From: Candidatus Gastranaerophilales bacterium
GTDB lineage: Bacteria; Cyanobacteriota; Vampirovibrionia; Gastranaerophilales; Gastranaerophilaceae
Length of the DNA: 64,000 bases
NCBI GenBank assembly: GCA_944326565.1
Contig: CALVEL010000002.1
Location: 1 to 64,000 of the forward strand
Reading direction: 5' to 3'
The notes below the pieces were generated by a model that was given only the letters and a program-made list of their open reading frames with translations, did not search any database and was not told the origin of the DNA. The translations under genes were made by a program, and so were the position numbers. Positions 1 to 64,000 of this stretch are shown here, in pieces (the first letter of the stretch is position 1; the number at the start of each line of letters is the position of its first letter).

Positions 1-77
1 TCAATCGGATTTAAAATACACCAACTGCTAGAATCAAACTTCTGCGGAATAGAATTTTGACTAATATAAACGCTCAA

Positions 78-677
78 TTAATTTATAATGTATCTCTTTA
101 TATAATTAGAAACAGTAATTCTATGTACACCAAGAATACGAGCTATTTCACTCTTAGAAACCTTGCCGTTGTATAATTCCCTTATTTTTTTATCTTTTGA
201 TGATAACTTTAAATAACTACTTTTTGCTCCTTTAGGACGACCCAAAATTGTGCCTTCAGCTTTCTTTCTTGCCAATGCTTCTTTTGTCCTTTGAGAAATC
301 AAATTGCGTTCTATCTCTGCTGATAATCCAAATGCAAAAGCAAGAACTTTGGATTGTATATCATCCCCTAACCTATAACCATCTTTTATTGTCCAAACTT
401 TGCATTCTTTTTGCATACAAATATTTAAAATTTCCATAATCATAAAAAGATTACGACCTAATCTGGACAACTCAGAACAAATAATTAAATCATCTTTTTT
501 AACCTTTTTTAACAATTTTCCTAAAGCTCTTTTATTATAAGCTTTTGTTCCAGATATTGTTTCTTCTATCCAACCATTAACAATTAAACTATTTTTTATA
601 GCATATTGTTCAATTTCAAACCTTTGATTTTCAACTGTTTGCACATCTGTGCTAACTCTAATGTACCCGTATATCAT
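78..677 (-). CDS. Serine site-specific recombinase (resolvase/invertase family, Mpi-like)
   Basis: A 199-residue resolvase/invertase. The N-terminus reads YIRVSTD, whose serine (residue 9) is the expected nucleophile. A conserved CSELSRLGRN block follows near residues 69-78, then the AEIERNLISQRTKEALARKK helix (about 120-139), and a C-terminal helix-turn-helix (about 160-195, SKSEIARILGVHRITVSNYI). The length fits small invertases such as Bacteroides Mpi, not large serine integrases. An AGGAGG ribosome site lies just upstream of the ATG. I found no clear invertible promoter or paired inverted repeats beside it. It sits with a phage fragment next to tRNA-Ala, so it probably belongs to a decayed mobile element. 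Confidence 0.93.
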   Translation of the reverse strand: MIYGYIRVSTDVQTVENQRFEIEQYAIKNSLIVNGWIEETISGTKAYNKRALGKLLKKVKKDDLIICSELSRLGRNLFMIMEILNICMQKECKVWTIKDGYRLGDDIQSKVLAFAFGLSAEIERNLISQRTKEALARKKAEGTILGRPKGAKSSYLKLSSKDKKIRELYNGKVSKSEIARILGVHRITVSNYIKRYIIN

Positions 678-754
678 AAACTAACCTCCTTTAATTAAAT
701 TTGTCTATGATATATTGATAACTATAAAACAATCTAACAAGATTTAATTTAATA

Positions 755-1039
755 TTATTTTCTTAAAAATCTTTCGGTCATATTAAGGATTTCTTCAAAG
801 TCGTCATTTCTAAGTTGTAAATAAGGTCTTGTAGGTATGGTTACAGATTGATTTTTACCGGCTTGGCCTCCAAGTTGATGAATTGCAGCATAATCAAGAT
901 TTGTGCCAATAACAGCAGAATCATTGTCATAAAATGTGCTAATGGGAGATAATAATCTACTTAAGCCATTCCAGCCTTTTTTCTTCTTGTTTAATTCTTT
1001 TGTAATAAGTAATAATTTGTCTTGATATTTAATATCTTT
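755..1039 (-). pseudogene. Phage virion morphogenesis (Mu gpG-like tail completion) protein, C-terminal fragment
   Basis: The frame encodes a segment typical of the C-terminal half of the phage virion morphogenesis family: a SAVIGTN strand, DYAAIHQLGG, then IPTRPYLQL and a final short helix. The N-terminal half of the family is missing. Upstream the open frame continues only as unrelated sequence that overlaps a gene on the other strand which has a strong ribosome site. No ribosome site or plausible start is visible for this frame. I read it as a decayed prophage remnant. The family assignment rests on the HQLGG and IP-RP motifs; the exact 5' boundary is uncertain. Confidence 0.65.
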
Positions 1040-1074
1040 CGAGTAATGAATACGACACCTAAAAAGGAGGTCGT

Positions 1075-1326
1075 ATGGAAGAAGGTTTTGTTTTAAAGAA
1101 GAAAGAATTTGAGTTTTTAAAAAAACTATCTGAAGATATTTATAACACAATTGTTGTAGCAGATTATTTCGTATCTAATCAACCGGAAATAGAAGAATTG
1201 TGGAATCTTTCCCCTATTATAAAAGATCTAAGAAAAGATTCTGATAAGTTATGTACATTTTTTATTAATTATGGAGCTAAAGATTCTATCTCTAATGAAA
1301 ATCTAAATATTGGAGATAAAATATGA
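1075..1326 (+). CDS. Hypothetical small protein, first gene of a two-gene unit
   Basis: An 83-residue, charged, probably helical protein with no recognised domain. A near-perfect ribosome site (AAAGGAGG) lies 4-5 bases before the ATG, which argues that it is a real gene. Its stop overlaps the start of the next gene as ATGA, which suggests translational coupling. It lies between a phage fragment and tRNA-Ala, so it is probably accessory cargo. No function can be assigned. Confidence 0.6.
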   Translation: MEEGFVLKKKEFEFLKKLSEDIYNTIVVADYFVSNQPEIEELWNLSPIIKDLRKDSDKLCTFFINYGAKDSISNENLNIGDKI

Positions 1327-1556
1327 TTCTAAAAAACAAACTTGCTCGTGAAATATTAGAAATAACATATCCTGAATTTAGAAAAAAGTTTGCAAAAGAA
1401 ATCCGGACTGCTTTTGAAAGTTATCGAAGAACACAATTAAATAAGTATTCTTATAACTTTAAAGATGATAATTCTATGGAATACAATTTCTACTTCCAAT
1501 TACAATGGAACTTCAATCACTTTGGAAATTCTAATTGGTATATTGAAAATATGTAA
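1323..1556 (+). CDS. Hypothetical small protein, second gene of a two-gene unit
   Basis: A 77-residue protein, basic in its first half and rich in Asn and aromatic residues at its end. It starts inside the stop codon of the upstream 83-residue gene (ATGA overlap), so the two are likely co-translated. There is no signal peptide or membrane segment and I do not recognise a family. The pair could be a small mobile-element module, but nothing in the sequence identifies it as toxin-antitoxin or anything else. Confidence 0.5.
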   Translation: MILKNKLAREILEITYPEFRKKFAKEIRTAFESYRRTQLNKYSYNFKDDNSMEYNFYFQLQWNFNHFGNSNWYIENM

Positions 1557-1581
1557 TTTTTGAACATTTATTAAACAGTTG

Positions 1582-1607
1582 TTAAACGGTATTTAAATAC
1601 CGTTTAA
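1582..1607. repeat. 26-bp perfect palindrome after the two-gene unit
   Basis: Arms TTAAACGGTATTT and AAATACCGTTTAA meet with no spacer. It begins 25 bases after the stop of the small gene pair. A T-rich stretch follows, so it may be a weak terminator for that pair. The absence of a loop also fits a protein-binding or recombination site. The sequence alone does not decide. Confidence 0.5.
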
Positions 1608-1737
1608 ATTTCTCTCATTTTTCAAAATCTTTTTAATAATAAGTATTTTTTGTCAAAAACTTTCCTACTTGCATGTCAAACTCGCGATACTTTTTCTCAA
1701 AATCCCTGATACACGACATATTCCTCTATATATAACT

Positions 1738-1759
1738 AAAAAAGAGCCTTTCGGCTCTT
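1738..1759 (-). terminator. Intrinsic terminator of the tRNA-Ala gene
   Basis: On the minus strand a 7-bp stem AAGAGCC / GGCTCTT with a GAAA tetraloop is followed by a run of T. It starts about 10 bases beyond the tRNA-Ala 3' end, in the right orientation. Confidence 0.8.
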
Positions 1760-1768
1760 ATTTTTAAT

Positions 1769-1844
1769 TGGTGGAGGTTAGGAGATTCGAACTCCTGACC
1801 CCCTGCGTGCAAAGCAGGTGCTCTACCAGCTGAGCTAAACCCCC
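1769..1844 (-). tRNA. tRNA-Ala (anticodon TGC), CCA encoded
   Basis: A cloverleaf can be drawn on the minus strand: acceptor GGGGGTT pairs with AACCTCC (one G-U), a GCTC-AGCTGG-type D arm, anticodon stem CCTGC/GCAGG with loop TTTGCAC (anticodon TGC), and a TTCGAAT T loop. Discriminator A is followed by an encoded CCA, unlike the tRNA-Met gene in this window. Its 3' end faces the mobile-element relic at the left edge, the usual arrangement when an element has integrated at a tRNA. Confidence 0.95.
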
Positions 1845-2036
1845 ATAAGGTTTTTATTTATTTGTCACAATATTTATTCTACATGCTGATTTTTTTTTGT
1901 AAAGTCCTTTTTTATTTTTTATAGCAAAAAATTTTTCTTTTTTAGTTTATACTCTAACAAAAGAAGTTTTTTATGATTGACAATATACCCTGATGTGTAA
2001 AGTATAATAAATTGTTTTTGTTATAAAATTAAAAAC

Positions 2037-2816
2037 ATGAAGATTATATTAAGCTTTTTAATAATATCTATATTTCTAGGTTTTTGGGGAATTTTTATTG
2101 AACCATACATTTTAACAGTTAAAAAAATTTCTATTAATGATGAGCAGTTAAAAGGTTTAAAACTAGTTTTTGCGAGTGATCTTCATTATAAAAAGTACGA
2201 AAATTTTCGATTAAAACGAGATGTCAAAAAAATCAATGAGCAAAATGCTGATATAATAATATTAGGTGGTGATTTTGTAAACGGACATGCTAAAGGTCAT
2301 TCTTTACAAATAGAAAAGATAGCAAAAGAATTTGGGAATTTAAAATCTAAATATGGTACTTTTGCTGTTCTCGGAAATCATGATATCTGGCAAGATGCTC
2401 AACTAGCTTACGATAGTCTTTCTCAAAATAATATTACTGTTTTAAAAAACAGCAGTAAGAAAGTTAATAATATCTATATTGCAGGACTAGAAGATTTACA
2501 AACACAAACACCTGATATCCAAAAAACTTTAAAAAATACAAAATCTCCAATTATTCTAATTTCGCATTCCCCTGATGTTATTTATGAAGTTTCGGAAAAT
2601 GTTAATCTCACTTTATCAGGACATTTACATGGCGGACAAATCAATTTACCATTTTATGGAGCGGTTATTGTTCCTTCAAAATATGGTACTCAATTTGCTT
2701 ACGGGTTATACAACGTCAAAAACAAAAAACTTTTTGTCTCTCGAGGAATTGGTACAAGTATTCTGCCAATAAGATTTCTTTGTCCACCTGAAATAGTTGT
2801 AATTGAATTTATTTAG
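2037..2816 (+). CDS. Membrane-anchored metallophosphoesterase (YkuE/YaeI-like)
   Basis: A 259-residue calcineurin-like phosphoesterase. A single N-terminal hydrophobic segment (about residues 3-28) should anchor it to the membrane. The dinuclear metal motifs are all present in order: SDLH (about 48-51), GGDFV, GNHD (about 112-115), SHSPD and the closing GHLHGG. This layout matches YaeI/YkuE-type enzymes, which hydrolyse phosphoesters, some on lipid head groups; the substrate here is unknown. No Shine-Dalgarno sequence is visible before the ATG. Its stop overlaps the convergent emrB-like gene by a few bases. Confidence 0.9.
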   Translation: MKIILSFLIISIFLGFWGIFIEPYILTVKKISINDEQLKGLKLVFASDLHYKKYENFRLKRDVKKINEQNADIIILGGDFVNGHAKGHSLQIEKIAKEFGNLKSKYGTFAVLGNHDIWQDAQLAYDSLSQNNITVLKNSSKKVNNIYIAGLEDLQTQTPDIQKTLKNTKSPIILISHSPDVIYEVSENVNLTLSGHLHGGQINLPFYGAVIVPSKYGTQFAYGLYNVKNKKLFVSRGIGTSILPIRFLCPPEIVVIEFI

Positions 2817-4408
2817 ATACTTTTTGAGTTTTCCTCAACACTTACTGGAATATCTATCTTTTTTGTTTTTTTAATCAGCAGCATCAAAGGAATCACTATC
2901 AAACAAAGTATTCCAAAAATTCTGAAAGAATCAATAAACGCCCATAATGTTGATTGTTTTACTAATTGTCCGTATATTGAATATTGTGACATATAATTTG
3001 CTACAGAATGTTCTGTAAGTGCAGATAAAGCCCCCGCAGTTGACTGTACTCTTTCTACAAATACAGAATTTAAATCATTTAACTTTCCAACTAACATATA
3101 TTGATGAATTTGTGCAAATCTTGTAAGCATTGTTGCAACTAAAGATGTACCAATAGCACTTCCTATATTTTTAAGTAAATTTTGAATTCCCGTTGCATTT
3201 GTCATTTGTTCATTTTTCAAAGTATCTATTGACAGATTTATTATAGGTATCATTGAAAGTCCCATACCTAATCCCATAAAAAAGTTTGGTACTGCAACAT
3301 TCATATTTGAAATTTGTAAATTTAAAGCTCCGAATGCAAGACTTGCTCCCCCAATTAAAGAAAGCCCTATAACAACCATAAGTCTGTTATCAATTCTGTT
3401 TGTCAAAACAGCAGTAAATAACATTGCAACCATACTGCCAAAACCTCTAGGCATCATTGTCGCACCGCTTAAAAATGCTGTATATCCCATCATACTTTGT
3501 AAAAATTGCGGCAAAATTGCAAGAGATGCATACAAAACAGCTTGTATTACAACCTGTATAATAGTCCCTGCTGTAAAATTCCTATCTTTAAAAACAGATA
3601 AATCTATTAATGATTCTTTATTTGTAATTTGTGAATGGAAAAATAAAATACAAGCTACCATTGAAACACCAAAAGTCCACCTAATCCAAGTAGCATTAAA
3701 CCAATCAGCATTGTTACCTTTATCAAGAACTGTTTGTAAAGTTACAAGCCAAATAGTTAAATATATAAAACCTTTTACATCAATTTTCACATTTTTTTGT
3801 TTTTTGGCATAAGGCGGATCCTCAAGAAGCTTATGGCATAAAAGAGCAGCGGCACAACCAAAAGGTACATTTATATAAAAAATCCAAGGCCACGTCCAAT
3901 TATCAGTAATCCATCCCCCTAATACTGGTCCAATTATCGGTGCCAAAATTATTCCCATACCAAACACAGACATTGCAAGTCCGCGCTTTTCTTTATCAAA
4001 ACTCTCAATCATAATCGCTTGAGATATTGGTAAAATTCCGCCTCCGCCAAAACCTTGAAGAACTCGGGCAAATATCATAAATTCAATATTTTTTGCCATC
4101 CCGCAAAGCATTGAAGCTATTGTAAACATCATAATACTTATTATAAAGAAGTTTTTACGTCCAAATACTTTACTGAAAAAATCCACAGCCGGAATTACAA
4201 TACCTGCAGCAATCAGGTAACTAGTTAAAATCCACATGGATTCATCTCTTGTCGCAGAAAAACTTCCTGCCATATGGGGTAATGCTACGTTACCTATTGT
4301 ACCATCCAGTACATAAATAAATACTGCAAGCATTACAGGTATAACCATTAACCAGGGATTTACGGAAGGTTTCCATTCTTGTCCAGTTTTTTCATTTATA
4401 TTTGTCAT
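2813..4408 (-). CDS. emrB: MFS drug efflux permease, DHA2 family (EmrB-like)
   Basis: A 531-residue major-facilitator protein of the 14-segment DHA2 type (EmrB/QacA). Recognisable features are the loop motif before TM2-TM3 (MAGSFSATRDESMWILTSYLIAAG), ARVLQGFGGGGILP, motif C-like GPVLGGWITD, and the family signature WPWIFYINVPFG. It should export lipophilic compounds by proton antiport, working with the adaptor encoded just upstream and a TolC-type channel. It is the last gene of marR-emrA-emrB. An 88-base gap containing a hairpin separates it from emrA, and the ribosome site (AGGA) follows that hairpin directly. The substrate is unknown. Confidence 0.93.
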   Translation of the reverse strand: MTNINEKTGQEWKPSVNPWLMVIPVMLAVFIYVLDGTIGNVALPHMAGSFSATRDESMWILTSYLIAAGIVIPAVDFFSKVFGRKNFFIISIMMFTIASMLCGMAKNIEFMIFARVLQGFGGGGILPISQAIMIESFDKEKRGLAMSVFGMGIILAPIIGPVLGGWITDNWTWPWIFYINVPFGCAAALLCHKLLEDPPYAKKQKNVKIDVKGFIYLTIWLVTLQTVLDKGNNADWFNATWIRWTFGVSMVACILFFHSQITNKESLIDLSVFKDRNFTAGTIIQVVIQAVLYASLAILPQFLQSMMGYTAFLSGATMMPRGFGSMVAMLFTAVLTNRIDNRLMVVIGLSLIGGASLAFGALNLQISNMNVAVPNFFMGLGMGLSMIPIINLSIDTLKNEQMTNATGIQNLLKNIGSAIGTSLVATMLTRFAQIHQYMLVGKLNDLNSVFVERVQSTAGALSALTEHSVANYMSQYSIYGQLVKQSTLWAFIDSFRIFGILCLIVIPLMLLIKKTKKIDIPVSVEENSKSI

Positions 4409-4425
4409 TTTTTTGTTTCCTATTA

Positions 4426-4475
4426 AAAAAGGTGAATGTAGTGAGTTTTAATGTCCTTTTACTATTCACCTTTTT
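4426..4475 (-). promoter_or_regulatory. Terminator-like hairpin between emrA and emrB (possible attenuator)
   Basis: Perfect 12-base arms AAAAAGGTGAAT and ATTCACCTTTTT, about 26 bases apart, form a stem that in the minus-strand transcript is followed by a T run. The emrB ribosome site comes right after it. It would end some transcripts after emrA, or stabilise the emrA end, so the two proteins could be made in unequal amounts. Confidence 0.6.
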
Positions 4476-4496
4476 CTTTTTATTTTGTTTTAATAA

Positions 4497-5501
4497 TTAT
4501 CTTATTCTTACTTTTGGAACAACTGACATGCCAGGAATTATATTGTATTCACTTGGGTCTATTTCTTCATCAAATACTATTTTTACAGGTATTCTTTGAA
4601 CTATTTTTACAAATGAACCTACAGCATTTTCAGGCGGGAACAAGCTTGATTTTGCTCCTGATGCCCTTTGTATGCTGTCAACCTTTCCTTTGAATACTTT
4701 ATCAGGATATGTATCAATTTTTATATCAACTGCTTGCCCCGGTTTCATATGACGTAATTGATTTTCCTTAAAATTAGCTACAACCCATACATTATGAGGA
4801 ACTACAACAAATAACGGTGTTCCTACATTTACGTACATTCCTTTTTCTACTCGTCTGTTAGATACTGTGCCGGATTGAGGTGCATATATTTTTGTATATG
4901 ATAAATCCAGCGCCGCTTTATCCATATCTGCTTTTGCAGATTTTAAATCAGTATCTGCAACTTTATCATTTGTTTTAGATAATAATGATTGTTCTGCTTG
5001 AGTTAAATTAGCTTGAGCTGCATCATATGCTGCTTGTGCATTATCTAAAGTTTGTTTTGACACCGCTCCTTGTGCATAAAGATTTGTATATCTATCTAAG
5101 TCTTTTTTAGCTACTTCTATTTTTGTCTGAGCTGCATTATGTATTGCTTGTGCATTTTTTTGATTTAATAATACTCTTTCATATTTTGCTTTTGCACCTT
5201 CGTATTTTACTTTATAATCGGCATCATCTATTTTTGCAACAAGCATTCCCTCTTTTACAGGTTGGTTATCTGTAATGTATACATCTGTAATTTGCCCGCT
5301 AACACGTGGTGCTACTTGTACTGTTGTTGTTTCTACATATGCATCATCTGTTGATTGGTAATTTAGAGCATCATGTATAAAAATTCCGCAACCTATTGCC
5401 ATTAATACTATCAGACCTATTGCTATAAACCTTTTACGTGGTTTATGAACTTTTGTTTCTTCTGATTGGTGCTCTTCTTTTATTGTATTTTCTTCTTCCA
5501 T
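4497..5501 (-). CDS. emrA: Periplasmic adaptor of a tripartite efflux pump (EmrA/HlyD family)
   Basis: A 334-residue membrane fusion protein. A short basic N-terminal tail is followed by one membrane segment (about residues 25-45), then the EmrA start of the barrel-lipoyl region (TDDAYVETTTVQVAPRVSG), a long Ala/Gln-rich coiled-coil hairpin (about 95-200), the second lipoyl half (YTKIYAPQSGTVSNRRVEKG) and beta-barrel segments. It should bridge the EmrB-like permease to an outer-membrane channel. It lies 9 bases downstream of the marR gene. Cognate TolC-type proteins are encoded divergently at 6125 and elsewhere at 29984. Confidence 0.93.
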   Translation of the reverse strand: MEEENTIKEEHQSEETKVHKPRKRFIAIGLIVLMAIGCGIFIHDALNYQSTDDAYVETTTVQVAPRVSGQITDVYITDNQPVKEGMLVAKIDDADYKVKYEGAKAKYERVLLNQKNAQAIHNAAQTKIEVAKKDLDRYTNLYAQGAVSKQTLDNAQAAYDAAQANLTQAEQSLLSKTNDKVADTDLKSAKADMDKAALDLSYTKIYAPQSGTVSNRRVEKGMYVNVGTPLFVVVPHNVWVVANFKENQLRHMKPGQAVDIKIDTYPDKVFKGKVDSIQRASGAKSSLFPPENAVGSFVKIVQRIPVKIVFDEEIDPSEYNIIPGMSVVPKVRIR

Positions 5502-5510
5502 TTTTACCTC

Positions 5511-5999
5511 TTATATTTGCATATCTACTATTTTACTTAAATTTTCTCTAAATTTTCTTAACGTATTCCTTACCATCTGTTTTTCTTCTTCAGGAATCGG
5601 GCAGTGATGTTTATTTTCGTCTATTTTTTTTATTGTTTTACGTAACTTTTCTGTTACCATATCATATATTTCTTTTCCTGCTTCTGTCACTCCCATTTTT
5701 CTTACAAGACGATTATTTTTCATGTCTATGAATCTTGTTATATAACCTTTTTCTTCTAAAGCATCCAATATTTTTCCTGTATTTGCACGGTCTTTTAATA
5801 TTAACTTAGCAAGATCTCTTTGGCAAATTCCAGCATTGCAAAGAATTGTTTCTATTGTCACATATTCATCAGGGCTTATATCAACTTCCATTTTCTTAAA
5901 AAATTTCATTGAAAAAGCTCTGAAAAACTTTGTTGTTTGTTCTAATTCATAATATAAACTATCAGTATATCGTTCTATTTTATTGTCAGAATCTGCCAT
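5511..5999 (-). CDS. MarR-family transcriptional repressor of the efflux locus
   Basis: A 162-residue winged-helix regulator. The MarR fold is visible as an N-terminal dimerisation helix, a helix-turn-helix near residues 65-90 (GICQRDLAKLILKDRANTGK) and a wing with the NNRLVRK basic tip (about 100-108), followed by the usual TEAG motif. It is the first gene of the leftward efflux operon. A perfect inverted repeat lies 30 bases upstream of its start, between it and the divergent TolC-like gene. I infer autorepression and control of both directions, relieved by a pump substrate. Confidence 0.92.
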   Translation of the reverse strand: MADSDNKIERYTDSLYYELEQTTKFFRAFSMKFFKKMEVDISPDEYVTIETILCNAGICQRDLAKLILKDRANTGKILDALEEKGYITRFIDMKNNRLVRKMGVTEAGKEIYDMVTEKLRKTIKKIDENKHHCPIPEEEKQMVRNTLRKFRENLSKIVDMQI

Positions 6000-6029
6000 G
6001 TTTATAATCTCTGTTATTATTTTAAAACT

Positions 6030-6063
6030 TTGTTGTAAAAATTATATGTTGCATTTACAACAA
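6030..6063. promoter_or_regulatory. Inverted-repeat operator between marR and the TolC-like gene
   Basis: Perfect 10-base arms TTGTTGTAAA and TTTACAACAA lie 14 bases apart, centred in the 125-base divergent intergenic region. MarR proteins commonly bind such palindromes over their own promoter. A possible rightward promoter (TTGCAT, 17 bases, TAACAT) overlaps the right arm. Confidence 0.7.
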
Positions 6064-6124
6064 CATTATGCTAACATATGATTATAAAAAAAGCAAGTAC
6101 ATTATTTTATGAGGTAATAAAGAG

Positions 6125-7525
6125 TTGAAAAAAACGTTATCAACAGTAATTATACTTAGTTTGACATTATTACAAACTACCCCTTGTTGGAACTTTGCAT
6201 ATGCTCAGAATTCAACTGCTACTCCTAAGCAATTTAAGAGCATGGTAAAAAAAGATAAGAAGAAAGTTAGTGATGATTATAAATATGAATATGTAAATAT
6301 GCCTTGGTGGGATATTTTCAATGATGATATTTTAAAAGGATATATAGAAAAAGCTATTGTAAATAATTATGACTTAAAAATGGCTACTTTAAATGTAGAG
6401 GAATTTTATCAACAAACACGAATTCAATTTGCAAATGAATTACCTATGGCTGCTGTAGGTGGAGGTCCCGCTTTATATAAAGCTCCTGGCACAAGCAGTT
6501 ATGATAATGCTTTTGGATTACCGTTTATTGTAAATTACGAAGCAGATATTTTCTTAAAAAATAGAGATAAGACAAAATCTTCTAAAAAATTATATGAAAA
6601 TTCTCAATTTGATGAAAGAGCTACTTACATTTCTATTGCCGGTGCTGTTGGTGCTACTTATTTAAATATTGTAAATTTAGATAAAATTATTGAAATTCAA
6701 ACTGATATCGTTGCTTTAAGAAAACAAATTTTTGAATTAATGCAATTAAGCAACAAAGAAGGACTTACATCTACTGCTGACACTGTAAAAGCAAATAAAG
6801 CCTTTGTTAAAAGTGAGACTGATTTAATTGAGTACAACAAACAAAGAGAAATCCTTTTAAATCAATTAAGTGTATTAGTAGGAGAAAGTCCAGAAAGTGG
6901 CAAAACTTTAGCAAGAAAATCTTTGGATGAAATTACTTACAATCAAAAAATTCCTGATTATATAGAATCTGAAATTATAATGCAAAGACCTGATTATTTG
7001 AAAGCTGAAAACTCAGTAGAAAAAGCGGGAATTGATGTAAGAATTGCAAGAAAAGAGTTTTTACCAAGTATTAATCTTACAGGTTTAGCTTTATTTAACG
7101 GAAATTTTGAAAGTTTATTTACGACCAAAAACTCCTTATTACTTTTAGGTGGAGGTTTTTTACTGCCATTATTTACTGGTGGTCAAAGAGTTGCTAATTT
7201 ACGTTTGAAAAAAGCTACTTATGAAAGAATTTTGCAAAACTACTATAAAACTAATTTAACAGCTATTCAGGAAGTTAATGATGCTCTTGTTAAGGTTAGA
7301 AAAGACAAAGAAAAAGTTGATCAGACTTTAAAACAAGCGAATCTTGAAAGTGCAGATTACAAATTTTCTGAAATGAAATATAACGAAGGTACTATTTCTT
7401 TACTTGACTTAATTCAACAAAAAGAAAACCTGCTCTATATAAACCAGTTGGTTGCTCAAAATAAAGTTGAATTTATGATTGACTATATCGGTTTATATAA
7501 AGCAACTGGAAGTAAACTACAATAA
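6125..7525 (+). CDS. Outer-membrane efflux channel, TolC/NodT family
   Basis: A 466-residue outer-membrane factor with a signal peptide (cleavage near YAQ, about residue 28). The NodT-type opening PWWDIFNDDILKGYIEKAIVNNYDLKMA is followed by two repeats of coiled-coil plus beta-strand segments, including the family block QRPDYLKAENSVEKA and, near the end, YNEGTISLLDLIQQ. The start is TTG, supported by GAGG 10 bases upstream and by the signal peptide beginning exactly there. Read divergently from marR-emrA-emrB, it probably supplies the exit duct of that pump. A strong terminator follows. Confidence 0.92.
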   Translation: MKKTLSTVIILSLTLLQTTPCWNFAYAQNSTATPKQFKSMVKKDKKKVSDDYKYEYVNMPWWDIFNDDILKGYIEKAIVNNYDLKMATLNVEEFYQQTRIQFANELPMAAVGGGPALYKAPGTSSYDNAFGLPFIVNYEADIFLKNRDKTKSSKKLYENSQFDERATYISIAGAVGATYLNIVNLDKIIEIQTDIVALRKQIFELMQLSNKEGLTSTADTVKANKAFVKSETDLIEYNKQREILLNQLSVLVGESPESGKTLARKSLDEITYNQKIPDYIESEIIMQRPDYLKAENSVEKAGIDVRIARKEFLPSINLTGLALFNGNFESLFTTKNSLLLLGGGFLLPLFTGGQRVANLRLKKATYERILQNYYKTNLTAIQEVNDALVKVRKDKEKVDQTLKQANLESADYKFSEMKYNEGTISLLDLIQQKENLLYINQLVAQNKVEFMIDYIGLYKATGSKLQ

Positions 7526-7561
7526 TCATCACCTCTTTACTTTTAATCGTAAAGTGAAGCG

Positions 7562-7589
7562 CCGGTAATTCCCGTTACCGGTTTTTTTT
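7562..7589 (+). terminator. Intrinsic terminator after the TolC-like gene
   Basis: Stem CCGGTAA / TTACCGG with a 6-base loop (TTCCCG), followed by eight T residues on the plus strand. Confidence 0.9.
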
Positions 7590-7596
7590 GATTTTT

Positions 7597-8433
7597 TTAT
7601 AATAGCTCAGCTGATATAACTCTGTCAATGCCAGCTAAATCTTTTATTATTTCTATTTTACCAAAGCCTGAGTTCTCTAATATTTTTTTGACTTCTTCTG
7701 ATTGTCCCATGCCGTGTTCAAATAATAAATAACCTTTTTTATTCAATATTTCTGGAGCTTGTTCTGATATTTTTTCGTAAAATTCTAAACCTTTTTCGTC
7801 TTTTGTAAACAATGCTATTTCTGGATCATATGTTACTTCTTTTTGAATATTTTTTTTCTCTGATGGCGGTATATATGGTGGATTTGAGACTATTATATCA
7901 AATCTTTCACCAGGTTTTACATTGGAAAATATATCTGATTTTCTAAATATTGCTTTATTATATAGATTTAATTTAGATGCATTGTCTAATGCCGTATTTA
8001 AAGCATCAGAAGAAATATCAAGTCCTATAACTTGCGAATCTGTATATTTTGCTATCATGCAAGCTATACAACCTGATCCTGTGCCTACATCCAATACTTT
8101 TTTAAAATTATTTGTATTTATAACATCTATTGCCTTCCTTACAAGTATTTCTGTTTCATCTCGAGGAATAAGAACTGATGGATTTACAATAAATTTTTCA
8201 CCCATAAAATCTGCAAACCCTATTATATGTTGAATTGGCTTATGAGTTCTCGCTCTGAGTTCAGCTTTTTCTTTTACAATTTCTAACTTATCTAAAGATA
8301 GTTTTTTGCCCATGACTAAATCCATATAACTGTAATTTGCAAAATGTTCTATCAAAAGTCTTACTTCTATATTTGCTTCATTCTGTTCTATTCCACTGTC
8401 TGTTAAAATCTTAACTATTTCTGATATTGCCAT
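7597..8433 (-). CDS. prmC: Release factor glutamine methyltransferase PrmC (HemK)
   Basis: A 278-residue class I SAM-dependent methyltransferase that methylates the GGQ glutamine of peptide-chain release factors. It has the N-terminal helical release-factor-binding domain (about residues 1-80), SPIQHI-type HKPIQHIIG, the glycine-rich SAM site LDVGTGSGCIA, and the diagnostic NPPY motif in IVSNPPYIPPSE. The length is normal. It starts 2 bases after the stop of the DUF3137 gene, so it is the distal gene of a four-gene leftward operon that begins beside the candidate origin. Confidence 0.96.
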   Translation of the reverse strand: MAISEIVKILTDSGIEQNEANIEVRLLIEHFANYSYMDLVMGKKLSLDKLEIVKEKAELRARTHKPIQHIIGFADFMGEKFIVNPSVLIPRDETEILVRKAIDVINTNNFKKVLDVGTGSGCIACMIAKYTDSQVIGLDISSDALNTALDNASKLNLYNKAIFRKSDIFSNVKPGERFDIIVSNPPYIPPSEKKNIQKEVTYDPEIALFTKDEKGLEFYEKISEQAPEILNKKGYLLFEHGMGQSEEVKKILENSGFGKIEIIKDLAGIDRVISAELL

Positions 8434-8435
8434 AT

Positions 8436-9386
8436 TTATAATCCTACATTTTGGTTCAATTTTAATTCATCTACTATTGATAATATTGAAATAAATTCAT
8501 TTAGTAATTCAGTAAATTGTTTTGTATCATTTATTGGTTTTGTTATATCTCCAAGTTTAAACAAGTCTTTATTAGTAGATATTGCTATTAATATTTTATT
8601 ATTTTTTAAAGAAGCTTCCATTTGAGATGCTCTAAATGCATTTTTTATATTCTTAAACCTTTCCATAAAAGAAGTCGTAAGAATGTATCTTGATTCTACC
8701 TGATCGTTTCCATCCACAAAGTACATTCTGCTAAATTCTGGATCTTCTAGTTTTATTTCTTGATAACTGCACTTATTCAATAAACTGCGTTTTCTAATAA
8801 TTGTATGTCCTTTAAACGTCTTTTTTACATCTATTTGAGCTATAACCCCCTTAAATTCAGTATGTGTATGACGATTACCTTTAGAATCTCTTGTTGTATA
8901 TGTAAGTTCTGTTTCATTTATTTTTATTTCAAGACCTTTGTACGTACCAGAAAAACAATCCTCATCTTTTTTTGTTTCAAATCTCGTAAATAAATTTGAA
9001 TCCTTTATTGTATAACCATCTATAGTACCTGTTGATGTCCATATAAAGTTACCAAACGCTTTCATTATTGAAGGCATTATTTTTTCTTTTAATTTATTTT
9101 CAAATGATTTACATTGCCAGCTTGTAATCGCATAACCTACTATTATAATAACTATTACTATCATTATAAAACACATCATAACATCTGCATTTCTTGTTTG
9201 TTTTAGTAATGGCATATTTACGTATAAGTATATTACCCCTGCCAAAATCAATAAAATCCAAACTGCTATTGATCTATACATTACATTTTTTTTCTTTTTT
9301 TCAAATGGTTTAAGCATTGGCACTACTGATTTATGGTATATATTTGCAAAATTAGACCTAAAATCCTGTATACTATCAAAATCCAT
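8436..9386 (-). CDS. DUF3137-family membrane protein
   Basis: About 316 residues. Two membrane segments (roughly residues 37-60 and 70-90) follow a short cytoplasmic start. The rest is a soluble domain with FSGTYKGLEIKINE and FKGVIAQIDV strands, resembling the DUF3137 family, whose function is not known. I chose the ATG that follows AAAAGGATAATTTGT (start MDFDSIQDF); an ATG 18 bases further upstream has no ribosome site and would overlap the preceding gene more. It lies in an operon with prmC. Confidence 0.75.
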   Translation of the reverse strand: MDFDSIQDFRSNFANIYHKSVVPMLKPFEKKKKNVMYRSIAVWILLILAGVIYLYVNMPLLKQTRNADVMMCFIMIVIVIIIVGYAITSWQCKSFENKLKEKIMPSIMKAFGNFIWTSTGTIDGYTIKDSNLFTRFETKKDEDCFSGTYKGLEIKINETELTYTTRDSKGNRHTHTEFKGVIAQIDVKKTFKGHTIIRKRSLLNKCSYQEIKLEDPEFSRMYFVDGNDQVESRYILTTSFMERFKNIKNAFRASQMEASLKNNKILIAISTNKDLFKLGDITKPINDTKQFTELLNEFISILSIVDELKLNQNVGL

Positions 9387-9876
9387 ACAAATTATCCTTT
9401 TCATGCTCTTTTATTATTTTATCTATTTCATTTCTAGCTTCTAGCTTTGATATCAGTTCCTTTTTTTCAATATTATACTTCTTACAAAGCCTATCATAAT
9501 AGTATAACTGCTTTTTTGTTGGTTTTTCATGCCCCATTTTAACTTCTTTTAAAAATTCTCGTTTCTTCTTTTCAAAAGCCTTTTGTGCCTGGATTATAGG
9601 CTCTTGTGACTTTTTGTAATCATAGTATTTACGGCATTCTTTCATATATAATAGAGCCTCATGTCTGAAATCTTCTCGTTCTAAATATTTGTCCAAAAAT
9701 TCAAAATGAGGATTATTTATTTCTAAATAATATCTTTCATCATCTATGAAATTATCATATAGACTTGTTATATCTACATTTGGAGAATTTTTTACTATTG
9801 CACGCAAAGAAGAACACAGCATTGATTTCTGTGTTTTTGACAACTCATTAAATATTTGATTTTTTATATTATACAT
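9376..9876 (-). CDS. Hypothetical charged protein in the prmC operon
   Basis: A 166-residue soluble protein, acidic and helical in its first half and Lys/Glu-rich (coiled-coil-like) from about residue 95. The segment KPTKKQLYYYDRLCKKYNI resembles short PT-x-KQ-x(5)-LC motifs seen in unrelated small domains, but this is only a visual likeness. Its start follows the stop of a 55-residue gene by 3 bases (AGTAGGCAATG) and its stop overlaps the next gene by 11 bases. No function is recognised. Confidence 0.75.
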   Translation of the reverse strand: MYNIKNQIFNELSKTQKSMLCSSLRAIVKNSPNVDITSLYDNFIDDERYYLEINNPHFEFLDKYLEREDFRHEALLYMKECRKYYDYKKSQEPIIQAQKAFEKKKREFLKEVKMGHEKPTKKQLYYYDRLCKKYNIEKKELISKLEARNEIDKIIKEHEKDNLYGF

Positions 9877-9879
9877 TGC

Positions 9880-10047
9880 CTACTTTTTAAATAAATCTTT
9901 TACAGAGAATTTCTCTGCCTTTTCTAAATGGAATTTAGCTAGTCTTTTTAAAATTGGATTTGTATGATGCTTTAACTTTTCATCAACTTTCTGTTCTTTT
10001 TCTGTCTTCTCTTTATTTTCAATTACATTAAACTCTCTATCATCCAT
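9880..10047 (-). CDS. Small charged protein (55 residues), first gene of the prmC operon
   Basis: This short frame begins ATGGATGATAGAG and ends TAG three bases before the ATG of the 166-residue gene. The product (MDDREFNVIENKEKTEKEQ, then NPILKRLAKFHLEKAEKFSV near the end) is highly charged with a predicted amphipathic C-terminal helix. An AGAGG lies about 13 bases upstream of the start. Tight spacing with the next gene and the absence of any alternative explanation for a 168-base open stretch support it. The function is unknown. Confidence 0.55.
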   Translation of the reverse strand: MDDREFNVIENKEKTEKEQKVDEKLKHHTNPILKRLAKFHLEKAEKFSVKDLFKK

Positions 10048-10235
10048 AGTTATATTATACCTCTTTATATAGATATAAAAAAGTTTGTAAAGAAATAATT
10101 GACATATTAGATATATAAAAAATATATAATTTTACAAAAGTTTACATTTTTGAAATTTAATTTTGCATGCTCTATAATAAAAACCCTGTAATTTAATTAA
10201 TTAACTGTAATTCAATAATATCAATATTTTAAGCC

Positions 10236-10267
10236 GAAAAAGAAAGTCTCGTCATTTGACAAGACTT
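10236..10267 (-). terminator. Terminator-like hairpin in the origin region
   Basis: Read on the minus strand, AAGTCTTGTC pairs with GACGAGACTT (one G-U) around an AAAT loop, followed by TTCTTTTT. There is no gene directly upstream on that strand, so it may end a short RNA read leftward through the origin region, or insulate the prmC operon from it. Confidence 0.45.
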
Positions 10268-10366
10268 ATAAATATACATTTACCCCACAACTTTTATATC
10301 ACAAAAAACAATATATGTCAAGCTGTATTAACATTTTAAATTTCAATACCCCTACTGTATAATCTT

Positions 10367-10620
10367 TGTAGAAAACTTTGCTTTTTTATGTAGAAAACTC
10401 ATGGGTTTTCTACATTAGAGGTTCTTTCCATTAAAAATGTATAATTTTTCTACATTCGCATTTTTTATTTTCTACAATTTTTTCTACATTCGCAACTCCT
10501 TATTACACAAGAGTTTCTCGCCTTTTTCTACAAATATTTTTAGCTTACTACTACTATTATTTATATTTATTTATATATTTAATTAATTATTTATAAATAA
10601 AAACTTAAAACGTGAATTTT
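10367..10620. other. oriC: Candidate chromosomal replication origin (oriC)
   Basis: Seven exact copies of the 9-mer TTTTCTACA fall within 166 bases: minus strand at 10367-10375 and 10389-10397, plus strand at 10406-10414, 10446-10454, 10468-10476, 10480-10488 and 10524-10532. The motif differs by one base from the cyanobacterial DnaA box TTTTCCACA. An A/T-only stretch (about 10555-10610) follows and could be the unwinding element. The cluster sits immediately upstream of dnaN, and genes point away from it on both sides. The region 10048-10366 holds no gene that I can see. DnaA is not encoded in the window. Confidence 0.72.
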
Positions 10621-10702
10621 TGTTTTATTTTTGATTTTATAAATCGATTTTAAAAACTTTTTATTATATAATCTTATAATAAGGGAGTATAAGGAGTAGA
10701 AG

Positions 10703-11824
10703 ATGAAATTTTTTGTTAAAAAGGAAGATTTATATAATGGTATAAAAATAGTTGAAAGAGCTACAAGCATGAAAGCATTGCAGCCAGTACTTTTAAATAT
10801 TCTTATAGAAACAGTTGATAAAGGTACGATTAGATTAGTTGCAACCGATTTGGATTTAACCGTTGTTGCGTTGGTTGATGCTCAAGTAGAAGAAGAAGGA
10901 AGAATTACTCTACCTTCAAAGAAATTAAACGAAATAGTTTCAAAACTTGGTGATAAATTGATTACTTTTGAAATGACTGAAGGTGAAAGTACAGTAAATA
11001 TAACATGCCAAAATTCAAAGTTTGATATAATTGGTATTTCAGCAAATGAATTTCCTCCAGAAGTCTATAGTATTGATTTAAATGAAGAAAATTGTTTTGA
11101 AATAGCAATAAAACCTTTAACTAAAGCTGTACGACAAGCTGGTTTTGCTGCTGCAAATTATGAAACTTCTAATCTTTTATCAGGTATTGTCTGTGATATT
11201 TCAGGAGACATCTTGGAAATAGCTTCAACTGATGGAAATCGTTTAGCTAGAGTTAGAGAAAAAATTGAAAATAAAGACGGCAGAACAAGCCAGCTAATAA
11301 TACCATCAAAGACATTAAATGAATTTATAAAAATGAGTTCTTTTATAGAAGAGGAATCTGTTAAAATATATACAGAACGCACAAAATTAATAATAAAAAG
11401 TGAAAGAACAATGACAGTATCAAGACTTTTAGAAGGTCAATTCCCGAAATACAATCAATTAATACCTAATGAAAGTCCGAAAGAGGCTCTTGTTTCAGTA
11501 TCAGATTTTATTTCTGCAATTGAACGTGTATCTATCATGGTCGATGATAAGACTAGTATTGTTAAATTAGCATTTACTGAAGGAAAACTAAAATTGTCAG
11601 CAGATACACCAGATAGCGGAAAATCAGAAGAAGAATTGGATATAGTATATAATTCTGAGGATTTAGATATAGCATTTAATTATAAGTTTATATTGGAAGC
11701 TTTAAAAAATATGGACTGTGATAATGTAAAAATAGGTTTGAATACAAGCCTTTCAGCGACAGTTTTAAGACCAGATTGTGAAGATGACTTTGTTTGTCTA
11801 ATAATGCCAGTACAAATAAGATAG
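10703..11824 (+). CDS. dnaN: DNA polymerase III beta subunit (sliding clamp)
   Basis: A 373-residue clamp with the three repeated domains of DnaN. The N-terminal KKEDLYNGIKIVERATS and QPVLLNILIE, the central domain opening with the pattern around AAANYETSNLLSGIV, EGQFPKYNQLIP, and the C-terminal VCLIMPVQIR are all typical. It tethers the replicative polymerase to DNA. The start is preceded by AAGGAG. It stands next to the candidate origin and heads a rightward cluster with a Cys-motif protein, crcB and an endonuclease IV-like gene at spacings of 10 bases or less. Confidence 0.97.
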   Translation: MKFFVKKEDLYNGIKIVERATSMKALQPVLLNILIETVDKGTIRLVATDLDLTVVALVDAQVEEEGRITLPSKKLNEIVSKLGDKLITFEMTEGESTVNITCQNSKFDIIGISANEFPPEVYSIDLNEENCFEIAIKPLTKAVRQAGFAAANYETSNLLSGIVCDISGDILEIASTDGNRLARVREKIENKDGRTSQLIIPSKTLNEFIKMSSFIEEESVKIYTERTKLIIKSERTMTVSRLLEGQFPKYNQLIPNESPKEALVSVSDFISAIERVSIMVDDKTSIVKLAFTEGKLKLSADTPDSGKSEEELDIVYNSEDLDIAFNYKFILEALKNMDCDNVKIGLNTSLSATVLRPDCEDDFVCLIMPVQIR

Positions 11825-11834
11825 AAGGATAAAA

Positions 11835-12233
11835 ATGAAAGAAAAAGCAGTCAATTATTATATGAATAACGGATACTCTTGTAGTGAGAGTGTAATAAAA
11901 GCGGCGATAGATGAAGGTCTATGTGATAAATCATTTTTGTCAGCAGCAACATCATTTTGTGGTGGAATGTCCTCAGGGTGTGTATGTGGAGCTGTTGCAG
12001 CGGCTCAGATGATTTCAGGAATACATTTTGGACGTGATAATATCTATGGAAATCAAGATTCGGCAAGAGAAAAAGCTGCTTTTATAGTAGAGGAATTTAA
12101 AAAGAGAAATAAAGTCACTTGTTGTCGTGTATTGTCAAAAAATCTAAGCGGAATGGAAAGAAAACAGAATTGTTCAAAATATGTCGCAGATGCTTGTGAA
12201 ATATTGGAACAACTATTGAATGTAAAGGTATAA
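11835..12233 (+). CDS. C_GCAxxG_C_C family protein (putative redox/metal protein)
   Basis: A 132-residue protein of the C_GCAxxG_C_C family. Key features are CSESVIKAA (Cys at about residue 16), FCGGMSSGCVCGAVAAAQMISG (about 42-63) and a distal CC pair plus CSKYV. Members are often linked to redox or metal chemistry, but no reaction is established. Here the central motif is C-x-CGA rather than a perfect GCA. It sits 10 bases after dnaN and 2 bases before crcB, so it is probably cotranscribed. Confidence 0.85.
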   Translation: MKEKAVNYYMNNGYSCSESVIKAAIDEGLCDKSFLSAATSFCGGMSSGCVCGAVAAAQMISGIHFGRDNIYGNQDSAREKAAFIVEEFKKRNKVTCCRVLSKNLSGMERKQNCSKYVADACEILEQLLNVKV

Positions 12234-12235
12234 AT

Positions 12236-12610
12236 ATGCAAAATATAATTGCAGTATTTTTAGGCGGAGGATTAGGGGCAGTTTTAAGATATTTTGCAGG
12301 TTTTTGTGCATTGCGGTATTTAAATGTAAATCTTCCGATTGCAACATTTGTTGTAAATATAATTGGTTGTTTTATTCTGGGATTTTTATATTCATATTTT
12401 ATTGACAAACCAGAAATAAATATATCTTTGAAACTAGCACTGACGGCGGGTTTTTGTGGCGGTTTAACAACTTTTAGTACATTTTCTTTAGAAATGTTTG
12501 AAATGCTAAAAAATGCACAATTTATGCAGTTTTCAATATATTTATTATTCAGTGTATTAATAGGATTAATAGCAGTATGGATAGGAGTTAATTTTGCAAG
12601 AGTCTTTTAA
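12236..12610 (+). CDS. crcB: Fluoride ion channel CrcB/Fluc
   Basis: A 124-residue protein with four membrane segments. The Fluc signatures are clear: GGGLGAVLRY near the start, the pore Asn in VVNIIGCFILG, and GFCGGLTTFSTFSLE in TM3, which carries the Phe and Thr/Ser residues lining the fluoride path. It forms a dual-topology dimer that lets cytoplasmic fluoride out. I see no fluoride riboswitch in front of it; it is embedded in the dnaN transcription unit. The downstream gene starts inside its 3' end. Confidence 0.95.
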   Translation: MQNIIAVFLGGGLGAVLRYFAGFCALRYLNVNLPIATFVVNIIGCFILGFLYSYFIDKPEINISLKLALTAGFCGGLTTFSTFSLEMFEMLKNAQFMQFSIYLLFSVLIGLIAVWIGVNFARVF

Positions 12611-13445
12611 ATTTGATAAACTAAACTTTTTGACAGCGGGAATGCCATTGTTGACAGGTAAAGGAAGTTATCCTACAGCATTTGAAATATTGAAAGAAAT
12701 GAATTTAGACGGCATGGAATTGGAATTTGTCCATGGCGTCAGAATGAGTGATGATACAAGAAATTTTATAAAAAAAACAGTGAAAGAAAAAAAACTTGTA
12801 TTAACAGCGCATGCACCATTTTATGTTAATTTAAATGCAAGAGAAGAAGAAAAAGTTGAAGCAAGTGTAATAAGGGTTTTTGAAACAGCTCTTGCAGCAA
12901 GAGATACAGGTGCTTTTAGTATAACATTTCATGCTGCATATTACTTAGGACAAGAAAAAGATTTGGTTTATAAACAAGTAAATAAGCAGATTTCAAAAAT
13001 AATTGAGCTTATGGAGAAAGAAAAATTTAAATTATGGGTAAGACCGGAAACAACAGGTAAATCAACTCAATGGGGAGATTTAGATGAAATTATAAAAATG
13101 TCAAAGGATTTTGAGGGATATGTACTTCCATGTGTAGATTTTTCGCATCTTCATGCACGCTCAGCAGGTCAGTATAATACAAAAGATGAATTTTCTCATA
13201 TTTTGGAAAGCATAGGTAATAAAATTGGTAAATATGCCCTTGAAAACTTCCATGGACACCTTGCAGGTATTGAATATACAGCAAAAGGAGAAAGACAGCA
13301 TTTGAACCTAAAAGACTCTGATATGAATTATATTGATTTATTGAAGGTTATGAAAGAATTTGAAGTAAAAGGTGTTTTGGTCTGTGAAAGTCCAAATATA
13401 GAAGAAGATGCAAAACTTTTAAAAGATACTTACCAAAAGTTATAA
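12594..13445 (+). CDS. Endonuclease IV-like TIM-barrel protein (Nfo family)
   Basis: A 283-residue AP-endonuclease-2/TIM-barrel protein. The metal ligands expected of endonuclease IV are all present in order: His in TAHAPFYVNL, His in TFHAAYY, Glu in RPETTGK, Asp and His in CVDFSHLHAR, His in NFHGHL, His in RQHLNL and Glu in VCESPN. This set predicts an abasic-site endonuclease using three zinc ions. The start is TTG, six bases after AGGAG, inside the end of crcB (17-base overlap). An alternative is a sugar isomerase of the same fold, but the full ligand set favours Nfo. Confidence 0.85.
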   Translation: MQESFKFDKLNFLTAGMPLLTGKGSYPTAFEILKEMNLDGMELEFVHGVRMSDDTRNFIKKTVKEKKLVLTAHAPFYVNLNAREEEKVEASVIRVFETALAARDTGAFSITFHAAYYLGQEKDLVYKQVNKQISKIIELMEKEKFKLWVRPETTGKSTQWGDLDEIIKMSKDFEGYVLPCVDFSHLHARSAGQYNTKDEFSHILESIGNKIGKYALENFHGHLAGIEYTAKGERQHLNLKDSDMNYIDLLKVMKEFEVKGVLVCESPNIEEDAKLLKDTYQKL

Positions 13446-13522
13446 AAATTCATTCAAATGATTGATTTAATTAAAGCTTTTATGTAAAAAAGCCGTAAAT
13501 GTCTAAAATTGGGAGACATTAT

Positions 13523-13888
13523 ATGTTTAATTCGGTAAATAATCCTTTTAATAGAGCAATTTCATCATCTACATCATCTGATAGTAACGGGAAAAGACAA
13601 AAAGAAGATCCTAAAAAAGAGCTTAAAAAATATATAGAAGAAGATGAGCCAGATGAAGTAAGATTAGGTGGTATGCCAATTTTGACCGAAGAAGAAGTAA
13701 AATCTATGGTTAATTCATATATAAATAATCTTAAAAATGAACATTCAGAACGTCAAAAAGTTGTAGAAAAGCTGAACAAGTATTTAGAAAAATTTGATGT
13801 TCAAAAGTTTATGAAAAAAAATCCAAATATGACAAGTCCTGACTTTTATATGATTATGTATAATGAAACAGAGGGTATAATAAAATAA
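13523..13888 (+). CDS. Orphan protein, paralogue of the next gene ('FDV-KF' family)
   Basis: A 121-residue soluble, charged protein. After a low-complexity Ser/Lys/Glu-rich N-terminal half comes a helical C-terminal domain: YINNL, KLNKYLEKFDVQKFMKK, and an ending YNETEGIIK. The next gene has the same arrangement, so the two are tandem paralogues. I chose the ATG preceded by GGGAGA; another in-frame ATG 24 bases upstream lacks a ribosome site. The family is unknown to me and probably lineage-specific. Confidence 0.75.
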   Translation: MFNSVNNPFNRAISSSTSSDSNGKRQKEDPKKELKKYIEEDEPDEVRLGGMPILTEEEVKSMVNSYINNLKNEHSERQKVVEKLNKYLEKFDVQKFMKKNPNMTSPDFYMIMYNETEGIIK

Positions 13889-13985
13889 AAAAAATAATTC
13901 TATTTACACTTCTTAATAAAATATAAAGTTTTTAGAACATTTTCCGTCTATCGACATGTACTATTTTTAGAAAGGACGGTAAAAT

Positions 13986-14375
13986 ATGGAAATTTCGGGA
14001 GTATCAGCAAAGGCATACACATCTGCTGCTGCAGCTGTTGAGGATGAAGAAGAATTAAAAGAAGTCGAAGAAGAAAAAGAATCAGAAAAATCCTCAAAGA
14101 CAGAGAAACAAGAAGGAGATAAAGTTGAATTATCTTCAAATGATGATGAATATTCAGAATCTGATGTAGAAGATAAAGTATCAAATTATATTCAGAATAT
14201 TTTGGCATCATCAAATCTTACAGAAGCTTCAAAAGCTCAATTACAACAATATTTGGATACTTTTGATGTTGCAAAATTTATTAAATCCTATGGACCATTT
14301 ACAACAACAGCAGAAATTTCAGCAGCATTATATGCAGTCACTTCAGGTATGATAAAACGCCAAGAAGAAGAATAG
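13986..14375 (+). CDS. Orphan protein, paralogue of the preceding gene ('FDV-KF' family)
   Basis: A 129-residue acidic protein. Residues about 18-65 are a Glu/Lys/Ser-rich, likely disordered segment. The C-terminal domain (YIQNILASSNLTEAS, LQQYLDTFDVAKFIKSYGP, ending VTSGMIK) matches that of the upstream gene position by position. The start is supported by AAAGGACGG. It is followed by a strong terminator shared with der. No function is known; the pattern of variable acidic N-terminus and conserved C-terminus suggests a small adaptor or secreted effector, as inference only. Confidence 0.75.
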   Translation: MEISGVSAKAYTSAAAAVEDEEELKEVEEEKESEKSSKTEKQEGDKVELSSNDDEYSESDVEDKVSNYIQNILASSNLTEASKAQLQQYLDTFDVAKFIKSYGPFTTTAEISAALYAVTSGMIKRQEEE

Positions 14376-14382
14376 AAAAGTA

Positions 14383-14410
14383 AAAAGACCGGTTTTATTG
14401 CCGGTCTTTT
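14383..14410. terminator. Bidirectional terminator between an orphan gene and der
   Basis: Stem AAAAGACCGG / CCGGTCTTTT with an 8-base loop. A and T tracts flank it on both sides, so it can stop transcription of the rightward orphan gene and of leftward der. Confidence 0.88.
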
Positions 14411-15743
14411 ATTTTTTATCTTTATCACTGCGTTCTCTAACAGAAATTCTAATAGGAGTTCCAAAGAACCCAAAAGCTTCACGTAATTTATTTTCTATAT
14501 ATCTTTTATAATGATCTTTCAATAAATCAGCATTGTTAGCAAAAATTACAAAAGTAGGCGGACAAATACTAGATTGTGTCGTATACATAATTTTTAATCG
14601 CTTACCTTTGACTGATGTAGGTGGATTTAGCGAATACAATTCTTTTATAACTTTGTTTAACAATCCGGTAGATACTCGCTTTGTACATTGAGTATAGACT
14701 TCTTCAGCTTTTTCAAATATTTGATTCAATCTTTGTTTTGTAAGAGCTGAAATATAAATTTTTGGAGCAAATTCTAAAAAAGGAATTTCATTTGACAATT
14801 TCTTGTCAAATTGATTTATAGTATTTGCTTTTTTATTTTCTATTAAATCCCACTTATTTACAGCGATAATAATACCTTTGCCTGCTTCCAAGATAATTGA
14901 TGCTATTTTTTTATCTTGATCTGAAATTCCTTCTTTTGCATCAATAACAAGTAAGGCCACATTGCAGTCTCTAATTGATCTTATTGCTCTGTCCACAGCA
15001 AATTTTTCAACACCATATTCAACTTTTGCTTTTTTTCTGATACCTGCAGTATCTACGATTACAAAATCTTTGCCATTATAAGATATTTCACTATCAATAC
15101 TATCTCTTGTAGTTCCTGAAATATCAGATACGATAACTCTTTTTTCATTTAAAAGACTGTTCACAATAGAAGATTTTCCAGCATTTGGCCTTCCTACTAT
15201 TGCTATTTTTATTCGGTCATCTTCTTCAACAGAATCGTCAATTTCAAAGTCTTTAGTAATAATATCTAATAAATCACCGACCCCGCCACTGCCATGTAGT
15301 GCTGAAATACCAACAGGATCGCCTAAAGCGAGAGAGTAAAAATCGTTAATCATAAATAAAGATTCAGGATTATCAAGCTTGTTTACGGCAAGAATAACAG
15401 GTTTTCCTGATTGTCTTAAAATATTTGCAATGTCGAAGTCTACAGGATTTACACCTTCTTTGCCATCTACGAGAAAAACAATTTTATCGGCTTCTTCACA
15501 AGCTATCTTAGCTTGATCGAAAATAGATATCATAATTTCATCTTCATCACCAGGGATAATACCGCCAGTATCAATTACAGTGAATGGTCTGTTTTGCCAT
15601 TCAACATCAAAATATATTCTGTCTCTGGTGACACCAGGTAGATCATCAACTATTGAATTTCTTGATCCTAAAAGACGATTTACAAATGTTGACTTTCCAA
15701 CATTTGGTCTTCCTACGATTGCAATTACAGGTTTTCTATTCAT
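14409..15743 (-). CDS. der: Ribosome-assembly GTPase Der (EngA)
   Basis: A 444-residue protein with two tandem GTPase domains and a C-terminal KH-like domain. Domain 1 has GRPNVGKST, DTGGI and NKLD; domain 2 (from about residue 180) has GRPNAGKSS, DTAGIRKKAKVEYGVEKF and NKWDL. The KH-like part starts near residue 350. Der acts in 50S ribosomal subunit maturation. The length is normal. Its stop lies inside the shared terminator stem. Confidence 0.97.
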   Translation of the reverse strand: MNRKPVIAIVGRPNVGKSTFVNRLLGSRNSIVDDLPGVTRDRIYFDVEWQNRPFTVIDTGGIIPGDEDEIMISIFDQAKIACEEADKIVFLVDGKEGVNPVDFDIANILRQSGKPVILAVNKLDNPESLFMINDFYSLALGDPVGISALHGSGGVGDLLDIITKDFEIDDSVEEDDRIKIAIVGRPNAGKSSIVNSLLNEKRVIVSDISGTTRDSIDSEISYNGKDFVIVDTAGIRKKAKVEYGVEKFAVDRAIRSIRDCNVALLVIDAKEGISDQDKKIASIILEAGKGIIIAVNKWDLIENKKANTINQFDKKLSNEIPFLEFAPKIYISALTKQRLNQIFEKAEEVYTQCTKRVSTGLLNKVIKELYSLNPPTSVKGKRLKIMYTTQSSICPPTFVIFANNADLLKDHYKRYIENKLREAFGFFGTPIRISVRERSDKDKK

Positions 15744-15870
15744 AAAAATATTTTAGCACAAAGCAAATTTCGAAACGTAACGAAATGTAAACAAAAAAAT
15801 AAAGTATATAAATTATTCAAGTAATAAAAAAATATAATACAGAATGAGAACCAGTAGATATCGAATAAAA

Positions 15871-15898
15871 GAAAACCGGTGAATTATCACCGGTTTTC
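15871..15898 (-). terminator. Intrinsic terminator after the SLH protein gene
   Basis: A perfect 12-bp stem GAAAACCGGTGA / TCACCGGTTTTC with loop TAAT, followed on the minus strand by TTTTATT. It lies about 140 bases beyond the SLH protein stop. Nothing else recognisable lies between der and that gene. Confidence 0.85.
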
Positions 15899-16040
15899 TT
15901 CGGCAGACGAATAATTACTGTTTGACTGTTTTTTTCAATAACTTGCGAAAAGAGAGAATCTTTTCAAGAGACCTTATTAGATATCTGATAATTATTCAAT
16001 AAAGTACTCAAAATCAAGTTATTCATAAGAATAGATTTTT

Positions 16041-18080
16041 CTATTCAGAACAGCCGAAGGCAATAGTAACGTGTTCTCTTGGATTAACGGCAGATATTTT
16101 GTATCCGCGGGGATCAACAAGGTAAGCAATTTCGTCGCCTGTAGTTTGGAATAATCCCATAGTACCTGATAAAGCGGTTCTTGTAACATCAATCGGAGCT
16201 TTAACAGTTTCCCAAAGACCATCACCTAAATTACGAGCAGCAGCACCGAATTCTCCTTGGAAAGCGTGTCCTAACATATAGCCGGCATCATTAGATACAT
16301 TTTCTACAGCGTTACCTAAGTTAGTAACAACACCACCGACTGTTCTTCCTGTAATACCAACAAGAGATCCTGCAAGTGTGAATGGCATTTCAACTAATCT
16401 TGCAACAGGGTTAACTTGTTTTGATTTATTAACCTGAGCTTGCAAAATTTGTTTTGGTAAATTAGCTTTGCAATCGCCGTTTTTGATTGAAGTGAAAGAC
16501 AATTTCAAAGCACCTTTGTCACATCCTGAAGGTCTTATTACTTCAACAACTTGACCTGTAACAGTTGATCCGCAAGGATAAGTTACACCATTAATAGTAA
16601 TATCTTCAAGAGTGTTAGCTCTAAAGTATTGACCAACGTGAGAAGATTTTGCTGTCAATTGGTCAATCATTTTAACTTTCAATGTAGGTATTTTAACAAT
16701 TTCTTCTTGTTCTACAAAAGCATTTTTGTTTACAGGACAAGCTGGACAAATGTTGTTAGCTGTTTTCGGATTAGTATCATAACCAAGAGCTACACGAACT
16801 GTCTGCATCATAGAAGCAATTTCTGCACGTGTTGCATCTTTGTTAGGCATAATCATATTCGGGTTAGGACTGTCTTTTAAAGCACCGTTTTGAAGTGATT
16901 TAGCAATAGGTATTCTTGCCCAATTTGGAACAGTATTACCGTCAGCATATTTGCTTAATATTTCATCAGCTTTGCATTGGTCAATATCACAAGTCATACC
17001 TTTTGCAATAGTAGTAAGAGCTTCAGCTCTTGTTACAGGGTGATTTGGTTCAAATTTACCGTTAGGATATCCTGCAAGTAAATTTTCATCTACTGCTTTA
17101 GCAATAGCAGCATTAGCCCAGTTGCTTGTTGGTACGTCTTTGAATTTACATTCAGTAGAAAGTCCGCAGTCATCTAAATTAAAACCTTTTACTAACATTG
17201 TTGCAAATTCTGCACGAGAAATGTTTCTGTTAGGTTTAAACATTCCGTCAGGATATCCGACAACAACATCATTAATAGCTAATTTGTCAATATCGCATGA
17301 TGCCCAATAGTTATTTGGGACATCGGGAAACATACAAGAGCTTGGGGATAAAGAGCTTGCAGCACCTGTGGTAGCGCCTTCACCTTTTATTTCGTAAGGT
17401 ACAAAACTTTTTCTTATTGCATCAATAGAATTTGATGTTTGTAAGTCAATAGGACAATTATTACCATCCATTAATTGTTCATTTCTTTCAATGGGGATAC
17501 CATTGTGACGGGTTGGAGCTTCATTTAGACAAGGTAATTGAGAAGCTGCACCTGTAATTTGACCGTCAGAAGATATAGTTGTTCCGCTTATATCAGAAGA
17601 AAGTACTCTTGGAGTTGATGCTAACGGAGTATCTGTTGAGAAGATAGAATTAGCAGGTTGACCTACATAATTGTTTGTACCGTAAATAGCGTTAGGATAA
17701 CCATATACTTGTTTCATATCTTTTCTGTCGGGTTTACCGGTTCCTGGACATACAGCACAAGCCGGTTCTGCCGGCTCATCACAGCTTATTTCATCTGGAC
17801 AATCGCAGTCAGACTTTTTCTTTTCGCAAGGATCGCAAGGATCCGGTTTTTGACAATCGCAATCTGGTAATGCTTTTTTACATTTCGGGCATGTGCTTGG
17901 TGTTTCGCATGGACATGCGGGACCTGTCACAACAGGCATTTGTTCTTCACATGGACATGCAGGACCTGTTACGGTCGGCATTGGTTGTTCGCAGGGACAA
18001 GCCGCCATTGCTTGATTCAAGGAACACGTTGCTATTCCAACGGCAATTGCAGCTGCCACAGTAAGTTTTTTAATAGTCAT
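16041..18080 (-). CDS. Secreted cysteine-rich SLH-domain (S-layer/envelope) protein
   Basis: 679 residues with a signal peptide ending near ALNQAMA-like SLNQAMA (residue 27). Residues about 28-105 are extremely Cys/Pro-rich, built on repeats of ACPCE-x-MP-x-VTGP followed by CDC and CDPC clusters. Three SLH modules follow (about 248-300, 305-360, 375-430; for example GYPDGMFKPNRNISRAEFATM and GYPNGKFEPNHPVTRAEALTT). The C-terminal 240 residues form a beta-rich segment and a Gly-rich helical segment that I do not recognise. SLH modules bind cell-wall polymers. The gene has a strong AAGGAGG site, a 187-base upstream region with hairpins, and its own terminator, consistent with high expression. 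Confidence 0.85.
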   Translation of the reverse strand: MTIKKLTVAAAIAVGIATCSLNQAMAACPCEQPMPTVTGPACPCEEQMPVVTGPACPCETPSTCPKCKKALPDCDCQKPDPCDPCEKKKSDCDCPDEISCDEPAEPACAVCPGTGKPDRKDMKQVYGYPNAIYGTNNYVGQPANSIFSTDTPLASTPRVLSSDISGTTISSDGQITGAASQLPCLNEAPTRHNGIPIERNEQLMDGNNCPIDLQTSNSIDAIRKSFVPYEIKGEGATTGAASSLSPSSCMFPDVPNNYWASCDIDKLAINDVVVGYPDGMFKPNRNISRAEFATMLVKGFNLDDCGLSTECKFKDVPTSNWANAAIAKAVDENLLAGYPNGKFEPNHPVTRAEALTTIAKGMTCDIDQCKADEILSKYADGNTVPNWARIPIAKSLQNGALKDSPNPNMIMPNKDATRAEIASMMQTVRVALGYDTNPKTANNICPACPVNKNAFVEQEEIVKIPTLKVKMIDQLTAKSSHVGQYFRANTLEDITINGVTYPCGSTVTGQVVEVIRPSGCDKGALKLSFTSIKNGDCKANLPKQILQAQVNKSKQVNPVARLVEMPFTLAGSLVGITGRTVGGVVTNLGNAVENVSNDAGYMLGHAFQGEFGAAARNLGDGLWETVKAPIDVTRTALSGTMGLFQTTGDEIAYLVDPRGYKISAVNPREHVTIAFGCSE

Positions 18081-18100
18081 TTTTACCTCCTTGTGTTTAT

Positions 18101-18124
18101 AGGGTTTTTGATTTCAAAAACCCC
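18101..18124 (-). promoter_or_regulatory. Stem-loop in the leader of the SLH protein mRNA
   Basis: Arms AGGGTTTTTG and CAAAAACCCCT form a 9-10 bp hairpin just upstream of the ribosome site of the SLH gene. It could stabilise a highly expressed mRNA. A second weak hairpin (ATTACC/GGTAAT, 18184-18201) lies further upstream. No known riboswitch is recognised. Confidence 0.4.
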
Positions 18125-18267
18125 TAAAGTTTCTTAAAAAACAAACTTATACCTGATTATGTACGTGATTAGTGATATCTCACATTACCGTTTTTGGTAA
18201 TTCATAAAGGCAATCTGTTTTTGCTTAAAAGGAGATATAAATAATTATTCATTATTATCTATAAATT

Positions 18268-18630
18268 TTAAAAGAATAAATTAGAGTCAATGTAAGATAT
18301 TATATAATTATATCTATCAATATTATTTTGAAACCACCAGCCGATTAAAGTTTCGAAAGCTGTTGCTTGTCTGTATTCAGCCTGATTGGAACGTCTGCCG
18401 ACAGGGATTGGTAAGTTTCTTCCTCTTTTTAAAATTTCTTTTTCTTCTTCTGTTAAAATGTTTTCTATTTCATTCAGTAAGAAAGCTTGAAAATGCCCTT
18501 TTACTTTTTCTGTTGTTATTTTATGGAGTTTTTGGGCATTATTTGTCATTTTTATGGTTTTTTTTCTAATATGTAATTCCCAAAGGGCATCTCCAAGGTA
18601 TGCATAATTTCTTAAATTCATTTCTTCCAT
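18268..18630 (-). CDS. mrnC: Mini-ribonuclease III
   Basis: 120 residues consisting only of an RNase III catalytic domain, without the double-stranded-RNA-binding domain. The catalytic motif is AYLGDALWELHIRKK (Asp and Glu for Mg), followed by RGRNLPIPVGRRSNQAEYRQATAFETLIGWW, characteristic of MrnC. It matures 23S rRNA in Firmicutes and is also common in Cyanobacteria. No strong ribosome site is seen; a -10-like TAAACT lies 6 bases before the ATG. Confidence 0.93.
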   Translation of the reverse strand: MEEMNLRNYAYLGDALWELHIRKKTIKMTNNAQKLHKITTEKVKGHFQAFLLNEIENILTEEEKEILKRGRNLPIPVGRRSNQAEYRQATAFETLIGWWFQNNIDRYNYIISYIDSNLFF

Positions 18631-18706
18631 ATCTTCAGTTTACAACAAATATATTGAAAAAAGTTTTACTCTATGCGAAAATCCAAATATTGATAAGGGA
18701 GATTTT

Positions 18707-19327
18707 ATGATTAAAAAAATATTATGTTCTGTATTTTTAATATTTTTATTATCAAATTTATGTTATGCAGAAATGATAATGCCTTCTCAAAGTATAGAAA
18801 ATGAAGTATTAGAGGTAGAACGCCCCAGTCAGGTTTATAATATGATGTTTCGAATAAAAAAAGATAGAAATACAATTTATAATGTTTTAAATTTAACTCC
18901 GTCACAAATAAATAAGATGACAGAAATTGAGAATGAACGATATAAGGAGATTGTACCAGTTGTAGAATGTCTTATGCAGACCAAAAGTGAAATAAAAACT
19001 CTAAAAGCACAAGGTGGTTCAAAATCTCAGATAGATACTGCTTGCAAAGAATTAGACAAATTGGAAAAACAAATTAAAAAAATCAGCAGCAAATATGATA
19101 AAGAATTTGAAAAAATATTAAATAACGAACAAAAAAGTAAATACAAGATGATTCAAAAATTACGATATGAAGATTTAAAGAAAATAAAAAAAATTGATCA
19201 ATATGGCAGAAAACAATCAGATTTAAGACCATTTGGTTGTAAAATTAGTCAGCCAGCATATATGGAAGAAATAAAAGAGGAAAATTCTTTTAAAAACAAA
19301 TGTAAAAGACTTTTTACAAAAGATTAG
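18707..19327 (+). CDS. Exported LTxxQ (Spy/CpxP-like) protein
   Basis: 206 residues with a signal peptide cleaved near CYAE (about residue 21). The segment LNLTPSQINKMTEIENERYKEI carries the LTxxQ motif of Spy/CpxP periplasmic proteins, followed by long charged helices (about 75-165) and two C-terminal Cys residues. Family members act as periplasmic chaperones or stress sensors. The similarity here is limited to the motif and helical pattern, so the role is inferred. A Shine-Dalgarno-like AAGGGAG lies before the ATG. Confidence 0.7.
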   Translation: MIKKILCSVFLIFLLSNLCYAEMIMPSQSIENEVLEVERPSQVYNMMFRIKKDRNTIYNVLNLTPSQINKMTEIENERYKEIVPVVECLMQTKSEIKTLKAQGGSKSQIDTACKELDKLEKQIKKISSKYDKEFEKILNNEQKSKYKMIQKLRYEDLKKIKKIDQYGRKQSDLRPFGCKISQPAYMEEIKEENSFKNKCKRLFTKD

Positions 19328-19328
19328 C

Positions 19329-19357
19329 TTGTCGTAATGTAGAAAATTTGATACAAT
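19329..19357 (+). promoter_or_regulatory. Promoter of the TrmB-type regulator, probably leaderless
   Basis: TTGTCG (19329-19334), a 17-base spacer, then TACAAT (19352-19357). The ATG begins 7 bases after the -10 box, where transcription should start, and there is no ribosome-binding site between them. Confidence 0.55.
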
Positions 19358-19363
19358 TCACAT

Positions 19364-20182
19364 ATGGATGAAATAATAGAGAGTTTAAAAGAAATAGGCT
19401 TAAATGGTTATGAAGCTAAGGTATATCTTGCTTTATTAAAAAAATACCCTGCTACAGGTTATGAAATAAGTAAATTGGCAGATATTCCTCAATCTCGAGC
19501 ATATGATACATTAAAAGCACTTGAAAATTCTCAAATTGTCATGAGTTCTAAAACAAAGCCTACAACGTATACTCCGATTAGACCAAAAGAATTAACAAAA
19601 CGGTACAAAAGAAAAATTAATTCAACACTTGATTTTCTTGAAAAAAAGCTGCCTAATGTTAAAGAAGATTATACAGAGCCTATTTTGACAGTAAGCGGAA
19701 ATAAAGAAATTAAAGAAAAAGTTATTGAAATAATAAAAAATGCACAAAAAGAAATATATCTCGAAATATGGTCTCAGGATTTTAAATATATTGAAAATGA
19801 CTTATTAGACAGTTATAATCGAGGGCTTGATATAAAAATTGTCGGTTATGATAATTTTGATTGTATGTTCGGTACAGTTTTCAAACACTCTGGAGCAAGA
19901 GAAATCGAGCATTCTTTGGGTGGTAGAATGATTTTTATCACAGCAGACAACTCAGAGGGGCTTTTTGGTAAAATTGAATCAAAAAAACATGAAAGCATCA
20001 CTTCTATTTGGACTAAAAATGAAGATATCGTTTTTTTAATAAAAGAATTTATTGTGCATGATATGTATTTAATCGATATTGAAGGGCAATTCCCCGAGCA
20101 GTTAAAATATTTTTACGGAAAAGGGCTAAAGCGTCTGAAAGATAAAGTATTAAGTCCAAATGCAGAATATCGTATCCATTAA
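19364..20182 (+). CDS. TrmB-family transcriptional regulator
   Basis: 272 residues. The N-terminal TrmB winged helix is clear (residues about 1-80: GLNGYEAKVYLALLKKYPATGYEISKLADIPQSRAYDTLKAL), followed by a coiled-coil linker and a PLD-like C-terminal effector domain with the usual EIYLEIWSQDF and EHSLGGRMIFITADN-type strands. Family members sense sugars or other small molecules and control transport or metabolic genes. No neighbouring transporter identifies its target. It appears to be expressed from a leaderless promoter. Confidence 0.9.
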   Translation: MDEIIESLKEIGLNGYEAKVYLALLKKYPATGYEISKLADIPQSRAYDTLKALENSQIVMSSKTKPTTYTPIRPKELTKRYKRKINSTLDFLEKKLPNVKEDYTEPILTVSGNKEIKEKVIEIIKNAQKEIYLEIWSQDFKYIENDLLDSYNRGLDIKIVGYDNFDCMFGTVFKHSGAREIEHSLGGRMIFITADNSEGLFGKIESKKHESITSIWTKNEDIVFLIKEFIVHDMYLIDIEGQFPEQLKYFYGKGLKRLKDKVLSPNAEYRIH

Positions 20183-20202
20183 ATTAAAAAAAGGAGAGTT
20201 GT

Positions 20203-20577
20203 ATGAAAAAGGTAATATTGGGAATAGTTTTAGTTGGAATGTTCTGTGCATTTAATTTTGAAAATACAGCGATATCGGCACAAGAAACCACAAAAACTAG
20301 TTCCAGAAAGGTAACAAAAGCTCAATTAGATAAATTAGCAATGTCGATGCTGAAAGCTGCTGAAAAACGAGATAATGCAAGTATGCAAATGTATTTTAAA
20401 AAATTACTAGAAAGTGGAGTAGATACTGTATATCAACCCCAAATCGCAGCTAAAAAAACACCTCAATGTCCACCGATAAAAATGGAGCTTAATGGAAGAA
20501 AATTACAAGGAAGTCTTTGTGCACAGACAGGTTATAAATATAATGGCAAAGAATACTGGATTGGATATTGTAAATAA
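20203..20577 (+). CDS. Small exported protein with conserved-looking cysteines
   Basis: 124 residues with a signal peptide (about 1-28, ending near AISAQE). The mature part has a helical middle and a C-terminal segment with four Cys residues (CPP, SLC, and the final YCK among them) and the strand KYNGKEYWIGYC. It has a good AAAGGAG ribosome site and its own terminator. I recognise no family. Disulphide bonds are plausible in the periplasm. Confidence 0.7.
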   Translation: MKKVILGIVLVGMFCAFNFENTAISAQETTKTSSRKVTKAQLDKLAMSMLKAAEKRDNASMQMYFKKLLESGVDTVYQPQIAAKKTPQCPPIKMELNGRKLQGSLCAQTGYKYNGKEYWIGYCK

Positions 20578-20601
20578 AAATTTTTAAATAATTATAAAAT
20601 G

Positions 20602-20625
20602 AGACACAGCTAAAAAGCTGTGTCT
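20602..20625 (+). terminator. Hairpin terminator after the small exported protein
   Basis: Stem AGACACAGC / GCTGTGTCT with loop TAAAAA. It is followed by an A/T-rich tract but no clean T run, so termination may be partial. The gap to the thymidine kinase gene shows nothing else apart from promoter-like TATAAT. Confidence 0.7.
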
Positions 20626-20781
20626 TAAAATTTAATTTATTTTATTTAGAAACCAAGTAAAATAATATAAAATTAAAAGATAGGAAATAAAAATTAACAA
20701 ATTTTTACTTTAAAAAAAAATATAGTAGGATTATAATTATTTATAAAAGAACAATAATATTTTATTACAGGGGACATATAG

Positions 20782-21405
20782 ATGGATGGTTATTATAGTT
20801 TTGAGTTGATAACAGGACCGATGAGTTGCGGAAAAACAGAAGAGCTTTTAAGAAGGGTAAGACGTTGTATCATCGCAAAGAAAAAAGTTAAAGTTATTTC
20901 GCCTGATGTAGATACTCGCACAAAAGGAGATTATATTGAATCAAGAAACGGTCTGTGGTTGGATGCAATAAAAGTAAAACATTCTATCCAAATTTTAAGT
21001 TTAGTTAAACCTGAAGATGAAGTTATTGCTATAGATGAATTACAATTTTTTGATAGTAATATTACAAAAGTTATTGCAAAATTGATGGAAGACGGTAAAA
21101 AAGTAATAGGAACTGGACTTGAGTTGGATTTTAAAGCTGAACCATTCGGACAAATGCCTCAATTATTATGTCTTGCAACGACAGTTGATAAATTGCATGC
21201 AGTCTGCATGAAATGCGGATGTGAACATGCTACTCGTACTCAAAGATTAATAGATGGAAAACCTGCTGATAAAAGTTCTCCTTTAATTATGATTGGAGGA
21301 GATGAGACTTATGAAGCAAGATGCGTAAAATGTTACGAATTACCCGATAAAAACCACGACAAGGCAAAATCTGCTTTAAAAATCCTTCCTTTTTGCCATA
21401 AATAA
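20782..21405 (+). CDS. tdk: Thymidine kinase (TK1 type)
   Basis: 207 residues. P-loop GPMSCGKTEELLRRV near the N-terminus, the DELQFFD Walker-B motif (about residue 85), and the zinc-binding lasso (CMKCGCEHATRTQR, then CVKCYE) define the TK1 class. It phosphorylates thymidine in the salvage pathway. The start follows GGGGA. The length is normal. Confidence 0.96.
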   Translation: MDGYYSFELITGPMSCGKTEELLRRVRRCIIAKKKVKVISPDVDTRTKGDYIESRNGLWLDAIKVKHSIQILSLVKPEDEVIAIDELQFFDSNITKVIAKLMEDGKKVIGTGLELDFKAEPFGQMPQLLCLATTVDKLHAVCMKCGCEHATRTQRLIDGKPADKSSPLIMIGGDETYEARCVKCYELPDKNHDKAKSALKILPFCHK

Positions 21406-21457
21406 AAGGATCTAATTGCTTCAATTAAATAAATGATGATTTTTTCCTAAAAAACAT

Positions 21458-21463
21458 TATAAT
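21458..21463 (+). promoter_or_regulatory. -10 box directly before the 21470 gene (leaderless candidate)
   Basis: A perfect TATAAT ends 6 bases before the ATG and no Shine-Dalgarno sequence is present. The -35 region is weak (TGATGA at an 18-base spacing). Confidence 0.45.
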
Positions 21464-21469
21464 TTTGTT

Positions 21470-22108
21470 ATGAAAAAGTCTATTGTTTTTTTGCTGGCTT
21501 TAATATTTTCAACAACAAATACGTTTGCTTTCTTTGGAAAAGATGAAAAAATAGATACAGAAGGCAAAGGTTACCTTGGCACACTTCCAAATCTTACAAA
21601 ACAATATGAAGTAACAGAGCCAGCGCAAGGGACTCCAATTTTTGATAAGACACAACAATTTCACAGCTCTAATGAATTAAAACCTATTCCTCGAGAAGAC
21701 CCATCCTTTGTTAATATTATTTTAAAACCCGATAAAACAAGTGAATATATAAACGATTTGAATGATTTTATAATTATGCTTGAAAAATTGTATGACTCTA
21801 TCGAAAATCGTGAGGATGTACAAAAATTTGCAGCAAAAGTTTATTTTTTTAATAAAAATGCTGACTATTTTCGTGATAAATATGCAAATAAACCCGAAAG
21901 TTATTTTATAAGTTATCAAAAACTATTAGAATTGAGTTTAAGAGCAAATACTATTTCAAATCTCAGAGTTGAGGCTGAAAAGTACAAAGCTTATCTTGCA
22001 TATTCAAATGCCGGAAAAATTTATAATTCCGAGAATATTGACTTACAGCTGGATTACCTTAAAAATGAAATAGAATCAGTTATTGTTATTTTGAAAGAAG
22101 CTGAATAA
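21470..22108 (+). CDS. Hypothetical exported protein
   Basis: 212 residues with a clear signal peptide (MKKSIVFLLALIFSTTNTFA, cleavage near residue 20). The mature protein begins with a polar linker (about 25-75), then an alpha-helical domain (about 80-210) with regular Leu/Glu heptad-like spacing. No known motif is seen. It is convergent with the next gene, only one base apart. It may act in the periplasm; nothing more can be said. Confidence 0.72.
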   Translation: MKKSIVFLLALIFSTTNTFAFFGKDEKIDTEGKGYLGTLPNLTKQYEVTEPAQGTPIFDKTQQFHSSNELKPIPREDPSFVNIILKPDKTSEYINDLNDFIIMLEKLYDSIENREDVQKFAAKVYFFNKNADYFRDKYANKPESYFISYQKLLELSLRANTISNLRVEAEKYKAYLAYSNAGKIYNSENIDLQLDYLKNEIESVIVILKEAE

Positions 22109-22109
22109 A

Positions 22110-22508
22110 TTACTCTTTTAGTAAAGGAAATTTGTATTCAAAAGGTTTTTTTTCAAAGAAATTACCGCAAATTTTGTCAAGATTTTCTCTTTGTTTTGTT
22201 TTGAAATTGATTTCCTTTTTATCGGCATTTATAAAATACAGATAAAAATCGTATGCATATACAGTATCACGATCTTTTACATCTTTTTTATAAATTGTTT
22301 CAATGTTACACTGCATAATTTCTTTGAAATTGAATTCTGTTTCATATTTTACATTGCCAAGAGCATTTTTCTCTTTGTAATAGCAATTACCATCAGTATT
22401 CTTGCAAGAAATTACAGCAAAATCTTTATGATAATTTTCAATAACAAATACTGAAAAAATTGCAATTAAAATTATTATAATTGTCAAAAAAGATATTTTT
22501 TTATTCAT
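22110..22508 (-). CDS. Hypothetical membrane-anchored protein downstream of a solute-binding lipoprotein
   Basis: About 132 residues: an N-terminal membrane segment or uncleaved signal (residues about 6-25), then an extracytoplasmic domain with four Cys residues (CKNTDGNCYY, MQC, ICG). I use the ATG that overlaps the TGA of the preceding solute-binding gene (ATGA), which suggests translational coupling. No family is recognised. Confidence 0.65.
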   Translation of the reverse strand: MNKKISFLTIIIILIAIFSVFVIENYHKDFAVISCKNTDGNCYYKEKNALGNVKYETEFNFKEIMQCNIETIYKKDVKDRDTVYAYDFYLYFINADKKEINFKTKQRENLDKICGNFFEKKPFEYKFPLLKE

Positions 22509-23290
22509 CAATTTAATCCCCATTTATGTTGAAGTCTGGTTAATTTACCTGTACGGGCATATTCTTTAAGAAAATAATTTGTATATTCACGAAGACTTTC
22601 AGTATCTTTTCCTTTTCTAAAAGCTATTGCATAAGGCTCTACAGAATATCTTCCGGGTAAAAGTTTAAAATATTTATCATTATATACATAATCTAACAAA
22701 ACAGAATCATCAGCAATTAAAGCAACTGCTAAACCTTCTTTTAGAGCTTTTACCGCATCATCATAGTTTTTATATCCCATAATTGTTGAATCAGGAAGTT
22801 CATTTCTTACATTTATTTCACTTGTAGATCCATATACAATTATTACTCTTTGCCCGTTTAATTCTTTTAATGTTGATATTTTACTCCAATGAGGAAGCAT
22901 AATTGCTTGTCCTGATTCATAGTATGGTATCGAAAAATCCATAATCTTGGATCTGTTTTTTGTAATAGACATTGTAGCAATAAGACAATCAACTTTTCCT
23001 GAATTTAAATAAGCAATACGATTTTGAGCTGTTACCGGTACATATTCGACAGCATTTGCATATTTATTTACTAAATATAGAGCTAGTTCAGAACCTAAAT
23101 CAACATCAAAGCCGTAATTGTAACCATCTTCTCCTAGAAATCCGAAAGGTTTAGCATCTGTTCTTACACCAACAATTAATTTTTTGCGTTTTAAAACAGC
23201 ATTAAGTGTTCCTGGGGCGTTGTCTTTTGTTGTGCAACCACAAAGAAAAAGTGTTATAAACAAAAGTGTGCAAAATACTTTTTTGTACAT
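22508..23290 (-). CDS. Amino-acid-type ABC transporter solute-binding lipoprotein (family 3)
   Basis: 260 residues. A lipoprotein signal ends with FLCGC (lipid-bearing Cys at about residue 19). The mature part is a bacterial family-3 solute-binding protein: KKLIVGVRTDAKPFGF, GFDVDLGSELALYL, VPVTAQNRIAYLNSGKVDCLIATMSITKNR, and DYVYNDKYFKL. It should bind a polar amino acid outside the inner membrane. No permease or ATPase gene is beside it, so its partners must be elsewhere, or it has a sensing role. Confidence 0.92.
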   Translation of the reverse strand: MYKKVFCTLLFITLFLCGCTTKDNAPGTLNAVLKRKKLIVGVRTDAKPFGFLGEDGYNYGFDVDLGSELALYLVNKYANAVEYVPVTAQNRIAYLNSGKVDCLIATMSITKNRSKIMDFSIPYYESGQAIMLPHWSKISTLKELNGQRVIIVYGSTSEINVRNELPDSTIMGYKNYDDAVKALKEGLAVALIADDSVLLDYVYNDKYFKLLPGRYSVEPYAIAFRKGKDTESLREYTNYFLKEYARTGKLTRLQHKWGLN

Positions 23291-23364
23291 AAATCTTCCT
23301 TCTTATTTATTAAATAATAATTTAGCTAAAATTAAAAGTCAATAATTTAAAGGTTTGATAAATA

Positions 23365-23390
23365 AAAAGCTCTCTTTTAAGAGAGCTTTT
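23365..23390 (-). terminator. Intrinsic terminator after rpoD
   Basis: Stem AAAAGCTCTC / GAGAGCTTTT with loop TTAAAA on the minus strand, followed by a T run, 6 bases beyond the rpoD stop. Confidence 0.88.
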
Positions 23391-23395
23391 ATATT

Positions 23396-24496
23396 TTATG
23401 ATTCTACATATTCACGTAATCTTTTACTTCTGTTTGGATGACGTAGTTTTCTTAAAGCTTTTGCTTCAATTTGTCTAATACGTTCTCTTGTTACGCCAAA
23501 TAATTGTCCTACTTCTTCTAATGTTCTTTGACGACCATCATCCATACCGAAACGAAGTCTCAAAACATCACGTTCTCTTGGGGATAATGTACATAAGACT
23601 TCCGCCAAATCTTCACGTAAAAGTTCGCTTGCTACGGTCTTGATAGGTGCATCTGCTTCTTTATCTTCAATAAAATCACCAAGGCGGCTGTCTTCTTCTT
23701 TTCCGATAGGTGTTTCCAAAGAAAGCGGTTCTTGAGCTATTTTGATGATTTCACGAAGTTTTGGAATAGATACATTCATTTCTATAGCCAATTCATCTTC
23801 GGTTGGTTTTCTTGATAATTCTTGTGCAAGACGGCGAGTTACTTTTTTAAGCTTATTTATAGTTTCTACCATATGTACTGGGATACGAATAGTTCTTGCT
23901 TGATCTGCAATAGCTCTTGTAATTGCTTGTCTTATCCACCAAGTTGCATAAGTTGAAAATTTAAAACCACGCTCATGGTCAAATTTTTCTGCAGCTCTGA
24001 TAAGACCTAAATTACCTTCTTGAATTAAATCCAAGAAAAGCATTCCTCTGCCGACATATTTTTTAGCAATTGATACAACCAAACGCAAGTTTGCTTGGAC
24101 AAGTTTTCTTTTTGCAATTGCACCAGGTGTACCCCCTTCAAGAATTTTTCTTGCTAATTCAATTTCTTCATTAGCTGAGAGTAATTTTATTCTTCCAATT
24201 TCTCTCAAATATAACCTTACAGGATCATCTACAGCAATTCCTTTTGGTAATTCAAAGTCATTAGGGTTTTCTTCTTCTGTTGAATTCATCATATAGATGT
24301 CATCAAGGTTCATTTTATTATCTATTTTTGCGGTTACGATATCTTCGATATTATCTGTGCTGATATCCATATTAATGTAATTTACATCATCATGTTCATT
24401 GTCAAGTGAAGAATCCTCATCAATGTCAGGAATATTTAGGTTTTCATCATCTAAAATACTGACGATTGAGGAGTTTGATTGTCTTTTTTTAGTCAT
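23396..24496 (-). CDS. rpoD: Primary RNA polymerase sigma factor (RpoD/SigA)
   Basis: 366 residues. A variable acidic N-terminus is followed by region 1.2 ([25 protein letters not shown]), region 2 with [41 protein letters not shown], region 3, and region 4 ending with [23 protein letters not shown]. The latter is very close to cyanobacterial group 1 sigma factors. A GGAGA site precedes the ATG, which lies within the last codons of dnaG (8-base overlap), the classical dnaG-rpoD macromolecular-synthesis pair without rpsU. Confidence 0.97.
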
Positions 24497-26390
24497 TAAT
24501 TTTCTCCGAATTTAATCTTTTATTTATCTTATCTCTTAGCTGCATTTGTATTTTTAGGGCTTCCGTATCATCATCAACAGCATTAATATATAATTTCCGT
24601 AACTGTTCTTTTTCTTTTTCCCTCTGACACTGTCGAATTTTATTTTTATTTTCCTCTATCACTGTTTTAAAGTCTTTGGGATCCAAATTGTTGAAAGTTT
24701 CCGAGATACTTATCAAACTGGTTAAAACCTCCTGTATATCAGGATTTTGACAGTATTCAGTATATAAATTTTCAATCAATTCCTTTACATTATTTACGGT
24801 ACATATTAATTTGTCAATTGTAGATTTTACATTTATTAACGTTTGGTCTGTAAATGTAATATCACCAATCATTTCATTTATTTGGGCAAATGAAAACTGA
24901 TTGTCGGTTACAAAAAAAACACTCAATAAATTTTTTTGCGCTTTTTCTAAAACTGTTACATTTTTTGTTACAATCTTAGTAATTTCTTTTGGTATTTCTG
25001 TAGAATTATCAAGTTGAGTATTTTTAAAACGTTTTATTTCCGTCTCAAGAGCTTTTTCATCAATATTTAATGCAGTTGATACCATTTTTACATATTCTGT
25101 TCTTACAATATCATTATTTATTTCTTTTAAAATCGGGATTATATCTTTTACAAATCTTGTTTTTTCAAGAGGTGTTTTAATTTGATTTTTATGTTTCAAT
25201 ATACTGTTTAATTGAAAATCAATTAAAAGTGGAGCATTATCGACAATTTTTTTAAAACTGTCAGCGCCGATTGTTCTTATGAATTCATCGGGATCTTTGC
25301 CTTCAGGAGGACAAATTACTCTTATTTCGCAGGCATATTTATCATCAGATGTAGAAATATAACTTTCATCAAATTGTTTGATATTACCGAGTCCTGAGAA
25401 AGCTTCTTTAATAATTTCCGCACCGCGGTTAGTTGCTTTTTGACCGGCACTGTCAGTATCGAAAGATAGATAAATTCTTCTTGATTTAGTATATCTTGAT
25501 AGTAATTTTACGTGGTCTGGAGTCAAAGCTGTTCCACAAGCAGCTACAGCATTTGCAATACCATGAGCTTGTGCTGAAATTACATCAAAATATCCTTCCA
25601 TTAAAATAACGCCATCTTCTTGTTTAATTGCATCTCGAGCGTTATATAGACCATATAAAACCTTACTTTTGTTATAAATCATTGAATCAGATGAATTCAA
25701 ATACTTAGGCTGACCGTCTTTTTCCATAGTTCTTGCTCCAAATGCAACGTAATCGCCCATTTCATTTTGAATGGGAATTATTATACGATTTCTGAAACGG
25801 TCTATGAATTTACCAGATTCTTTGCTTGGAATTATAATTCCTGCTTTTTCAAGAACTTCATCAGAAAAATCTTTTTTTAAAATATCGTACAAAGTTGAAA
25901 AAGATTTTGGTGCAACACCGATTGAATATTTTTTTATTATATCTCGTGAGATACCTCTGGAATTGAGATATTCAAAGGCTGTATTAATTTCAGGATTTTT
26001 GTGATTAAGCAACATGTCATTGTAGAATTCAGTAGCTTTTTGAGTTGCTTTAAGCATGTTTTTTTTCAAATCTTTTGATTCTGTTTTGTCAAATTTTTTG
26101 GGTACTTCAAGCCCGAATTGCTCAGCTAAATCCATAATCATTGGGAAAAATTCAAGATTTTGAGTCTTTTGTATAAAAGAAAGAGCGTCTCCACCTGCAC
26201 CACAACTAAAACATTTATAAATTCCTAATTTTGGATTTACAGAAAAAGAGGGTGTTTTTTCTTTATGAAAAGGACATAATCCCCAATAGTGACTTCCTTG
26301 TTTTTTCAAAATGACTTGTTTAGAAACAACTTCTACAATATCAAGACGATCTTTTATTTGGGCTATTAATTCCTGAAATGTTTCTGCCAT
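24489..26390 (-). CDS. dnaG: DNA primase
   Basis: 633 residues. The N-terminal CHC2 zinc finger ([16 protein letters not shown], then CFSCGAGG) is followed by the catalytic core (YFNSRGIS-type [15 protein letters not shown]), the Toprim motif [10 protein letters not shown] and [11 protein letters not shown], and a C-terminal helicase-interaction region. It synthesises RNA primers at the replication fork. The start is preceded by AAGGTGA. It overlaps rpoD by 8 bases. Confidence 0.97.
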
Positions 26391-26495
26391 ATTTTCACCT
26401 TAATTATATTTTATCATCAATAAATTTATAAGCAAAAAAAGATTGCCCAATAGGGTAATTGTTAAGCATTAATTAATATATATTATGGATATGAG

Positions 26496-27899
26496 ATGCA
26501 AGAGCTGATTAATAATGTAGAAAATGAAAAATTAATATTTGTAGAGAGTTTAAAAGATTTAGAAAAAATAAATGGTCTTTCAAAAAAGAGACTGTGTATT
26601 GCAAAGACGGATTTTAAAGATTTATATATAATAAAAAAAATAAACAAAAAATATCCTGACCTTGAAATATGGCTCACATCTTCTGAAATTTCCAGAAAAA
26701 ATATATTACTTGCAAATTCTTCCGGGGTTAAAAATATTATTCCATACCCTGTTGATATCAGATTAATCCAAAAATACTTTCAAAAGCAAAATAAAACAGA
26801 AAGTTTAACTGCTGAAATACCCAATTACAGATCACTAAAAGGTCTTAAAGTAATGGTAGTTGATGATAATCAAATGAATATTGATTTATTGAAAGAGACC
26901 TTATCTGTTCTTGAATTGGATATAAAAACTTTTTTAAAACCGATTGAAGCAAGCAAAATTGTAAATGATGAAAAATTTGATTTATTTTTATTAGATATTA
27001 TGATGCCTGAAATGTCAGGGTTTGAACTAGCTAATATTATAAAACGAACTAAAATTAATTCAGATACGCCAATAATGTTTATTTCTGCTCTATCGGATTC
27101 AGAAAATAAAATTATGGGTTATAACATTGGTTCCTGTGCTTATATAGAAAAACCTTTTGATATTGCAGTTGTTAGATCGCAAATCTATAATATGCTAAAG
27201 ACGAAGTCATTACAGGATGCTTTAAATGATAAAAAAGAAACTTTTCTGGCTATGGTGACACATGATTTGAAGACCCCTATATATGCAGAAATTTGTGCTT
27301 TGGAACTTTTAAATAAGAACAGAGATAAAATGGATTGTATACAGACAGAAATAATATCTGATATTTTAAGTGCTGCAAAATATATGAAAAATTTAGTTGA
27401 AAATATTACACAAAAATATAAGGTTGAAAATGAAAATTTAGTTTTACAAAAAACACAATGCTCCTTAAAGGATATTGTAATAAGTTGTATTGAAGATACA
27501 AAATACCTTTTTGAAGAGAAATTTATAAGATATATATTAAATTGTAGTGCTAAAAATCTCTATGCATATATGGATGAGCTTGAAATAAAAAGAGTTGTTC
27601 ATAATCTTATTATTAATACAATAGAGCATGGTATTGCAAAGTCGAAAGTTATTATGGATATCAAAGAAAGTGAGAAATTTTTAATATTTTCCATAACAAA
27701 TTTTGGAACTGGTTTGGAAATAAAAAATTCGGATGATATATTTTTAAAATATGTGAGTTATGCAGACAAACATAAAAAGGTAAATTCTGGACTCGGACTT
27801 TATATTGCTAAAAAAATAATTGATGCACATTGCGGTAAAATTAAAGTTGAAAGTGAAGCTAATAAATATGTAAAATTTACTTTTTCTATCCCTAGATAA
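26496..27899 (+). CDS. Receiver-histidine kinase hybrid signalling protein
   Basis: 467 residues, soluble. Residues about 10-95 look like a degenerate receiver domain (strand-helix pattern without the acidic pocket). A canonical receiver follows (about 117-235: VVDDNQ with Asp123/124, LLDIMMPEMSG with phospho-acceptor Asp167, Lys219 in YIEKPFD). Then comes a histidine-kinase core: His256 in MVTHDLKTP, N-box NLIINTIEHG, and G-box SGLGLYIAKKII. The receiver precedes the kinase, as in many cyanobacterial hybrids, so the kinase is probably controlled by phosphorylation from another kinase. No cognate output regulator is adjacent. Confidence 0.88.
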   Translation: MQELINNVENEKLIFVESLKDLEKINGLSKKRLCIAKTDFKDLYIIKKINKKYPDLEIWLTSSEISRKNILLANSSGVKNIIPYPVDIRLIQKYFQKQNKTESLTAEIPNYRSLKGLKVMVVDDNQMNIDLLKETLSVLELDIKTFLKPIEASKIVNDEKFDLFLLDIMMPEMSGFELANIIKRTKINSDTPIMFISALSDSENKIMGYNIGSCAYIEKPFDIAVVRSQIYNMLKTKSLQDALNDKKETFLAMVTHDLKTPIYAEICALELLNKNRDKMDCIQTEIISDILSAAKYMKNLVENITQKYKVENENLVLQKTQCSLKDIVISCIEDTKYLFEEKFIRYILNCSAKNLYAYMDELEIKRVVHNLIINTIEHGIAKSKVIMDIKESEKFLIFSITNFGTGLEIKNSDDIFLKYVSYADKHKKVNSGLGLYIAKKIIDAHCGKIKVESEANKYVKFTFSIPR

Positions 27900-27953
27900 A
27901 ACTTTCTTTACAAACCTTGAAAAAAGTTGAAAAAAAGAGTAAATTCATTATGT

Positions 27954-28820
27954 ATGAATATCCAAACTTTGTCACAATATCTTGAGTTTCTTGAAATAGA
28001 AAAAGGTCTTTCTGCAAATACTATTGATGCCTACAGAAGAGATTTAACAGATTTTCTTGATTTTTGTGTATCTAAAGGAGCCGAAGAGCTAAATGACATT
28101 GAAAGAACTCATATAAACGGCTATATATTAAAACTTCATGATGAAAAATATACACCGACAAGTGTTATGCGAAAGACAGCATCATTAAGAGGTTTTTTCA
28201 AATGGTTATGCGCAAATGAAATTTGTAAAAAAAATCCTGCGCTTACTCTTGAGCAGCCTAAAATACCCAAAAAACTTCCAAAAGTAATGACAATTGAAGA
28301 AATTAATACAATTTTGTCTCAAGACCTTACAAAAATAGAAAAAGTTATACTTGAATTATTATACGGATGCGGACTTAGGGTATCAGAGCTTGTAAATTTA
28401 AAAATTAATGATATTGATATATCAGCTAAATATCTGCAATGTACAGGCAAAGGCTCAAAAGAAAGAATTGTTCCGATAGGTTCAAAAGCCCTAAAAGCAA
28501 TAAAGGAATATGAAAAAGAACGCGATTTTATTCTTCAAAAAAATAGACAAACATCTAAAAATTTGCTTGTAAAAGATGACGGCAAAAATATTGCAAGACA
28601 AGACATCTATACCTTTATACATAAGCAGGGAGAAAAAATTCACAAATCAATATCTCCTCATACTCTTCGTCACAGTTTTGCGACACATTTGCTTGAAAAC
28701 GGTGCTGATTTAAGAGTAGTCCAAGAACTTTTGGGTCACAGTGATGTATCAACAACTCAGTTATATACCCACATAAGTAAAAAAAGGTTAAAGGAAGTAT
28801 ACTTTGCAATCAATGGTTGA
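27954..28820 (+). CDS. Tyrosine recombinase XerC/XerD type
   Basis: About 288 residues. The N-terminal SAM-like DNA-binding domain (YLEFLEIEKGLSANTIDAYRRDLTDF) precedes the catalytic domain with Arg in GCGLRVSELVNL, HTLRHSFATHLLENGADLRVVQELLGH and the nucleophile Tyr in TTQLYTHI. Size and motifs match chromosome-dimer-resolution recombinases. I start at ATG 27954; a TTG 27 bases upstream is possible, but the family alignment begins after the ATG. XerC and XerD cannot be told apart by eye. No dif site is recognised in the window. Confidence 0.9.
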   Translation: MNIQTLSQYLEFLEIEKGLSANTIDAYRRDLTDFLDFCVSKGAEELNDIERTHINGYILKLHDEKYTPTSVMRKTASLRGFFKWLCANEICKKNPALTLEQPKIPKKLPKVMTIEEINTILSQDLTKIEKVILELLYGCGLRVSELVNLKINDIDISAKYLQCTGKGSKERIVPIGSKALKAIKEYEKERDFILQKNRQTSKNLLVKDDGKNIARQDIYTFIHKQGEKIHKSISPHTLRHSFATHLLENGADLRVVQELLGHSDVSTTQLYTHISKKRLKEVYFAING

Positions 28821-28838
28821 CCATGCTAGGATTTAGCT

Positions 28839-29555
28839 ATGTTAGACATCTTTATAACAGGTTCAGAAAGCGTTTTAGGGAAAAGATTAGTATCAGCTGG
28901 ACTTGCAGCGACAATGCAGAGTCTTGGATATTCTACTGGTGTATATATGCCTATACAGATTGGTGCAATCGAAAATAACGGATATATTGAAGCTCCTGAT
29001 TTAGTTTATATAAAAGATATTGATAAAAATATAAAAACCTATTGCAGTTATCTTTTCCGTGAAAATGATATTCCAATGATTGCAGCATCAAAAGAAAATA
29101 CTTCTGTAAAAAAAGAAACTATTTTAGAAGATTACAAAAATGTATGTGATAAATTTGAATGTTTTTTAACCATTGGTACAAATGGCATGGCTACTCCTAT
29201 CGGAAATAATTTTCTTGAAGTTGATATGGTAAAATATATTGAACTACCTATACTTTTTGTAATTTCTGCATATACTCCTATAAATGATATTTTAATGATG
29301 ATAAACCATGCAGTAATTAAAAATATAAAAATAAGCGGTGTAGTTTTATATGATTGTCCATATAAAACAAATGATGAAAATATAAAGAACTTGCCAAAAC
29401 TTATAGAAAAATATACTAATACTTCCGTAGTCGGTGCATTCCCAAAAATAGATAATATATATACAATTACTCCTGGTGATTTGATTTCATACGTTTTATC
29501 GGGTGTGAATTTAGAACGTTTGTTTGATGTACAAATAGCAAAATTGCGTTTTTAA
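28839..29555 (+). CDS. BioD-like (dethiobiotin synthetase fold) P-loop protein with altered Walker A
   Basis: 238 residues with the AAA_26/BioD architecture: an N-terminal strand-loop FITGSESVLGKRLVSAGL, the segment PMIAASKENTSVKKETILEDY typical of BioD, a mid-domain IGTNGMATPIG in place of VEGAGG, and a C-terminal PGDLISYVLSG region. In BioD the P-loop is G-T-D-T-x-V-G-K-T/S; here the last residue is Arg, so ATP binding may be altered. It may be a diverged BioD (bioB lies at the right edge of the window) or a regulatory relative such as the BioD-like half of phosphotransacetylases. Its start follows AGGA. Confidence 0.65.
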   Translation: MLDIFITGSESVLGKRLVSAGLAATMQSLGYSTGVYMPIQIGAIENNGYIEAPDLVYIKDIDKNIKTYCSYLFRENDIPMIAASKENTSVKKETILEDYKNVCDKFECFLTIGTNGMATPIGNNFLEVDMVKYIELPILFVISAYTPINDILMMINHAVIKNIKISGVVLYDCPYKTNDENIKNLPKLIEKYTNTSVVGAFPKIDNIYTITPGDLISYVLSGVNLERLFDVQIAKLRF

Positions 29556-29650
29556 TATAATAAATCATCTGTTTAAAGGATTAAAAATTTTTTTTGACAG
29601 TTTAAAATCAAAATAGCAGGTCGTAGTGATTTTTGGGGGAGAGAAAAAGT

Positions 29651-29884
29651 ATGGCAAAGATTGACTTATCTGAAAAATACGTATTTCAGCCCCAAACTAA
29701 CGGGGAAATTTCAAATTCAATAACAAAAGCATGGACTGAACAAGCTATGGAATGTTATTCAATAAAATGTGACTGTAGTAAATGTTCACTTTCAAAAGGT
29801 AACTATTCTTTTGTGTGTCAAATGCCTAAAGTTATTGATATTTTAATCAAATTTGTGGGAAAACCAGCAGCAACTCCATTATGA
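29651..29884 (+). CDS. Small cysteine-motif protein
   Basis: 77 residues. Cys at positions 35, 40, 42, 45 and 56 (KCDCSKCSL, then FVCQMP) form a compact cluster fit for zinc or iron-sulphur binding; there is no signal peptide. The ATG used here follows a very strong GGGGGAGAG site; an in-frame TTG 18 bases upstream overlaps that site and is unlikely. A strong terminator follows, so this is a single-gene unit. No family is recognised. Confidence 0.75.
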   Translation: MAKIDLSEKYVFQPQTNGEISNSITKAWTEQAMECYSIKCDCSKCSLSKGNYSFVCQMPKVIDILIKFVGKPAATPL

Positions 29885-29911
29885 ATAATCCTTCTTGAAT
29901 TTTGTAAAATT

Positions 29912-29935
29912 AAGCGGGGAAATCCCGCTTTTTTA
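29912..29935 (+). terminator. Intrinsic terminator after the Cys-motif protein
   Basis: Stem AAGCGGG / CCCGCTT with a 5-base loop (GAAAT), followed by a T run. Confidence 0.9.
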
Positions 29936-29983
29936 TTTGCTAAAAAATATGTTTCATGTAAAATAAATTCGGAATAGTTATAT

Positions 29984-31264
29984 ATGAGAATATTTATATT
30001 ATTAATAGCACTAATAGTTTTTACTATACCAGTTAATGCGGAAGTAAAAAGAGTTTCACTTGATGAGGCCGTTCAGCTTACTTTAAGGAATAATCTTGAC
30101 TTGCAAGCAAAACGAAAAGAATTGGGAATAGCCGAAGCTGAAATAAAAATAGCAAATCGCCTACAAAATCCACAGGTTCAAACAAATGTATTAATAGGTC
30201 AGATAAGGACAGGAAATTCAAGTCAAGCGGGTCTAATGTTTCCTATAGAAACATTTAAACGTGGAGCACGTAAAAAGGCTGCTATTGCACAGAAAAAATC
30301 AATTGAAAATCAAATCAGACAATTTGAACATGAATTGAAAATAAAAGTTATGAAAGCATACTTTGACGTACTTTATTATAAATCAATTGTGAAAATAATG
30401 AATGAACGAAAAGAGCTTTTTGAAAATATGAAAAAAATAGCTCAAGAAAGACCCCAATCAAGTTCAAGTTATAAAATTGATAATTTACAGTCTGATATAA
30501 AATATAAAAAGCAGTTAATAGAATTGAATCGATCAAAGGCTGATTTGATAAATGCCCAATTTAATCTTAATAAAGTAATAAATGTTGCACAAAATGATAA
30601 TATGTACGATACTCAGGAAGCCTCTTTATTTAGCGATGATTTGACAATTTTAGATATTAAACTTCCCGATTATGACATAATAGAAGCTATTGCTCTCAAA
30701 TACAGTCATTCGATAAGAATTGCAGATAGTGATATAGAAAAATATGGACAAGAATATATCCTAGCTAAACGTCAAAGAATACCTAATTTAATAGTTGGCG
30801 GAGGATTTGCTTGGCAAACTAAATATGGACGAGACGGTGACAACTGGGCAGGTGCTTTTGTAGGTGGCGGATTTGATTTGCCTGTTCTATATACATACAG
30901 ACCTGATATTGATAAAGCTCACACTATATTAGAAAAAGCTAAAATGGATAAAGTTTCTTTTGAAAACAAATTGAAAATTACTTTAAAACAAGATTATAAC
31001 AATTTCAAATATTCAAAAGAAAACATGAATTACTATAAAGAAATCCTTAAAGAATCTGATGAAATTTTAAAAATGTCCACAGAAAGATACCGAAAAGGTG
31101 AGACTACTTTAATGAATTTAATACTAATAGAAAACGGACATCAGGCGATTTTAAATGAATATATAGTTGCAATGGATATATATTATAATGTATATCTTAA
31201 TATGATGCAAAATATGGGACATGATGTCCTTTTAGAAGAAGAAATTTTTGAAGATGATAATTAA
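29984..31264 (+). CDS. TolC-family outer-membrane protein (CzcC-like)
   Basis: 426 residues with a signal peptide (cleavage near VNAE, about residue 19). The start of the mature protein, VSLDEAVQLTLRNNLDLQAKRKELGIAEAEIKIANRLQNPQV, is the classical OEP opening; MFPIETFKRGARKKAAIAQ resembles the CzcC subgroup (IELGGKR). A second OEP repeat ends with YRKGETTLMNLILIENG. It should be the outer-membrane duct of an efflux or secretion system whose inner parts are not in this window. It differs from the NodT-type protein at 6125. Confidence 0.9.
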   Translation: MRIFILLIALIVFTIPVNAEVKRVSLDEAVQLTLRNNLDLQAKRKELGIAEAEIKIANRLQNPQVQTNVLIGQIRTGNSSQAGLMFPIETFKRGARKKAAIAQKKSIENQIRQFEHELKIKVMKAYFDVLYYKSIVKIMNERKELFENMKKIAQERPQSSSSYKIDNLQSDIKYKKQLIELNRSKADLINAQFNLNKVINVAQNDNMYDTQEASLFSDDLTILDIKLPDYDIIEAIALKYSHSIRIADSDIEKYGQEYILAKRQRIPNLIVGGGFAWQTKYGRDGDNWAGAFVGGGFDLPVLYTYRPDIDKAHTILEKAKMDKVSFENKLKITLKQDYNNFKYSKENMNYYKEILKESDEILKMSTERYRKGETTLMNLILIENGHQAILNEYIVAMDIYYNVYLNMMQNMGHDVLLEEEIFEDDN

Positions 31265-31273
31265 CAAACGAAA

Positions 31274-31299
31274 ACTCCCCTAAAATTTTTAAGGGGAGT
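31274..31299. terminator. Bidirectional hairpin between convergent genes
   Basis: Stem ACTCCCCT / AGGGGAGT, extended by flanking A/T pairs. The better T run (TTTTCGTTT) is on the minus strand, after the 70-residue gene; on the plus strand the tail is only T-rich. Confidence 0.75.
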
Positions 31300-31323
31300 C
31301 TGCTATTTATTCGCCAATCTTTC

Positions 31324-31536
31324 TTATTCGGGGGATAGACCTTCATTGTGAAATTTCATTAATTTGGCTAAATGCCATTGTCTTGCTTTGATATCATCAA
31401 TAGTATTTTTGATATCTTCCAATTCTGCTAATAAAGTGGTTAAATCTTTTCTTTCAGGGATATACACTTCTTTTTCTTCGACTTCAGCCCATCCAGGTGA
31501 AAAGCATCCCTGTTCAAAAATTTCTTTCATATCCAT
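31324..31536 (-). CDS. Hypothetical small protein (70 residues)
   Basis: MDMKEIFEQGCFSPG is followed by an acidic strand and a long amphipathic helix (LTTLLAELEDIKNTIDDIKARQWHL), typical of a small oligomerising or coiled-coil protein. An AAGGAT site precedes the ATG. It follows a 72-residue-class gene by 32 bases in the same direction and ends before the shared hairpin. No family is recognised. Confidence 0.6.
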   Translation of the reverse strand: MDMKEIFEQGCFSPGWAEVEEKEVYIPERKDLTTLLAELEDIKNTIDDIKARQWHLAKLMKFHNEGLSPE

Positions 31537-31568
31537 AATACATATCCTTAATTTTATTTAGTAAAAAT

Positions 31569-31778
31569 TTAATCTTTTTGTGAAATAAATGAATGGAACA
31601 AATCTACAAGATCAAATTTGCCGTATTTGAAAGGAACTGCTTGTTCAGCATAATCAGTTCCGGTAATATTTTGTAAGTTTTGCATTTCTTTAAAACTTAG
31701 AGAATTAAAATCAAAACTTGTCATTTCGCCGTAATCAATCATTAGATCTTCCATATCAAGAATTTTTTTGTCATCCAT
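31569..31778 (-). CDS. Hypothetical small acidic protein (69 residues)
   Basis: An acidic, soluble protein starting MDDKKILDMEDLM and ending DLVDLFHSFISQKD. The ATG chosen lies 8 bases after AAGGAG; an in-frame GTG nine bases upstream is less well placed. It is probably cotranscribed with the 70-residue gene downstream. I recognise no domain. Confidence 0.6.
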   Translation of the reverse strand: MDDKKILDMEDLMIDYGEMTSFDFNSLSFKEMQNLQNITGTDYAEQAVPFKYGKFDLVDLFHSFISQKD

Positions 31779-31895
31779 TTTACACACTCCTTATTTTTAT
31801 CTGATTACATAACTTTTTGTCGGATTTTTATTGGAAAATCTTTAAGAAATTACTATCTTTTGTAACATATTTTTACAAAATTCGAATTTAGGGGG

Positions 31896-31923
31896 TTGAC
31901 GAAATTAAAAAAATCATTAGAAT
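31896..31923 (+). promoter_or_regulatory. Promoter of the EF-hand protein gene
   Basis: TTGACG (31896-31901), a 16-base spacer and TAGAAT (31918-31923), about 54 bases before the ATG. A GAGGG ribosome site follows in the leader. Confidence 0.55.
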
Positions 31924-31977
31924 AATCATGACGGATTTACGTTAAATTTATCAGGTAGTAAAGTAGAGGGCTAAAAT

Positions 31978-32529
31978 ATGTCGAATTACGGAGCTTTATC
32001 AGGAATATATGCGGGATTGACAAATACATACAATGTCCTTGCAAATCAATATGAAGATGGCGTAACTTTAGAAAATATATTGGACGCGCAGGGCAAAACA
32101 TCAAATTATAATATATTGAATAATTCGTTTGCATCATATTTGCAAAATAATTTCGGATCTATAGATAAAAATGGAGATGGGACAATTTCTGCTGATGAAA
32201 TGTCAAGATTGACAAGCACAATGTCAACTCAAGGTTTGACAAAAGAAGAATTTACACAACTTGCACTTTCTGGCAATAGTGGACTTTCAACTTCTACTAT
32301 AAATAATATTCTTGAGCATTTTGAAGATATGGATACGAATGGTGACGGCAGAATTACAAGTGCTGAAATTGCTGCATTTGATATAGACAGTTCAAAGCAG
32401 GAAAAAATGGATGAATTCAGACATCAGTTTGCTACAAATATGTCAACATTCTATGGAGATGACAGTTCTTCTGATACATCAGGATCATATAGTATGTTGA
32501 GTTACAGATATAAAAAATCATCAGATTAG
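31978..32529 (+). CDS. EF-hand calcium-binding protein
   Basis: 183 residues. Two canonical 12-residue EF-hand loops are visible: DKNGDGTISADE (residues 63-74) and DTNGDGRITSAE (119-130), each with Asp/Asn/Asp/Gly and the closing Glu in calcium-ligand positions. The N-terminal 50 residues are Tyr/Asn/Gly-rich and the C-terminus is Ser-rich; there is no signal peptide. Likely a cytoplasmic calcium sensor or buffer. The partner is unknown. Confidence 0.88.
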   Translation: MSNYGALSGIYAGLTNTYNVLANQYEDGVTLENILDAQGKTSNYNILNNSFASYLQNNFGSIDKNGDGTISADEMSRLTSTMSTQGLTKEEFTQLALSGNSGLSTSTINNILEHFEDMDTNGDGRITSAEIAAFDIDSSKQEKMDEFRHQFATNMSTFYGDDSSSDTSGSYSMLSYRYKKSSD

Positions 32530-32598
32530 TTAGTAACATATTCTTATTTTGGAAAGGAATTAACCGCAATTTGTGTACTTATTGCGGTATTTCTATAT

Positions 32599-32630
32599 AA
32601 AAAAGCAAACTTAAAAAAGTTTGCTTTTTT
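32599..32630. terminator. Bidirectional terminator between the EF-hand gene and eno
   Basis: Stem AAAAAAGCAAACT / AGTTTGCTTTTTT with loop TAAAAA. A second 8-bp stem ACCGCAAT/ATTGCGGT lies just before it (about 32565-32590). Confidence 0.88.
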
Positions 32631-32653
32631 GTAAGAAATAATTTTATTAAATA

Positions 32654-33955
<1,302 letters not shown>

Positions 33956-33995
33956 TTAACACCTTTGACCTGTTGTGATTTTTACATGAAATATT

Positions 33996-35384
33996 TTATT
34001 CTTCAAGTGACTTTTCTGTCAATTTAAATTTTTTTTCAAAGATAATTTTTTTAATATTAATAAAATATCCTATAGATAAAATAATAGATGCTATAATCCA
34101 AGCAATTGGACCAGAATAGAAAATACCGTAATATCCGAATTTTACAGCCAAATACACTGCTGCAAAGGATCTTATCATAAGTTCCGCAAAAGATGATGTA
34201 AGTGGAATTAGAGGCTTTCCCATACCTTGCAGTGCGTTTCTGAAAATAAAAATTTGACCTAAGAAAAAGTAGAATATCGTGCTTATCCAAAGATAATCAT
34301 GTGCAATTTTTATAACTTGAGTTTTATCATTTCCGATAAATATTCCGACTATATGTGTTCCCCAATACCTCATTACAAAAGCCATAATCAAGCTTAAAGT
34401 CAGGTTAATCATGGAAGTTTTTATAACCCCATATCTTATTCTGTTTATATTTTTTGCGCCGAAGTTTTGTGCAACAAAAGCTGATAGTGCTACTCCAAAT
34501 GAAATCATTGGCATAGTTGCAATTTGCTCAATTCTTAAAGCTGCTGTAAATGCTGCAATTATATCTGCTCCAAAAGTGTTACATACGCTTTGAATTATAA
34601 GCATGCTAATTCCTAAAATAGAAAATTGCATTGCCATTGGAAAACCGACTTTTAAATGTTCATATATAAAATCAATATCCTCTTTACGATTTTCTTTTTT
34701 GAAAACCCAATCAGATTTTTTAAGATGCAGTATTGGAAAACGTTTTTTAATATATAAAAGGCATAATATAACGGAAAAGCCTTGTGAAATTACTACAGCA
34801 ATGGCAGATCCAGGAACGCCCATATGAAATTTTAAGATAAATAAAAGTGCTAAGAATATATTTAAAATAGAGGCAAAGATTAAAAAATAAAGAGGGGTTT
34901 TACTATCGCCTAGTGCTCTTAAAATACTTGCTAAAAGGTTATAAAAGTTAGCTGTAATAAGTCCAAGAACACAAATTTGAATGTATAAATATGCGTCATG
35001 AAAAATATCTTGAGGGACATTCATCATATACAAAATCGGTTTCATCAAAATCGCGCATAAAGCTGAAAAAAGTATTGTAACTATGGTACTTAAAATTATT
35101 GAAACAGCACTTGAGCGTCTGACACCTTGGACATCACCTGAGCCGAATTTTTGTCCGGTTATGATAGCAAAACCATTTGTCATACCGGCAATAGCGAACA
35201 TTATCAAGAAAAATAAAGGCGCAACAGCCCCGACAGAAGCTAAAGCTTTTACCCCCAATGTTCTTCCGACAATTACGATATCTGCCAGATTATACAACTG
35301 TTGAAAAACGTTGCCAATTAATAGCGGAATTGAAAACAACAGTATAAGTTTAATTGCAGGTCCTTTTGTTAAATCTTTAATCAT
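33996..35384 (-). CDS. MATE-family multidrug/cation efflux transporter
   Basis: 462 residues with twelve predicted membrane segments in two related halves. The N-terminal half shows PLLIGNVFQQLYNLADIVIVGRTLGVKALASVGAVAPLFFL, a family pattern; the second half repeats it with ISFGVALSAFVAQNFGAKN. It should use an ion gradient to expel drugs or metabolites. The substrate cannot be predicted. It is read in the same direction as the upstream XRE regulator, 43 bases after it. Confidence 0.93.
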   Translation of the reverse strand: MIKDLTKGPAIKLILLFSIPLLIGNVFQQLYNLADIVIVGRTLGVKALASVGAVAPLFFLIMFAIAGMTNGFAIITGQKFGSGDVQGVRRSSAVSIILSTIVTILFSALCAILMKPILYMMNVPQDIFHDAYLYIQICVLGLITANFYNLLASILRALGDSKTPLYFLIFASILNIFLALLFILKFHMGVPGSAIAVVISQGFSVILCLLYIKKRFPILHLKKSDWVFKKENRKEDIDFIYEHLKVGFPMAMQFSILGISMLIIQSVCNTFGADIIAAFTAALRIEQIATMPMISFGVALSAFVAQNFGAKNINRIRYGVIKTSMINLTLSLIMAFVMRYWGTHIVGIFIGNDKTQVIKIAHDYLWISTIFYFFLGQIFIFRNALQGMGKPLIPLTSSFAELMIRSFAAVYLAVKFGYYGIFYSGPIAWIIASIILSIGYFINIKKIIFEKKFKLTEKSLEE

Positions 35385-35427
35385 AATATTTACACGGATA
35401 TTTTCTAATATTATAAATCAAAAATTT

Positions 35428-35742
35428 TTATTTGATTATTTTATAAAGTTGATATAACAATCTTAAATTTTTGTCATTGGATTTTATTTCATCAATTAAT
35501 TCTTCTCGGATAGCAGAAATATTTTTTTGATGTTCAAAATCAAATAAATCCTTTGGTGAAACACCTAATACATCTGCAAGCCGACCGATTTTTTCAGCTC
35601 TTATAAAACTTTTTCCACACTCGATTTTACTTAAATTTCGTTCTGCAATGTCAATTTTTTCAGCAAGTTCTTCCTGAGAAAGTCTTTTTTTTATTCGTAA
35701 TTCTTTTATTTTTTTACCAAATAAAGTTTTTATATCATCCAT
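35428..35742 (-). CDS. XRE-family transcriptional regulator
   Basis: 104 residues with an N-terminal Cro/CI helix-turn-helix (about 8-65: IKELRIKKRLSQEELAEKIDIAERNLSKIECG, then LADVLGVSPKDLFDFE) and a short helical tail. It is read away from a prepilin-like gene. A perfect inverted repeat and a near-consensus promoter lie in the shared 141-base gap, so it probably represses that gene and itself. The MATE gene may be cotranscribed. Confidence 0.9.
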   Translation of the reverse strand: MDDIKTLFGKKIKELRIKKRLSQEELAEKIDIAERNLSKIECGKSFIRAEKIGRLADVLGVSPKDLFDFEHQKNISAIREELIDEIKSNDKNLRLLYQLYKIIK

Positions 35743-35799
35743 AATATTACTTAAAACAAAATATAGTAAAAATTGATTTTTAAATTAACGATATAAAAC

Positions 35800-35840
35800 A
35801 TACTTTGTAAATTGACAAAGTATATAAAAAATTGTATTAT
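35800..35840 (+). promoter_or_regulatory. Promoter with overlapping operator, before the prepilin-like gene
   Basis: TTGACA (35812-35817), a 17-base spacer and TATTAT (35835-35840) make a near-consensus promoter. Perfect 9-base inverted arms ATACTTTGT (35800-35808) and ACAAAGTAT (35815-35823) overlap its -35 box. An XRE-type repressor bound there would block polymerase. Confidence 0.75.
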
Positions 35841-35883
35841 ATGATGTAATAAATTGTTTTAAATAAATTTAAGGATATAAGAG

Positions 35884-36666
35884 ATGGTAAAAGATAATAA
35901 AAATAAAAAGTCAGGTTTTACAGTAGCGGAAGTTTTAATAACTTTAGGAATAATCGGTATTGTTGCAGCAATGACAATACCACAAGTAATTAATGGATAT
36001 AAAGAAAGAGAATACATAACAAAATTAAAAAAATTTTATACAATAATTAACCAAACAATGATGATGGCGATAGAAGATAATGGAAGTATAGAAAATTGGG
36101 GGTTAGAATTATCAGGCAATTCAGCAGATCCATCTGAAGAAAAACTTGAAAATGATAAAATAATAAGAGAAAGATTTTTTGATATTATAACACCATATTT
36201 AAATGTATTATACAGGTGTAATGAATTAGAAAAGGAATGCCCATCTTATGCACGAAAATCCCTTGATGGCACTGAATTTAGTAAATTTTCGGAAAGATTG
36301 GTTCTTGTAGATGGAACAATGATTAATTCTGTAACAGTCTTATCTCCAACTTGTGAATTAGAATATGGAACATCCAAAGCTTTAAAAAATGTGTGTGGTG
36401 AATTTTTGGTTGACTTAAACGGGTCAAAACTTCCGAATAAGACAGGTGAAGATGTATTTATTTTTTATTACACAAAATATGGTGTTGTACCTGCTGGTAT
36501 GTCTGAGATAACAAAAACAAACAATACCTTTGAATCCTTGTGCAATAAGTCTGTGTCGAATAGATTAAACGGATATGCTTGCACAGCCTGGGTTTTATTT
36601 AATGAAAATATGGACTATTTGCATTGTAATGATTTGTCTTGGAGTGGAAAGAAAAAGTGTAAGTAA
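35884..36666 (+). CDS. Prepilin-type (type II secretion/type IV pilus pseudopilin-like) protein
   Basis: 260 residues. A short basic leader ends in a prepilin peptidase site (KKSG|FTVAEVLITLGIIGIVAAMTIP) with Glu at mature position 5, followed by the hydrophobic N-terminal helix. The remaining 220 residues contain about eight Cys residues, suggesting disulphides in an exposed head. No other pilin or secretion gene is nearby. It has its own regulated promoter facing an XRE repressor, unlike typical pseudopilin operons. Confidence 0.85.
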   Translation: MVKDNKNKKSGFTVAEVLITLGIIGIVAAMTIPQVINGYKEREYITKLKKFYTIINQTMMMAIEDNGSIENWGLELSGNSADPSEEKLENDKIIRERFFDIITPYLNVLYRCNELEKECPSYARKSLDGTEFSKFSERLVLVDGTMINSVTVLSPTCELEYGTSKALKNVCGEFLVDLNGSKLPNKTGEDVFIFYYTKYGVVPAGMSEITKTNNTFESLCNKSVSNRLNGYACTAWVLFNENMDYLHCNDLSWSGKKKCK

Positions 36667-36764
36667 AAGTAATAAATAAAAACACTTGAAAATAAAAATC
36701 CTTTATGCAAAAATGAAACCTGTCAGTTAAAATCTATTTATACTGGCAGGTAAAAATTGAATAA

Positions 36765-36812
36765 GGCTGGGTAGCTCAGTTGGTGAGAGCGCACGGCTCA
36801 TACCCGTGAGGG
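36765..36812 (+). pseudogene. Truncated tRNA (5' half only, CAT anticodon)
   Basis: GGCTGGG starts a tRNA-like sequence with D arm and anticodon arm (loop CTCATAC), but the sequence departs right after the anticodon stem; there is no T arm or 3' acceptor strand. Bases 36770-36811 are identical to 36860-36901 of the intact tRNA-Met, exactly 90 bases apart. The 5' acceptor strand differs (GGCTGGG versus GGCAAGG), so it probably comes from a second tRNA gene that lost its 3' half. Confidence 0.85.
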
Positions 36813-36854
36813 CTAAACAAGAATTTGACAATTAAATAGAATTTATAAACAGGT

Positions 36855-36928
36855 GGCAAGGTAGCTCAGTTGGTGAGAGCGCACGGCTCATACCCGTGAG
36901 GTCGAGAGTTCGAATCTCTCCCTTGCTA
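36855..36928 (+). tRNA. tRNA-Met (anticodon CAT)
   Basis: Acceptor GGCAAGG pairs with CCTTGCT (one G-U). D arm GCTC..GAGC, anticodon stem CACGG/CCGTG with loop CTCATAC, T arm GAGAG/CTCTC with TTCGAAT, discriminator A. CCA is not encoded. It lacks the three G-C pairs of initiator tRNA next to the loop, so it looks like an elongator; tRNA-Ile(CAT, lysidine) cannot be fully excluded by eye. A partial copy lies just upstream. Confidence 0.93.
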
Positions 36929-37006
36929 TTTTTTTTATGAGTCTGAATATTTTATGTATTATGTAATGGGCTTTTAGTATTGTAATTTAATGAACCAATA
37001 AAAGGA

Positions 37007-37981
37007 TTAAGCCATTTTTTCAAAATTCTGGTTAAGCAGTTTTTTACTGTTTCTGTAGAAAATTCGGCTTATAAGTTTATTTGCATTTTTCCCAAAGTTA
37101 TCTTTTATGGCTTTTTTTATATTCTTAATATTATTTTCGTATGCATCTTTTTGTTTTAAAGCCTTTTCTCCAAACACACCTAAAGGTGCATCAGTTCCAA
37201 ATAACAACTTTTCTGTTTTATCACCTTTTGAGCTATGTAAAAGTTTGTCAACCACTTCTACGATATGAGGTTTTGCAGGATTATCCCAATCAACCCAAGC
37301 TAAATCAGCATATAAATTTGCATCTTCACGCTCTATAGAATTAATAAGGGTTTCTATTCCTGCTTCATGTGCTTTACTCCCACCGAGTCCCATATGTCCA
37401 AGAATAACTGGTACATTTGGAAATTGTCTGGCAGTTTCATATATTAATTCTGGATCTGACACACCAGTTCTTATAAAGTTATTATTTTTATCAATTATAA
37501 CTTCACTGTGAAATAGGCAAGGTTTATTATATTTTTCGGCAAGTTTCATATAAGGTATATATTTTATATCATTCGCAGGCAGCTCAAGACAAGCTGGATG
37601 AAACTTTAATCCTTTAATCAAATCAGGATATTGTTTTAGCAGTAATTCTATATTTTCTGCTGAGCCATGTCCAGGCTGACAGACAACAAACGGAACTAAT
37701 TTATCATTATTTAAGCATTTTTTAAGTAATTTTATATTACCGCTTAATTCATCCATATAAGGGGTTTTATTTTTACCTTTAATAATGCAATCAAGATTCG
37801 ATATTATAACTCTATCAATTGTATCTTTACCATTATTGAATTTTCTATTAAAAAATTCAAGCACATCATTTGTGCTGAATAGGTCATTTGTCCATTTGCC
37901 ACAGTGAACATGTGAGTCAATAATTTTGCCTTTGAAATTTAAATTAGAATTATAATTTGTTGTGTTATTGTATATTTGCAT
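37007..37981 (-). CDS. Amidohydrolase-family TIM-barrel protein with N-terminal NFKG tag
   Basis: About 324 residues. A 14-residue Asn/Tyr/Thr-rich head ends in NFKGK, and the amidohydrolase barrel then starts with IIDSHVHCG (metal His pair). Further motifs are LKFHPACLELP, LFHSEVI, VILGHMGLGG and LLFGTDAPLG (catalytic Asp). It should be a zinc-dependent hydrolase or decarboxylase of the amidohydro_2 type; the substrate is unknown. The ATG follows GGGAAA; a TTG six bases further upstream is unlikely. It lies just downstream of tRNA-Met, in an accessory stretch. Confidence 0.82.
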   Translation of the reverse strand: MQIYNNTTNYNSNLNFKGKIIDSHVHCGKWTNDLFSTNDVLEFFNRKFNNGKDTIDRVIISNLDCIIKGKNKTPYMDELSGNIKLLKKCLNNDKLVPFVVCQPGHGSAENIELLLKQYPDLIKGLKFHPACLELPANDIKYIPYMKLAEKYNKPCLFHSEVIIDKNNNFIRTGVSDPELIYETARQFPNVPVILGHMGLGGSKAHEAGIETLINSIEREDANLYADLAWVDWDNPAKPHIVEVVDKLLHSSKGDKTEKLLFGTDAPLGVFGEKALKQKDAYENNIKNIKKAIKDNFGKNANKLISRIFYRNSKKLLNQNFEKMA

Positions 37982-38061
37982 ACACAATTTCCCATTATTT
38001 ATTTATAAAAATATTGGTGTTTATTAAAAATAATAAATTTTATTTTTTGCTAGTTTATTTC

Positions 38062-38433
38062 TTATTTTATATAACCCATAAGTTTAAAAACAATAAAAAG
38101 TTCCATGCCTTTTTTGCCAAATAAATTTTCTATTTCAGCTTCGGTGCCTTGCTTATTGTTATATAAATATTTAAACATTACATTGTGTAATGAGTCTGAC
38201 TCTTTATAATCTTCTTTTCCAATAAATCCAAAGAATTTTTTAATATTATTGATAATTTTATTGAATTTTTTATTATCTTTTTTAGTTAGTATAGAAGGTT
38301 TTTTCTCATTTTGAAAAATATCTACTCCTAACTGACCGTAATTTTGGTGTATAAATTTAATATTTTTATTATGCTCTGAAAGAATAAGAGTTTTTAATGG
38401 TACTCTATAGTAAATAGATAAATTATTTGACAT
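38062..38433 (-). CDS. Hypothetical Lys/Asn-rich protein
   Basis: 123 residues, basic, with a central KKFNKIINNIKKFFGFIG amphipathic helix and a C-terminal acidic-to-hydrophobic helix (AEIENLFGKKGMELFIVFKLMGYIK). An AGGTGA site precedes the ATG. No signal peptide or known domain. It is one of several orphans after tRNA-Met. Confidence 0.6.
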   Translation of the reverse strand: MSNNLSIYYRVPLKTLILSEHNKNIKFIHQNYGQLGVDIFQNEKKPSILTKKDNKKFNKIINNIKKFFGFIGKEDYKESDSLHNVMFKYLYNNKQGTEAEIENLFGKKGMELFIVFKLMGYIK

Positions 38434-38588
38434 GATTCACCTTTCTTTATTTTTTGATATAATATCATATCTTAAATATAATTGATAATATTATTAAAAA
38501 AAAGTTGCATTTAGTTTTATAAAAATGCTATTATGCAGTTAAAAATTTATTTGTTTTAATAATTTTACAAATAAAAGGAGAAATTATA

Positions 38589-38993
38589 TTGGAAACTATT
38601 TTAGGCGGGAATCGTTTTAGCAAATTAGAAAATCATGCTTATTGGGCAAATGTTAATCTTGATACAAGGTTTCATGTTGATAAAGATTCTATTGATTATA
38701 ATCATAAACAAATTCAGGATTGTATCAATCATCCAACAACCGGTCTTTTAGCTGCTAAAAAACATAAAACTTATAATTATATTCATTGTTATGAAAGGAA
38801 TTATAAAGAATTACTTACAATTCCTTTGATAAAAAATGCTACTGATTGTTTTGAAAGCAAATTTCAAAAACTGTATCCTAAAACAGGTAAAGCAAGAAAA
38901 TTTTTAATAAATAACAACAATATTGTATTGAATTATGTCAAACCAATTAAAAAGAGTTTAAAAAGAACTGTTTTTAAATGGTTTGGAATTTAA
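38589..38993 (+). CDS. Hypothetical basic protein with TTG start
   Basis: 134 residues. It starts at TTG, eight bases after AGGAG, giving METILGGNRFSKLENHAYW. The protein is His/Asn/Lys-rich, with several Cys and Tyr residues and a basic C-terminal tail (KPIKKSLKRTVFKWFG) that could touch membrane or nucleic acid. A promoter TTGCAT, 18 bases, TATTAT is visible about 75 bases upstream. No family is recognised. Confidence 0.6.
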   Translation: METILGGNRFSKLENHAYWANVNLDTRFHVDKDSIDYNHKQIQDCINHPTTGLLAAKKHKTYNYIHCYERNYKELLTIPLIKNATDCFESKFQKLYPKTGKARKFLINNNNIVLNYVKPIKKSLKRTVFKWFGI

Positions 38994-39000
38994 TTAATTT

Positions 39001-39240
39001 TTAAATTTTCAAAATATTTTTTATATATTCATCAATAGTTTGAAGCATGCCTACAAATTTGATATCTTTTTCATTATCTGCAGAATGAAAAGAATCAATT
39101 GGTTTTGAATTATTCTGTAAACTAGTTATAGATTTTTTCAATATGTTGTTAGATTTATTATTGGAAATATTTTTTTGTGCAAATTTAAAAGTTTTTTTAT
39201 TTGCTTTAGTTAATCTTATATTTGCTATATTATGGATCAT
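39001..39240 (-). CDS. Hypothetical small basic protein
   Basis: 79 residues, Asn/Lys-rich, with an N-terminal INIANIRLTKANKK-like segment (MIHNIANIRLTKANKKTF) and a C-terminal VGMLQTIDEYIKNIL helix. AAAGGAGG lies 5 bases upstream of the ATG, a strong sign of translation. It is convergent with the preceding orphan, 7 bases away. The function is unknown. Confidence 0.6.
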   Translation of the reverse strand: MIHNIANIRLTKANKKTFKFAQKNISNNKSNNILKKSITSLQNNSKPIDSFHSADNEKDIKFVGMLQTIDEYIKNILKI

Positions 39241-39328
39241 TTTAATTAAACCTCCTTTTAGATATTTAGATTAAAAAGTAAAAAGAATTTTTTTTTGCCT
39301 ATTTATTTAAAGATAACCTTTTAAACTA

Positions 39329-40660
39329 TTAATGTAGATATTTTAAATATAAATAAATTGAACTTAATAATAATGATATAAAAGTAATTAAGGCACCGTA
39401 TTTAAAAAATCTCATAAAGGAGATAGGATATCTATTTGCAGCAGCATTTTCACTTACGATGACATTTGCAGCAGCACCTATAATTGTTAGATTTCCACCC
39501 AAACATGCGCCTAAAGATAATGCCCACCACAATGGGTGATGTCCGATACCTAAATATGGAATTGTATGTTGTACTTCAGCTATCAAAGGTGCCATAGTTG
39601 CTGTATAAGGAATATTATCAATTATTCCTGATAATACACCTGATCCCCATAGAATTAGCATAGTTGCCGATGAAAGATTTCCACCGGTCAACTCTATAAG
39701 TTTGTCAGCTAAAAAACTAATTCCGCCATTTGCTTCAAACCCTCCGATAATTATAAATAATCCTATAAAGAAAAATATTGTAAGCCATTCCACATCTTTG
39801 TAAATTTTTTTAGGGTTCTCAAACAATAATAGAAAAGATGCACCTGAAAGAGCAAATACATAAGCTGGAATTCCTGTTCTGTCATGTGTTAAAAATCCAA
39901 TTATCACTAAAGTTAGTGTTATTACAGAACGTATCATTAAATTTTTATTTTCAATAGTTTTTGAATTATCTAAATTAGCTATATATTGCATTTTTTCTTT
40001 TGTTGCTGTAAGAGATTTTCTAAACAAAAATGTCAAAATTAACATTGATATTATAAATATAATTGAAATAATAAAAGTAAATTCATTTAAAAAGTCCATA
40101 AAACTTATATTTGCCTTTGATGCAATAATTATATTAGGAGGATCTCCAATTAAAGTTGCGGTGCCCCCAATATTTGAGGCTAATATTTCAGTTATTAAAA
40201 AAGGAACGGGATCACAATCAAATTCTTTTGCAATAACAAACGTTATAGGCATAATAAGGACTACAATGGTCACGTTATCTAAAAAAGCTGAAGCTATTGC
40301 AGTGAAAATAGCTAAAGCTAGTAATACTAATTTGGGATGTCCTTTTGTAGATTTCAAAAGTTGTATTGCCAGCCATTTAAAAATACCACTATTACTTGCG
40401 ATATGTACGATAATCATCATGCCTATAAGAAGAAAAATTATGTCAAATTCAATGTATTGAAATACATCTTTTATGTATTCTCCAATCTTGATGTCATAAT
40501 GCCCATGAAAAGGAACCAGTCCTAATAAAAGAGTTATAGAGGCTCCTAAAAGTGCAACAGTGGATTTTTGGATTTTTTCTGAAGCAATTAAAATATATGC
40601 AACTAAAAGAATTATTCCAGATACTATCATGCCATAATCTTGCATAAAATTTATAATCAT
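39329..40660 (-). CDS. ArsB/NhaD-type ion permease (IT superfamily)
   Basis: 443 residues with about eleven membrane segments in two halves. Typical features are FLLIGMMIIVHIASNSGIFKWLA, the first signature ILASNIGGTATLIGDPPNIIIA, and the matching second-half signature SLGACLGGNLTIIGAAANVI. Proteins of this group carry arsenite, sodium/proton or organic anions; without the partner ATPase or regulator nearby the substrate cannot be set. The ATG follows GAGGG. Confidence 0.88.
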   Translation of the reverse strand: MIINFMQDYGMIVSGIILLVAYILIASEKIQKSTVALLGASITLLLGLVPFHGHYDIKIGEYIKDVFQYIEFDIIFLLIGMMIIVHIASNSGIFKWLAIQLLKSTKGHPKLVLLALAIFTAIASAFLDNVTIVVLIMPITFVIAKEFDCDPVPFLITEILASNIGGTATLIGDPPNIIIASKANISFMDFLNEFTFIISIIFIISMLILTFLFRKSLTATKEKMQYIANLDNSKTIENKNLMIRSVITLTLVIIGFLTHDRTGIPAYVFALSGASFLLLFENPKKIYKDVEWLTIFFFIGLFIIIGGFEANGGISFLADKLIELTGGNLSSATMLILWGSGVLSGIIDNIPYTATMAPLIAEVQHTIPYLGIGHHPLWWALSLGACLGGNLTIIGAAANVIVSENAAANRYPISFMRFFKYGALITFISLLLSSIYLYLKYLH

Positions 40661-40743
40661 TTACCCTCTTTTTATATTTATAAATTGTTTATAACTTTAT
40701 ATATTAAATAAATTTTTTAATCAATAATTTGTTAATTTAAAGT

Positions 40744-40768
40744 AAAAAGAGCCATTTAGGCTCTTTTT
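40744..40768. terminator. Intrinsic terminator after the 455-residue orphan gene
   Basis: Stem AAAAAGAGCC / GGCTCTTTTT with loop TAAAT/ATTTA. The T run is present on both strands; on the minus strand it ends the orphan gene whose stop is 3 bases away. Confidence 0.85.
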
Positions 40769-40770
40769 AT

Positions 40771-42138
40771 TCAGTAATTAACAATTTTTCTTAAAATTAC
40801 ATTTTGCTCAGGTTTTGAAAGTGATAAAATTTGAGTGAGCAATTTATCAAATTTTTTGCTATTTCCGATATTTATAGTTCCGATAGTAGCTTCTAAAGTA
40901 TAAAATTTCAGGGCTAAATCTTTTACTTTTACCTTGAAATCAGCAACATCTTCATCATTCCAGTCTTTTGGAACTCTTGATTTGTTTATAAAGGTAGCAA
41001 TTCTATTAATCCATAAAATATCATCAGCATCTTTTTCTACAACATTATTGAATAAAATTCTAAGCTCTTTTTCTCCGATAAATTCTTCTACAGCGTCAAA
41101 ACGTACTGCTAATTTTAATCTGTTTTTGCTTTTAAAACTTTCAAAAAAGAAATTATTGATTTCTAAAATCATATTTTGAGTTGCATTTTTTAACTCATCA
41201 ATAGACTCTTGATAACTTTTCAAAAATTCACTATCACATTCAGAAAGCATTTTTCCTGCAAGAACTTTTGGAATATCACGATTAAAAAGACTTATTGGAT
41301 CTTTTGCATTCATAATAACATTTCTGAATCTCAAAGTTTTTTTAGAGAGCCTTTCAGTATGTAAAGTATATTTTTCCAAATCTCGAATAAAATAAATAAG
41401 TGTTTTTGTAATATCTAAAATATTTTTAGTCGGCTTGTTTGATAAAATAAGTGAAATATCTTCTAAAATTGGCAAATCATCCATAATAGTTTTTTGTATT
41501 TCAAAGTTTTGCGGACAGAAAATCATTCTATCAAACATAAGCTGATTGAGTTTTACCTGAAATTGCAGTTTTTCATAAATCGCGAGAATATCTTTATTTT
41601 TTGCGAGTACATCAAGCAGTAAAATTCCGACAATAGATGTTGTAAGTCCGTAAGAGATAAATTTTTCAAATAAATCTGTTAATTTAAATTTTTTCCCTTT
41701 TAAAACATATTCTTCAATTTCTTTTTTAATATCTTTACATCCAGAGTTTTCAGATAATAATTCTCTCATTAAGTATGATTCTGTTGAATTTTCCTTTAGT
41801 TCTTCACCTTCAAGCAAGTGTCTTGCAAGACATCTTATTGCTTTGGTAAGTATAGGCGGCATTTTATCAAGTTTCAGGTATTCAAGATTTATCTCAGGTC
41901 GTTTGGGGTATTCTTTGCGACACCAAGATTGAAAAGGTTTTTCTTTCAAATAAATTTTTCCTTTTTCAGTTAAGATAAATTCTTTCTTTTCTTCTTTTAT
42001 TAGTTCATTTGTCATTGCATATTTTTTCAAATCTTTTATTTGAGTGTTTGTAAGTCCTGTGATAAAATTCAGATCAGGGTTTTTGAAAATTGTTGAATCT
42101 TTTTCAATACACATAAGCAGTTTGTTTAAATATTCCAT
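40771..42138 (-). CDS. Large orphan protein with N-terminal winged-helix-like domain
   Basis: About 455 residues, soluble and largely alpha-helical. Residues about 15-70 (FITGLTNTQIKDLKKYAMTNELIKEEKKEFILTEKGKIYL) look like a winged helix with a C-terminal wing; the rest has no recognised motif, nucleotide-binding loop or membrane segment. The ATG follows AAAGGAATTTT; a TTG 24 bases upstream would overlap this site. A nested inverted repeat lies directly upstream and may be its own operator or an mRNA structure. The function is unknown; a transcriptional regulator is possible. Confidence 0.75.
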   Translation of the reverse strand: MEYLNKLLMCIEKDSTIFKNPDLNFITGLTNTQIKDLKKYAMTNELIKEEKKEFILTEKGKIYLKEKPFQSWCRKEYPKRPEINLEYLKLDKMPPILTKAIRCLARHLLEGEELKENSTESYLMRELLSENSGCKDIKKEIEEYVLKGKKFKLTDLFEKFISYGLTTSIVGILLLDVLAKNKDILAIYEKLQFQVKLNQLMFDRMIFCPQNFEIQKTIMDDLPILEDISLILSNKPTKNILDITKTLIYFIRDLEKYTLHTERLSKKTLRFRNVIMNAKDPISLFNRDIPKVLAGKMLSECDSEFLKSYQESIDELKNATQNMILEINNFFFESFKSKNRLKLAVRFDAVEEFIGEKELRILFNNVVEKDADDILWINRIATFINKSRVPKDWNDEDVADFKVKVKDLALKFYTLEATIGTINIGNSKKFDKLLTQILSLSKPEQNVILRKIVNY

Positions 42139-42153
42139 AAAATTCCTTTCTTT

Positions 42154-42200
42154 GCTTTTCAATTCAAAAAAGACTTAAATTTTTAAGTCTGTTGAAAAGC
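42154..42200 (-). promoter_or_regulatory. Nested inverted repeat in front of the 455-residue orphan
   Basis: Outer arms GCTTTTCAA (42154-42162) and TTGAAAAGC (42192-42200) enclose inner arms AGACTTAAA (42171-42179) and TTTAAGTCT (42182-42190). All four arms are perfect. The left outer arm touches the ribosome site of the gene, so folding of the mRNA or protein binding could control it. Confidence 0.55.
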
Positions 42201-42469
42201 AACTTGTTATACTACTGAAAATGAATGTAAAATTCTTATGAAACTTCGCTTTCAAGAGAATTTAATATCTAAAATTCTCAGCTACTCCCTGCAAACGGCA
42301 TATTCATACAAGGATTATACCTTGCAGGAGGTGTTTTATACCACTTATATTATTCATTGGAATTTGGGAAAAAATAAGAAAATTAATTTTTTTTTAATTA
42401 TTAGAATATATGGAGCAAAAAAAATTTTTCTCAAATGTTATAATTTATGAATAAAATTCGGAGAAAAAA
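42201..42469. other. Gene-free stretch with one imperfect inverted repeat
   Basis: No convincing gene. A 70-codon frame (42238-42450, +) has no ribosome site and unlikely composition. An imperfect inverted repeat with perfect core CCTGCAA / TTGCAGG spans about 42284-42332. A TATAAT box (about 42439) precedes the next gene. Confidence 0.4.
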
Positions 42470-42796
42470 ATGATTTCAAAATTACAACAAACAAATCAAC
42501 CTTCATTTCAAGGTTTTGCAAAGTTTAAAGGTGAACCTTCAGATGTCAATAAAATAGCAAAAGATGTCGAAAAAAAGTTAAAAAATGGTTTTGTTTTTTG
42601 GGATAAAAAAATAAGAAAAGAAAAAACATATTATATTTTGACTGAAGAACATAAAAATACATTTTTAGATTTTGTTGGTAAAGTTGATATGTTTGATTTA
42701 AAAGAAAATATAGAAAAGTATATAAATGAAAAAGCAAAACGATTGAGTTTAAAACAAATAAAACAGCTATTGAAAAAAGACAAATTTAAAATATAA
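42470..42796 (+). CDS. Hypothetical small protein with N-terminal FQG/FKG tag
   Basis: 108 residues. The start MISKLQQTNQPSFQGFAKFKGEP carries two F-x-G units, followed by a basic, helical and strand-rich domain (KKLKNGFVFWDKKI, TYYILTEEHKNTFLDFVG, KRLSLKQIKQLLKK). There is a clear CGGAG ribosome site and a TATAAT box about 26 bases upstream. No known domain. Confidence 0.7.
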   Translation: MISKLQQTNQPSFQGFAKFKGEPSDVNKIAKDVEKKLKNGFVFWDKKIRKEKTYYILTEEHKNTFLDFVGKVDMFDLKENIEKYINEKAKRLSLKQIKQLLKKDKFKI

Positions 42797-42838
42797 TCTA
42801 AATACTTACACAAATTTATATAGAATTAAGATTTGAGT

Positions 42839-43087
42839 ATGCCTATACAACCAATTAATAATATAAGTACAACAATTAAAAAGAAAAAAACACCATTAAA
42901 TCCTGTCAATGTGACAGGTTACGGTGCATTGGGATTTGGAACAATAAGCGCTATTCTTGCATATAAAAAGAAATTCAAACCTCATAAATACTTAGGATAT
43001 CTTGCAGGTCTTCTAGCTTTTGTCCATACCGGCATTATTGAATTTTACCATTATAAAAAAAGCAAATCAGCAAGAGAAATTAAATAA
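42839..43087 (+). CDS. Small membrane protein with PIQPINN head
   Basis: 82 residues. The head MPIQPINNISTTIKKKK is followed by two hydrophobic segments (about residues 26-42 and 51-68) separated by a basic KKKFKPHK turn, giving a helical hairpin with both ends probably in the cytoplasm. I take the ATG; an in-frame TTG 6 bases upstream is possible, and no strong ribosome site helps. It is convergent with recJ. It looks lineage-specific, with unknown function. Confidence 0.6.
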   Translation: MPIQPINNISTTIKKKKTPLNPVNVTGYGALGFGTISAILAYKKKFKPHKYLGYLAGLLAFVHTGIIEFYHYKKSKSAREIK

Positions 43088-43095
43088 TTTTATTA

Positions 43096-45501
43096 TTAAA
43101 CTGTTTGGAGCATTCCAATATCTTGAATTTCATTCTCAGAAATAAAATTTTCTATTTCAAAAAGGTCATCCTCCATTAATCTTTTTTGAAATATTTCACA
43201 TTCTTCAGCCATGTTTAAAATGGTCGAATATTTGGGGTTTTGAATAAGTTTTTCTATATCTGATATACCAAAGTATTCAATTTTAAAATGCTTATTATCT
43301 TTTTCGAGAATTTTAATAAAATTTTCTTCTTCAAATAAATCAAACATTAATTCAATCAGATTCAAAGATTTCCCTAAATGACTTGCAAACCTTAAAATTT
43401 GAACGTTTCCGTTATTATTATTTACTGCAAATTTCAACATTCCTGCAAATGTCTTTAAAAACTCAATTTCATCAAAGTATTTAATTTCATAGTTCATTAA
43501 ATGAATAGATTTAGGAGAAGTTTTCTCAAGTATTTTTTGGAATGTTTCTATATCAGCAGGATAATCAAAAAACATTATTGAATCACATATTCTAAGATTT
43601 TCTCTTGAAACACATTTTTCTGTTAAGGATAAATATGGTCTTAATTTATCTTTAATAGCCTTACTTTCAGCAAAGACAAGTATGTCTTGTTTTGTTGTTT
43701 TTATATAATCATTTACTTGAGGTAAAATATCAGTTTTTTTGCGATGATCATATATTTTGAGACTATTTTGTGATTGGGCTTGAGATTCTTCTTCTTTAAG
43801 GTGAGGAGAATGAATATCGTCTACAATTAATTGAACAGTGATATTTCCCTGATATTCGTTAATTTGAGGATGAAAAGCAACATCTAAAGGATCTCCCGCA
43901 ACAAGCGAAATATCCCCTTCACCCCAGCGAATACAGTTAAATTCACTGTTTCCGGAATTTACAGTTAATCTTAAATGATCCTTATTTTCTCCCATAAGTC
44001 TTTTTTGTTTAATTTTAAGGTTTTTCATTGCAAAAACAGGGCTCGGATTCGCTTGCCCAAAAGGTTCCAATTGTGAAATTTGTTCTACCAAATCAACGGT
44101 AATATCTTCAGCTGTTACTTCTAAATCGATATTTATAAATGGTTTTAAGTCTTTTCCGTTTGTCATTTCTTTAATAATTCGATTTAAATTTTCTTTTACG
44201 AGTTTAAAAGGAGTTTTGTCAGGTGAAAAAGAAAGTCCAGCAGCCATAGCATGTCCGCCATAACCGTCAAGCAGATCTCCTATTGAATCTATTGCATCAT
44301 ATAAATGAATGCCTTCAATACTTCTTGCAGAACATCGGATTTGTTTTGCCTCTTCATAATATGTCATCAAAAATGTAGGTTTGTAATATTTTTCTACGAG
44401 TTTAGATGCAACAATACCGATAATACCGACCTTCCATTCTGGATTAAAAAGAATAATAGCTGGATTTTTGTTACCTTCTTTTTTTATCATTTCATCTGCT
44501 TGTAAAAATGTTTCCTGACAAAGATTTTGACGGATTTTATTAAATTCGTTTAAAGTGATAACTGCCATTTCGATTTCTTGAGGGTTATCAGAGAGCATAA
44601 CTTTTAAAGCGGCTTCTACCGTATCTAATCGTCCTGAAGCGTTTATTCTAGGAGCAACTCCAAAAGCTATCTGCTCGGATGTAACGCCGTTTGATATAGT
44701 GTATCCTGCACTTTCTAAAAGTTTTTTTAATCCTAAATGTTTTCCTTGTGATATTAAATCGAGTCCTTTGAGAACAATATGGCGATTTTCTCCAATTAAT
44801 GGTACAACATCAGCTATTGTACCTACTGCGGCATAAGGCAAAATGTCAAATATAAACTCTGTTTTATTATAGTGAACAAGAAGTGCTTGTGCTGTTTTAA
44901 ACGCGACTCCTACTCCTGCAAGTGAAGTTAAACTCTCAATTTCTTTTGCTGAAAGACTTTCATTAATTGCATTCGGTGCTTTTGGGTTTATAATAGCATA
45001 AGCATTCGGCAATTCCTCAGGTGCTTCATGGTGATCTGTTATTATTACATCTATTTTAAAACTATTCAAGAAACTGACAGCTTCATTATTTGAAATTCCG
45101 CAGTCTACTGTAATCAAAACTTTTGGCTTGACGGTTGTCATAATTTTTACTAATGCCTTGGTATCAAGACCATGCCCTTCTTTTTCACGATCAGGAATAA
45201 AATAATTAACATCAGCTCCAAGATGAGAAAGAGTTCTGTATAAAAGAGAGGTGGATGTCACACCATCTGCATCAAAATCTCCATATATAATAATTTTTTC
45301 GTTATTGTCTATTGCATTAGAAAGTCTTTCAATGCACTTTTGCATATCAGTAAAAACATATGGATCTGAAAGCTTTGTCTGCAAAGGATTTAAAAAGTTT
45401 TCAATATCTTGTTCATTCTTAATTCCTCTAGTAGCAAGCAATCTTTTAATTAATGAACCATCATTTATATCACAATCTTTAATAATCCACTCTTTATACA
45501 T
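43096..45501 (-). CDS. recJ: Single-stranded-DNA-specific exonuclease RecJ
   Basis: About 801 residues. The DHH phosphoesterase motifs are clear: YGDFDADGVTSTSLLYR, TVDCGISNNEAV and DHHEAPEELP, followed by the DHHA1 segment with GYGGHAMAAGLSF, an OB-type domain (LEPFGQANPSPVFA) and a C-terminal extension of about 190 residues as in Firmicutes/cyanobacterial-type RecJ. It degrades single-stranded DNA 5' to 3' in repair. The true start is the ATG behind GGGAGAAGGT; the open frame extends 84 bases further upstream without support. Confidence 0.95.
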   Translation of the reverse strand: MYKEWIIKDCDINDGSLIKRLLATRGIKNEQDIENFLNPLQTKLSDPYVFTDMQKCIERLSNAIDNNEKIIIYGDFDADGVTSTSLLYRTLSHLGADVNYFIPDREKEGHGLDTKALVKIMTTVKPKVLITVDCGISNNEAVSFLNSFKIDVIITDHHEAPEELPNAYAIINPKAPNAINESLSAKEIESLTSLAGVGVAFKTAQALLVHYNKTEFIFDILPYAAVGTIADVVPLIGENRHIVLKGLDLISQGKHLGLKKLLESAGYTISNGVTSEQIAFGVAPRINASGRLDTVEAALKVMLSDNPQEIEMAVITLNEFNKIRQNLCQETFLQADEMIKKEGNKNPAIILFNPEWKVGIIGIVASKLVEKYYKPTFLMTYYEEAKQIRCSARSIEGIHLYDAIDSIGDLLDGYGGHAMAAGLSFSPDKTPFKLVKENLNRIIKEMTNGKDLKPFINIDLEVTAEDITVDLVEQISQLEPFGQANPSPVFAMKNLKIKQKRLMGENKDHLRLTVNSGNSEFNCIRWGEGDISLVAGDPLDVAFHPQINEYQGNITVQLIVDDIHSPHLKEEESQAQSQNSLKIYDHRKKTDILPQVNDYIKTTKQDILVFAESKAIKDKLRPYLSLTEKCVSRENLRICDSIMFFDYPADIETFQKILEKTSPKSIHLMNYEIKYFDEIEFLKTFAGMLKFAVNNNNGNVQILRFASHLGKSLNLIELMFDLFEEENFIKILEKDNKHFKIEYFGISDIEKLIQNPKYSTILNMAEECEIFQKRLMEDDLFEIENFISENEIQDIGMLQTV

Positions 45502-45728
45502 ACCTTCTCCCTGATTGATTAAAATAATATCATGAAAACCTAAAGAAATCTTATATTCTGTAACTTTACAAAACTTTACAATCATGGTATAATGCTAAAA
45601 GCCTTATGGTGCAGTGGTTTTAAGAACTTTTTGGATTTTTGGATAGAAATTTTATTTAAGTTTAAATAAAAATGTACCGTAATTGGGTATATAAATAGTA
45701 AGTAAGTTTATCTAGGAAGGAATTTGCT

Positions 45729-46088
45729 ATGTCGCTTGACCCCGTAAACAATGACGTAAAAATTACCCCTGCCGATTTGCCGCAATTTGATTTTGAATTA
45801 TCAGAATCAGTACAAAAGGATTTGGATAATAAGGCAAGTTTATTTGCGAAAAAGAAGTTTGTACCTGTAAATGATGAAATCAGACTTGCAGATGTTGGTA
45901 AAGACGGTAAAAAAATCATTTATGAAAATGTAGAAAAAGGTCAAATGCATTTGGCTAAAAGTCAAACTGACCTTGCAGAAGAAGTAATCAGTAACGAAGA
46001 TGATCTCAAATTATCTCAATTATTTGGCGGATTTTTTAATAAGTCAAAAAGTATTTTCAATAAAAAAGATGATGATAATTTGATTTAA
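45729..46088 (+). CDS. Hypothetical acidic protein
   Basis: 119 residues beginning MSLDPVNNDVKITPADLPQFDF. Acidic and mostly helical, with a conserved-looking middle (KKFVPVNDEIRLADVGKDG) and a C-terminal basic-acidic tail (NKSKSIFNKKDDD). AGGAAGG precedes the ATG and a strong GC-rich terminator follows, so it is a well-defined single-gene unit. No known family. Confidence 0.72.
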   Translation: MSLDPVNNDVKITPADLPQFDFELSESVQKDLDNKASLFAKKKFVPVNDEIRLADVGKDGKKIIYENVEKGQMHLAKSQTDLAEEVISNEDDLKLSQLFGGFFNKSKSIFNKKDDDNLI

Positions 46089-46107
46089 TTTGTATGAAAA
46101 AGATTTG

Positions 46108-46139
46108 AACGCGCCCGATTTTTAAAATACGGGCGCGTT
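46108..46139 (+). terminator. GC-rich hairpin after the 119-residue gene
   Basis: Stem AACGCGCCCG / CGGGCGCGTT with a 12-base A/T loop, strikingly GC-rich for this DNA. There is no T run directly after it, so it may act together with the next hairpin. Confidence 0.7.
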
Positions 46140-46150
46140 ATGTAATTGTT

Positions 46151-46180
46151 AAAAAGCGGAATAATTTATTCCGCTTTTTT
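46151..46180. terminator. Bidirectional terminator between the 119-residue gene and ctpA
   Basis: Stem AAAAAGCGGAAT / ATTCCGCTTTTT with loop AATTT, and T runs on both strands. It lies 6 bases beyond the ctpA stop. Confidence 0.88.
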
Positions 46181-46185
46181 ATGAA

Positions 46186-47406
46186 TTATTGAATTGCTAC
46201 TGATTGACCGTTTGTCATTTGATTTATAACATCGATTGCTTTCAATAGCTGGACGTCTTTTTTATTTTTAATATCTTCTTCACTTAATTCAACAACGATA
46301 TCAGGGGTTATACCTTTTTTATTGATGTCAGTGCCATTTGGTGTAAGGTATTTTTGAATTGTAATATTTATACCTGCTTCATATGGTAATTTATTAATTT
46401 CTTGGACTAATCCTTTTCCAAATGATTGTTCCCCAATAATAACAGCTCTATGGTTATCTTTCATTGCTCCTGAAAAAATTTCGCTTGCAGAAGCTGAACC
46501 TTTGTTAATAAGTACAACAACAGGTTTTGTTGTTACAACTCCTCTGTTTGCTCTTGAAGTTTCTTTGTAGCCATCGCGGTCTACTGTAGAAACTATTGTA
46601 CCGCCGTCAAGGAACATGTCTGATATGTAAATTGCGTTACTCAAAAGTCCGCCCGGATTTGAACGAAGATCTATTATATAGCCTTTTTTGTACTGATCTT
46701 CTGCAAGTATTGTTCTAAATTCAGCAGCTGCATTACGGCTGATAAAAGAACTAAGTCTGATATATGAAATATCACTTGGAACTTTTGTTTCTAAAGGAGT
46801 TTTTAGTGAAATTGATTTTACTTCAATTTCAGCACGAGTAATTGTATATTTTTGAGGTTCCATATCTTTGCGTTTGATAAGCAAAGTAACTTGTGTACCT
46901 TCTTTTCCTCTTATTTTATCAGCTGCTTTATCAACGGTAATACCTTTTGTTGATACTCCGTCAATTTCAAGGATTTCATCATCAGCTTTTAGACCTGCTC
47001 TTTCTGCGGGGGTATCTTCAATTGGTGCTATAACCATTAGTTTACCATCTTTTACACCTATTTGAATACCTATACCTTTTAATGAGCCTTTAATTGAGCT
47101 TGTTTCTTCAGCAAATTCTTTTGGATCCATAAATTTTGTATAAGGATCATTCAAGCTGGCTATCATTGTATTGATTGCTACATAAGCATCTTCATTCGTT
47201 CTTATGTAATTATCATACTTGTGACGCCATTTATTCCAGTTTTGGGCGTTATTTGTCTGGTCCACAAATTTTGTATTGATAAGTCTCCAGACATTATCAT
47301 ATAATTCAACGGGAGTATAGGCAAAGACATTGTCTCTTATAATCCAGCCAAACAGGATTATGAAAGCACCCATAAAAATAAAACTTTTTCTCATAATGTT
47401 TCTCAT
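46186..47406 (-). CDS. ctpA: Carboxyl-terminal processing protease (S41 family)
   Basis: 406 residues with an N-terminal membrane anchor or signal (about 10-28). A PDZ domain (about 105-185: GIGIQIGVKDGKLMVIAPIEDTPAERAGLKADDEILEIDG) precedes the S41 catalytic core with nucleophile Ser in GSASASEIFSGA and general-base Lys in GEQSFGKGLVQ. It trims C-termini of periplasmic or secreted proteins. Its ATG overlaps the TGA of an upstream 31-codon frame. In cyanobacteria CtpA matures D1; that target is absent in non-photosynthetic relatives. Confidence 0.95.
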   Translation of the reverse strand: MRNIMRKSFIFMGAFIILFGWIIRDNVFAYTPVELYDNVWRLINTKFVDQTNNAQNWNKWRHKYDNYIRTNEDAYVAINTMIASLNDPYTKFMDPKEFAEETSSIKGSLKGIGIQIGVKDGKLMVIAPIEDTPAERAGLKADDEILEIDGVSTKGITVDKAADKIRGKEGTQVTLLIKRKDMEPQKYTITRAEIEVKSISLKTPLETKVPSDISYIRLSSFISRNAAAEFRTILAEDQYKKGYIIDLRSNPGGLLSNAIYISDMFLDGGTIVSTVDRDGYKETSRANRGVVTTKPVVVLINKGSASASEIFSGAMKDNHRAVIIGEQSFGKGLVQEINKLPYEAGINITIQKYLTPNGTDINKKGITPDIVVELSEEDIKNKKDVQLLKAIDVINQMTNGQSVAIQ

Positions 47407-47498
47407 TCTTTAACTTTTTCCTCCAAATTACTCATAATTTCATTACCTGTTGCACAACCTATATTTCTCATGATGTTTTTTTTGAAAATTTGTTGCAT
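47403..47498 (-). CDS. Possible leader peptide gene coupled to ctpA (31 residues)
   Basis: A short frame starting MQQIFKKNIMRNIGC and ending LEEKVKE, whose TGA overlaps the ctpA ATG (ATGA). The GGAGG that serves ctpA lies inside it. No ribosome site of its own is obvious. It could be a translated leader or chance; the stop-start overlap is the main evidence. Confidence 0.35.
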   Translation of the reverse strand: MQQIFKKNIMRNIGCATGNEIMSNLEEKVKE

Positions 47499-47574
47499 GT
47501 TTTTATAAGTAAGCAAGGTATTGAACTTATGAATATATGAATATTATATCATAGTAGCTTGTAAAAAGCAGGGT

Positions 47575-48651
47575 TTAGTCAAAATATTTTAAAATTTCGT
47601 TATCAAACATCTTATATTCTTTTACGGTTGCGTAGTCTGTCGGAAGTATAAAAACTATGTTATCAGAAGTAGCTTTTTTATCTATTTTCATAGTAGAAAT
47701 TATTTTTTTAATATTATAATCTGGTATTTTTTTGAAATTATATTTTTTAATTAAATCTTCTGCAATAAACTTGTAACTTTCTACAATAATTCCCATTTTT
47801 TGGGCAAAATCAAAAACAAATTCTATACCTTTTACAACCGCTTCTCCATGGGTATATTTTTTATAATTTGTTAATTTTTCAAGTGCGTGGGCATATGTAT
47901 GGCCAAAGTTAAGGATTTTACGCAATCCTCCTTCTTTTTCATCCTGTTCTACTACAGAGATTTTCAAAGAAATACAAATCTTGATAAGCTCTTCAAGGAT
48001 TTTATCATCGCGTGATAGAATATTTTTGGAATTTAGTGAAAGAAAGTTTATTAAATTGAATTCTTCATTACATTTACAGCTTTTTTCAATAAAAGCATAT
48101 TTAACTACTTCTCCAAGCCCTGTTTTGAATTGTTTTTCATCAAGAGTTTTTAGAAAATTAGTATTAATCAAAACGATATCCGGTTGATAAAATGATCCTA
48201 CTAAATTTTTGCCAAATTTGGTATCAATCCCTGTTTTGCCTCCAACAGAACTGTCTACACAAGATAAAAGTGTTGTCGGAATTTGAATAAGATGAATACC
48301 ACGCATATATGTAGATGCCACAAATCCTGCAATATCACCGCATACTCCACCTCCTATGGCTATTATATAATCATTTCTTGTAAGTCTAAGTTTTAATGCG
48401 GTATTTAAGATTTTTTGGTATGTTTTAAAATTTTTTTCTTTTTCTCCGTCTTTAAGTATAAAAATTCTGTTTTTAGGTAGATTAAGGGTTTTACCATATA
48501 ATTTATAGACTTTTTGACTAATCACTGCAAGAAAATTATTTTTTCCGATAATATTTAAAATTTCATTGTTTAATTCTTGGATTTCATTATTATTAATAAC
48601 AATCCGATAAGTTTTTTCAGATGCATTAATTTTTACATTTAAGTTAATCAT
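47575..48651 (-). CDS. aroB: 3-dehydroquinate synthase
   Basis: About 358 residues, second step of the shikimate pathway (DAHP to 3-dehydroquinate, NAD and Zn dependent). Motifs: GDGEKEKNFKT-type KDGEKEKNFKTYQKIL, AIGGGVCGDIAGFVASTYMRG, PTTLLSCVDSSVGGKTGID, and the Zn-ligand LNFGHTYAHALE and HGEAV segments. I start at ATG 48651 behind TTGGAG, overlapping the end of aroK by 8 bases; the frame extends 27 bases further without support. Part of the aroC-aroK-aroB cluster. Confidence 0.95.
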   Translation of the reverse strand: MINLNVKINASEKTYRIVINNNEIQELNNEILNIIGKNNFLAVISQKVYKLYGKTLNLPKNRIFILKDGEKEKNFKTYQKILNTALKLRLTRNDYIIAIGGGVCGDIAGFVASTYMRGIHLIQIPTTLLSCVDSSVGGKTGIDTKFGKNLVGSFYQPDIVLINTNFLKTLDEKQFKTGLGEVVKYAFIEKSCKCNEEFNLINFLSLNSKNILSRDDKILEELIKICISLKISVVEQDEKEGGLRKILNFGHTYAHALEKLTNYKKYTHGEAVVKGIEFVFDFAQKMGIIVESYKFIAEDLIKKYNFKKIPDYNIKKIISTMKIDKKATSDNIVFILPTDYATVKEYKMFDNEILKYFD

Positions 48652-49153
48652 TAATAACTCCAAGAATTTCTCTGGCAATTTCAGCCGGAGTTTTGTTGTC
48701 AGTATCTATTGTATAATCTGCTTTTTGATAATTTTTTTCACGAAGAGAAAGTATATGTTGGATTTTTTCAAGTGAAAAATGTTTTTTTAAGAGGGGTCTG
48801 TGCGTCTCAGCTTTTATACGTTCATAAATTGTATCTGGTGAAGCTTTTAGGAATATAACTGTAGAATTATTTTGTAAAAGACTTCTGTTATCGGGGTTTT
48901 CAAATGCTCCACCACCTGCTGAAATTATTTGAAAATCATTTTGGATAAACTGTTTGATTTTGTGGCTTTCAAGCTCTCTGAAGTGTGGTTCACCATATTT
49001 TAGAAAGATTTCAGAAATTTTTTTGCCTGTGCTTTTTTCAATTTCATCATCAATGTCGACAAGTTTAAAATCAGGCAAAATTCTTGATAACTCTTTTGCC
49101 ACTGTAGTTTTACCACATCCCATCATCCCAATCAGAGTAATATTTTTCTTCAT
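48644..49153 (-). CDS. aroK: Shikimate kinase
   Basis: 169 residues. P-loop GMMGCGKTTVAKELS, substrate-binding DIDDEIEKSTG and FRELE, SAGGGAF, and the lid Arg in ETHRPLL. It phosphorylates shikimate. It lies 39 bases after aroC and overlaps aroB. There is no clear ribosome site; a TAAAAT box 6 bases before the ATG hints at an extra internal, leaderless promoter. Confidence 0.96.
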   Translation of the reverse strand: MKKNITLIGMMGCGKTTVAKELSRILPDFKLVDIDDEIEKSTGKKISEIFLKYGEPHFRELESHKIKQFIQNDFQIISAGGGAFENPDNRSLLQNNSTVIFLKASPDTIYERIKAETHRPLLKKHFSLEKIQHILSLREKNYQKADYTIDTDNKTPAEIAREILGVIND

Positions 49154-49192
49154 AAGATTATTTTACATTAAATATAAAATGCAGTGAATTTG

Positions 49193-50254
49193 TTAAGAAA
49201 AATTCTTCATAATTTCTTCAAAATTATCGCCGCCGTATTTTAAAAGAATTTCATTTAATAATACACAGGCAATGCGAGCCTCTGCAACAACAGCACAAGC
49301 TTCAACAGCACAGGTATCAGAGCGCTCAAAATGAGCTTCAGTCTCTTGCATATCTTTAGAATCAACTGTTCGTAACGTTTTTCTTAAAGTTGGTATAGGT
49401 TTCATAGTTGCAAAAACTTGTAAATTTTCACCGTTTGTCATACCACCCTCAATACCGCCTGCATTGTTAGTTTCTCTAACAATTTTACCGTTTTCGAGGA
49501 ATATTTCATCATGAAATTCACTACCTTTGAGATCACAGGTATGTTCTCCATTACCTATAGATACTAATTTTATGGCAGGAATACTCATTACTGCTTGAGC
49601 AATCCGCCCGTCAAGCATTCTGTCCCAGTGAACGTAGGAACCTAATCCGATTGGCATATTTTCATAAATTACGACAAATTTTCCGCCTAAAGTATCCCCT
49701 TCAGCTTTTGCTTTATCAATTTCAGCATGAAATTCATCTTGATTTTGAGATTGACCTATTTGTAGAATTTTTGAGTAACCTCTGATATTAAAATTTTCAA
49801 GGATTTCTTTTGCAACTGTGCCTACGGCTGTTTCAATTGCTGTTTTTCTAGCGCTTGAGCGCTCAAGGACATTTCTCAAATCTTTATGATTATATTTTAT
49901 AGAACCTGCAAAGTCGGCATGTCCTGGACGATATTTGGTAAAAGATTTTTCATCATTTTCATCTTCTTTGTAGATGCTCATAATCTTTTCCCAATTCTCA
50001 AAATCTTTATTGTAAATTACTAAAGTAACAGGAGCACCGGTTGTTTTTCCAAATCGGACACCGGAAGTTATTTCTACGGTATCTGACTCAATTTTCATCC
50101 TATCTCCCCGCCCGTAGCCGCCTTGGCGCCTTTTAAGTTCTTGATTTATAAAATCAGGGTTTATTTCAAACCCTGACGGTAATCCTTCAATAATTGCGGT
50201 TAAGCATTTACCATGGCTCTCTCCGCTTGTTAAAAATCTGAATTTTTCATACAT
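49193..50254 (-). CDS. aroC: Chorismate synthase
   Basis: 353 residues forming chorismate from EPSP with reduced flavin. Signatures: FLTSGESHGKCLTAIIEGLPSG, RRQGGYGRGDRMKIESD, RPGHADFAGSIKYNHKDLRNVLERSSARKTA, GGIEGGMTNGENL and the AHFERSDTCAVEA ending. First gene of the aroC-aroK-aroB leftward cluster. Twenty bases separate it from the exported protein upstream, which may be in the same transcript. Confidence 0.97.
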   Translation of the reverse strand: MYEKFRFLTSGESHGKCLTAIIEGLPSGFEINPDFINQELKRRQGGYGRGDRMKIESDTVEITSGVRFGKTTGAPVTLVIYNKDFENWEKIMSIYKEDENDEKSFTKYRPGHADFAGSIKYNHKDLRNVLERSSARKTAIETAVGTVAKEILENFNIRGYSKILQIGQSQNQDEFHAEIDKAKAEGDTLGGKFVVIYENMPIGLGSYVHWDRMLDGRIAQAVMSIPAIKLVSIGNGEHTCDLKGSEFHDEIFLENGKIVRETNNAGGIEGGMTNGENLQVFATMKPIPTLRKTLRTVDSKDMQETEAHFERSDTCAVEACAVVAEARIACVLLNEILLKYGGDNFEEIMKNFS

Positions 50255-50274
50255 AATATTTTTCCTGATTTGGA

Positions 50275-50754
50275 TTATTTATTTGCATATTTTAAGAAAA
50301 TCTGTTGTTTTGTCTGCATCATTTCTTCTGTAATCTGCCATTTTCCGTTAGGTTGTTTTTTTACAATCATATAAGTTTTGAGTTTGTAAGTCTCACCTGA
50401 TGGCTGGCGAAGAGAGCTTACTTTATAACCGTCTCCGGATTTAGTTACTGTTATATTTGAATAATTGTTCTTATAGTTTCTTAATTTTGCACCTGCTTGT
50501 CCGATTTTCATTTGTTTTATATAAGTTGCAGTATCTGTTTTTACATCAACAAGACTTCCATCGGGTTTTATTACTTGTCTTATTATTTTTGCATTTGGAG
50601 AATACATTTGCTCAATTGTCGGACTGTAGCTGTTTGCTGCACTTACATAGCTTTCAAAAAATGCTTTTGCATCAGCTGCGTCATCTGCAAATGCTTTTAT
50701 GCCTGTTGTTAAAAATATTCCGAATAACAAAATTAAAGATAAAAATTTTTTCAT
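50275..50754 (-). CDS. Exported NTF2-like (SnoaL/DUF4440-type) protein
   Basis: 159 residues with a signal peptide (cleavage near AFADD, about residue 23). The mature part has the helix-then-curved-sheet pattern of NTF2-like folds: AFFESYVSAANSYSPTIEQMYSPNAKIIR, TYIKQMK, and YMIVKKQPNGKWQITEEMMQTKQ. Family members can be small-molecule binding proteins or enzymes; no catalytic residue identifies a reaction. A chromosomal neighbour of aroC, probably by chance. Confidence 0.7.
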   Translation of the reverse strand: MKKFLSLILLFGIFLTTGIKAFADDAADAKAFFESYVSAANSYSPTIEQMYSPNAKIIRQVIKPDGSLVDVKTDTATYIKQMKIGQAGAKLRNYKNNYSNITVTKSGDGYKVSSLRQPSGETYKLKTYMIVKKQPNGKWQITEEMMQTKQQIFLKYANK

Positions 50755-50938
50755 TATTTTACTCCTGTCTACTACAAGAATTAAACGATTTTAATTCAAT
50801 AAAAGTTCATTTTTATATGCATATAATATCATAAAAAATTATTCATAGCATTAAACTAAATGAGTGTAAAAATTCTCCAACCAGCCTATTAATAAAAAAG
50901 TTCTAATATTAAATATTATTAATGAAATGGAGAAAAAT

Positions 50939-51664
50939 ATGAATAATCAAGAAAACTTAACAATTGAAGAAGAAATGATTGCTGAGGTTGCACCTGAAAA
51001 ACCTTCAAAAATACTTATGGTGGTTACTAACATATCAGAATTTGATGACAAACATCATACAAAAACCGGTGTATGGTTTGAAGAATTCGCTGTGCCATAC
51101 AATGAATTTATAAAAAATGGTTTTGAAGTTAAAGTCGCAACATTAACTGGAGAAATTGCTCCGATTGATCCTGCAAGTGAAGATCTTTTTGAGGATATTA
51201 TATGGGATGAGGCAAAAAAAGCACTTAACGATACCGATGCTTTGAATACTATTGATTACAACGAGTATGATGCTATTGTTTTGCCAGGAGGTCATGGTCC
51301 TATGTATGACCTTGCTAAAAGCGAACTGTTAGGGGAAGTTATTATCCAATTTAATTGTCAAGGAAAATTAATTGCAGCGATTTGTCATGGACCTGCGGGG
51401 TTTTTGAGTGCAAAATCAGATGGAATCCCTTTTGTCAGTGGACGTAAACTGACTTCTTTTACCAATGAAGAAGAACGGTATTACAAAAAAGATGAATTAA
51501 CTCCTTTCTTTTTACAAGATGCTTTAATTGATGAGGGTGCTGATTTTATTGAAGATACTCCAGGTGCTGTAAATATAATTTCAGATGGAAATTTGATTAC
51601 TGGACAAAATTTTCAATCTGCTAAAAATTTTGCTAAGGCTGTAATCGAGTATTTGTCTTATTAA
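50939..51664 (+). CDS. DJ-1/PfpI superfamily protein (Hsp31-like)
   Basis: About 241 residues. After a 25-residue acidic head, the DJ-1 fold begins with ILMVVTNISEF and includes KTGVWFEEFAVPYNEFIKNGFEV, YDAIVLPGGHGPMYDLA, and the nucleophile elbow AAICHGPAGFL with its reactive Cys. This pattern belongs to the Hsp31/glyoxalase III-like group, proposed to act on glyoxals or as chaperones. The ATG chosen has GGAG 6 bases upstream; the ATG 12 bases earlier has no site. Confidence 0.88.
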   Translation: MNNQENLTIEEEMIAEVAPEKPSKILMVVTNISEFDDKHHTKTGVWFEEFAVPYNEFIKNGFEVKVATLTGEIAPIDPASEDLFEDIIWDEAKKALNDTDALNTIDYNEYDAIVLPGGHGPMYDLAKSELLGEVIIQFNCQGKLIAAICHGPAGFLSAKSDGIPFVSGRKLTSFTNEEERYYKKDELTPFFLQDALIDEGADFIEDTPGAVNIISDGNLITGQNFQSAKNFAKAVIEYLSY

Positions 51665-51746
51665 TTATTTATTCTTCTTAACAAAATAGCAAAAATATTT
51701 TTTAAAAGGTCTTCTATAATTATCAAAAAGTTATAGGAGATTATTA

Positions 51747-52517
51747 ATGAATATTACATTTAACCCTTTATATTCCAATAATAATTATAATTTTGGTTCA
51801 AAATATACACCTGCAGAGATATGTGCAGATTTATGCAAAGGTGCCTGCTGTAACCATGGAACACCAATGAGTGCAACTTTAAAAAAAATAGCTGACAAAT
51901 TTAATGCATCATATCACAGTTTACCGGATGATTTAAAAACCAGTGCGATTATAAAAACACCAATTTTAAAATGGATTGTTGACTCTTCTGATATTGATGT
52001 GCAAAGGGTAAATGATATGGCAAATATTTACATAGATGCAATATCCCGTGAAAAAAATCCTGAAAATATAAAACAATTAAGTAAATCACTTAGACAATTA
52101 AATGAAAAACTTGAGCAGATGCTTGGTGATGAAGAATCTTTTTTGACAATAACTCGTTCTCAATTTTTACAAAATCCCCAAGCTGTAGTTTTTTCAAATT
52201 CTGTAAATCCTTGTGCTTTTAAAGATCATGAAAAAACAAATAAATGTTCAATTTATGGCGGGATAACTACCTCTGAAGGAGAATTTGTTGATAGACCGAA
52301 ACCTTGCTATTCTGTCGGCAGTTCAGAGTTACCTTGCCCTTGGCTTAATCCTGAGAAGCTTGATGAAGTCGTTCAAAAAACCAGACAAAATTTCGCTAAA
52401 GTTGGTTATCGTAATATTCCTGATAATGTTTTGAATGATTATATAGCAAAACAGTTTAATTTAAATGAAATCTGGTTTGAAAAAATTTATAAGCCTTTTT
52501 TGAAATCAGAACATTAA
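51747..52517 (+). CDS. Cysteine-cluster protein (YkgJ-like metal-binding motif) with NFG tag
   Basis: 256 residues. The N-terminus MNITFNPLYSNNNYNFGSK carries an F-G tag, followed by Cys26, Cys30, Cys34 and Cys35 (CADLCKGACC). A distant second group (NPCAFKD, NKCSIYG, PKPCYSVG, LPCPW) completes a likely metal site. The pattern resembles CxxCxxCC (YkgJ) metal-binding proteins. A long helical insertion (about 45-130) separates the groups. The AGGAG site and start are clear. Function unknown. Confidence 0.72.
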   Translation: MNITFNPLYSNNNYNFGSKYTPAEICADLCKGACCNHGTPMSATLKKIADKFNASYHSLPDDLKTSAIIKTPILKWIVDSSDIDVQRVNDMANIYIDAISREKNPENIKQLSKSLRQLNEKLEQMLGDEESFLTITRSQFLQNPQAVVFSNSVNPCAFKDHEKTNKCSIYGGITTSEGEFVDRPKPCYSVGSSELPCPWLNPEKLDEVVQKTRQNFAKVGYRNIPDNVLNDYIAKQFNLNEIWFEKIYKPFLKSEH

Positions 52518-52551
52518 CACTTATAAATTATGAAAAACTAAAATTTAAAAA

Positions 52552-55209
52552 CTATTTTTTAAAAATAATTTCATTATTTTCAAAATCTACAGTAATTTTA
52601 TCACCTTTTGAAAATTCGTTTTCAAGAATTTTTGTAGAAAGCGGGATTTCAAGGTAGTTTCTAATTACTCTGCGAAGAGGTCTTGCGCCATAAAGCGGTT
52701 CATAACCTTCATCTGCCAGGAATTTTTTAGCATTGTCAGTAATAATAATTTCCATATCTTGAGCCGAAAGTCGTTTTTTCAAAGCTGTTGTTTGTATATC
52801 GACTATTTGAGCTAATTCATCATGCGTTAAAGCTTTGAACATAATAATTTCATCTATTCTGTTAATAAATTCTGGTTTGAATTTTTCTCTAAGTGCTTTA
52901 TTTAACTCTTCTTGTTTTGCAGTTTCATCCAGATTTTGATCTAAAATAAAATTACTTCCAAGATTACTTGTCATAATTATTACGGTATTTTTGAAGTCAA
53001 CTAATCTACCTTGACCGTCTGTAAGACGTCCGTCATCAAACATTTGAAGCATAATATTGAATATGTCAGGGTGAGCTTTTTCTACTTCATCGAAAAGTAC
53101 AACGGAATAAGGCTTTCTTCTGACGGCTTCAGTTAATTGACCACCTTCTTCATAGCCGACAAAACCTGCTGTTGCTCCAGTTAAACGGGAAATATTGTGT
53201 TTTTCCATAAATTCACTCATATCAATTCTAATAAGAGCATCTTCGTCATTAAATAAAATTTCAGCTAAAGTCTTTGCAAGTTCTGTTTTGCCGACACCTG
53301 TCGGGCCTAAAAATAAGAATGTTCCTATCGGACGTTTTGGGTCTCTTAGTCCTGAACGAGACAATCTGATTGCATTTGAAATCTTTTTAACAGCTTCATC
53401 TTGCCCTATTACTCTTTTGTGCATAATATCTTCCATGCCAATTAGTTTTTTGCTTTCATCTTCTTGAAGTCTGTTTACAGGTATTCCTGTCCATTTTGCA
53501 ACTATTGAGGCTATATCATCTCCATCAATTTGTTCTTTTAAAAGACATTTTTTATTTGAATGTGTATAAACTTTTAGTTTTTCTTGCATATCAAGCATTT
53601 GTGAATATTTTGCTTCTAAAGCTGCACTCATTGTCGGATTTTTCTTGAACTGTTCAATTTGACTTTTTAATTTTTCAATGTTTCTTTTGATTGCAGCTCC
53701 TGATTCTATTACTTTCTTTTCTTTTAGCCATTGTTCTTTCAGTTTAGCTATTTTTTCGTTCAAATCGTTAATTTTTTTGTTTATTTTTTCCAGCTTTTTA
53801 CCTGCATCAGTTGAATTTTCTTTTTCTAAAGCTTTTCTGTTCATTTCAAGTTGAATTTTTTCTCTTATGAATATATCAATTTCTTCAGGCATGGTATCAA
53901 TTTCTATTCTCAATGCTGATGCAGCTTCATCAATCAGGTCTATAGCTTTGTCTGGGAGGCATCTGTCAGAAATATATCTGTCAGAAAGAGTTACAGCTGA
54001 AACGATTGCACTGTCTGTAATTTCTATACAATGAAATCCTTCATATTTTTCTTTTAGACCTCTCAATATGCTTATAGTTGTCTCAATTGAGGGTTCGTCT
54101 GCTATTACAGGCTGAAAACGTCTTTCAAGCGCTTTGTCTTTTTCAATATACTTTCTGTACTCATCAATAGTAGTTGCACCGAGTACACGTATAGTTCCTC
54201 TTGCAAGCATTGGTTTTAAAAGGTTTCCAGCATCAGCAGACCCGTCAGCTGAGCCTGTTCCCATAATTGTATGAATTTCGTCTATAAAAAGCATTATATC
54301 GTCACTTTTTTCTTCAACAGCCTTTAATACTGTTTTAAATCTTTCTTCAAATTGACCTCTATAGGATGCTCCTGCAAGAAGTGCGCCTAAATCTAGTGCA
54401 AAAATTTTATCGTTTTTTAAACTCTCCGGTACATCCCCTGAGACAATTCTTTGGGCTAGTCCTTCGATGATTGCCGTTTTACCGACACCTGGCTCTCCTA
54501 TAATTACAGGGTTATTCTTTGACCGCCTGTTCAAAATTTGGATTGTTCTTCGAATTTCATCATCTCGACCAATTACAGGGTCAAGCTTATTTTCTTTTGC
54601 AAGTTCAGTTAAATCTATTGTATATTTTTTTAATGCTTCTTCAGGTGTTTCTTTTTGATTTTGTGAGGGAGTTTCATTATTTTCCATATTTTTGTTTCCT
54701 TCATCATCTTTCATTATAATTGCTTTGTCAGCACCATGTTTTCTTGTCTCATTCCCATTTTCGTCAATGCTTATAATGTTTTTCACTTCTTCAAGCATTT
54801 TTTCATATAAAACAAATTTATTTACCCTGTTTTCAGCGAAAAACAAATCCATTTCAGGATTATTTATCTTGAACAGTGCCAAAAACAAATGTTCAATGTC
54901 AACTTCTTCATCGCACAAATCCATTGCTTCACGTTCAGCTATTTTAGTGAGGTTGATTACCCCTGAAGAAAACTTAATCGGCTCAAATTGACCGCGGGGA
55001 AAGTATGGATATTTTTTGACAAATTTGTTGAATCTGTCTTTAAAATCTCCGCCTAGGCCTACTCTATCTAAAAGGATTACAGGCAAATCGTTCTGATCCA
55101 AAAAAAGTGCAAGCATAATATGCATTACTTCAAGTTCATGGTAATTTCTTGAAATGACAAATGATTTTGCTGATTTGAAAATTGCCTGTACGTGTTCTGA
55201 AAGAAGCAT
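52552..55209 (-). CDS. clpB: AAA+ protein disaggregase ClpB
   Basis: 885 residues. Clp N-domain repeats (about 1-150), an acidic linker, AAA-1 with GEPGVGKTAIIEGLAQRI and DEIHTIMGTG, a coiled-coil middle domain (about 400-520), and AAA-2 with GPTGVGKTELAKTLAE, TGATAGFVGYEEGGQLTEAVRR and LFDEVEKAHPD. The AAA-2 signatures and the lack of a ClpP-docking loop favour ClpB over ClpA/C. It rescues aggregated proteins together with DnaK. No CIRCE or other heat-shock operator is recognised upstream. Confidence 0.92.
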   Translation of the reverse strand: MLLSEHVQAIFKSAKSFVISRNYHELEVMHIMLALFLDQNDLPVILLDRVGLGGDFKDRFNKFVKKYPYFPRGQFEPIKFSSGVINLTKIAEREAMDLCDEEVDIEHLFLALFKINNPEMDLFFAENRVNKFVLYEKMLEEVKNIISIDENGNETRKHGADKAIIMKDDEGNKNMENNETPSQNQKETPEEALKKYTIDLTELAKENKLDPVIGRDDEIRRTIQILNRRSKNNPVIIGEPGVGKTAIIEGLAQRIVSGDVPESLKNDKIFALDLGALLAGASYRGQFEERFKTVLKAVEEKSDDIMLFIDEIHTIMGTGSADGSADAGNLLKPMLARGTIRVLGATTIDEYRKYIEKDKALERRFQPVIADEPSIETTISILRGLKEKYEGFHCIEITDSAIVSAVTLSDRYISDRCLPDKAIDLIDEAASALRIEIDTMPEEIDIFIREKIQLEMNRKALEKENSTDAGKKLEKINKKINDLNEKIAKLKEQWLKEKKVIESGAAIKRNIEKLKSQIEQFKKNPTMSAALEAKYSQMLDMQEKLKVYTHSNKKCLLKEQIDGDDIASIVAKWTGIPVNRLQEDESKKLIGMEDIMHKRVIGQDEAVKKISNAIRLSRSGLRDPKRPIGTFLFLGPTGVGKTELAKTLAEILFNDEDALIRIDMSEFMEKHNISRLTGATAGFVGYEEGGQLTEAVRRKPYSVVLFDEVEKAHPDIFNIMLQMFDDGRLTDGQGRLVDFKNTVIIMTSNLGSNFILDQNLDETAKQEELNKALREKFKPEFINRIDEIIMFKALTHDELAQIVDIQTTALKKRLSAQDMEIIITDNAKKFLADEGYEPLYGARPLRRVIRNYLEIPLSTKILENEFSKGDKITVDFENNEIIFKK

Positions 55210-55292
55210 ATATTTTTCCCTCTTTTATAATTATATAGATTTAAGAGAGTCTGCAATCATTCAAAAACGGTAGATTGTAAAAATACTTTCTC

Positions 55293-55320
55293 TTGATGTT
55301 CGGGATTTTTTTTATATAAT
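55293..55320 (+). promoter_or_regulatory. Promoter of lepA, apparently leaderless
   Basis: TTGATG (55293-55298), a 16-base spacer and TATAAT (55315-55320). The ATG starts 8 bases after the -10 box, leaving no room for a leader, and the bases between contain no Shine-Dalgarno sequence. Confidence 0.6.
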
Positions 55321-55327
55321 AGAAATT

Positions 55328-57130
55328 ATGAAACACAGAGAAAATGTACGGAATTTTTGTATAATAGCCCACATTGACCATGGAAAATCAACACTTGCCG
55401 ATAGATTACTTGAATTTACCGGTACCGTTGCACAGCGGGATATGCAGGATCAAATTCTTGACAGTATGGATATTGAGCGTGAACGTGGAATTACGATTAA
55501 GCTCAACGCAGCAAGAATGAATTATAAAGCAAAAGACGGCAAAGATTATATTCTAAACTTGATTGATACCCCAGGACATGTGGATTTTTCTTATGAAGTT
55601 TCACGTTCACTCGCTGCTTGTGAGGGGGCATTATTGATTGTAGATGCAACTCAGGGGGTTGAGGCTCAAACTCTTGCAAATGTCTATCTTGCTATTGAGC
55701 AAAACCTTGAAATTATTCCTGTAATTAATAAAATTGACCTACCTTCTGCAGATGTAGAAAGAGTTAAAGCAGAAATTGAAGAAGTTTTAGGAATTGACGC
55801 CTCTTATGCAATTCCTGTAAGTGCTAAAGCAGGTATAGGAATTGAAGATGTCCTAGAAGCTGTTGTAGACTTGATTCCGCCCCCTGCTGATACCTCTGAA
55901 AAACCGCTAAGAGCTTTGGTATTTGATAGTGCTTATGACCAATATCTTGGCACTTTGTGTTTTTTCAAAATTATGGACGGTAAAATGCAGCTTGGTGATA
56001 AAATCAAATTCATGGCATCGGGTAAAGAATATGAAATTGTTGAATTAGGTTATCTAACACCTACAAGAGTTCAGGTAGATGAGCTTGTATGTGGTGATGT
56101 AGGGTATTTTGCCGGTTCTATTAAAGAGTTGACAAGGTTTGTAGGTGATACGATTACTACTGTAGAAAATCCTGCTAAAGATCCGCTTCCTGGGTATAAA
56201 GAAGCTCTTCCGATGGTATTTTCAGGTATGTATCCCGTTGATAATGACGATTATCATGATTTAAAAGAGGCTTTGGAAAAATTAAAGCTGAATGATAGCA
56301 GTATTACATTTGAGCCTGAGACTTCAAGCGCATTAGGTTTCGGTTTCCGCTGCGGATTTTTGGGAATGCTGCATATGGAAATTGCTCAGGAAAGACTTGA
56401 AAGAGAATACAATCTTGCACTTGTCACAACAGCTCCGTCTGTTGTATATCACGTATACAAAACTAATGGCGAAATGATTGAAATCGATAACCCTGCAAAT
56501 CTTCCGCCAGCTCAATACAGAGATTATATAGAAGAGCCCTACGTAAGAGTTCAAATAATTACTCCTAACGATTATGTCGGAACTTTGATGGAGCTTTCTC
56601 AATCAAAACGCGGTATTTTTATTAATATGCATTATATAGATAAAATTCGTGCAAGTCTTGAGTATCAAATCCCTTTGAGTGAAGTTATTACTGATTTTTA
56701 TGACCAGTTAAAGTCCAGGTCAAAAGGTTACGCGAGTATGGATTACGAGTTTTGCGATTACAAGCGTTCAAAACTTGTGAAACTTGATATTATGCTTGCA
56801 GGGGAAATAGTTGATGCTTTATCGGTTATTTGCCATGAAGACAGTGCTTATTATATCGGACAAAAATTAACTGCGAAATTAAAAGAAATTATACCAAGAC
56901 AGCTTTTTGAAGTGCCTATTCAGGCGGCAGTCGGTGGAAGAGTAATTGCAAGAACAAATATTAAAGCTATGCGCAAAAACGTTCTTGATAAATGTTATGG
57001 CGGTGATATTTCACGTAAAAGAAAACTTTTGGAAAAACAAAAGAAAGGTAAAAAACGTATGAAATCAGTCGGTCGTGTTGAAGTTCCTCAAGAAGCTTTT
57101 ATGGCAGTGTTAAGTCTTGAGGAAGATTAG
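55328..57130 (+). CDS. lepA: Translation factor LepA (EF4)
   Basis: 600 residues, a ribosome-bound GTPase. G1 [20 protein letters not shown]2 [16 protein letters not shown]3 [25 protein letters not shown]4 NKIDLP; the EF4-specific C-terminal domain includes [37 protein letters not shown]. Length is normal. It is transcribed away from clpB and its end overlaps the convergent LuxR-type gene by 4 bases. Confidence 0.97.
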
Positions 57131-57351
57131 TCTAAAAATCCTCGTTTGACGGCATCTCTGGTTACTTCTACTCTTGATTTTACGTTGAATTTTCTTATTA
57201 TAGAGCTTACATGTGCTTTTACGGTCGATAAAGAAACAGATAATGTCTCTGCAATTTGTGGGTTTGAGTATCCTGCTATCATTACTCTTAAAACTTCTCG
57301 TTCTCTGTTCGTAAGGTGAATTTTATCTTTTTCATTACCGCCCGTGTACAT
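57127..57351 (-). CDS. Stand-alone LuxR-type DNA-binding domain protein
   Basis: 74 residues, nearly all one LuxR/NarL-type helix-turn-helix: [51 protein letters not shown]. There is no receiver or sensor domain, as in GerE. I use the ATG 6 bases after AAGGAG; a GTG immediately upstream is less well placed. Small LuxR-type proteins can act as constitutive or abundance-controlled regulators. Its 3' end overlaps lepA. Confidence 0.88.
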
Positions 57352-57704
57352 CACTCTCTCCTTATTATGAATTGCTAAGTATATACTAGCAAAACATAAT
57401 CAAATTAATATTAGTCATAAGTCTAATTTTTCTTACAATGTCCACAAGTTAGACTTCTTTTAAACGGTTTAGAATCCCATTTGTTAAAAAATGTTACAGA
57501 ATATTAAAAATATATAATAAATACGCAATTTGTATATAAAAAAAAACTTTATATATACAAGAGATGAAAATTATTAATAGGAATGAGTATAAAAATATGT
57601 AAACATTTGTAAAAAGGATAGACAATTTCTTAAAGATAATTAAGAACAATACCGATTAAGAGTATGTGAGTAATTAAGAAAAAGAAAAAGAAAAGGAGAT
57701 CGAG
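57352..57704. other. Gene-free divergent region with two inverted repeats
   Basis: No gene is seen. An imperfect palindrome around GCTAAGTATATACTAGC (about 57375-57391) lies 24 bases upstream of the LuxR-type gene and could bind its product. Perfect arms AAGTCTAA (57419-57426) and TTAGACTT (57449-57456) form a longer stem-loop. TATAAT-like boxes precede the rightward gene, whose leader ends in AAAAGGAG. Confidence 0.45.
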
Positions 57705-58058
57705 ATGAACGGTATCAATGGATTTGACGGAAAATTTAACAGTATTTACCAATCTAATGCTAAAAAAGAAGTTGAAACAAAAAATGTAGAAAATAAACCT
57801 AATGAGCCTATTGATTTCAAAAAAGCTGATTCAAATAAAGAATTAGGTTTTGATGCTTTGAATACAAGCGGTTCAATTTATGGCAAAGCACTTTCATTAT
57901 CAGGAAATTTAACTATTGATAAAGGTCTTATGAAAGGACTTTCAAAGAAAGAACAAGCTGCTTTGGAAAAAGAACTGAATACTCCTGGAGTTGCAAACAG
58001 AGTTAGCAACGTAGCTACAAATATATTTGCAGCTATTGAAGGAATTGATGAATTCTAA
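57705..58058 (+). CDS. Hypothetical protein with GFDG-tagged N-terminus
   Basis: 117 residues starting MNGINGFDGKFNSIYQ. A polar, probably disordered segment (about 20-55) precedes a short domain with GSIYGKALSLSGNLTIDKGLMKGLSKKEQAALEKELNTPGV. A very strong AAAAGGAG site and a long leader suggest abundant expression. A terminator follows about 115 bases later. It looks lineage-specific; no function is recognised. Confidence 0.7.
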   Translation: MNGINGFDGKFNSIYQSNAKKEVETKNVENKPNEPIDFKKADSNKELGFDALNTSGSIYGKALSLSGNLTIDKGLMKGLSKKEQAALEKELNTPGVANRVSNVATNIFAAIEGIDEF

Positions 58059-58173
58059 TAAAGGCTTATAAATAAGATTTAAAAATCCATAAAGACAATT
58101 TATGTCTTGATAGGATACTGTATCTCAATTTTCTAAAAACTACTTATAAAGGTACATTTACTCACACAATTTT

Positions 58174-58203
58174 AGGCACTTTTAAAAAAGTGCCTTTTAT
58201 TTT
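58174..58203 (+). terminator. Intrinsic terminator after the 117-residue gene
   Basis: Stem AGGCACTTT / AAAGTGCCT with loop TAAA, followed by TTTATTTT. The rest of the gap up to the next gene (58204-58366) shows only A/T-rich promoter-like sequence. Confidence 0.85.
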
Positions 58204-58366
58204 GTCAATTGTGTGTATTTTTTTATGTAAAAATGTTGTCAAAAGAATATTTTTAAAAAGTTTAGTATTATAAAAGTTAATATAATTTAATAAAACTAAA
58301 ATCAGGAGCAATTATTTTATTCAAAAATACTTTATAGATTTAAGGTAGTAAATTTTAGGTGAGGTT

Positions 58367-58723
58367 ATGTTACCGAATTGGACAACAAGTGTAGATATGT
58401 TAGCAGATGCTGGAATTATTGATTATGATGCATCAGCCTACATTTTGGGAGCTCCTGCACGTTTTGTAGGCAGACCGCAGTATCCTATTTATAATATCCC
58501 TCCGCTTGCAATCCAACCACCAAGACAAGATGAATATAGATCAACTTTACCCGATAAATCAATTGTAAAAAATCCGCTTTGGAAAAAAGTTTTGTTTGGA
58601 ACACTTGCAACAGGTGGGGTTCTTTTTGGGATTGCAAAATTGCGTAAAACACCTCAATTTTTTAAAAATATCGGTGTAAAGATTTCTGATTTTTTCAAAA
58701 AAATATTTAAAAAAACACCTTAG
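58367..58723 (+). CDS. Hypothetical protein with one membrane segment
   Basis: 118 residues. The first 65 residues are Pro/Tyr/Ile-rich (GRPQYPIYNIPPLAIQPPRQ), then one hydrophobic segment (about 78-93, VLFGTLATGGVLFGIA) and a basic amphipathic C-terminus (KKTPQFFKN-like, ending FFKKIFKK). The start follows AGGTGAGG. No family is recognised. Confidence 0.62.
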   Translation: MLPNWTTSVDMLADAGIIDYDASAYILGAPARFVGRPQYPIYNIPPLAIQPPRQDEYRSTLPDKSIVKNPLWKKVLFGTLATGGVLFGIAKLRKTPQFFKNIGVKISDFFKKIFKKTP

Positions 58724-58803
58724 GATAATTGGACTTATTTTTTATTCTGTTATACAATAATAACAAAATAGTATATTTTAGTAACTAAAGGAAGAGATAG
58801 ACT

Positions 58804-59172
58804 ATGCTTGCAAAAGACCTGCCAAAATGTCCTGTAGAAACAACTTTGAAAATGATAGGTAAGAGATGGAAAATAATAATTTTGAGAGAGCTTTTACCCG
58901 GAACAAAGCGTTTTGGAGAGCTGAAAAAGTCGGTCAGCGGTATATCTCAAAAAGTTTTGACAGCAAATCTAAGACAGATGGAAGAGGACGGGCTTGTTAT
59001 TAGAGAAGTGTTTAATGAAGTTCCTCCAAGAGTAGATTATACATTAACTGATGTGGGATACAGTCTTGCTTCAGTACTTGATTCTATGGCGGATTGGGGA
59101 GAGGGTTATAAAAAATTTCTTAAATTAATTGAAAAACAAGAAAAACTTTCTAAAAAAGATTTGGTTGATTAA
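58804..59172 (+). CDS. HxlR-family transcriptional regulator
   Basis: 122 residues: CPVETTLKMIGKRWKIIILRELLPGTKRFGELKKSVSGISQKVLTANLRQMEEDGLV is the complete HxlR winged helix with its leading Cys, followed by PRVDYTLTDVGYSL and a dimerisation helix. HxlR proteins often sense aldehydes or reactive species through that Cys. The ribosome site is AAAGGAAG. It precedes the metalloregulator gene by 44 bases in the same direction, with a TATAAT box between them. Confidence 0.92.
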   Translation: MLAKDLPKCPVETTLKMIGKRWKIIILRELLPGTKRFGELKKSVSGISQKVLTANLRQMEEDGLVIREVFNEVPPRVDYTLTDVGYSLASVLDSMADWGEGYKKFLKLIEKQEKLSKKDLVD

Positions 59173-59216
59173 TGTGCAAAATTAATGTATAATCCTGCAA
59201 TATAAAGGTTTTGATT

Positions 59217-59642
59217 ATGAAATTACTTTCACGCAGTCAGGAAGATTATTTAGAAGAAATATATAAACAGGTTTTGAAAAATGGCCAAGCAAAAGTAACT
59301 GATATTTCTTTAGCTTTAAATGTCAAAAAGGCTTCAGTGACAGGAGCTTTGAATGCTTTAGCAGATAAAAAACTTATTAATTATGAACCTTATTCTAAAA
59401 TTACTATGACAAAAGAGGGTGAAAAATTAGCTAGAGTAATTCTTAATAAACATGAAAGCCTTTGTGATTTTTTTGAAAATATTCTTGGACTTTCAAAACA
59501 AGAAGCTTCAGAAAATGCTTGTCAAATGGAACATATTGTAAGTGAAAAATTTTTCGCGAATTTTGTTAAATTTTCTGATTTTATAAGAGATTATAGCCGT
59601 AAAAACCCTGATTTTATCAGAAGTTTTAGGGATATAATTTAA
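59217..59642 (+). CDS. DtxR/MntR-family metal-dependent transcriptional regulator
   Basis: 141 residues: N-terminal winged helix (about 1-70, with VTDISLALNVKKASVTGALNALADKKLI) and a metal-binding dimerisation domain, without the SH3-like third domain. Likely ligands are Asp10, His79, Cys102, Glu105 and His106. Asp10 (with Glu13) is MntR-like, while Cys102 in ACQMEH is DtxR/IdeR-like, so the metal (Mn or Fe) is uncertain. The start ATG lies 10 bases after AAAGG. A perfect TTAGG-CCTAA palindrome 37 bases downstream is its probable operator, in front of an unknown membrane protein gene. Confidence 0.9.
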   Translation: MKLLSRSQEDYLEEIYKQVLKNGQAKVTDISLALNVKKASVTGALNALADKKLINYEPYSKITMTKEGEKLARVILNKHESLCDFFENILGLSKQEASENACQMEHIVSEKFFANFVKFSDFIRDYSRKNPDFIRSFRDII

Positions 59643-59660
59643 AAACTTTAGCTAATGAGC

Positions 59661-59712
59661 TTGACAGATAAATTATTTTATAATATTGTTAGGTATGCCT
59701 AACAATATTATA
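59661..59712 (+). promoter_or_regulatory. Promoter plus perfect DtxR-type operator before the 346-residue membrane protein
   Basis: Perfect 15-base arms TATAATATTGTTAGG (59679-59693) and CCTAACAATATTATA (59698-59712) flank TATG. The core TTAGG-TATG-CCTAA resembles the DtxR/IdeR consensus TTAGGTTAGCCTAA. A promoter TTGACA (59661-59666), 17 bases, TATTGT (59684-59689) lies under it, so the bound regulator would block transcription. It could also fold as an RNA hairpin, but it lacks a T run. Confidence 0.8.
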
Positions 59713-59725
59713 ACGAGATTATATA

Positions 59726-60766
59726 ATGAAAATTATAACAATAGCAAAATACATTGATCAGCCCGTAATACTAAGTAAATTACATTCAAAAATGCCAGCA
59801 GCACTTTTAGTTACAGGTGGAGGTGTTTGGGGATATGAAAGTTTTTATAAAAATAAGCATAAAGAAAATAGTTTACAGAAGAATTTAAAAAATTTGATAA
59901 CAATTTTAAGTGCAGTTGGAGCATCATATGTTGGAGCAAGAGGATTGAAAATAGGTAAAAAAGCTATTTTTAAAGGTTTACTTGATTATGTGCCGTTAAA
60001 AAATGTATTGGAAAATCAATCCAAATCTATTGAGACATTTATAAAAGATAAAGTCACAGATGATTCAAAATTAATGACTATTTTAAAAAATGCTAAAAAC
60101 AGGCAGTTTACTTTATCTGAAATAGCTTATATAACAGAAAGAATGCCTAAAAACAAGAAAGCAAAAGATTTTTTACATACAATTTTACCAGAGCCTGAAA
60201 ATCTAAATTCAAAAGAAATTTTTTCAGAAATAAAAAGACTTTCCTTAATTGGACTAATTCCCGTTGTAGGTGGGGTATCAGGCGGAATTTTAGCTGATTT
60301 AATTACAGGAACACAAAATAAAAAAAGTTTTGCTAATAAGATAAAGGAAGGAGTTTATCAGTATTTAGCAAATATATTTTTATGTAATGTAGGAGCTGGT
60401 TCGGCTTTATTTTTAAGTGAAAATATGGTTAAAAGAAAAGTAATTAAGCCATTAACACCAATAAAAAAATTAGGGGTAATTTTTGCCGGAATTACAGCAA
60501 CTGGAATTGTTGGCGGAAGCATGATAGCGAATTATATTTCAAAAAAATTAATTGATCCATTTTTTAATAAAAAACATTTTGAAAAAGGTCTATACAGTGA
60601 AAGAAAACCTGAACCTTTAGATATAGCACTTCATGCAGATGATATTGCTACAGCTGGGGTATTATCTGGTTTTAAATGGATAGAACCTGCTTTACCAATA
60701 ATGTATTTTATTTCAGGTTATCGTGCAGGTATAGGTTATCGTAATAATTCTAAAAAAAGCTGGTAA
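59726..60766 (+). CDS. Unknown polytopic membrane protein, probably metal-regulated
   Basis: 346 residues with about five or six Gly-rich hydrophobic segments (near 24-40, 57-73, 170-193, 213-228, 246-268 and 320-338), for example LIGLIPVVGGVSGGILADLITG and GVIFAGITATGIVGGSMIANYI. Between them lies a basic cytoplasmic-looking loop (about 75-165). No transporter signature, Cys-rich or His-rich metal site is obvious; the acidic-His segment EPLDIALHADDIATAGVLSG (about 300-318) is the best candidate ligand site. It stands directly behind the DtxR-type operator. Possibly lineage-specific. Confidence 0.75.
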   Translation: MKIITIAKYIDQPVILSKLHSKMPAALLVTGGGVWGYESFYKNKHKENSLQKNLKNLITILSAVGASYVGARGLKIGKKAIFKGLLDYVPLKNVLENQSKSIETFIKDKVTDDSKLMTILKNAKNRQFTLSEIAYITERMPKNKKAKDFLHTILPEPENLNSKEIFSEIKRLSLIGLIPVVGGVSGGILADLITGTQNKKSFANKIKEGVYQYLANIFLCNVGAGSALFLSENMVKRKVIKPLTPIKKLGVIFAGITATGIVGGSMIANYISKKLIDPFFNKKHFEKGLYSERKPEPLDIALHADDIATAGVLSGFKWIEPALPIMYFISGYRAGIGYRNNSKKSW

Positions 60767-60854
60767 AAAAAAAATTTTTGATGTTTAATATTTTCGTACA
60801 CTTACGAAATATAATAAATTAATTTTAAATAGCAAATGAAAAGGAGAAATTGAT

Positions 60855-61547
60855 ATGCATTTACAACCGATTAGTGTGACAATGCCCGCTTTTGAGGCAA
60901 ATTATTTAAGAAGAGCTAATATTACAAATGGAATGAGCAAAGTTAAAAACGATTTTATTGATGTATATTCAATAAATAAAGATGACAAAGATTTAATACA
61001 AAAGCTATTGTGTAAAGTAGATTTGCAGGAACGCAGAGACAGCATGGCTGTGAGAGAAAAGAATAATGTAAATAGCACAATAAGATATTTATTAAATAAA
61101 GCTCTTAATATATCAGATGATAGCAAAGGCGGGGTATATATAGCAGTTAAAAATAATAAACAAGTAACAGGTATGCTTGATTATACAGATAGTGGAGTAC
61201 CGCTTTTAAAAAATCTTATTGCATGGCATGGAAAAGATAAAGAAATAACTCGTGTAAACTTATTTAATGAGTTAATGCAAAGAACAAATAGAGCTAATGC
61301 AATGCGTCCTGTCGAAGAGCAGGTTGAGTTGGTAACTTATGCAGAGCCAAGAACAAAGGGCGCTAAATGGCTTAAAGATAAAGGATTTTATGCACCATCT
61401 CAAACAATGTATTCCAGAGAAAGACTGAAAATGGATGCAAATACCATTCCAGAAAAGATTAACGAAAACCAAGTAAGCGATCTAAAAATGGAAGTTACAA
61501 GTCACTTAGACAGACCGAATGTTCAATTGAAAGATTTGCAAATATAA
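60855..61547 (+). CDS. GNAT-like protein with N-terminal AFEAN tag
   Basis: 230 residues. The head MHLQPISVTMPAFEAN is followed by a mixed alpha/beta domain: GGVYIAVKNNKQVTGMLDY, then ELVTYAEPRTKGAKWLKDKGFYAPSQTMYSRERL, a pattern reminiscent of the last strand-helix of GNAT acetyltransferases (K-G-A-x-x-L-x-x-x-G-F). The acetyl-CoA loop is not clear, so activity is uncertain. AAAGGAG precedes the ATG. Confidence 0.62.
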   Translation: MHLQPISVTMPAFEANYLRRANITNGMSKVKNDFIDVYSINKDDKDLIQKLLCKVDLQERRDSMAVREKNNVNSTIRYLLNKALNISDDSKGGVYIAVKNNKQVTGMLDYTDSGVPLLKNLIAWHGKDKEITRVNLFNELMQRTNRANAMRPVEEQVELVTYAEPRTKGAKWLKDKGFYAPSQTMYSRERLKMDANTIPEKINENQVSDLKMEVTSHLDRPNVQLKDLQI

Positions 61548-61550
61548 TTT

Positions 61551-61585
61551 AAAAGCTCTCTTGATTATCAAGAGAGCTTTTTTAT
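61551..61585 (+). terminator. Intrinsic terminator after the GNAT-like gene
   Basis: Stem AAAAGCTCTCTTGA / TCAAGAGAGCTTTT with loop TTA, followed by a T run. Confidence 0.9.
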
Positions 61586-61633
61586 AGGTTTTATGATATA
61601 TTGAAATAATAAATTCAATAGGAGGTTGGGGAA

Positions 61634-62443
61634 ATGGCAGGAATTTTAAATATCCAATTAGAGCCGGTTTTGGGTGATAAGGGAAAAAATATTCAAAAAG
61701 TTAATGATTTTATAGAAAAATACGCTTGTGAAAAATTAGATTTAGTCGTATTACCTGAATTTTTCAGTACGGGAGTGCATCAGGAGTCTTTTGAGAATAG
61801 ACCTGAAGATACGAATGGCGGGATGGTTATAAAAGCTTTATCAGAGATGGCGAGAAAATACAAAACAAATATTGTATGCGGTACTGTCATAGAAAAAGAA
61901 GAAGACAAACTTTATAATACTTCATTTGTACTAAATAGAGATGGAGAAATTGTAGGAAAATATAGAAAACTACATTTGTTCAAATTTTTTGGGGGCAATG
62001 AAGATAAATATCTGACTTCAGGGAATTTGCCTCCGCTTTTAGCTGACTTGGATTTTGCAAAAGTTGGTGTGAGTGTATGTTTTGATATAAAATACCCTAT
62101 GTTGTATAAAAATCTTATAAAAATGGGTGCTGAAATTATTGTATCACCAAGTGCTTGGATTAAATTGACCTCACTTACTGAAAAAGAAAAAGAGGATAGG
62201 TTAATGTGCTGGCGTAGTTTAAATATTACAAGAGCAGCTGAAAGTCTTGTGTATTTTATTACATCAAATCTTGCAGGAAAACCTTCTAATGCGCTGTATT
62301 CACTCGGTAATTCAATGATTACAAATCCTTTTGGCGAAGTGGAATCAATTCAAGGAAACACAGAAGGAGCTGACTATAAAAATATTGATTTAACTCTTGT
62401 AAGAGAACTTAAACAATCAGTGCCGGTTGCATTCATTGATTAA
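61634..62443 (+). CDS. Carbon-nitrogen hydrolase (nitrilase/amidase superfamily)
   Basis: 269 residues. The Glu-Lys-Cys triad is complete: Glu42 in VLPEFF, Lys112 in YRKLHLF and Cys149 in VCFDIKYP. The fold order is that of small omega-amidase/N-carbamoyl hydrolase enzymes. The substrate is probably a linear amide or deaminated glutamine-like metabolite, but this is not determinable here. The ribosome site AGGAGG precedes the ATG. It is convergent with the zinc-ribbon protein gene. Confidence 0.92.
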   Translation: MAGILNIQLEPVLGDKGKNIQKVNDFIEKYACEKLDLVVLPEFFSTGVHQESFENRPEDTNGGMVIKALSEMARKYKTNIVCGTVIEKEEDKLYNTSFVLNRDGEIVGKYRKLHLFKFFGGNEDKYLTSGNLPPLLADLDFAKVGVSVCFDIKYPMLYKNLIKMGAEIIVSPSAWIKLTSLTEKEKEDRLMCWRSLNITRAAESLVYFITSNLAGKPSNALYSLGNSMITNPFGEVESIQGNTEGADYKNIDLTLVRELKQSVPVAFID

Positions 62444-62444
62444 T

Positions 62445-63128
62445 TTATTGTTTTAAATATTCAGCAATATATGCCTTAGAATTTCCAAGAATAAACTGAA
62501 CGTCATCAGGATCTTGAATATATCTGTAAGTTATTTCTTTATCAGAGTTTTCTTTTTCAATAATAAGATGACCGTAATCAGCAAGTCTACCCAAATAACT
62601 TCTTCTTAGTCTTACAAGATGTATTTTGTTTAAAGGTACTGTAATTTCTTCGACATCAAAGGCACCTTGTCTTATGTGTAAATTTGATGTAGTAATTACT
62701 GCTCTGTCTGAAAAATATCTTAGAATAGGGTATATAATAGGTGTCAGCACTAAAAGTGCGATTATAAATCCCCAGAAAGTTGGAATATTAACATAGAAAA
62801 TCCAAAAATATGCGATGAAAACAGGCGAAAAAACTATAGGCCAAAAAAGTGCCATGTAGTGTTTTTTTATTTCGTATACAACAATTTCATTTTCTTCATC
62901 AGGACTTTTTTCATCGATTTCTTGAGATTTTTCAACATTCGTTATAATATCACTGTCTTCATATACGGATATTTTGGAAGTTTTATGCTCTTGGATATCC
63001 TCGTTTTTCTCATAAGAAACTTCATTGTTATAACTAAAATTATCTTCTTGCTCTCTTAAATCGTGACCGCAGAATTTACAAAAATTGTCATAATCATTAA
63101 CTTTTTTACCGCAATTTGGACAAAACAT
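62445..63128 (-). CDS. Zinc-ribbon/bacterial PH domain membrane protein
   Basis: 227 residues. An N-terminal zinc ribbon (CPNCGKKVNDYDNFCKFCGHDL) is followed by an acidic linker (about 25-85), two membrane segments (about 95-140) and a YdbS-type bacterial PH-like domain (DRAVITTSNLHIRQGAFDVEEITVPLNKIHLVRLRRSYLGRLADYG). The overall layout matches widespread zinc-ribbon/bPH2 proteins of unknown role. The AAGGA site precedes the ATG. It is read away from bioB. Confidence 0.88.
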   Translation of the reverse strand: MFCPNCGKKVNDYDNFCKFCGHDLREQEDNFSYNNEVSYEKNEDIQEHKTSKISVYEDSDIITNVEKSQEIDEKSPDEENEIVVYEIKKHYMALFWPIVFSPVFIAYFWIFYVNIPTFWGFIIALLVLTPIIYPILRYFSDRAVITTSNLHIRQGAFDVEEITVPLNKIHLVRLRRSYLGRLADYGHLIIEKENSDKEITYRYIQDPDDVQFILGNSKAYIAEYLKQ

Positions 63129-63208
63129 ATTAAAATCCTTTTTTTTAAATTATTTTATCATATAATGTATATGCGGTCAATTACCACAACGATAAAAAAG
63201 GCGGAAAA

Positions 63209-64000
63209 ATGGAGAGAATTAATCTTACAAAAGAAGAATTGCTGGAATTGTATGATATGGATTTGGATATGCTTTTGGAGCTGTCATCAAAATATCTGAA
63301 AGATGATATAGAATTTTGTTCTTTGGTGAATGCAAGAAACGGCAAATGTTCTCAAAATTGTAAATATTGTGCGCAAAGTTCTCACTATAGAACAGATATA
63401 GAATGCTATCCGCTTGTGGATAAAGAAACCGTAAAAAAAGCTGCATTAGAGGCAAAAGAACATAATGCCTCAAGATTTGCAGTAGTTACTTCAGGCAAAT
63501 CACCTGATGAAAGCGATGTTGATGGGATTATTGACCTTATCAAAGAGATAAATAAAATTGACGGTATAAGAAGCTGCGCATCTATTGGAATTTTAACTGA
63601 AGAACAGGCAAAAAAACTTTCAGAATGCGGGCTAAAACGTTTTCATCATAATATAAATACTTGTAAATCATATTATCCTGAAGTTTGCACAACTCACACA
63701 TGGCAGGACCGTCTGAACACTTGTAAACTAGTTAAAAAATACGGAATGGAACTGTGTTGCGGTGTAATTTTAGGGATGGGTGAGACAGTTGAACAAAGAG
63801 TCGAAATGGCAATGGAATTGGCTGAAATTCAGCCTGATTCGATTCCTATAAATATTTTGATGCCTATACCGCAGACACCTTTTGAAAATTATTTCGACAA
63901 AATTGATGAAGAAAATATCCTCAGAACCCTTGCAATATTCAAAATAGCAAACCCTGATTCTATTTTACGTTTTTGTGGCGGTAGAATGAGATTGAGTGAA
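63209..64000 (+). CDS. bioB: Biotin synthase, 3' end beyond the window
   Basis: The frame runs from the ATG behind AAGGCGG for 264 codons to the window edge without a stop. The radical-SAM cluster is ARNGKCSQNCKYCAQSSHY (Cys47, Cys51, Cys54), followed by VVTSGKSPDE, ASIGILTEEQA, HHNINTCKSYYPEVCTTHTW, GVILGMGET, PINILMPIPQTPFE and FCGGRM. These match BioB, which inserts sulphur into dethiobiotin. Cys residues for the second Fe-S site are present. About 60 residues are missing at the C-terminus. Confidence 0.95.
   Translation, partial: MERINLTKEELLELYDMDLDMLLELSSKYLKDDIEFCSLVNARNGKCSQNCKYCAQSSHYRTDIECYPLVDKETVKKAALEAKEHNASRFAVVTSGKSPDESDVDGIIDLIKEINKIDGIRSCASIGILTEEQAKKLSECGLKRFHHNINTCKSYYPEVCTTHTWQDRLNTCKLVKKYGMELCCGVILGMGETVEQRVEMAMELAEIQPDSIPINILMPIPQTPFENYFDKIDEENILRTLAIFKIANPDSILRFCGGRMRLSE

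Follow-up and report, generated by a model that had tools for sequence, protein, structure and literature searches.

The question raised by this locus is whether a cluster of nine-base repeats upstream of dnaN is the chromosomal origin of its host, and how DnaA might use boxes that depart from the standard consensus. Few protein-DNA pairs in bacteria are as conserved as DnaA and its box, and programs that locate origins take TTWTNCACA, or something close to it, for granted. The window, meaning the whole 64,000-nucleotide stretch of DNA that was analyzed, comes from Candidatus Gastranaerophilales, a gut relative of the cyanobacteria belonging to the Melainabacteria (class Vampirovibrionia in GTDB naming), and the relatives of its DnaN in named genomes are also Candidatus Gastranaerophilales or Melainabacteria. 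Cyanobacterial oriC is found next to dnaN with TTTTCCACA boxes in Synechococcus PCC 7942, Anabaena PCC 7120, and Cyanothece 51142 (PMC4674748). Judging from sequence, the window locus is very probably where the host starts chromosome copying, and we have good confidence in a fuller account in which 10367-10610 would be oriC, with DnaA acting on TTTTCTACA boxes, opening of the DNA at a basal unwinding system (BUS), and a preference at box position 6 that was moved by the substitution D433K in DnaA.

Upstream of dnaN there are 7 exact copies of TTTTCTACA within 166 bp, each one lying where a sequence-only reading of this DNA had placed it (Table 1), and they form the sole dense cluster of the 1.87 Mb genome. 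The whole window has 16 copies, compared with an average of 2.1 and at most 7 in 100 dinucleotide shuffles. A genome-wide count had been proposed as a check, and it came out in favor of the cluster, with TTTTCTACA occurring 118 times and its reversed control 123 times, which puts the word at background level outside the cluster, while the 4 pairs spaced at most 31 bp apart are all at the cluster and the reversed control has 0 such pairs in the genome. At the genome-wide rate, the expected count per 166 bp is 0.010. In 264 kb of contig C2, TTTTCTACA is the densest 9-mer once homopolymer-like words are excluded, at 7 per 200 bp, with any other reaching at most 4. Box 2 lies 22 bp from box 1 and 17 bp from box 3, and these spacings are seen again in many relatives. 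Two of the boxes do share the longer unit ending ATTCGCA that had been described, as the 15-mer TTTTCTACATTCGCA at 10446 and 10480, but this extension is missing from all 74 other dnaN-upstream regions examined and so looks private to this genome. A promoter scan gave matches no more than at shuffle level.

Table 1. Features of the candidate origin and of dnaN, in window coordinates
Feature	Position	Strand	Basis
DnaA box 1, TTTTCTACA	10367..10375	-	exact match
DnaA box 2, TTTTCTACA	10389..10397	-	exact match
DnaA box 3, TTTTCTACA	10406..10414	+	exact match
DnaA box 4, TTTTCTACA	10446..10454	+	exact match
DnaA box 5, TTTTCTACA	10468..10476	+	exact match
DnaA box 6, TTTTCTACA	10480..10488	+	exact match
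DnaA box 7, TTTTCTACA, trio-proximal box of BUS	10524..10532	+	exact match
Spacer, 12 bp, box 7 to DnaA-trios	10533..10544	+	12 bp in 60/61 relatives
DnaA-trio array TTA-CTA-CTA-CTA-TTA-TTT (opposite strand 3'-AAT-GAT-GAT-GAT-AAT-AAA-5')	10545..10562	+	trio definition PMC8287927
49-bp A/T-only run, likely DNA-unwinding element	10555..10603	.	sequence composition
dnaN, DNA polymerase III beta clamp	10703..11824	+	Pfam PF00712/PF02767/PF02768, TIGR00663

Between the boxes and dnaN, the AT content is 86% over 10533-10700, and the A/T-only stretch and immediately downstream dnaN of the earlier reading are both there, the latter with Pfam and TIGR00663 support. The earlier reading did not mention a BUS, which consists of a DnaA box, a spacer of 0-16 bp, and at least 3 trios with a middle adenine, with published spacers peaking at 10-13 bp (PMC8287927). 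The locus has a 12-bp spacer followed by five xAx trios plus AAA, and box 7, spacer, and putative trios together fit the published form (PMC8287927). Relatives have the same order of a last box, a spacer of this length, and then TTA/CTA triplets. In the mechanism that we propose, domain IV of DnaA would bind the seven boxes, DnaA would be handed from box 7 over the spacer onto the trios, and the AT-rich stretch behind them would presumably be opened and the helicase loaded. The arrangement shares with the Bacillus subtilis BUS a DnaA box, a short spacer, DnaA-trios, and an AT-rich unwinding region (PMC6669920, PMC8287927, PMC10721633). It differs in that the trio-proximal box is TTTTCTACA, which is outside TTWTNCACA, and in that one exact box adjoins the trios, compared with the tandem pair (#6/#7) of B. 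subtilis. Gene orientation diverges at the origin as had been claimed, with genes on the minus strand to the left and dnaN on the plus strand, but the strand bias is weak further out. Elsewhere in the window, at 16041-18080 on the minus strand, there is a gene for an S-layer-homology-domain protein (Pfam SLH) with a GC content of 0.39, unusually high for the window.

GC skew was another of the checks proposed. Over 264 kb of the contig, the cumulative skew reaches its minimum at 10,611, within the adjoining AT-rich stretch, with just 10.6 kb of contig lying to the left of the origin. A fuller picture comes from G046, an order-level relative from another family, where the skew is V-shaped at about -0.12 on the left and about +0.12 on the right over 150 kb, and the minimum at 262,798 is within about 170 bp of boxes at approximately 262,873-262,964. 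The sign change in G104 is offset by about 5 kb, and the same-genus relative G011 has no usable GC-skew signal; some members of the family have weak GC skew.

The cluster recurs in relatives. Across 75 dnaN-upstream regions, TTTTCTACA is the commonest 9-mer, present at least twice in 64 and at least 3 times in 63. Ten loci (L056, L059, L068, L072, L090, L097, L100, L101, L103, and L107) have no TTTTCTACA within 900 bp upstream of dnaN, and at these, other genes precede dnaN. That the repeats lie upstream of dnaN in most relatives would also suit operator sites through which dnaN or the divergent gene is regulated, with no origin involved. We regard this as highly improbable, since G014 and G020 have no cluster upstream of dnaN and instead carry a TTTTCTACA pair about 5 kb away from it, which indicates that the boxes are part of the origin rather than of the dnaN promoter; the skew minima at the cluster in the host (G000) and G046 and the conserved BUS geometry argue the same way. 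Assignment of the locus as the probable oriC thus draws on the unique cluster, the host skew minimum, the recurrence in 64 of 75 regions, the fixed BUS geometry, and the V of G046. The dnaA neighborhood was considered as an alternative origin and rejected, as 30 dnaA loci had at most 2 scattered TTWTCYACA matches each. Four genomes (G002, G007, G023, and G168) have a second, distant dnaN paralog besides the origin-linked copy; the three that were compared share about 27-30% identity with the window dnaN. Three genomes of family f8 (G058, G106, and G113, 4.3-6.3 Mb) lack a match to either DnaA_C or dnaN; since dnaA and dnaN sit side by side around the origin in several other members of f8, both could be lost through one assembly gap.

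The main point of interest is what has happened to the box. All seven copies fail the canonical TTWTNCACA at C6 by having T6, and the 9-mer does differ from the cyanobacterial TTTTCCACA as had been noted, T replacing C at that position. Across the sampled class, C6 is replaced by T or A, and over the whole order T6 is the main form and A6 the second. A census of TTWTNNACA upstream of dnaN counted T185 A102 G11 C7 in 40 genomes whose DnaA has K433, with 7.8 expected for C, so that C6 is at chance level there, and C86 T5 A3 G2 in 23 genomes with D433. D433 members of the phylum share the box-spacer-trio architecture, and their boxes are TTTTCCACA or TTATCCACA. The genome is about 70% AT and T6 is a single C-to-T step from the cyanobacterial box, so the site might be oriC with T6 arising from AT-driven drift or the use of weak boxes by a DnaA that still prefers TTTTCCACA. 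That is rather improbable in our estimate. A DnaA preferring C6 sits poorly with the chance-level C6 of the K433 genomes, with the count of TTWTCCACA, which is 0 in the 900 bp upstream of the host dnaN and 1 across the 75 regions, and with the loss of D433 in the same lineages that have T6 boxes. Furthermore, TTATCTACA is beside the trios in 5 of 6 genomes of family f8, where the origin regions are 47% GC (two measured), and two f9 genomes of 50-51% GC also keep T6 boxes; retention of T6 in f8 at that GC content is not explained by AT drift. Expectations set beforehand, of T6 or A6 but not C6 in K433 genomes of f8 and of C6 in other classes with D433, were largely borne out. For G099, which has Q433 and was expected to have A6 boxes, the region upstream of dnaN is without a box cluster. 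In family f12 (L194-L198), which has a T433 DnaA, several genomes show what looks like a TTWCTTACA box ahead of a CTA trio array, which raises the possibility of a further change at position 4 in that family.

The shifted box directs attention to the recognition helix of DnaA. The host DnaA is encoded on contig C1 (384 kb) and is a normal full-length DnaA with domains III and IV, scoring 488 bits against TIGR00362 where the cut-off is 344. Its K430 aligns with D413 of B. subtilis (8btg), which is E. coli D433, a residue reported to be strongly conserved in every class (PMC8235120), although membership of the DnaA family does not depend on it. In the sampled class residue 433 is never D and is mostly K, with R in f15 and some of f1, N in G015, Q in G059 and G099, T in f12, G033, and G070, and G in f11. 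In f11 (L191-L193, G061) the recognition helix has GRGNS in place of GRDHT, so that the conserved DH dyad is lost; upstream of dnaN this G433/N434 group showed no box cluster, and no box was identified for it. Box class could be read in 67 genomes, of which 17/17 with D433 have C6 and 50/50 with another residue have non-C6, although D versus K is essentially one class-level split, so that so clean a table suggests more independent events than there were. Thermotoga maritima, with S in that column, was left out of the comparison because its 12-mer box is not unambiguously alignable to nine bases. Column 433 alone carries the full information on box class (0.817 of 0.817 bit), the next best of 68 domain-IV columns having 0.587.

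Whether residue 433 is itself the cause is a separate matter. The box shift could be real and be due to another DnaA feature, such as the G-G deletion before helix 5, H439Y, or the HPT/HSS variants, with D433K a co-inherited marker, and a switch that is mainly one event does make many columns co-vary in part. We consider this unlikely, given that no column apart from 433 separates the groups, that Cyanobacteriia with D433 already have Y439 and yet read C6, and that f2-f4 and f9 keep GGRKHTT without the deletion while their main box base is not C6. One published assignment has E. coli D433 at box position 7, rather than 6 (PMC8235120), and the recognition helix reads the entire 3' half of the box (PMC5742627). 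We infer that residue 433 reads base 6, and that the change from D433 to K (K430 in the host) is the probable cause by which the preference there moved from C to T/A. The K of the host DnaA and the tracking of C6 by column 433 lend indirect support to the suggestion, made in the sequence-only reading, that the DnaA of this lineage recognizes a shifted consensus.

The pairings suggest, more tentatively, a natural code in which residue 433 sets base 6, with Vampirovibrionia having lost D433 once and the pair having been re-tuned several times since; we put this a little short of an even chance. In such a code D would go with C (the outgroups within the phylum), K with T or A, R with G in three f15 genomes (TTATTGACA beside the trios) and with T in f1, and N, Q, and T with A (TTATAAACA, TTATCAACA, and TTTTAAACA). 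N433 and Q433 do go with A6, and R433 with G6 in those f15 genomes. A6 is also used by 12 of 42 K433 genomes, so K does not dictate T, and since K tolerates A6 and R takes T6 in f1, the association falls short of a strict one-to-one code.

The locus shares with cyanobacterial oriC a cluster upstream of dnaN with dnaA often distant, a box starting TTTT and ending ACA, and the box-spacer-trio architecture, and it differs in having T rather than C at position 6 and K433 rather than D in DnaA. Epsilonproteobacterial origins also have shifted boxes, with a core TTCAC and T at position 5 (PMC5043019). A lineage-specific box consensus, tentatively linked to recognition-helix residues, is common to both cases, but in Epsilonproteobacteria position 5 is fixed, C6 is kept, and residues 435 and 438-439 are suspected, whereas here position 6 and residue 433 vary. 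The open-access literature that was searched, judged partly by title, held no report of this origin or box. Overall, the locus appears to be a normal oriC and BUS in which one core base differs throughout the class, with a corresponding change in the recognition residue. If the 433 code is true, the K form of domain IV would bind T6, then A6, better than C6, and the D form the reverse, across TTTTCTACA, TTTTCCACA, TTTTCAACA, and TTTTCGACA. A recognition rule that is nearly universal appears to have changed across an entire bacterial class, a core base having apparently altered along with the one recognition-helix residue that is described as universal; if so, standard origin predictors will miss the origins of that class, and D433K versus C6T would be a clean test of co-evolution between an essential initiator and its origin.
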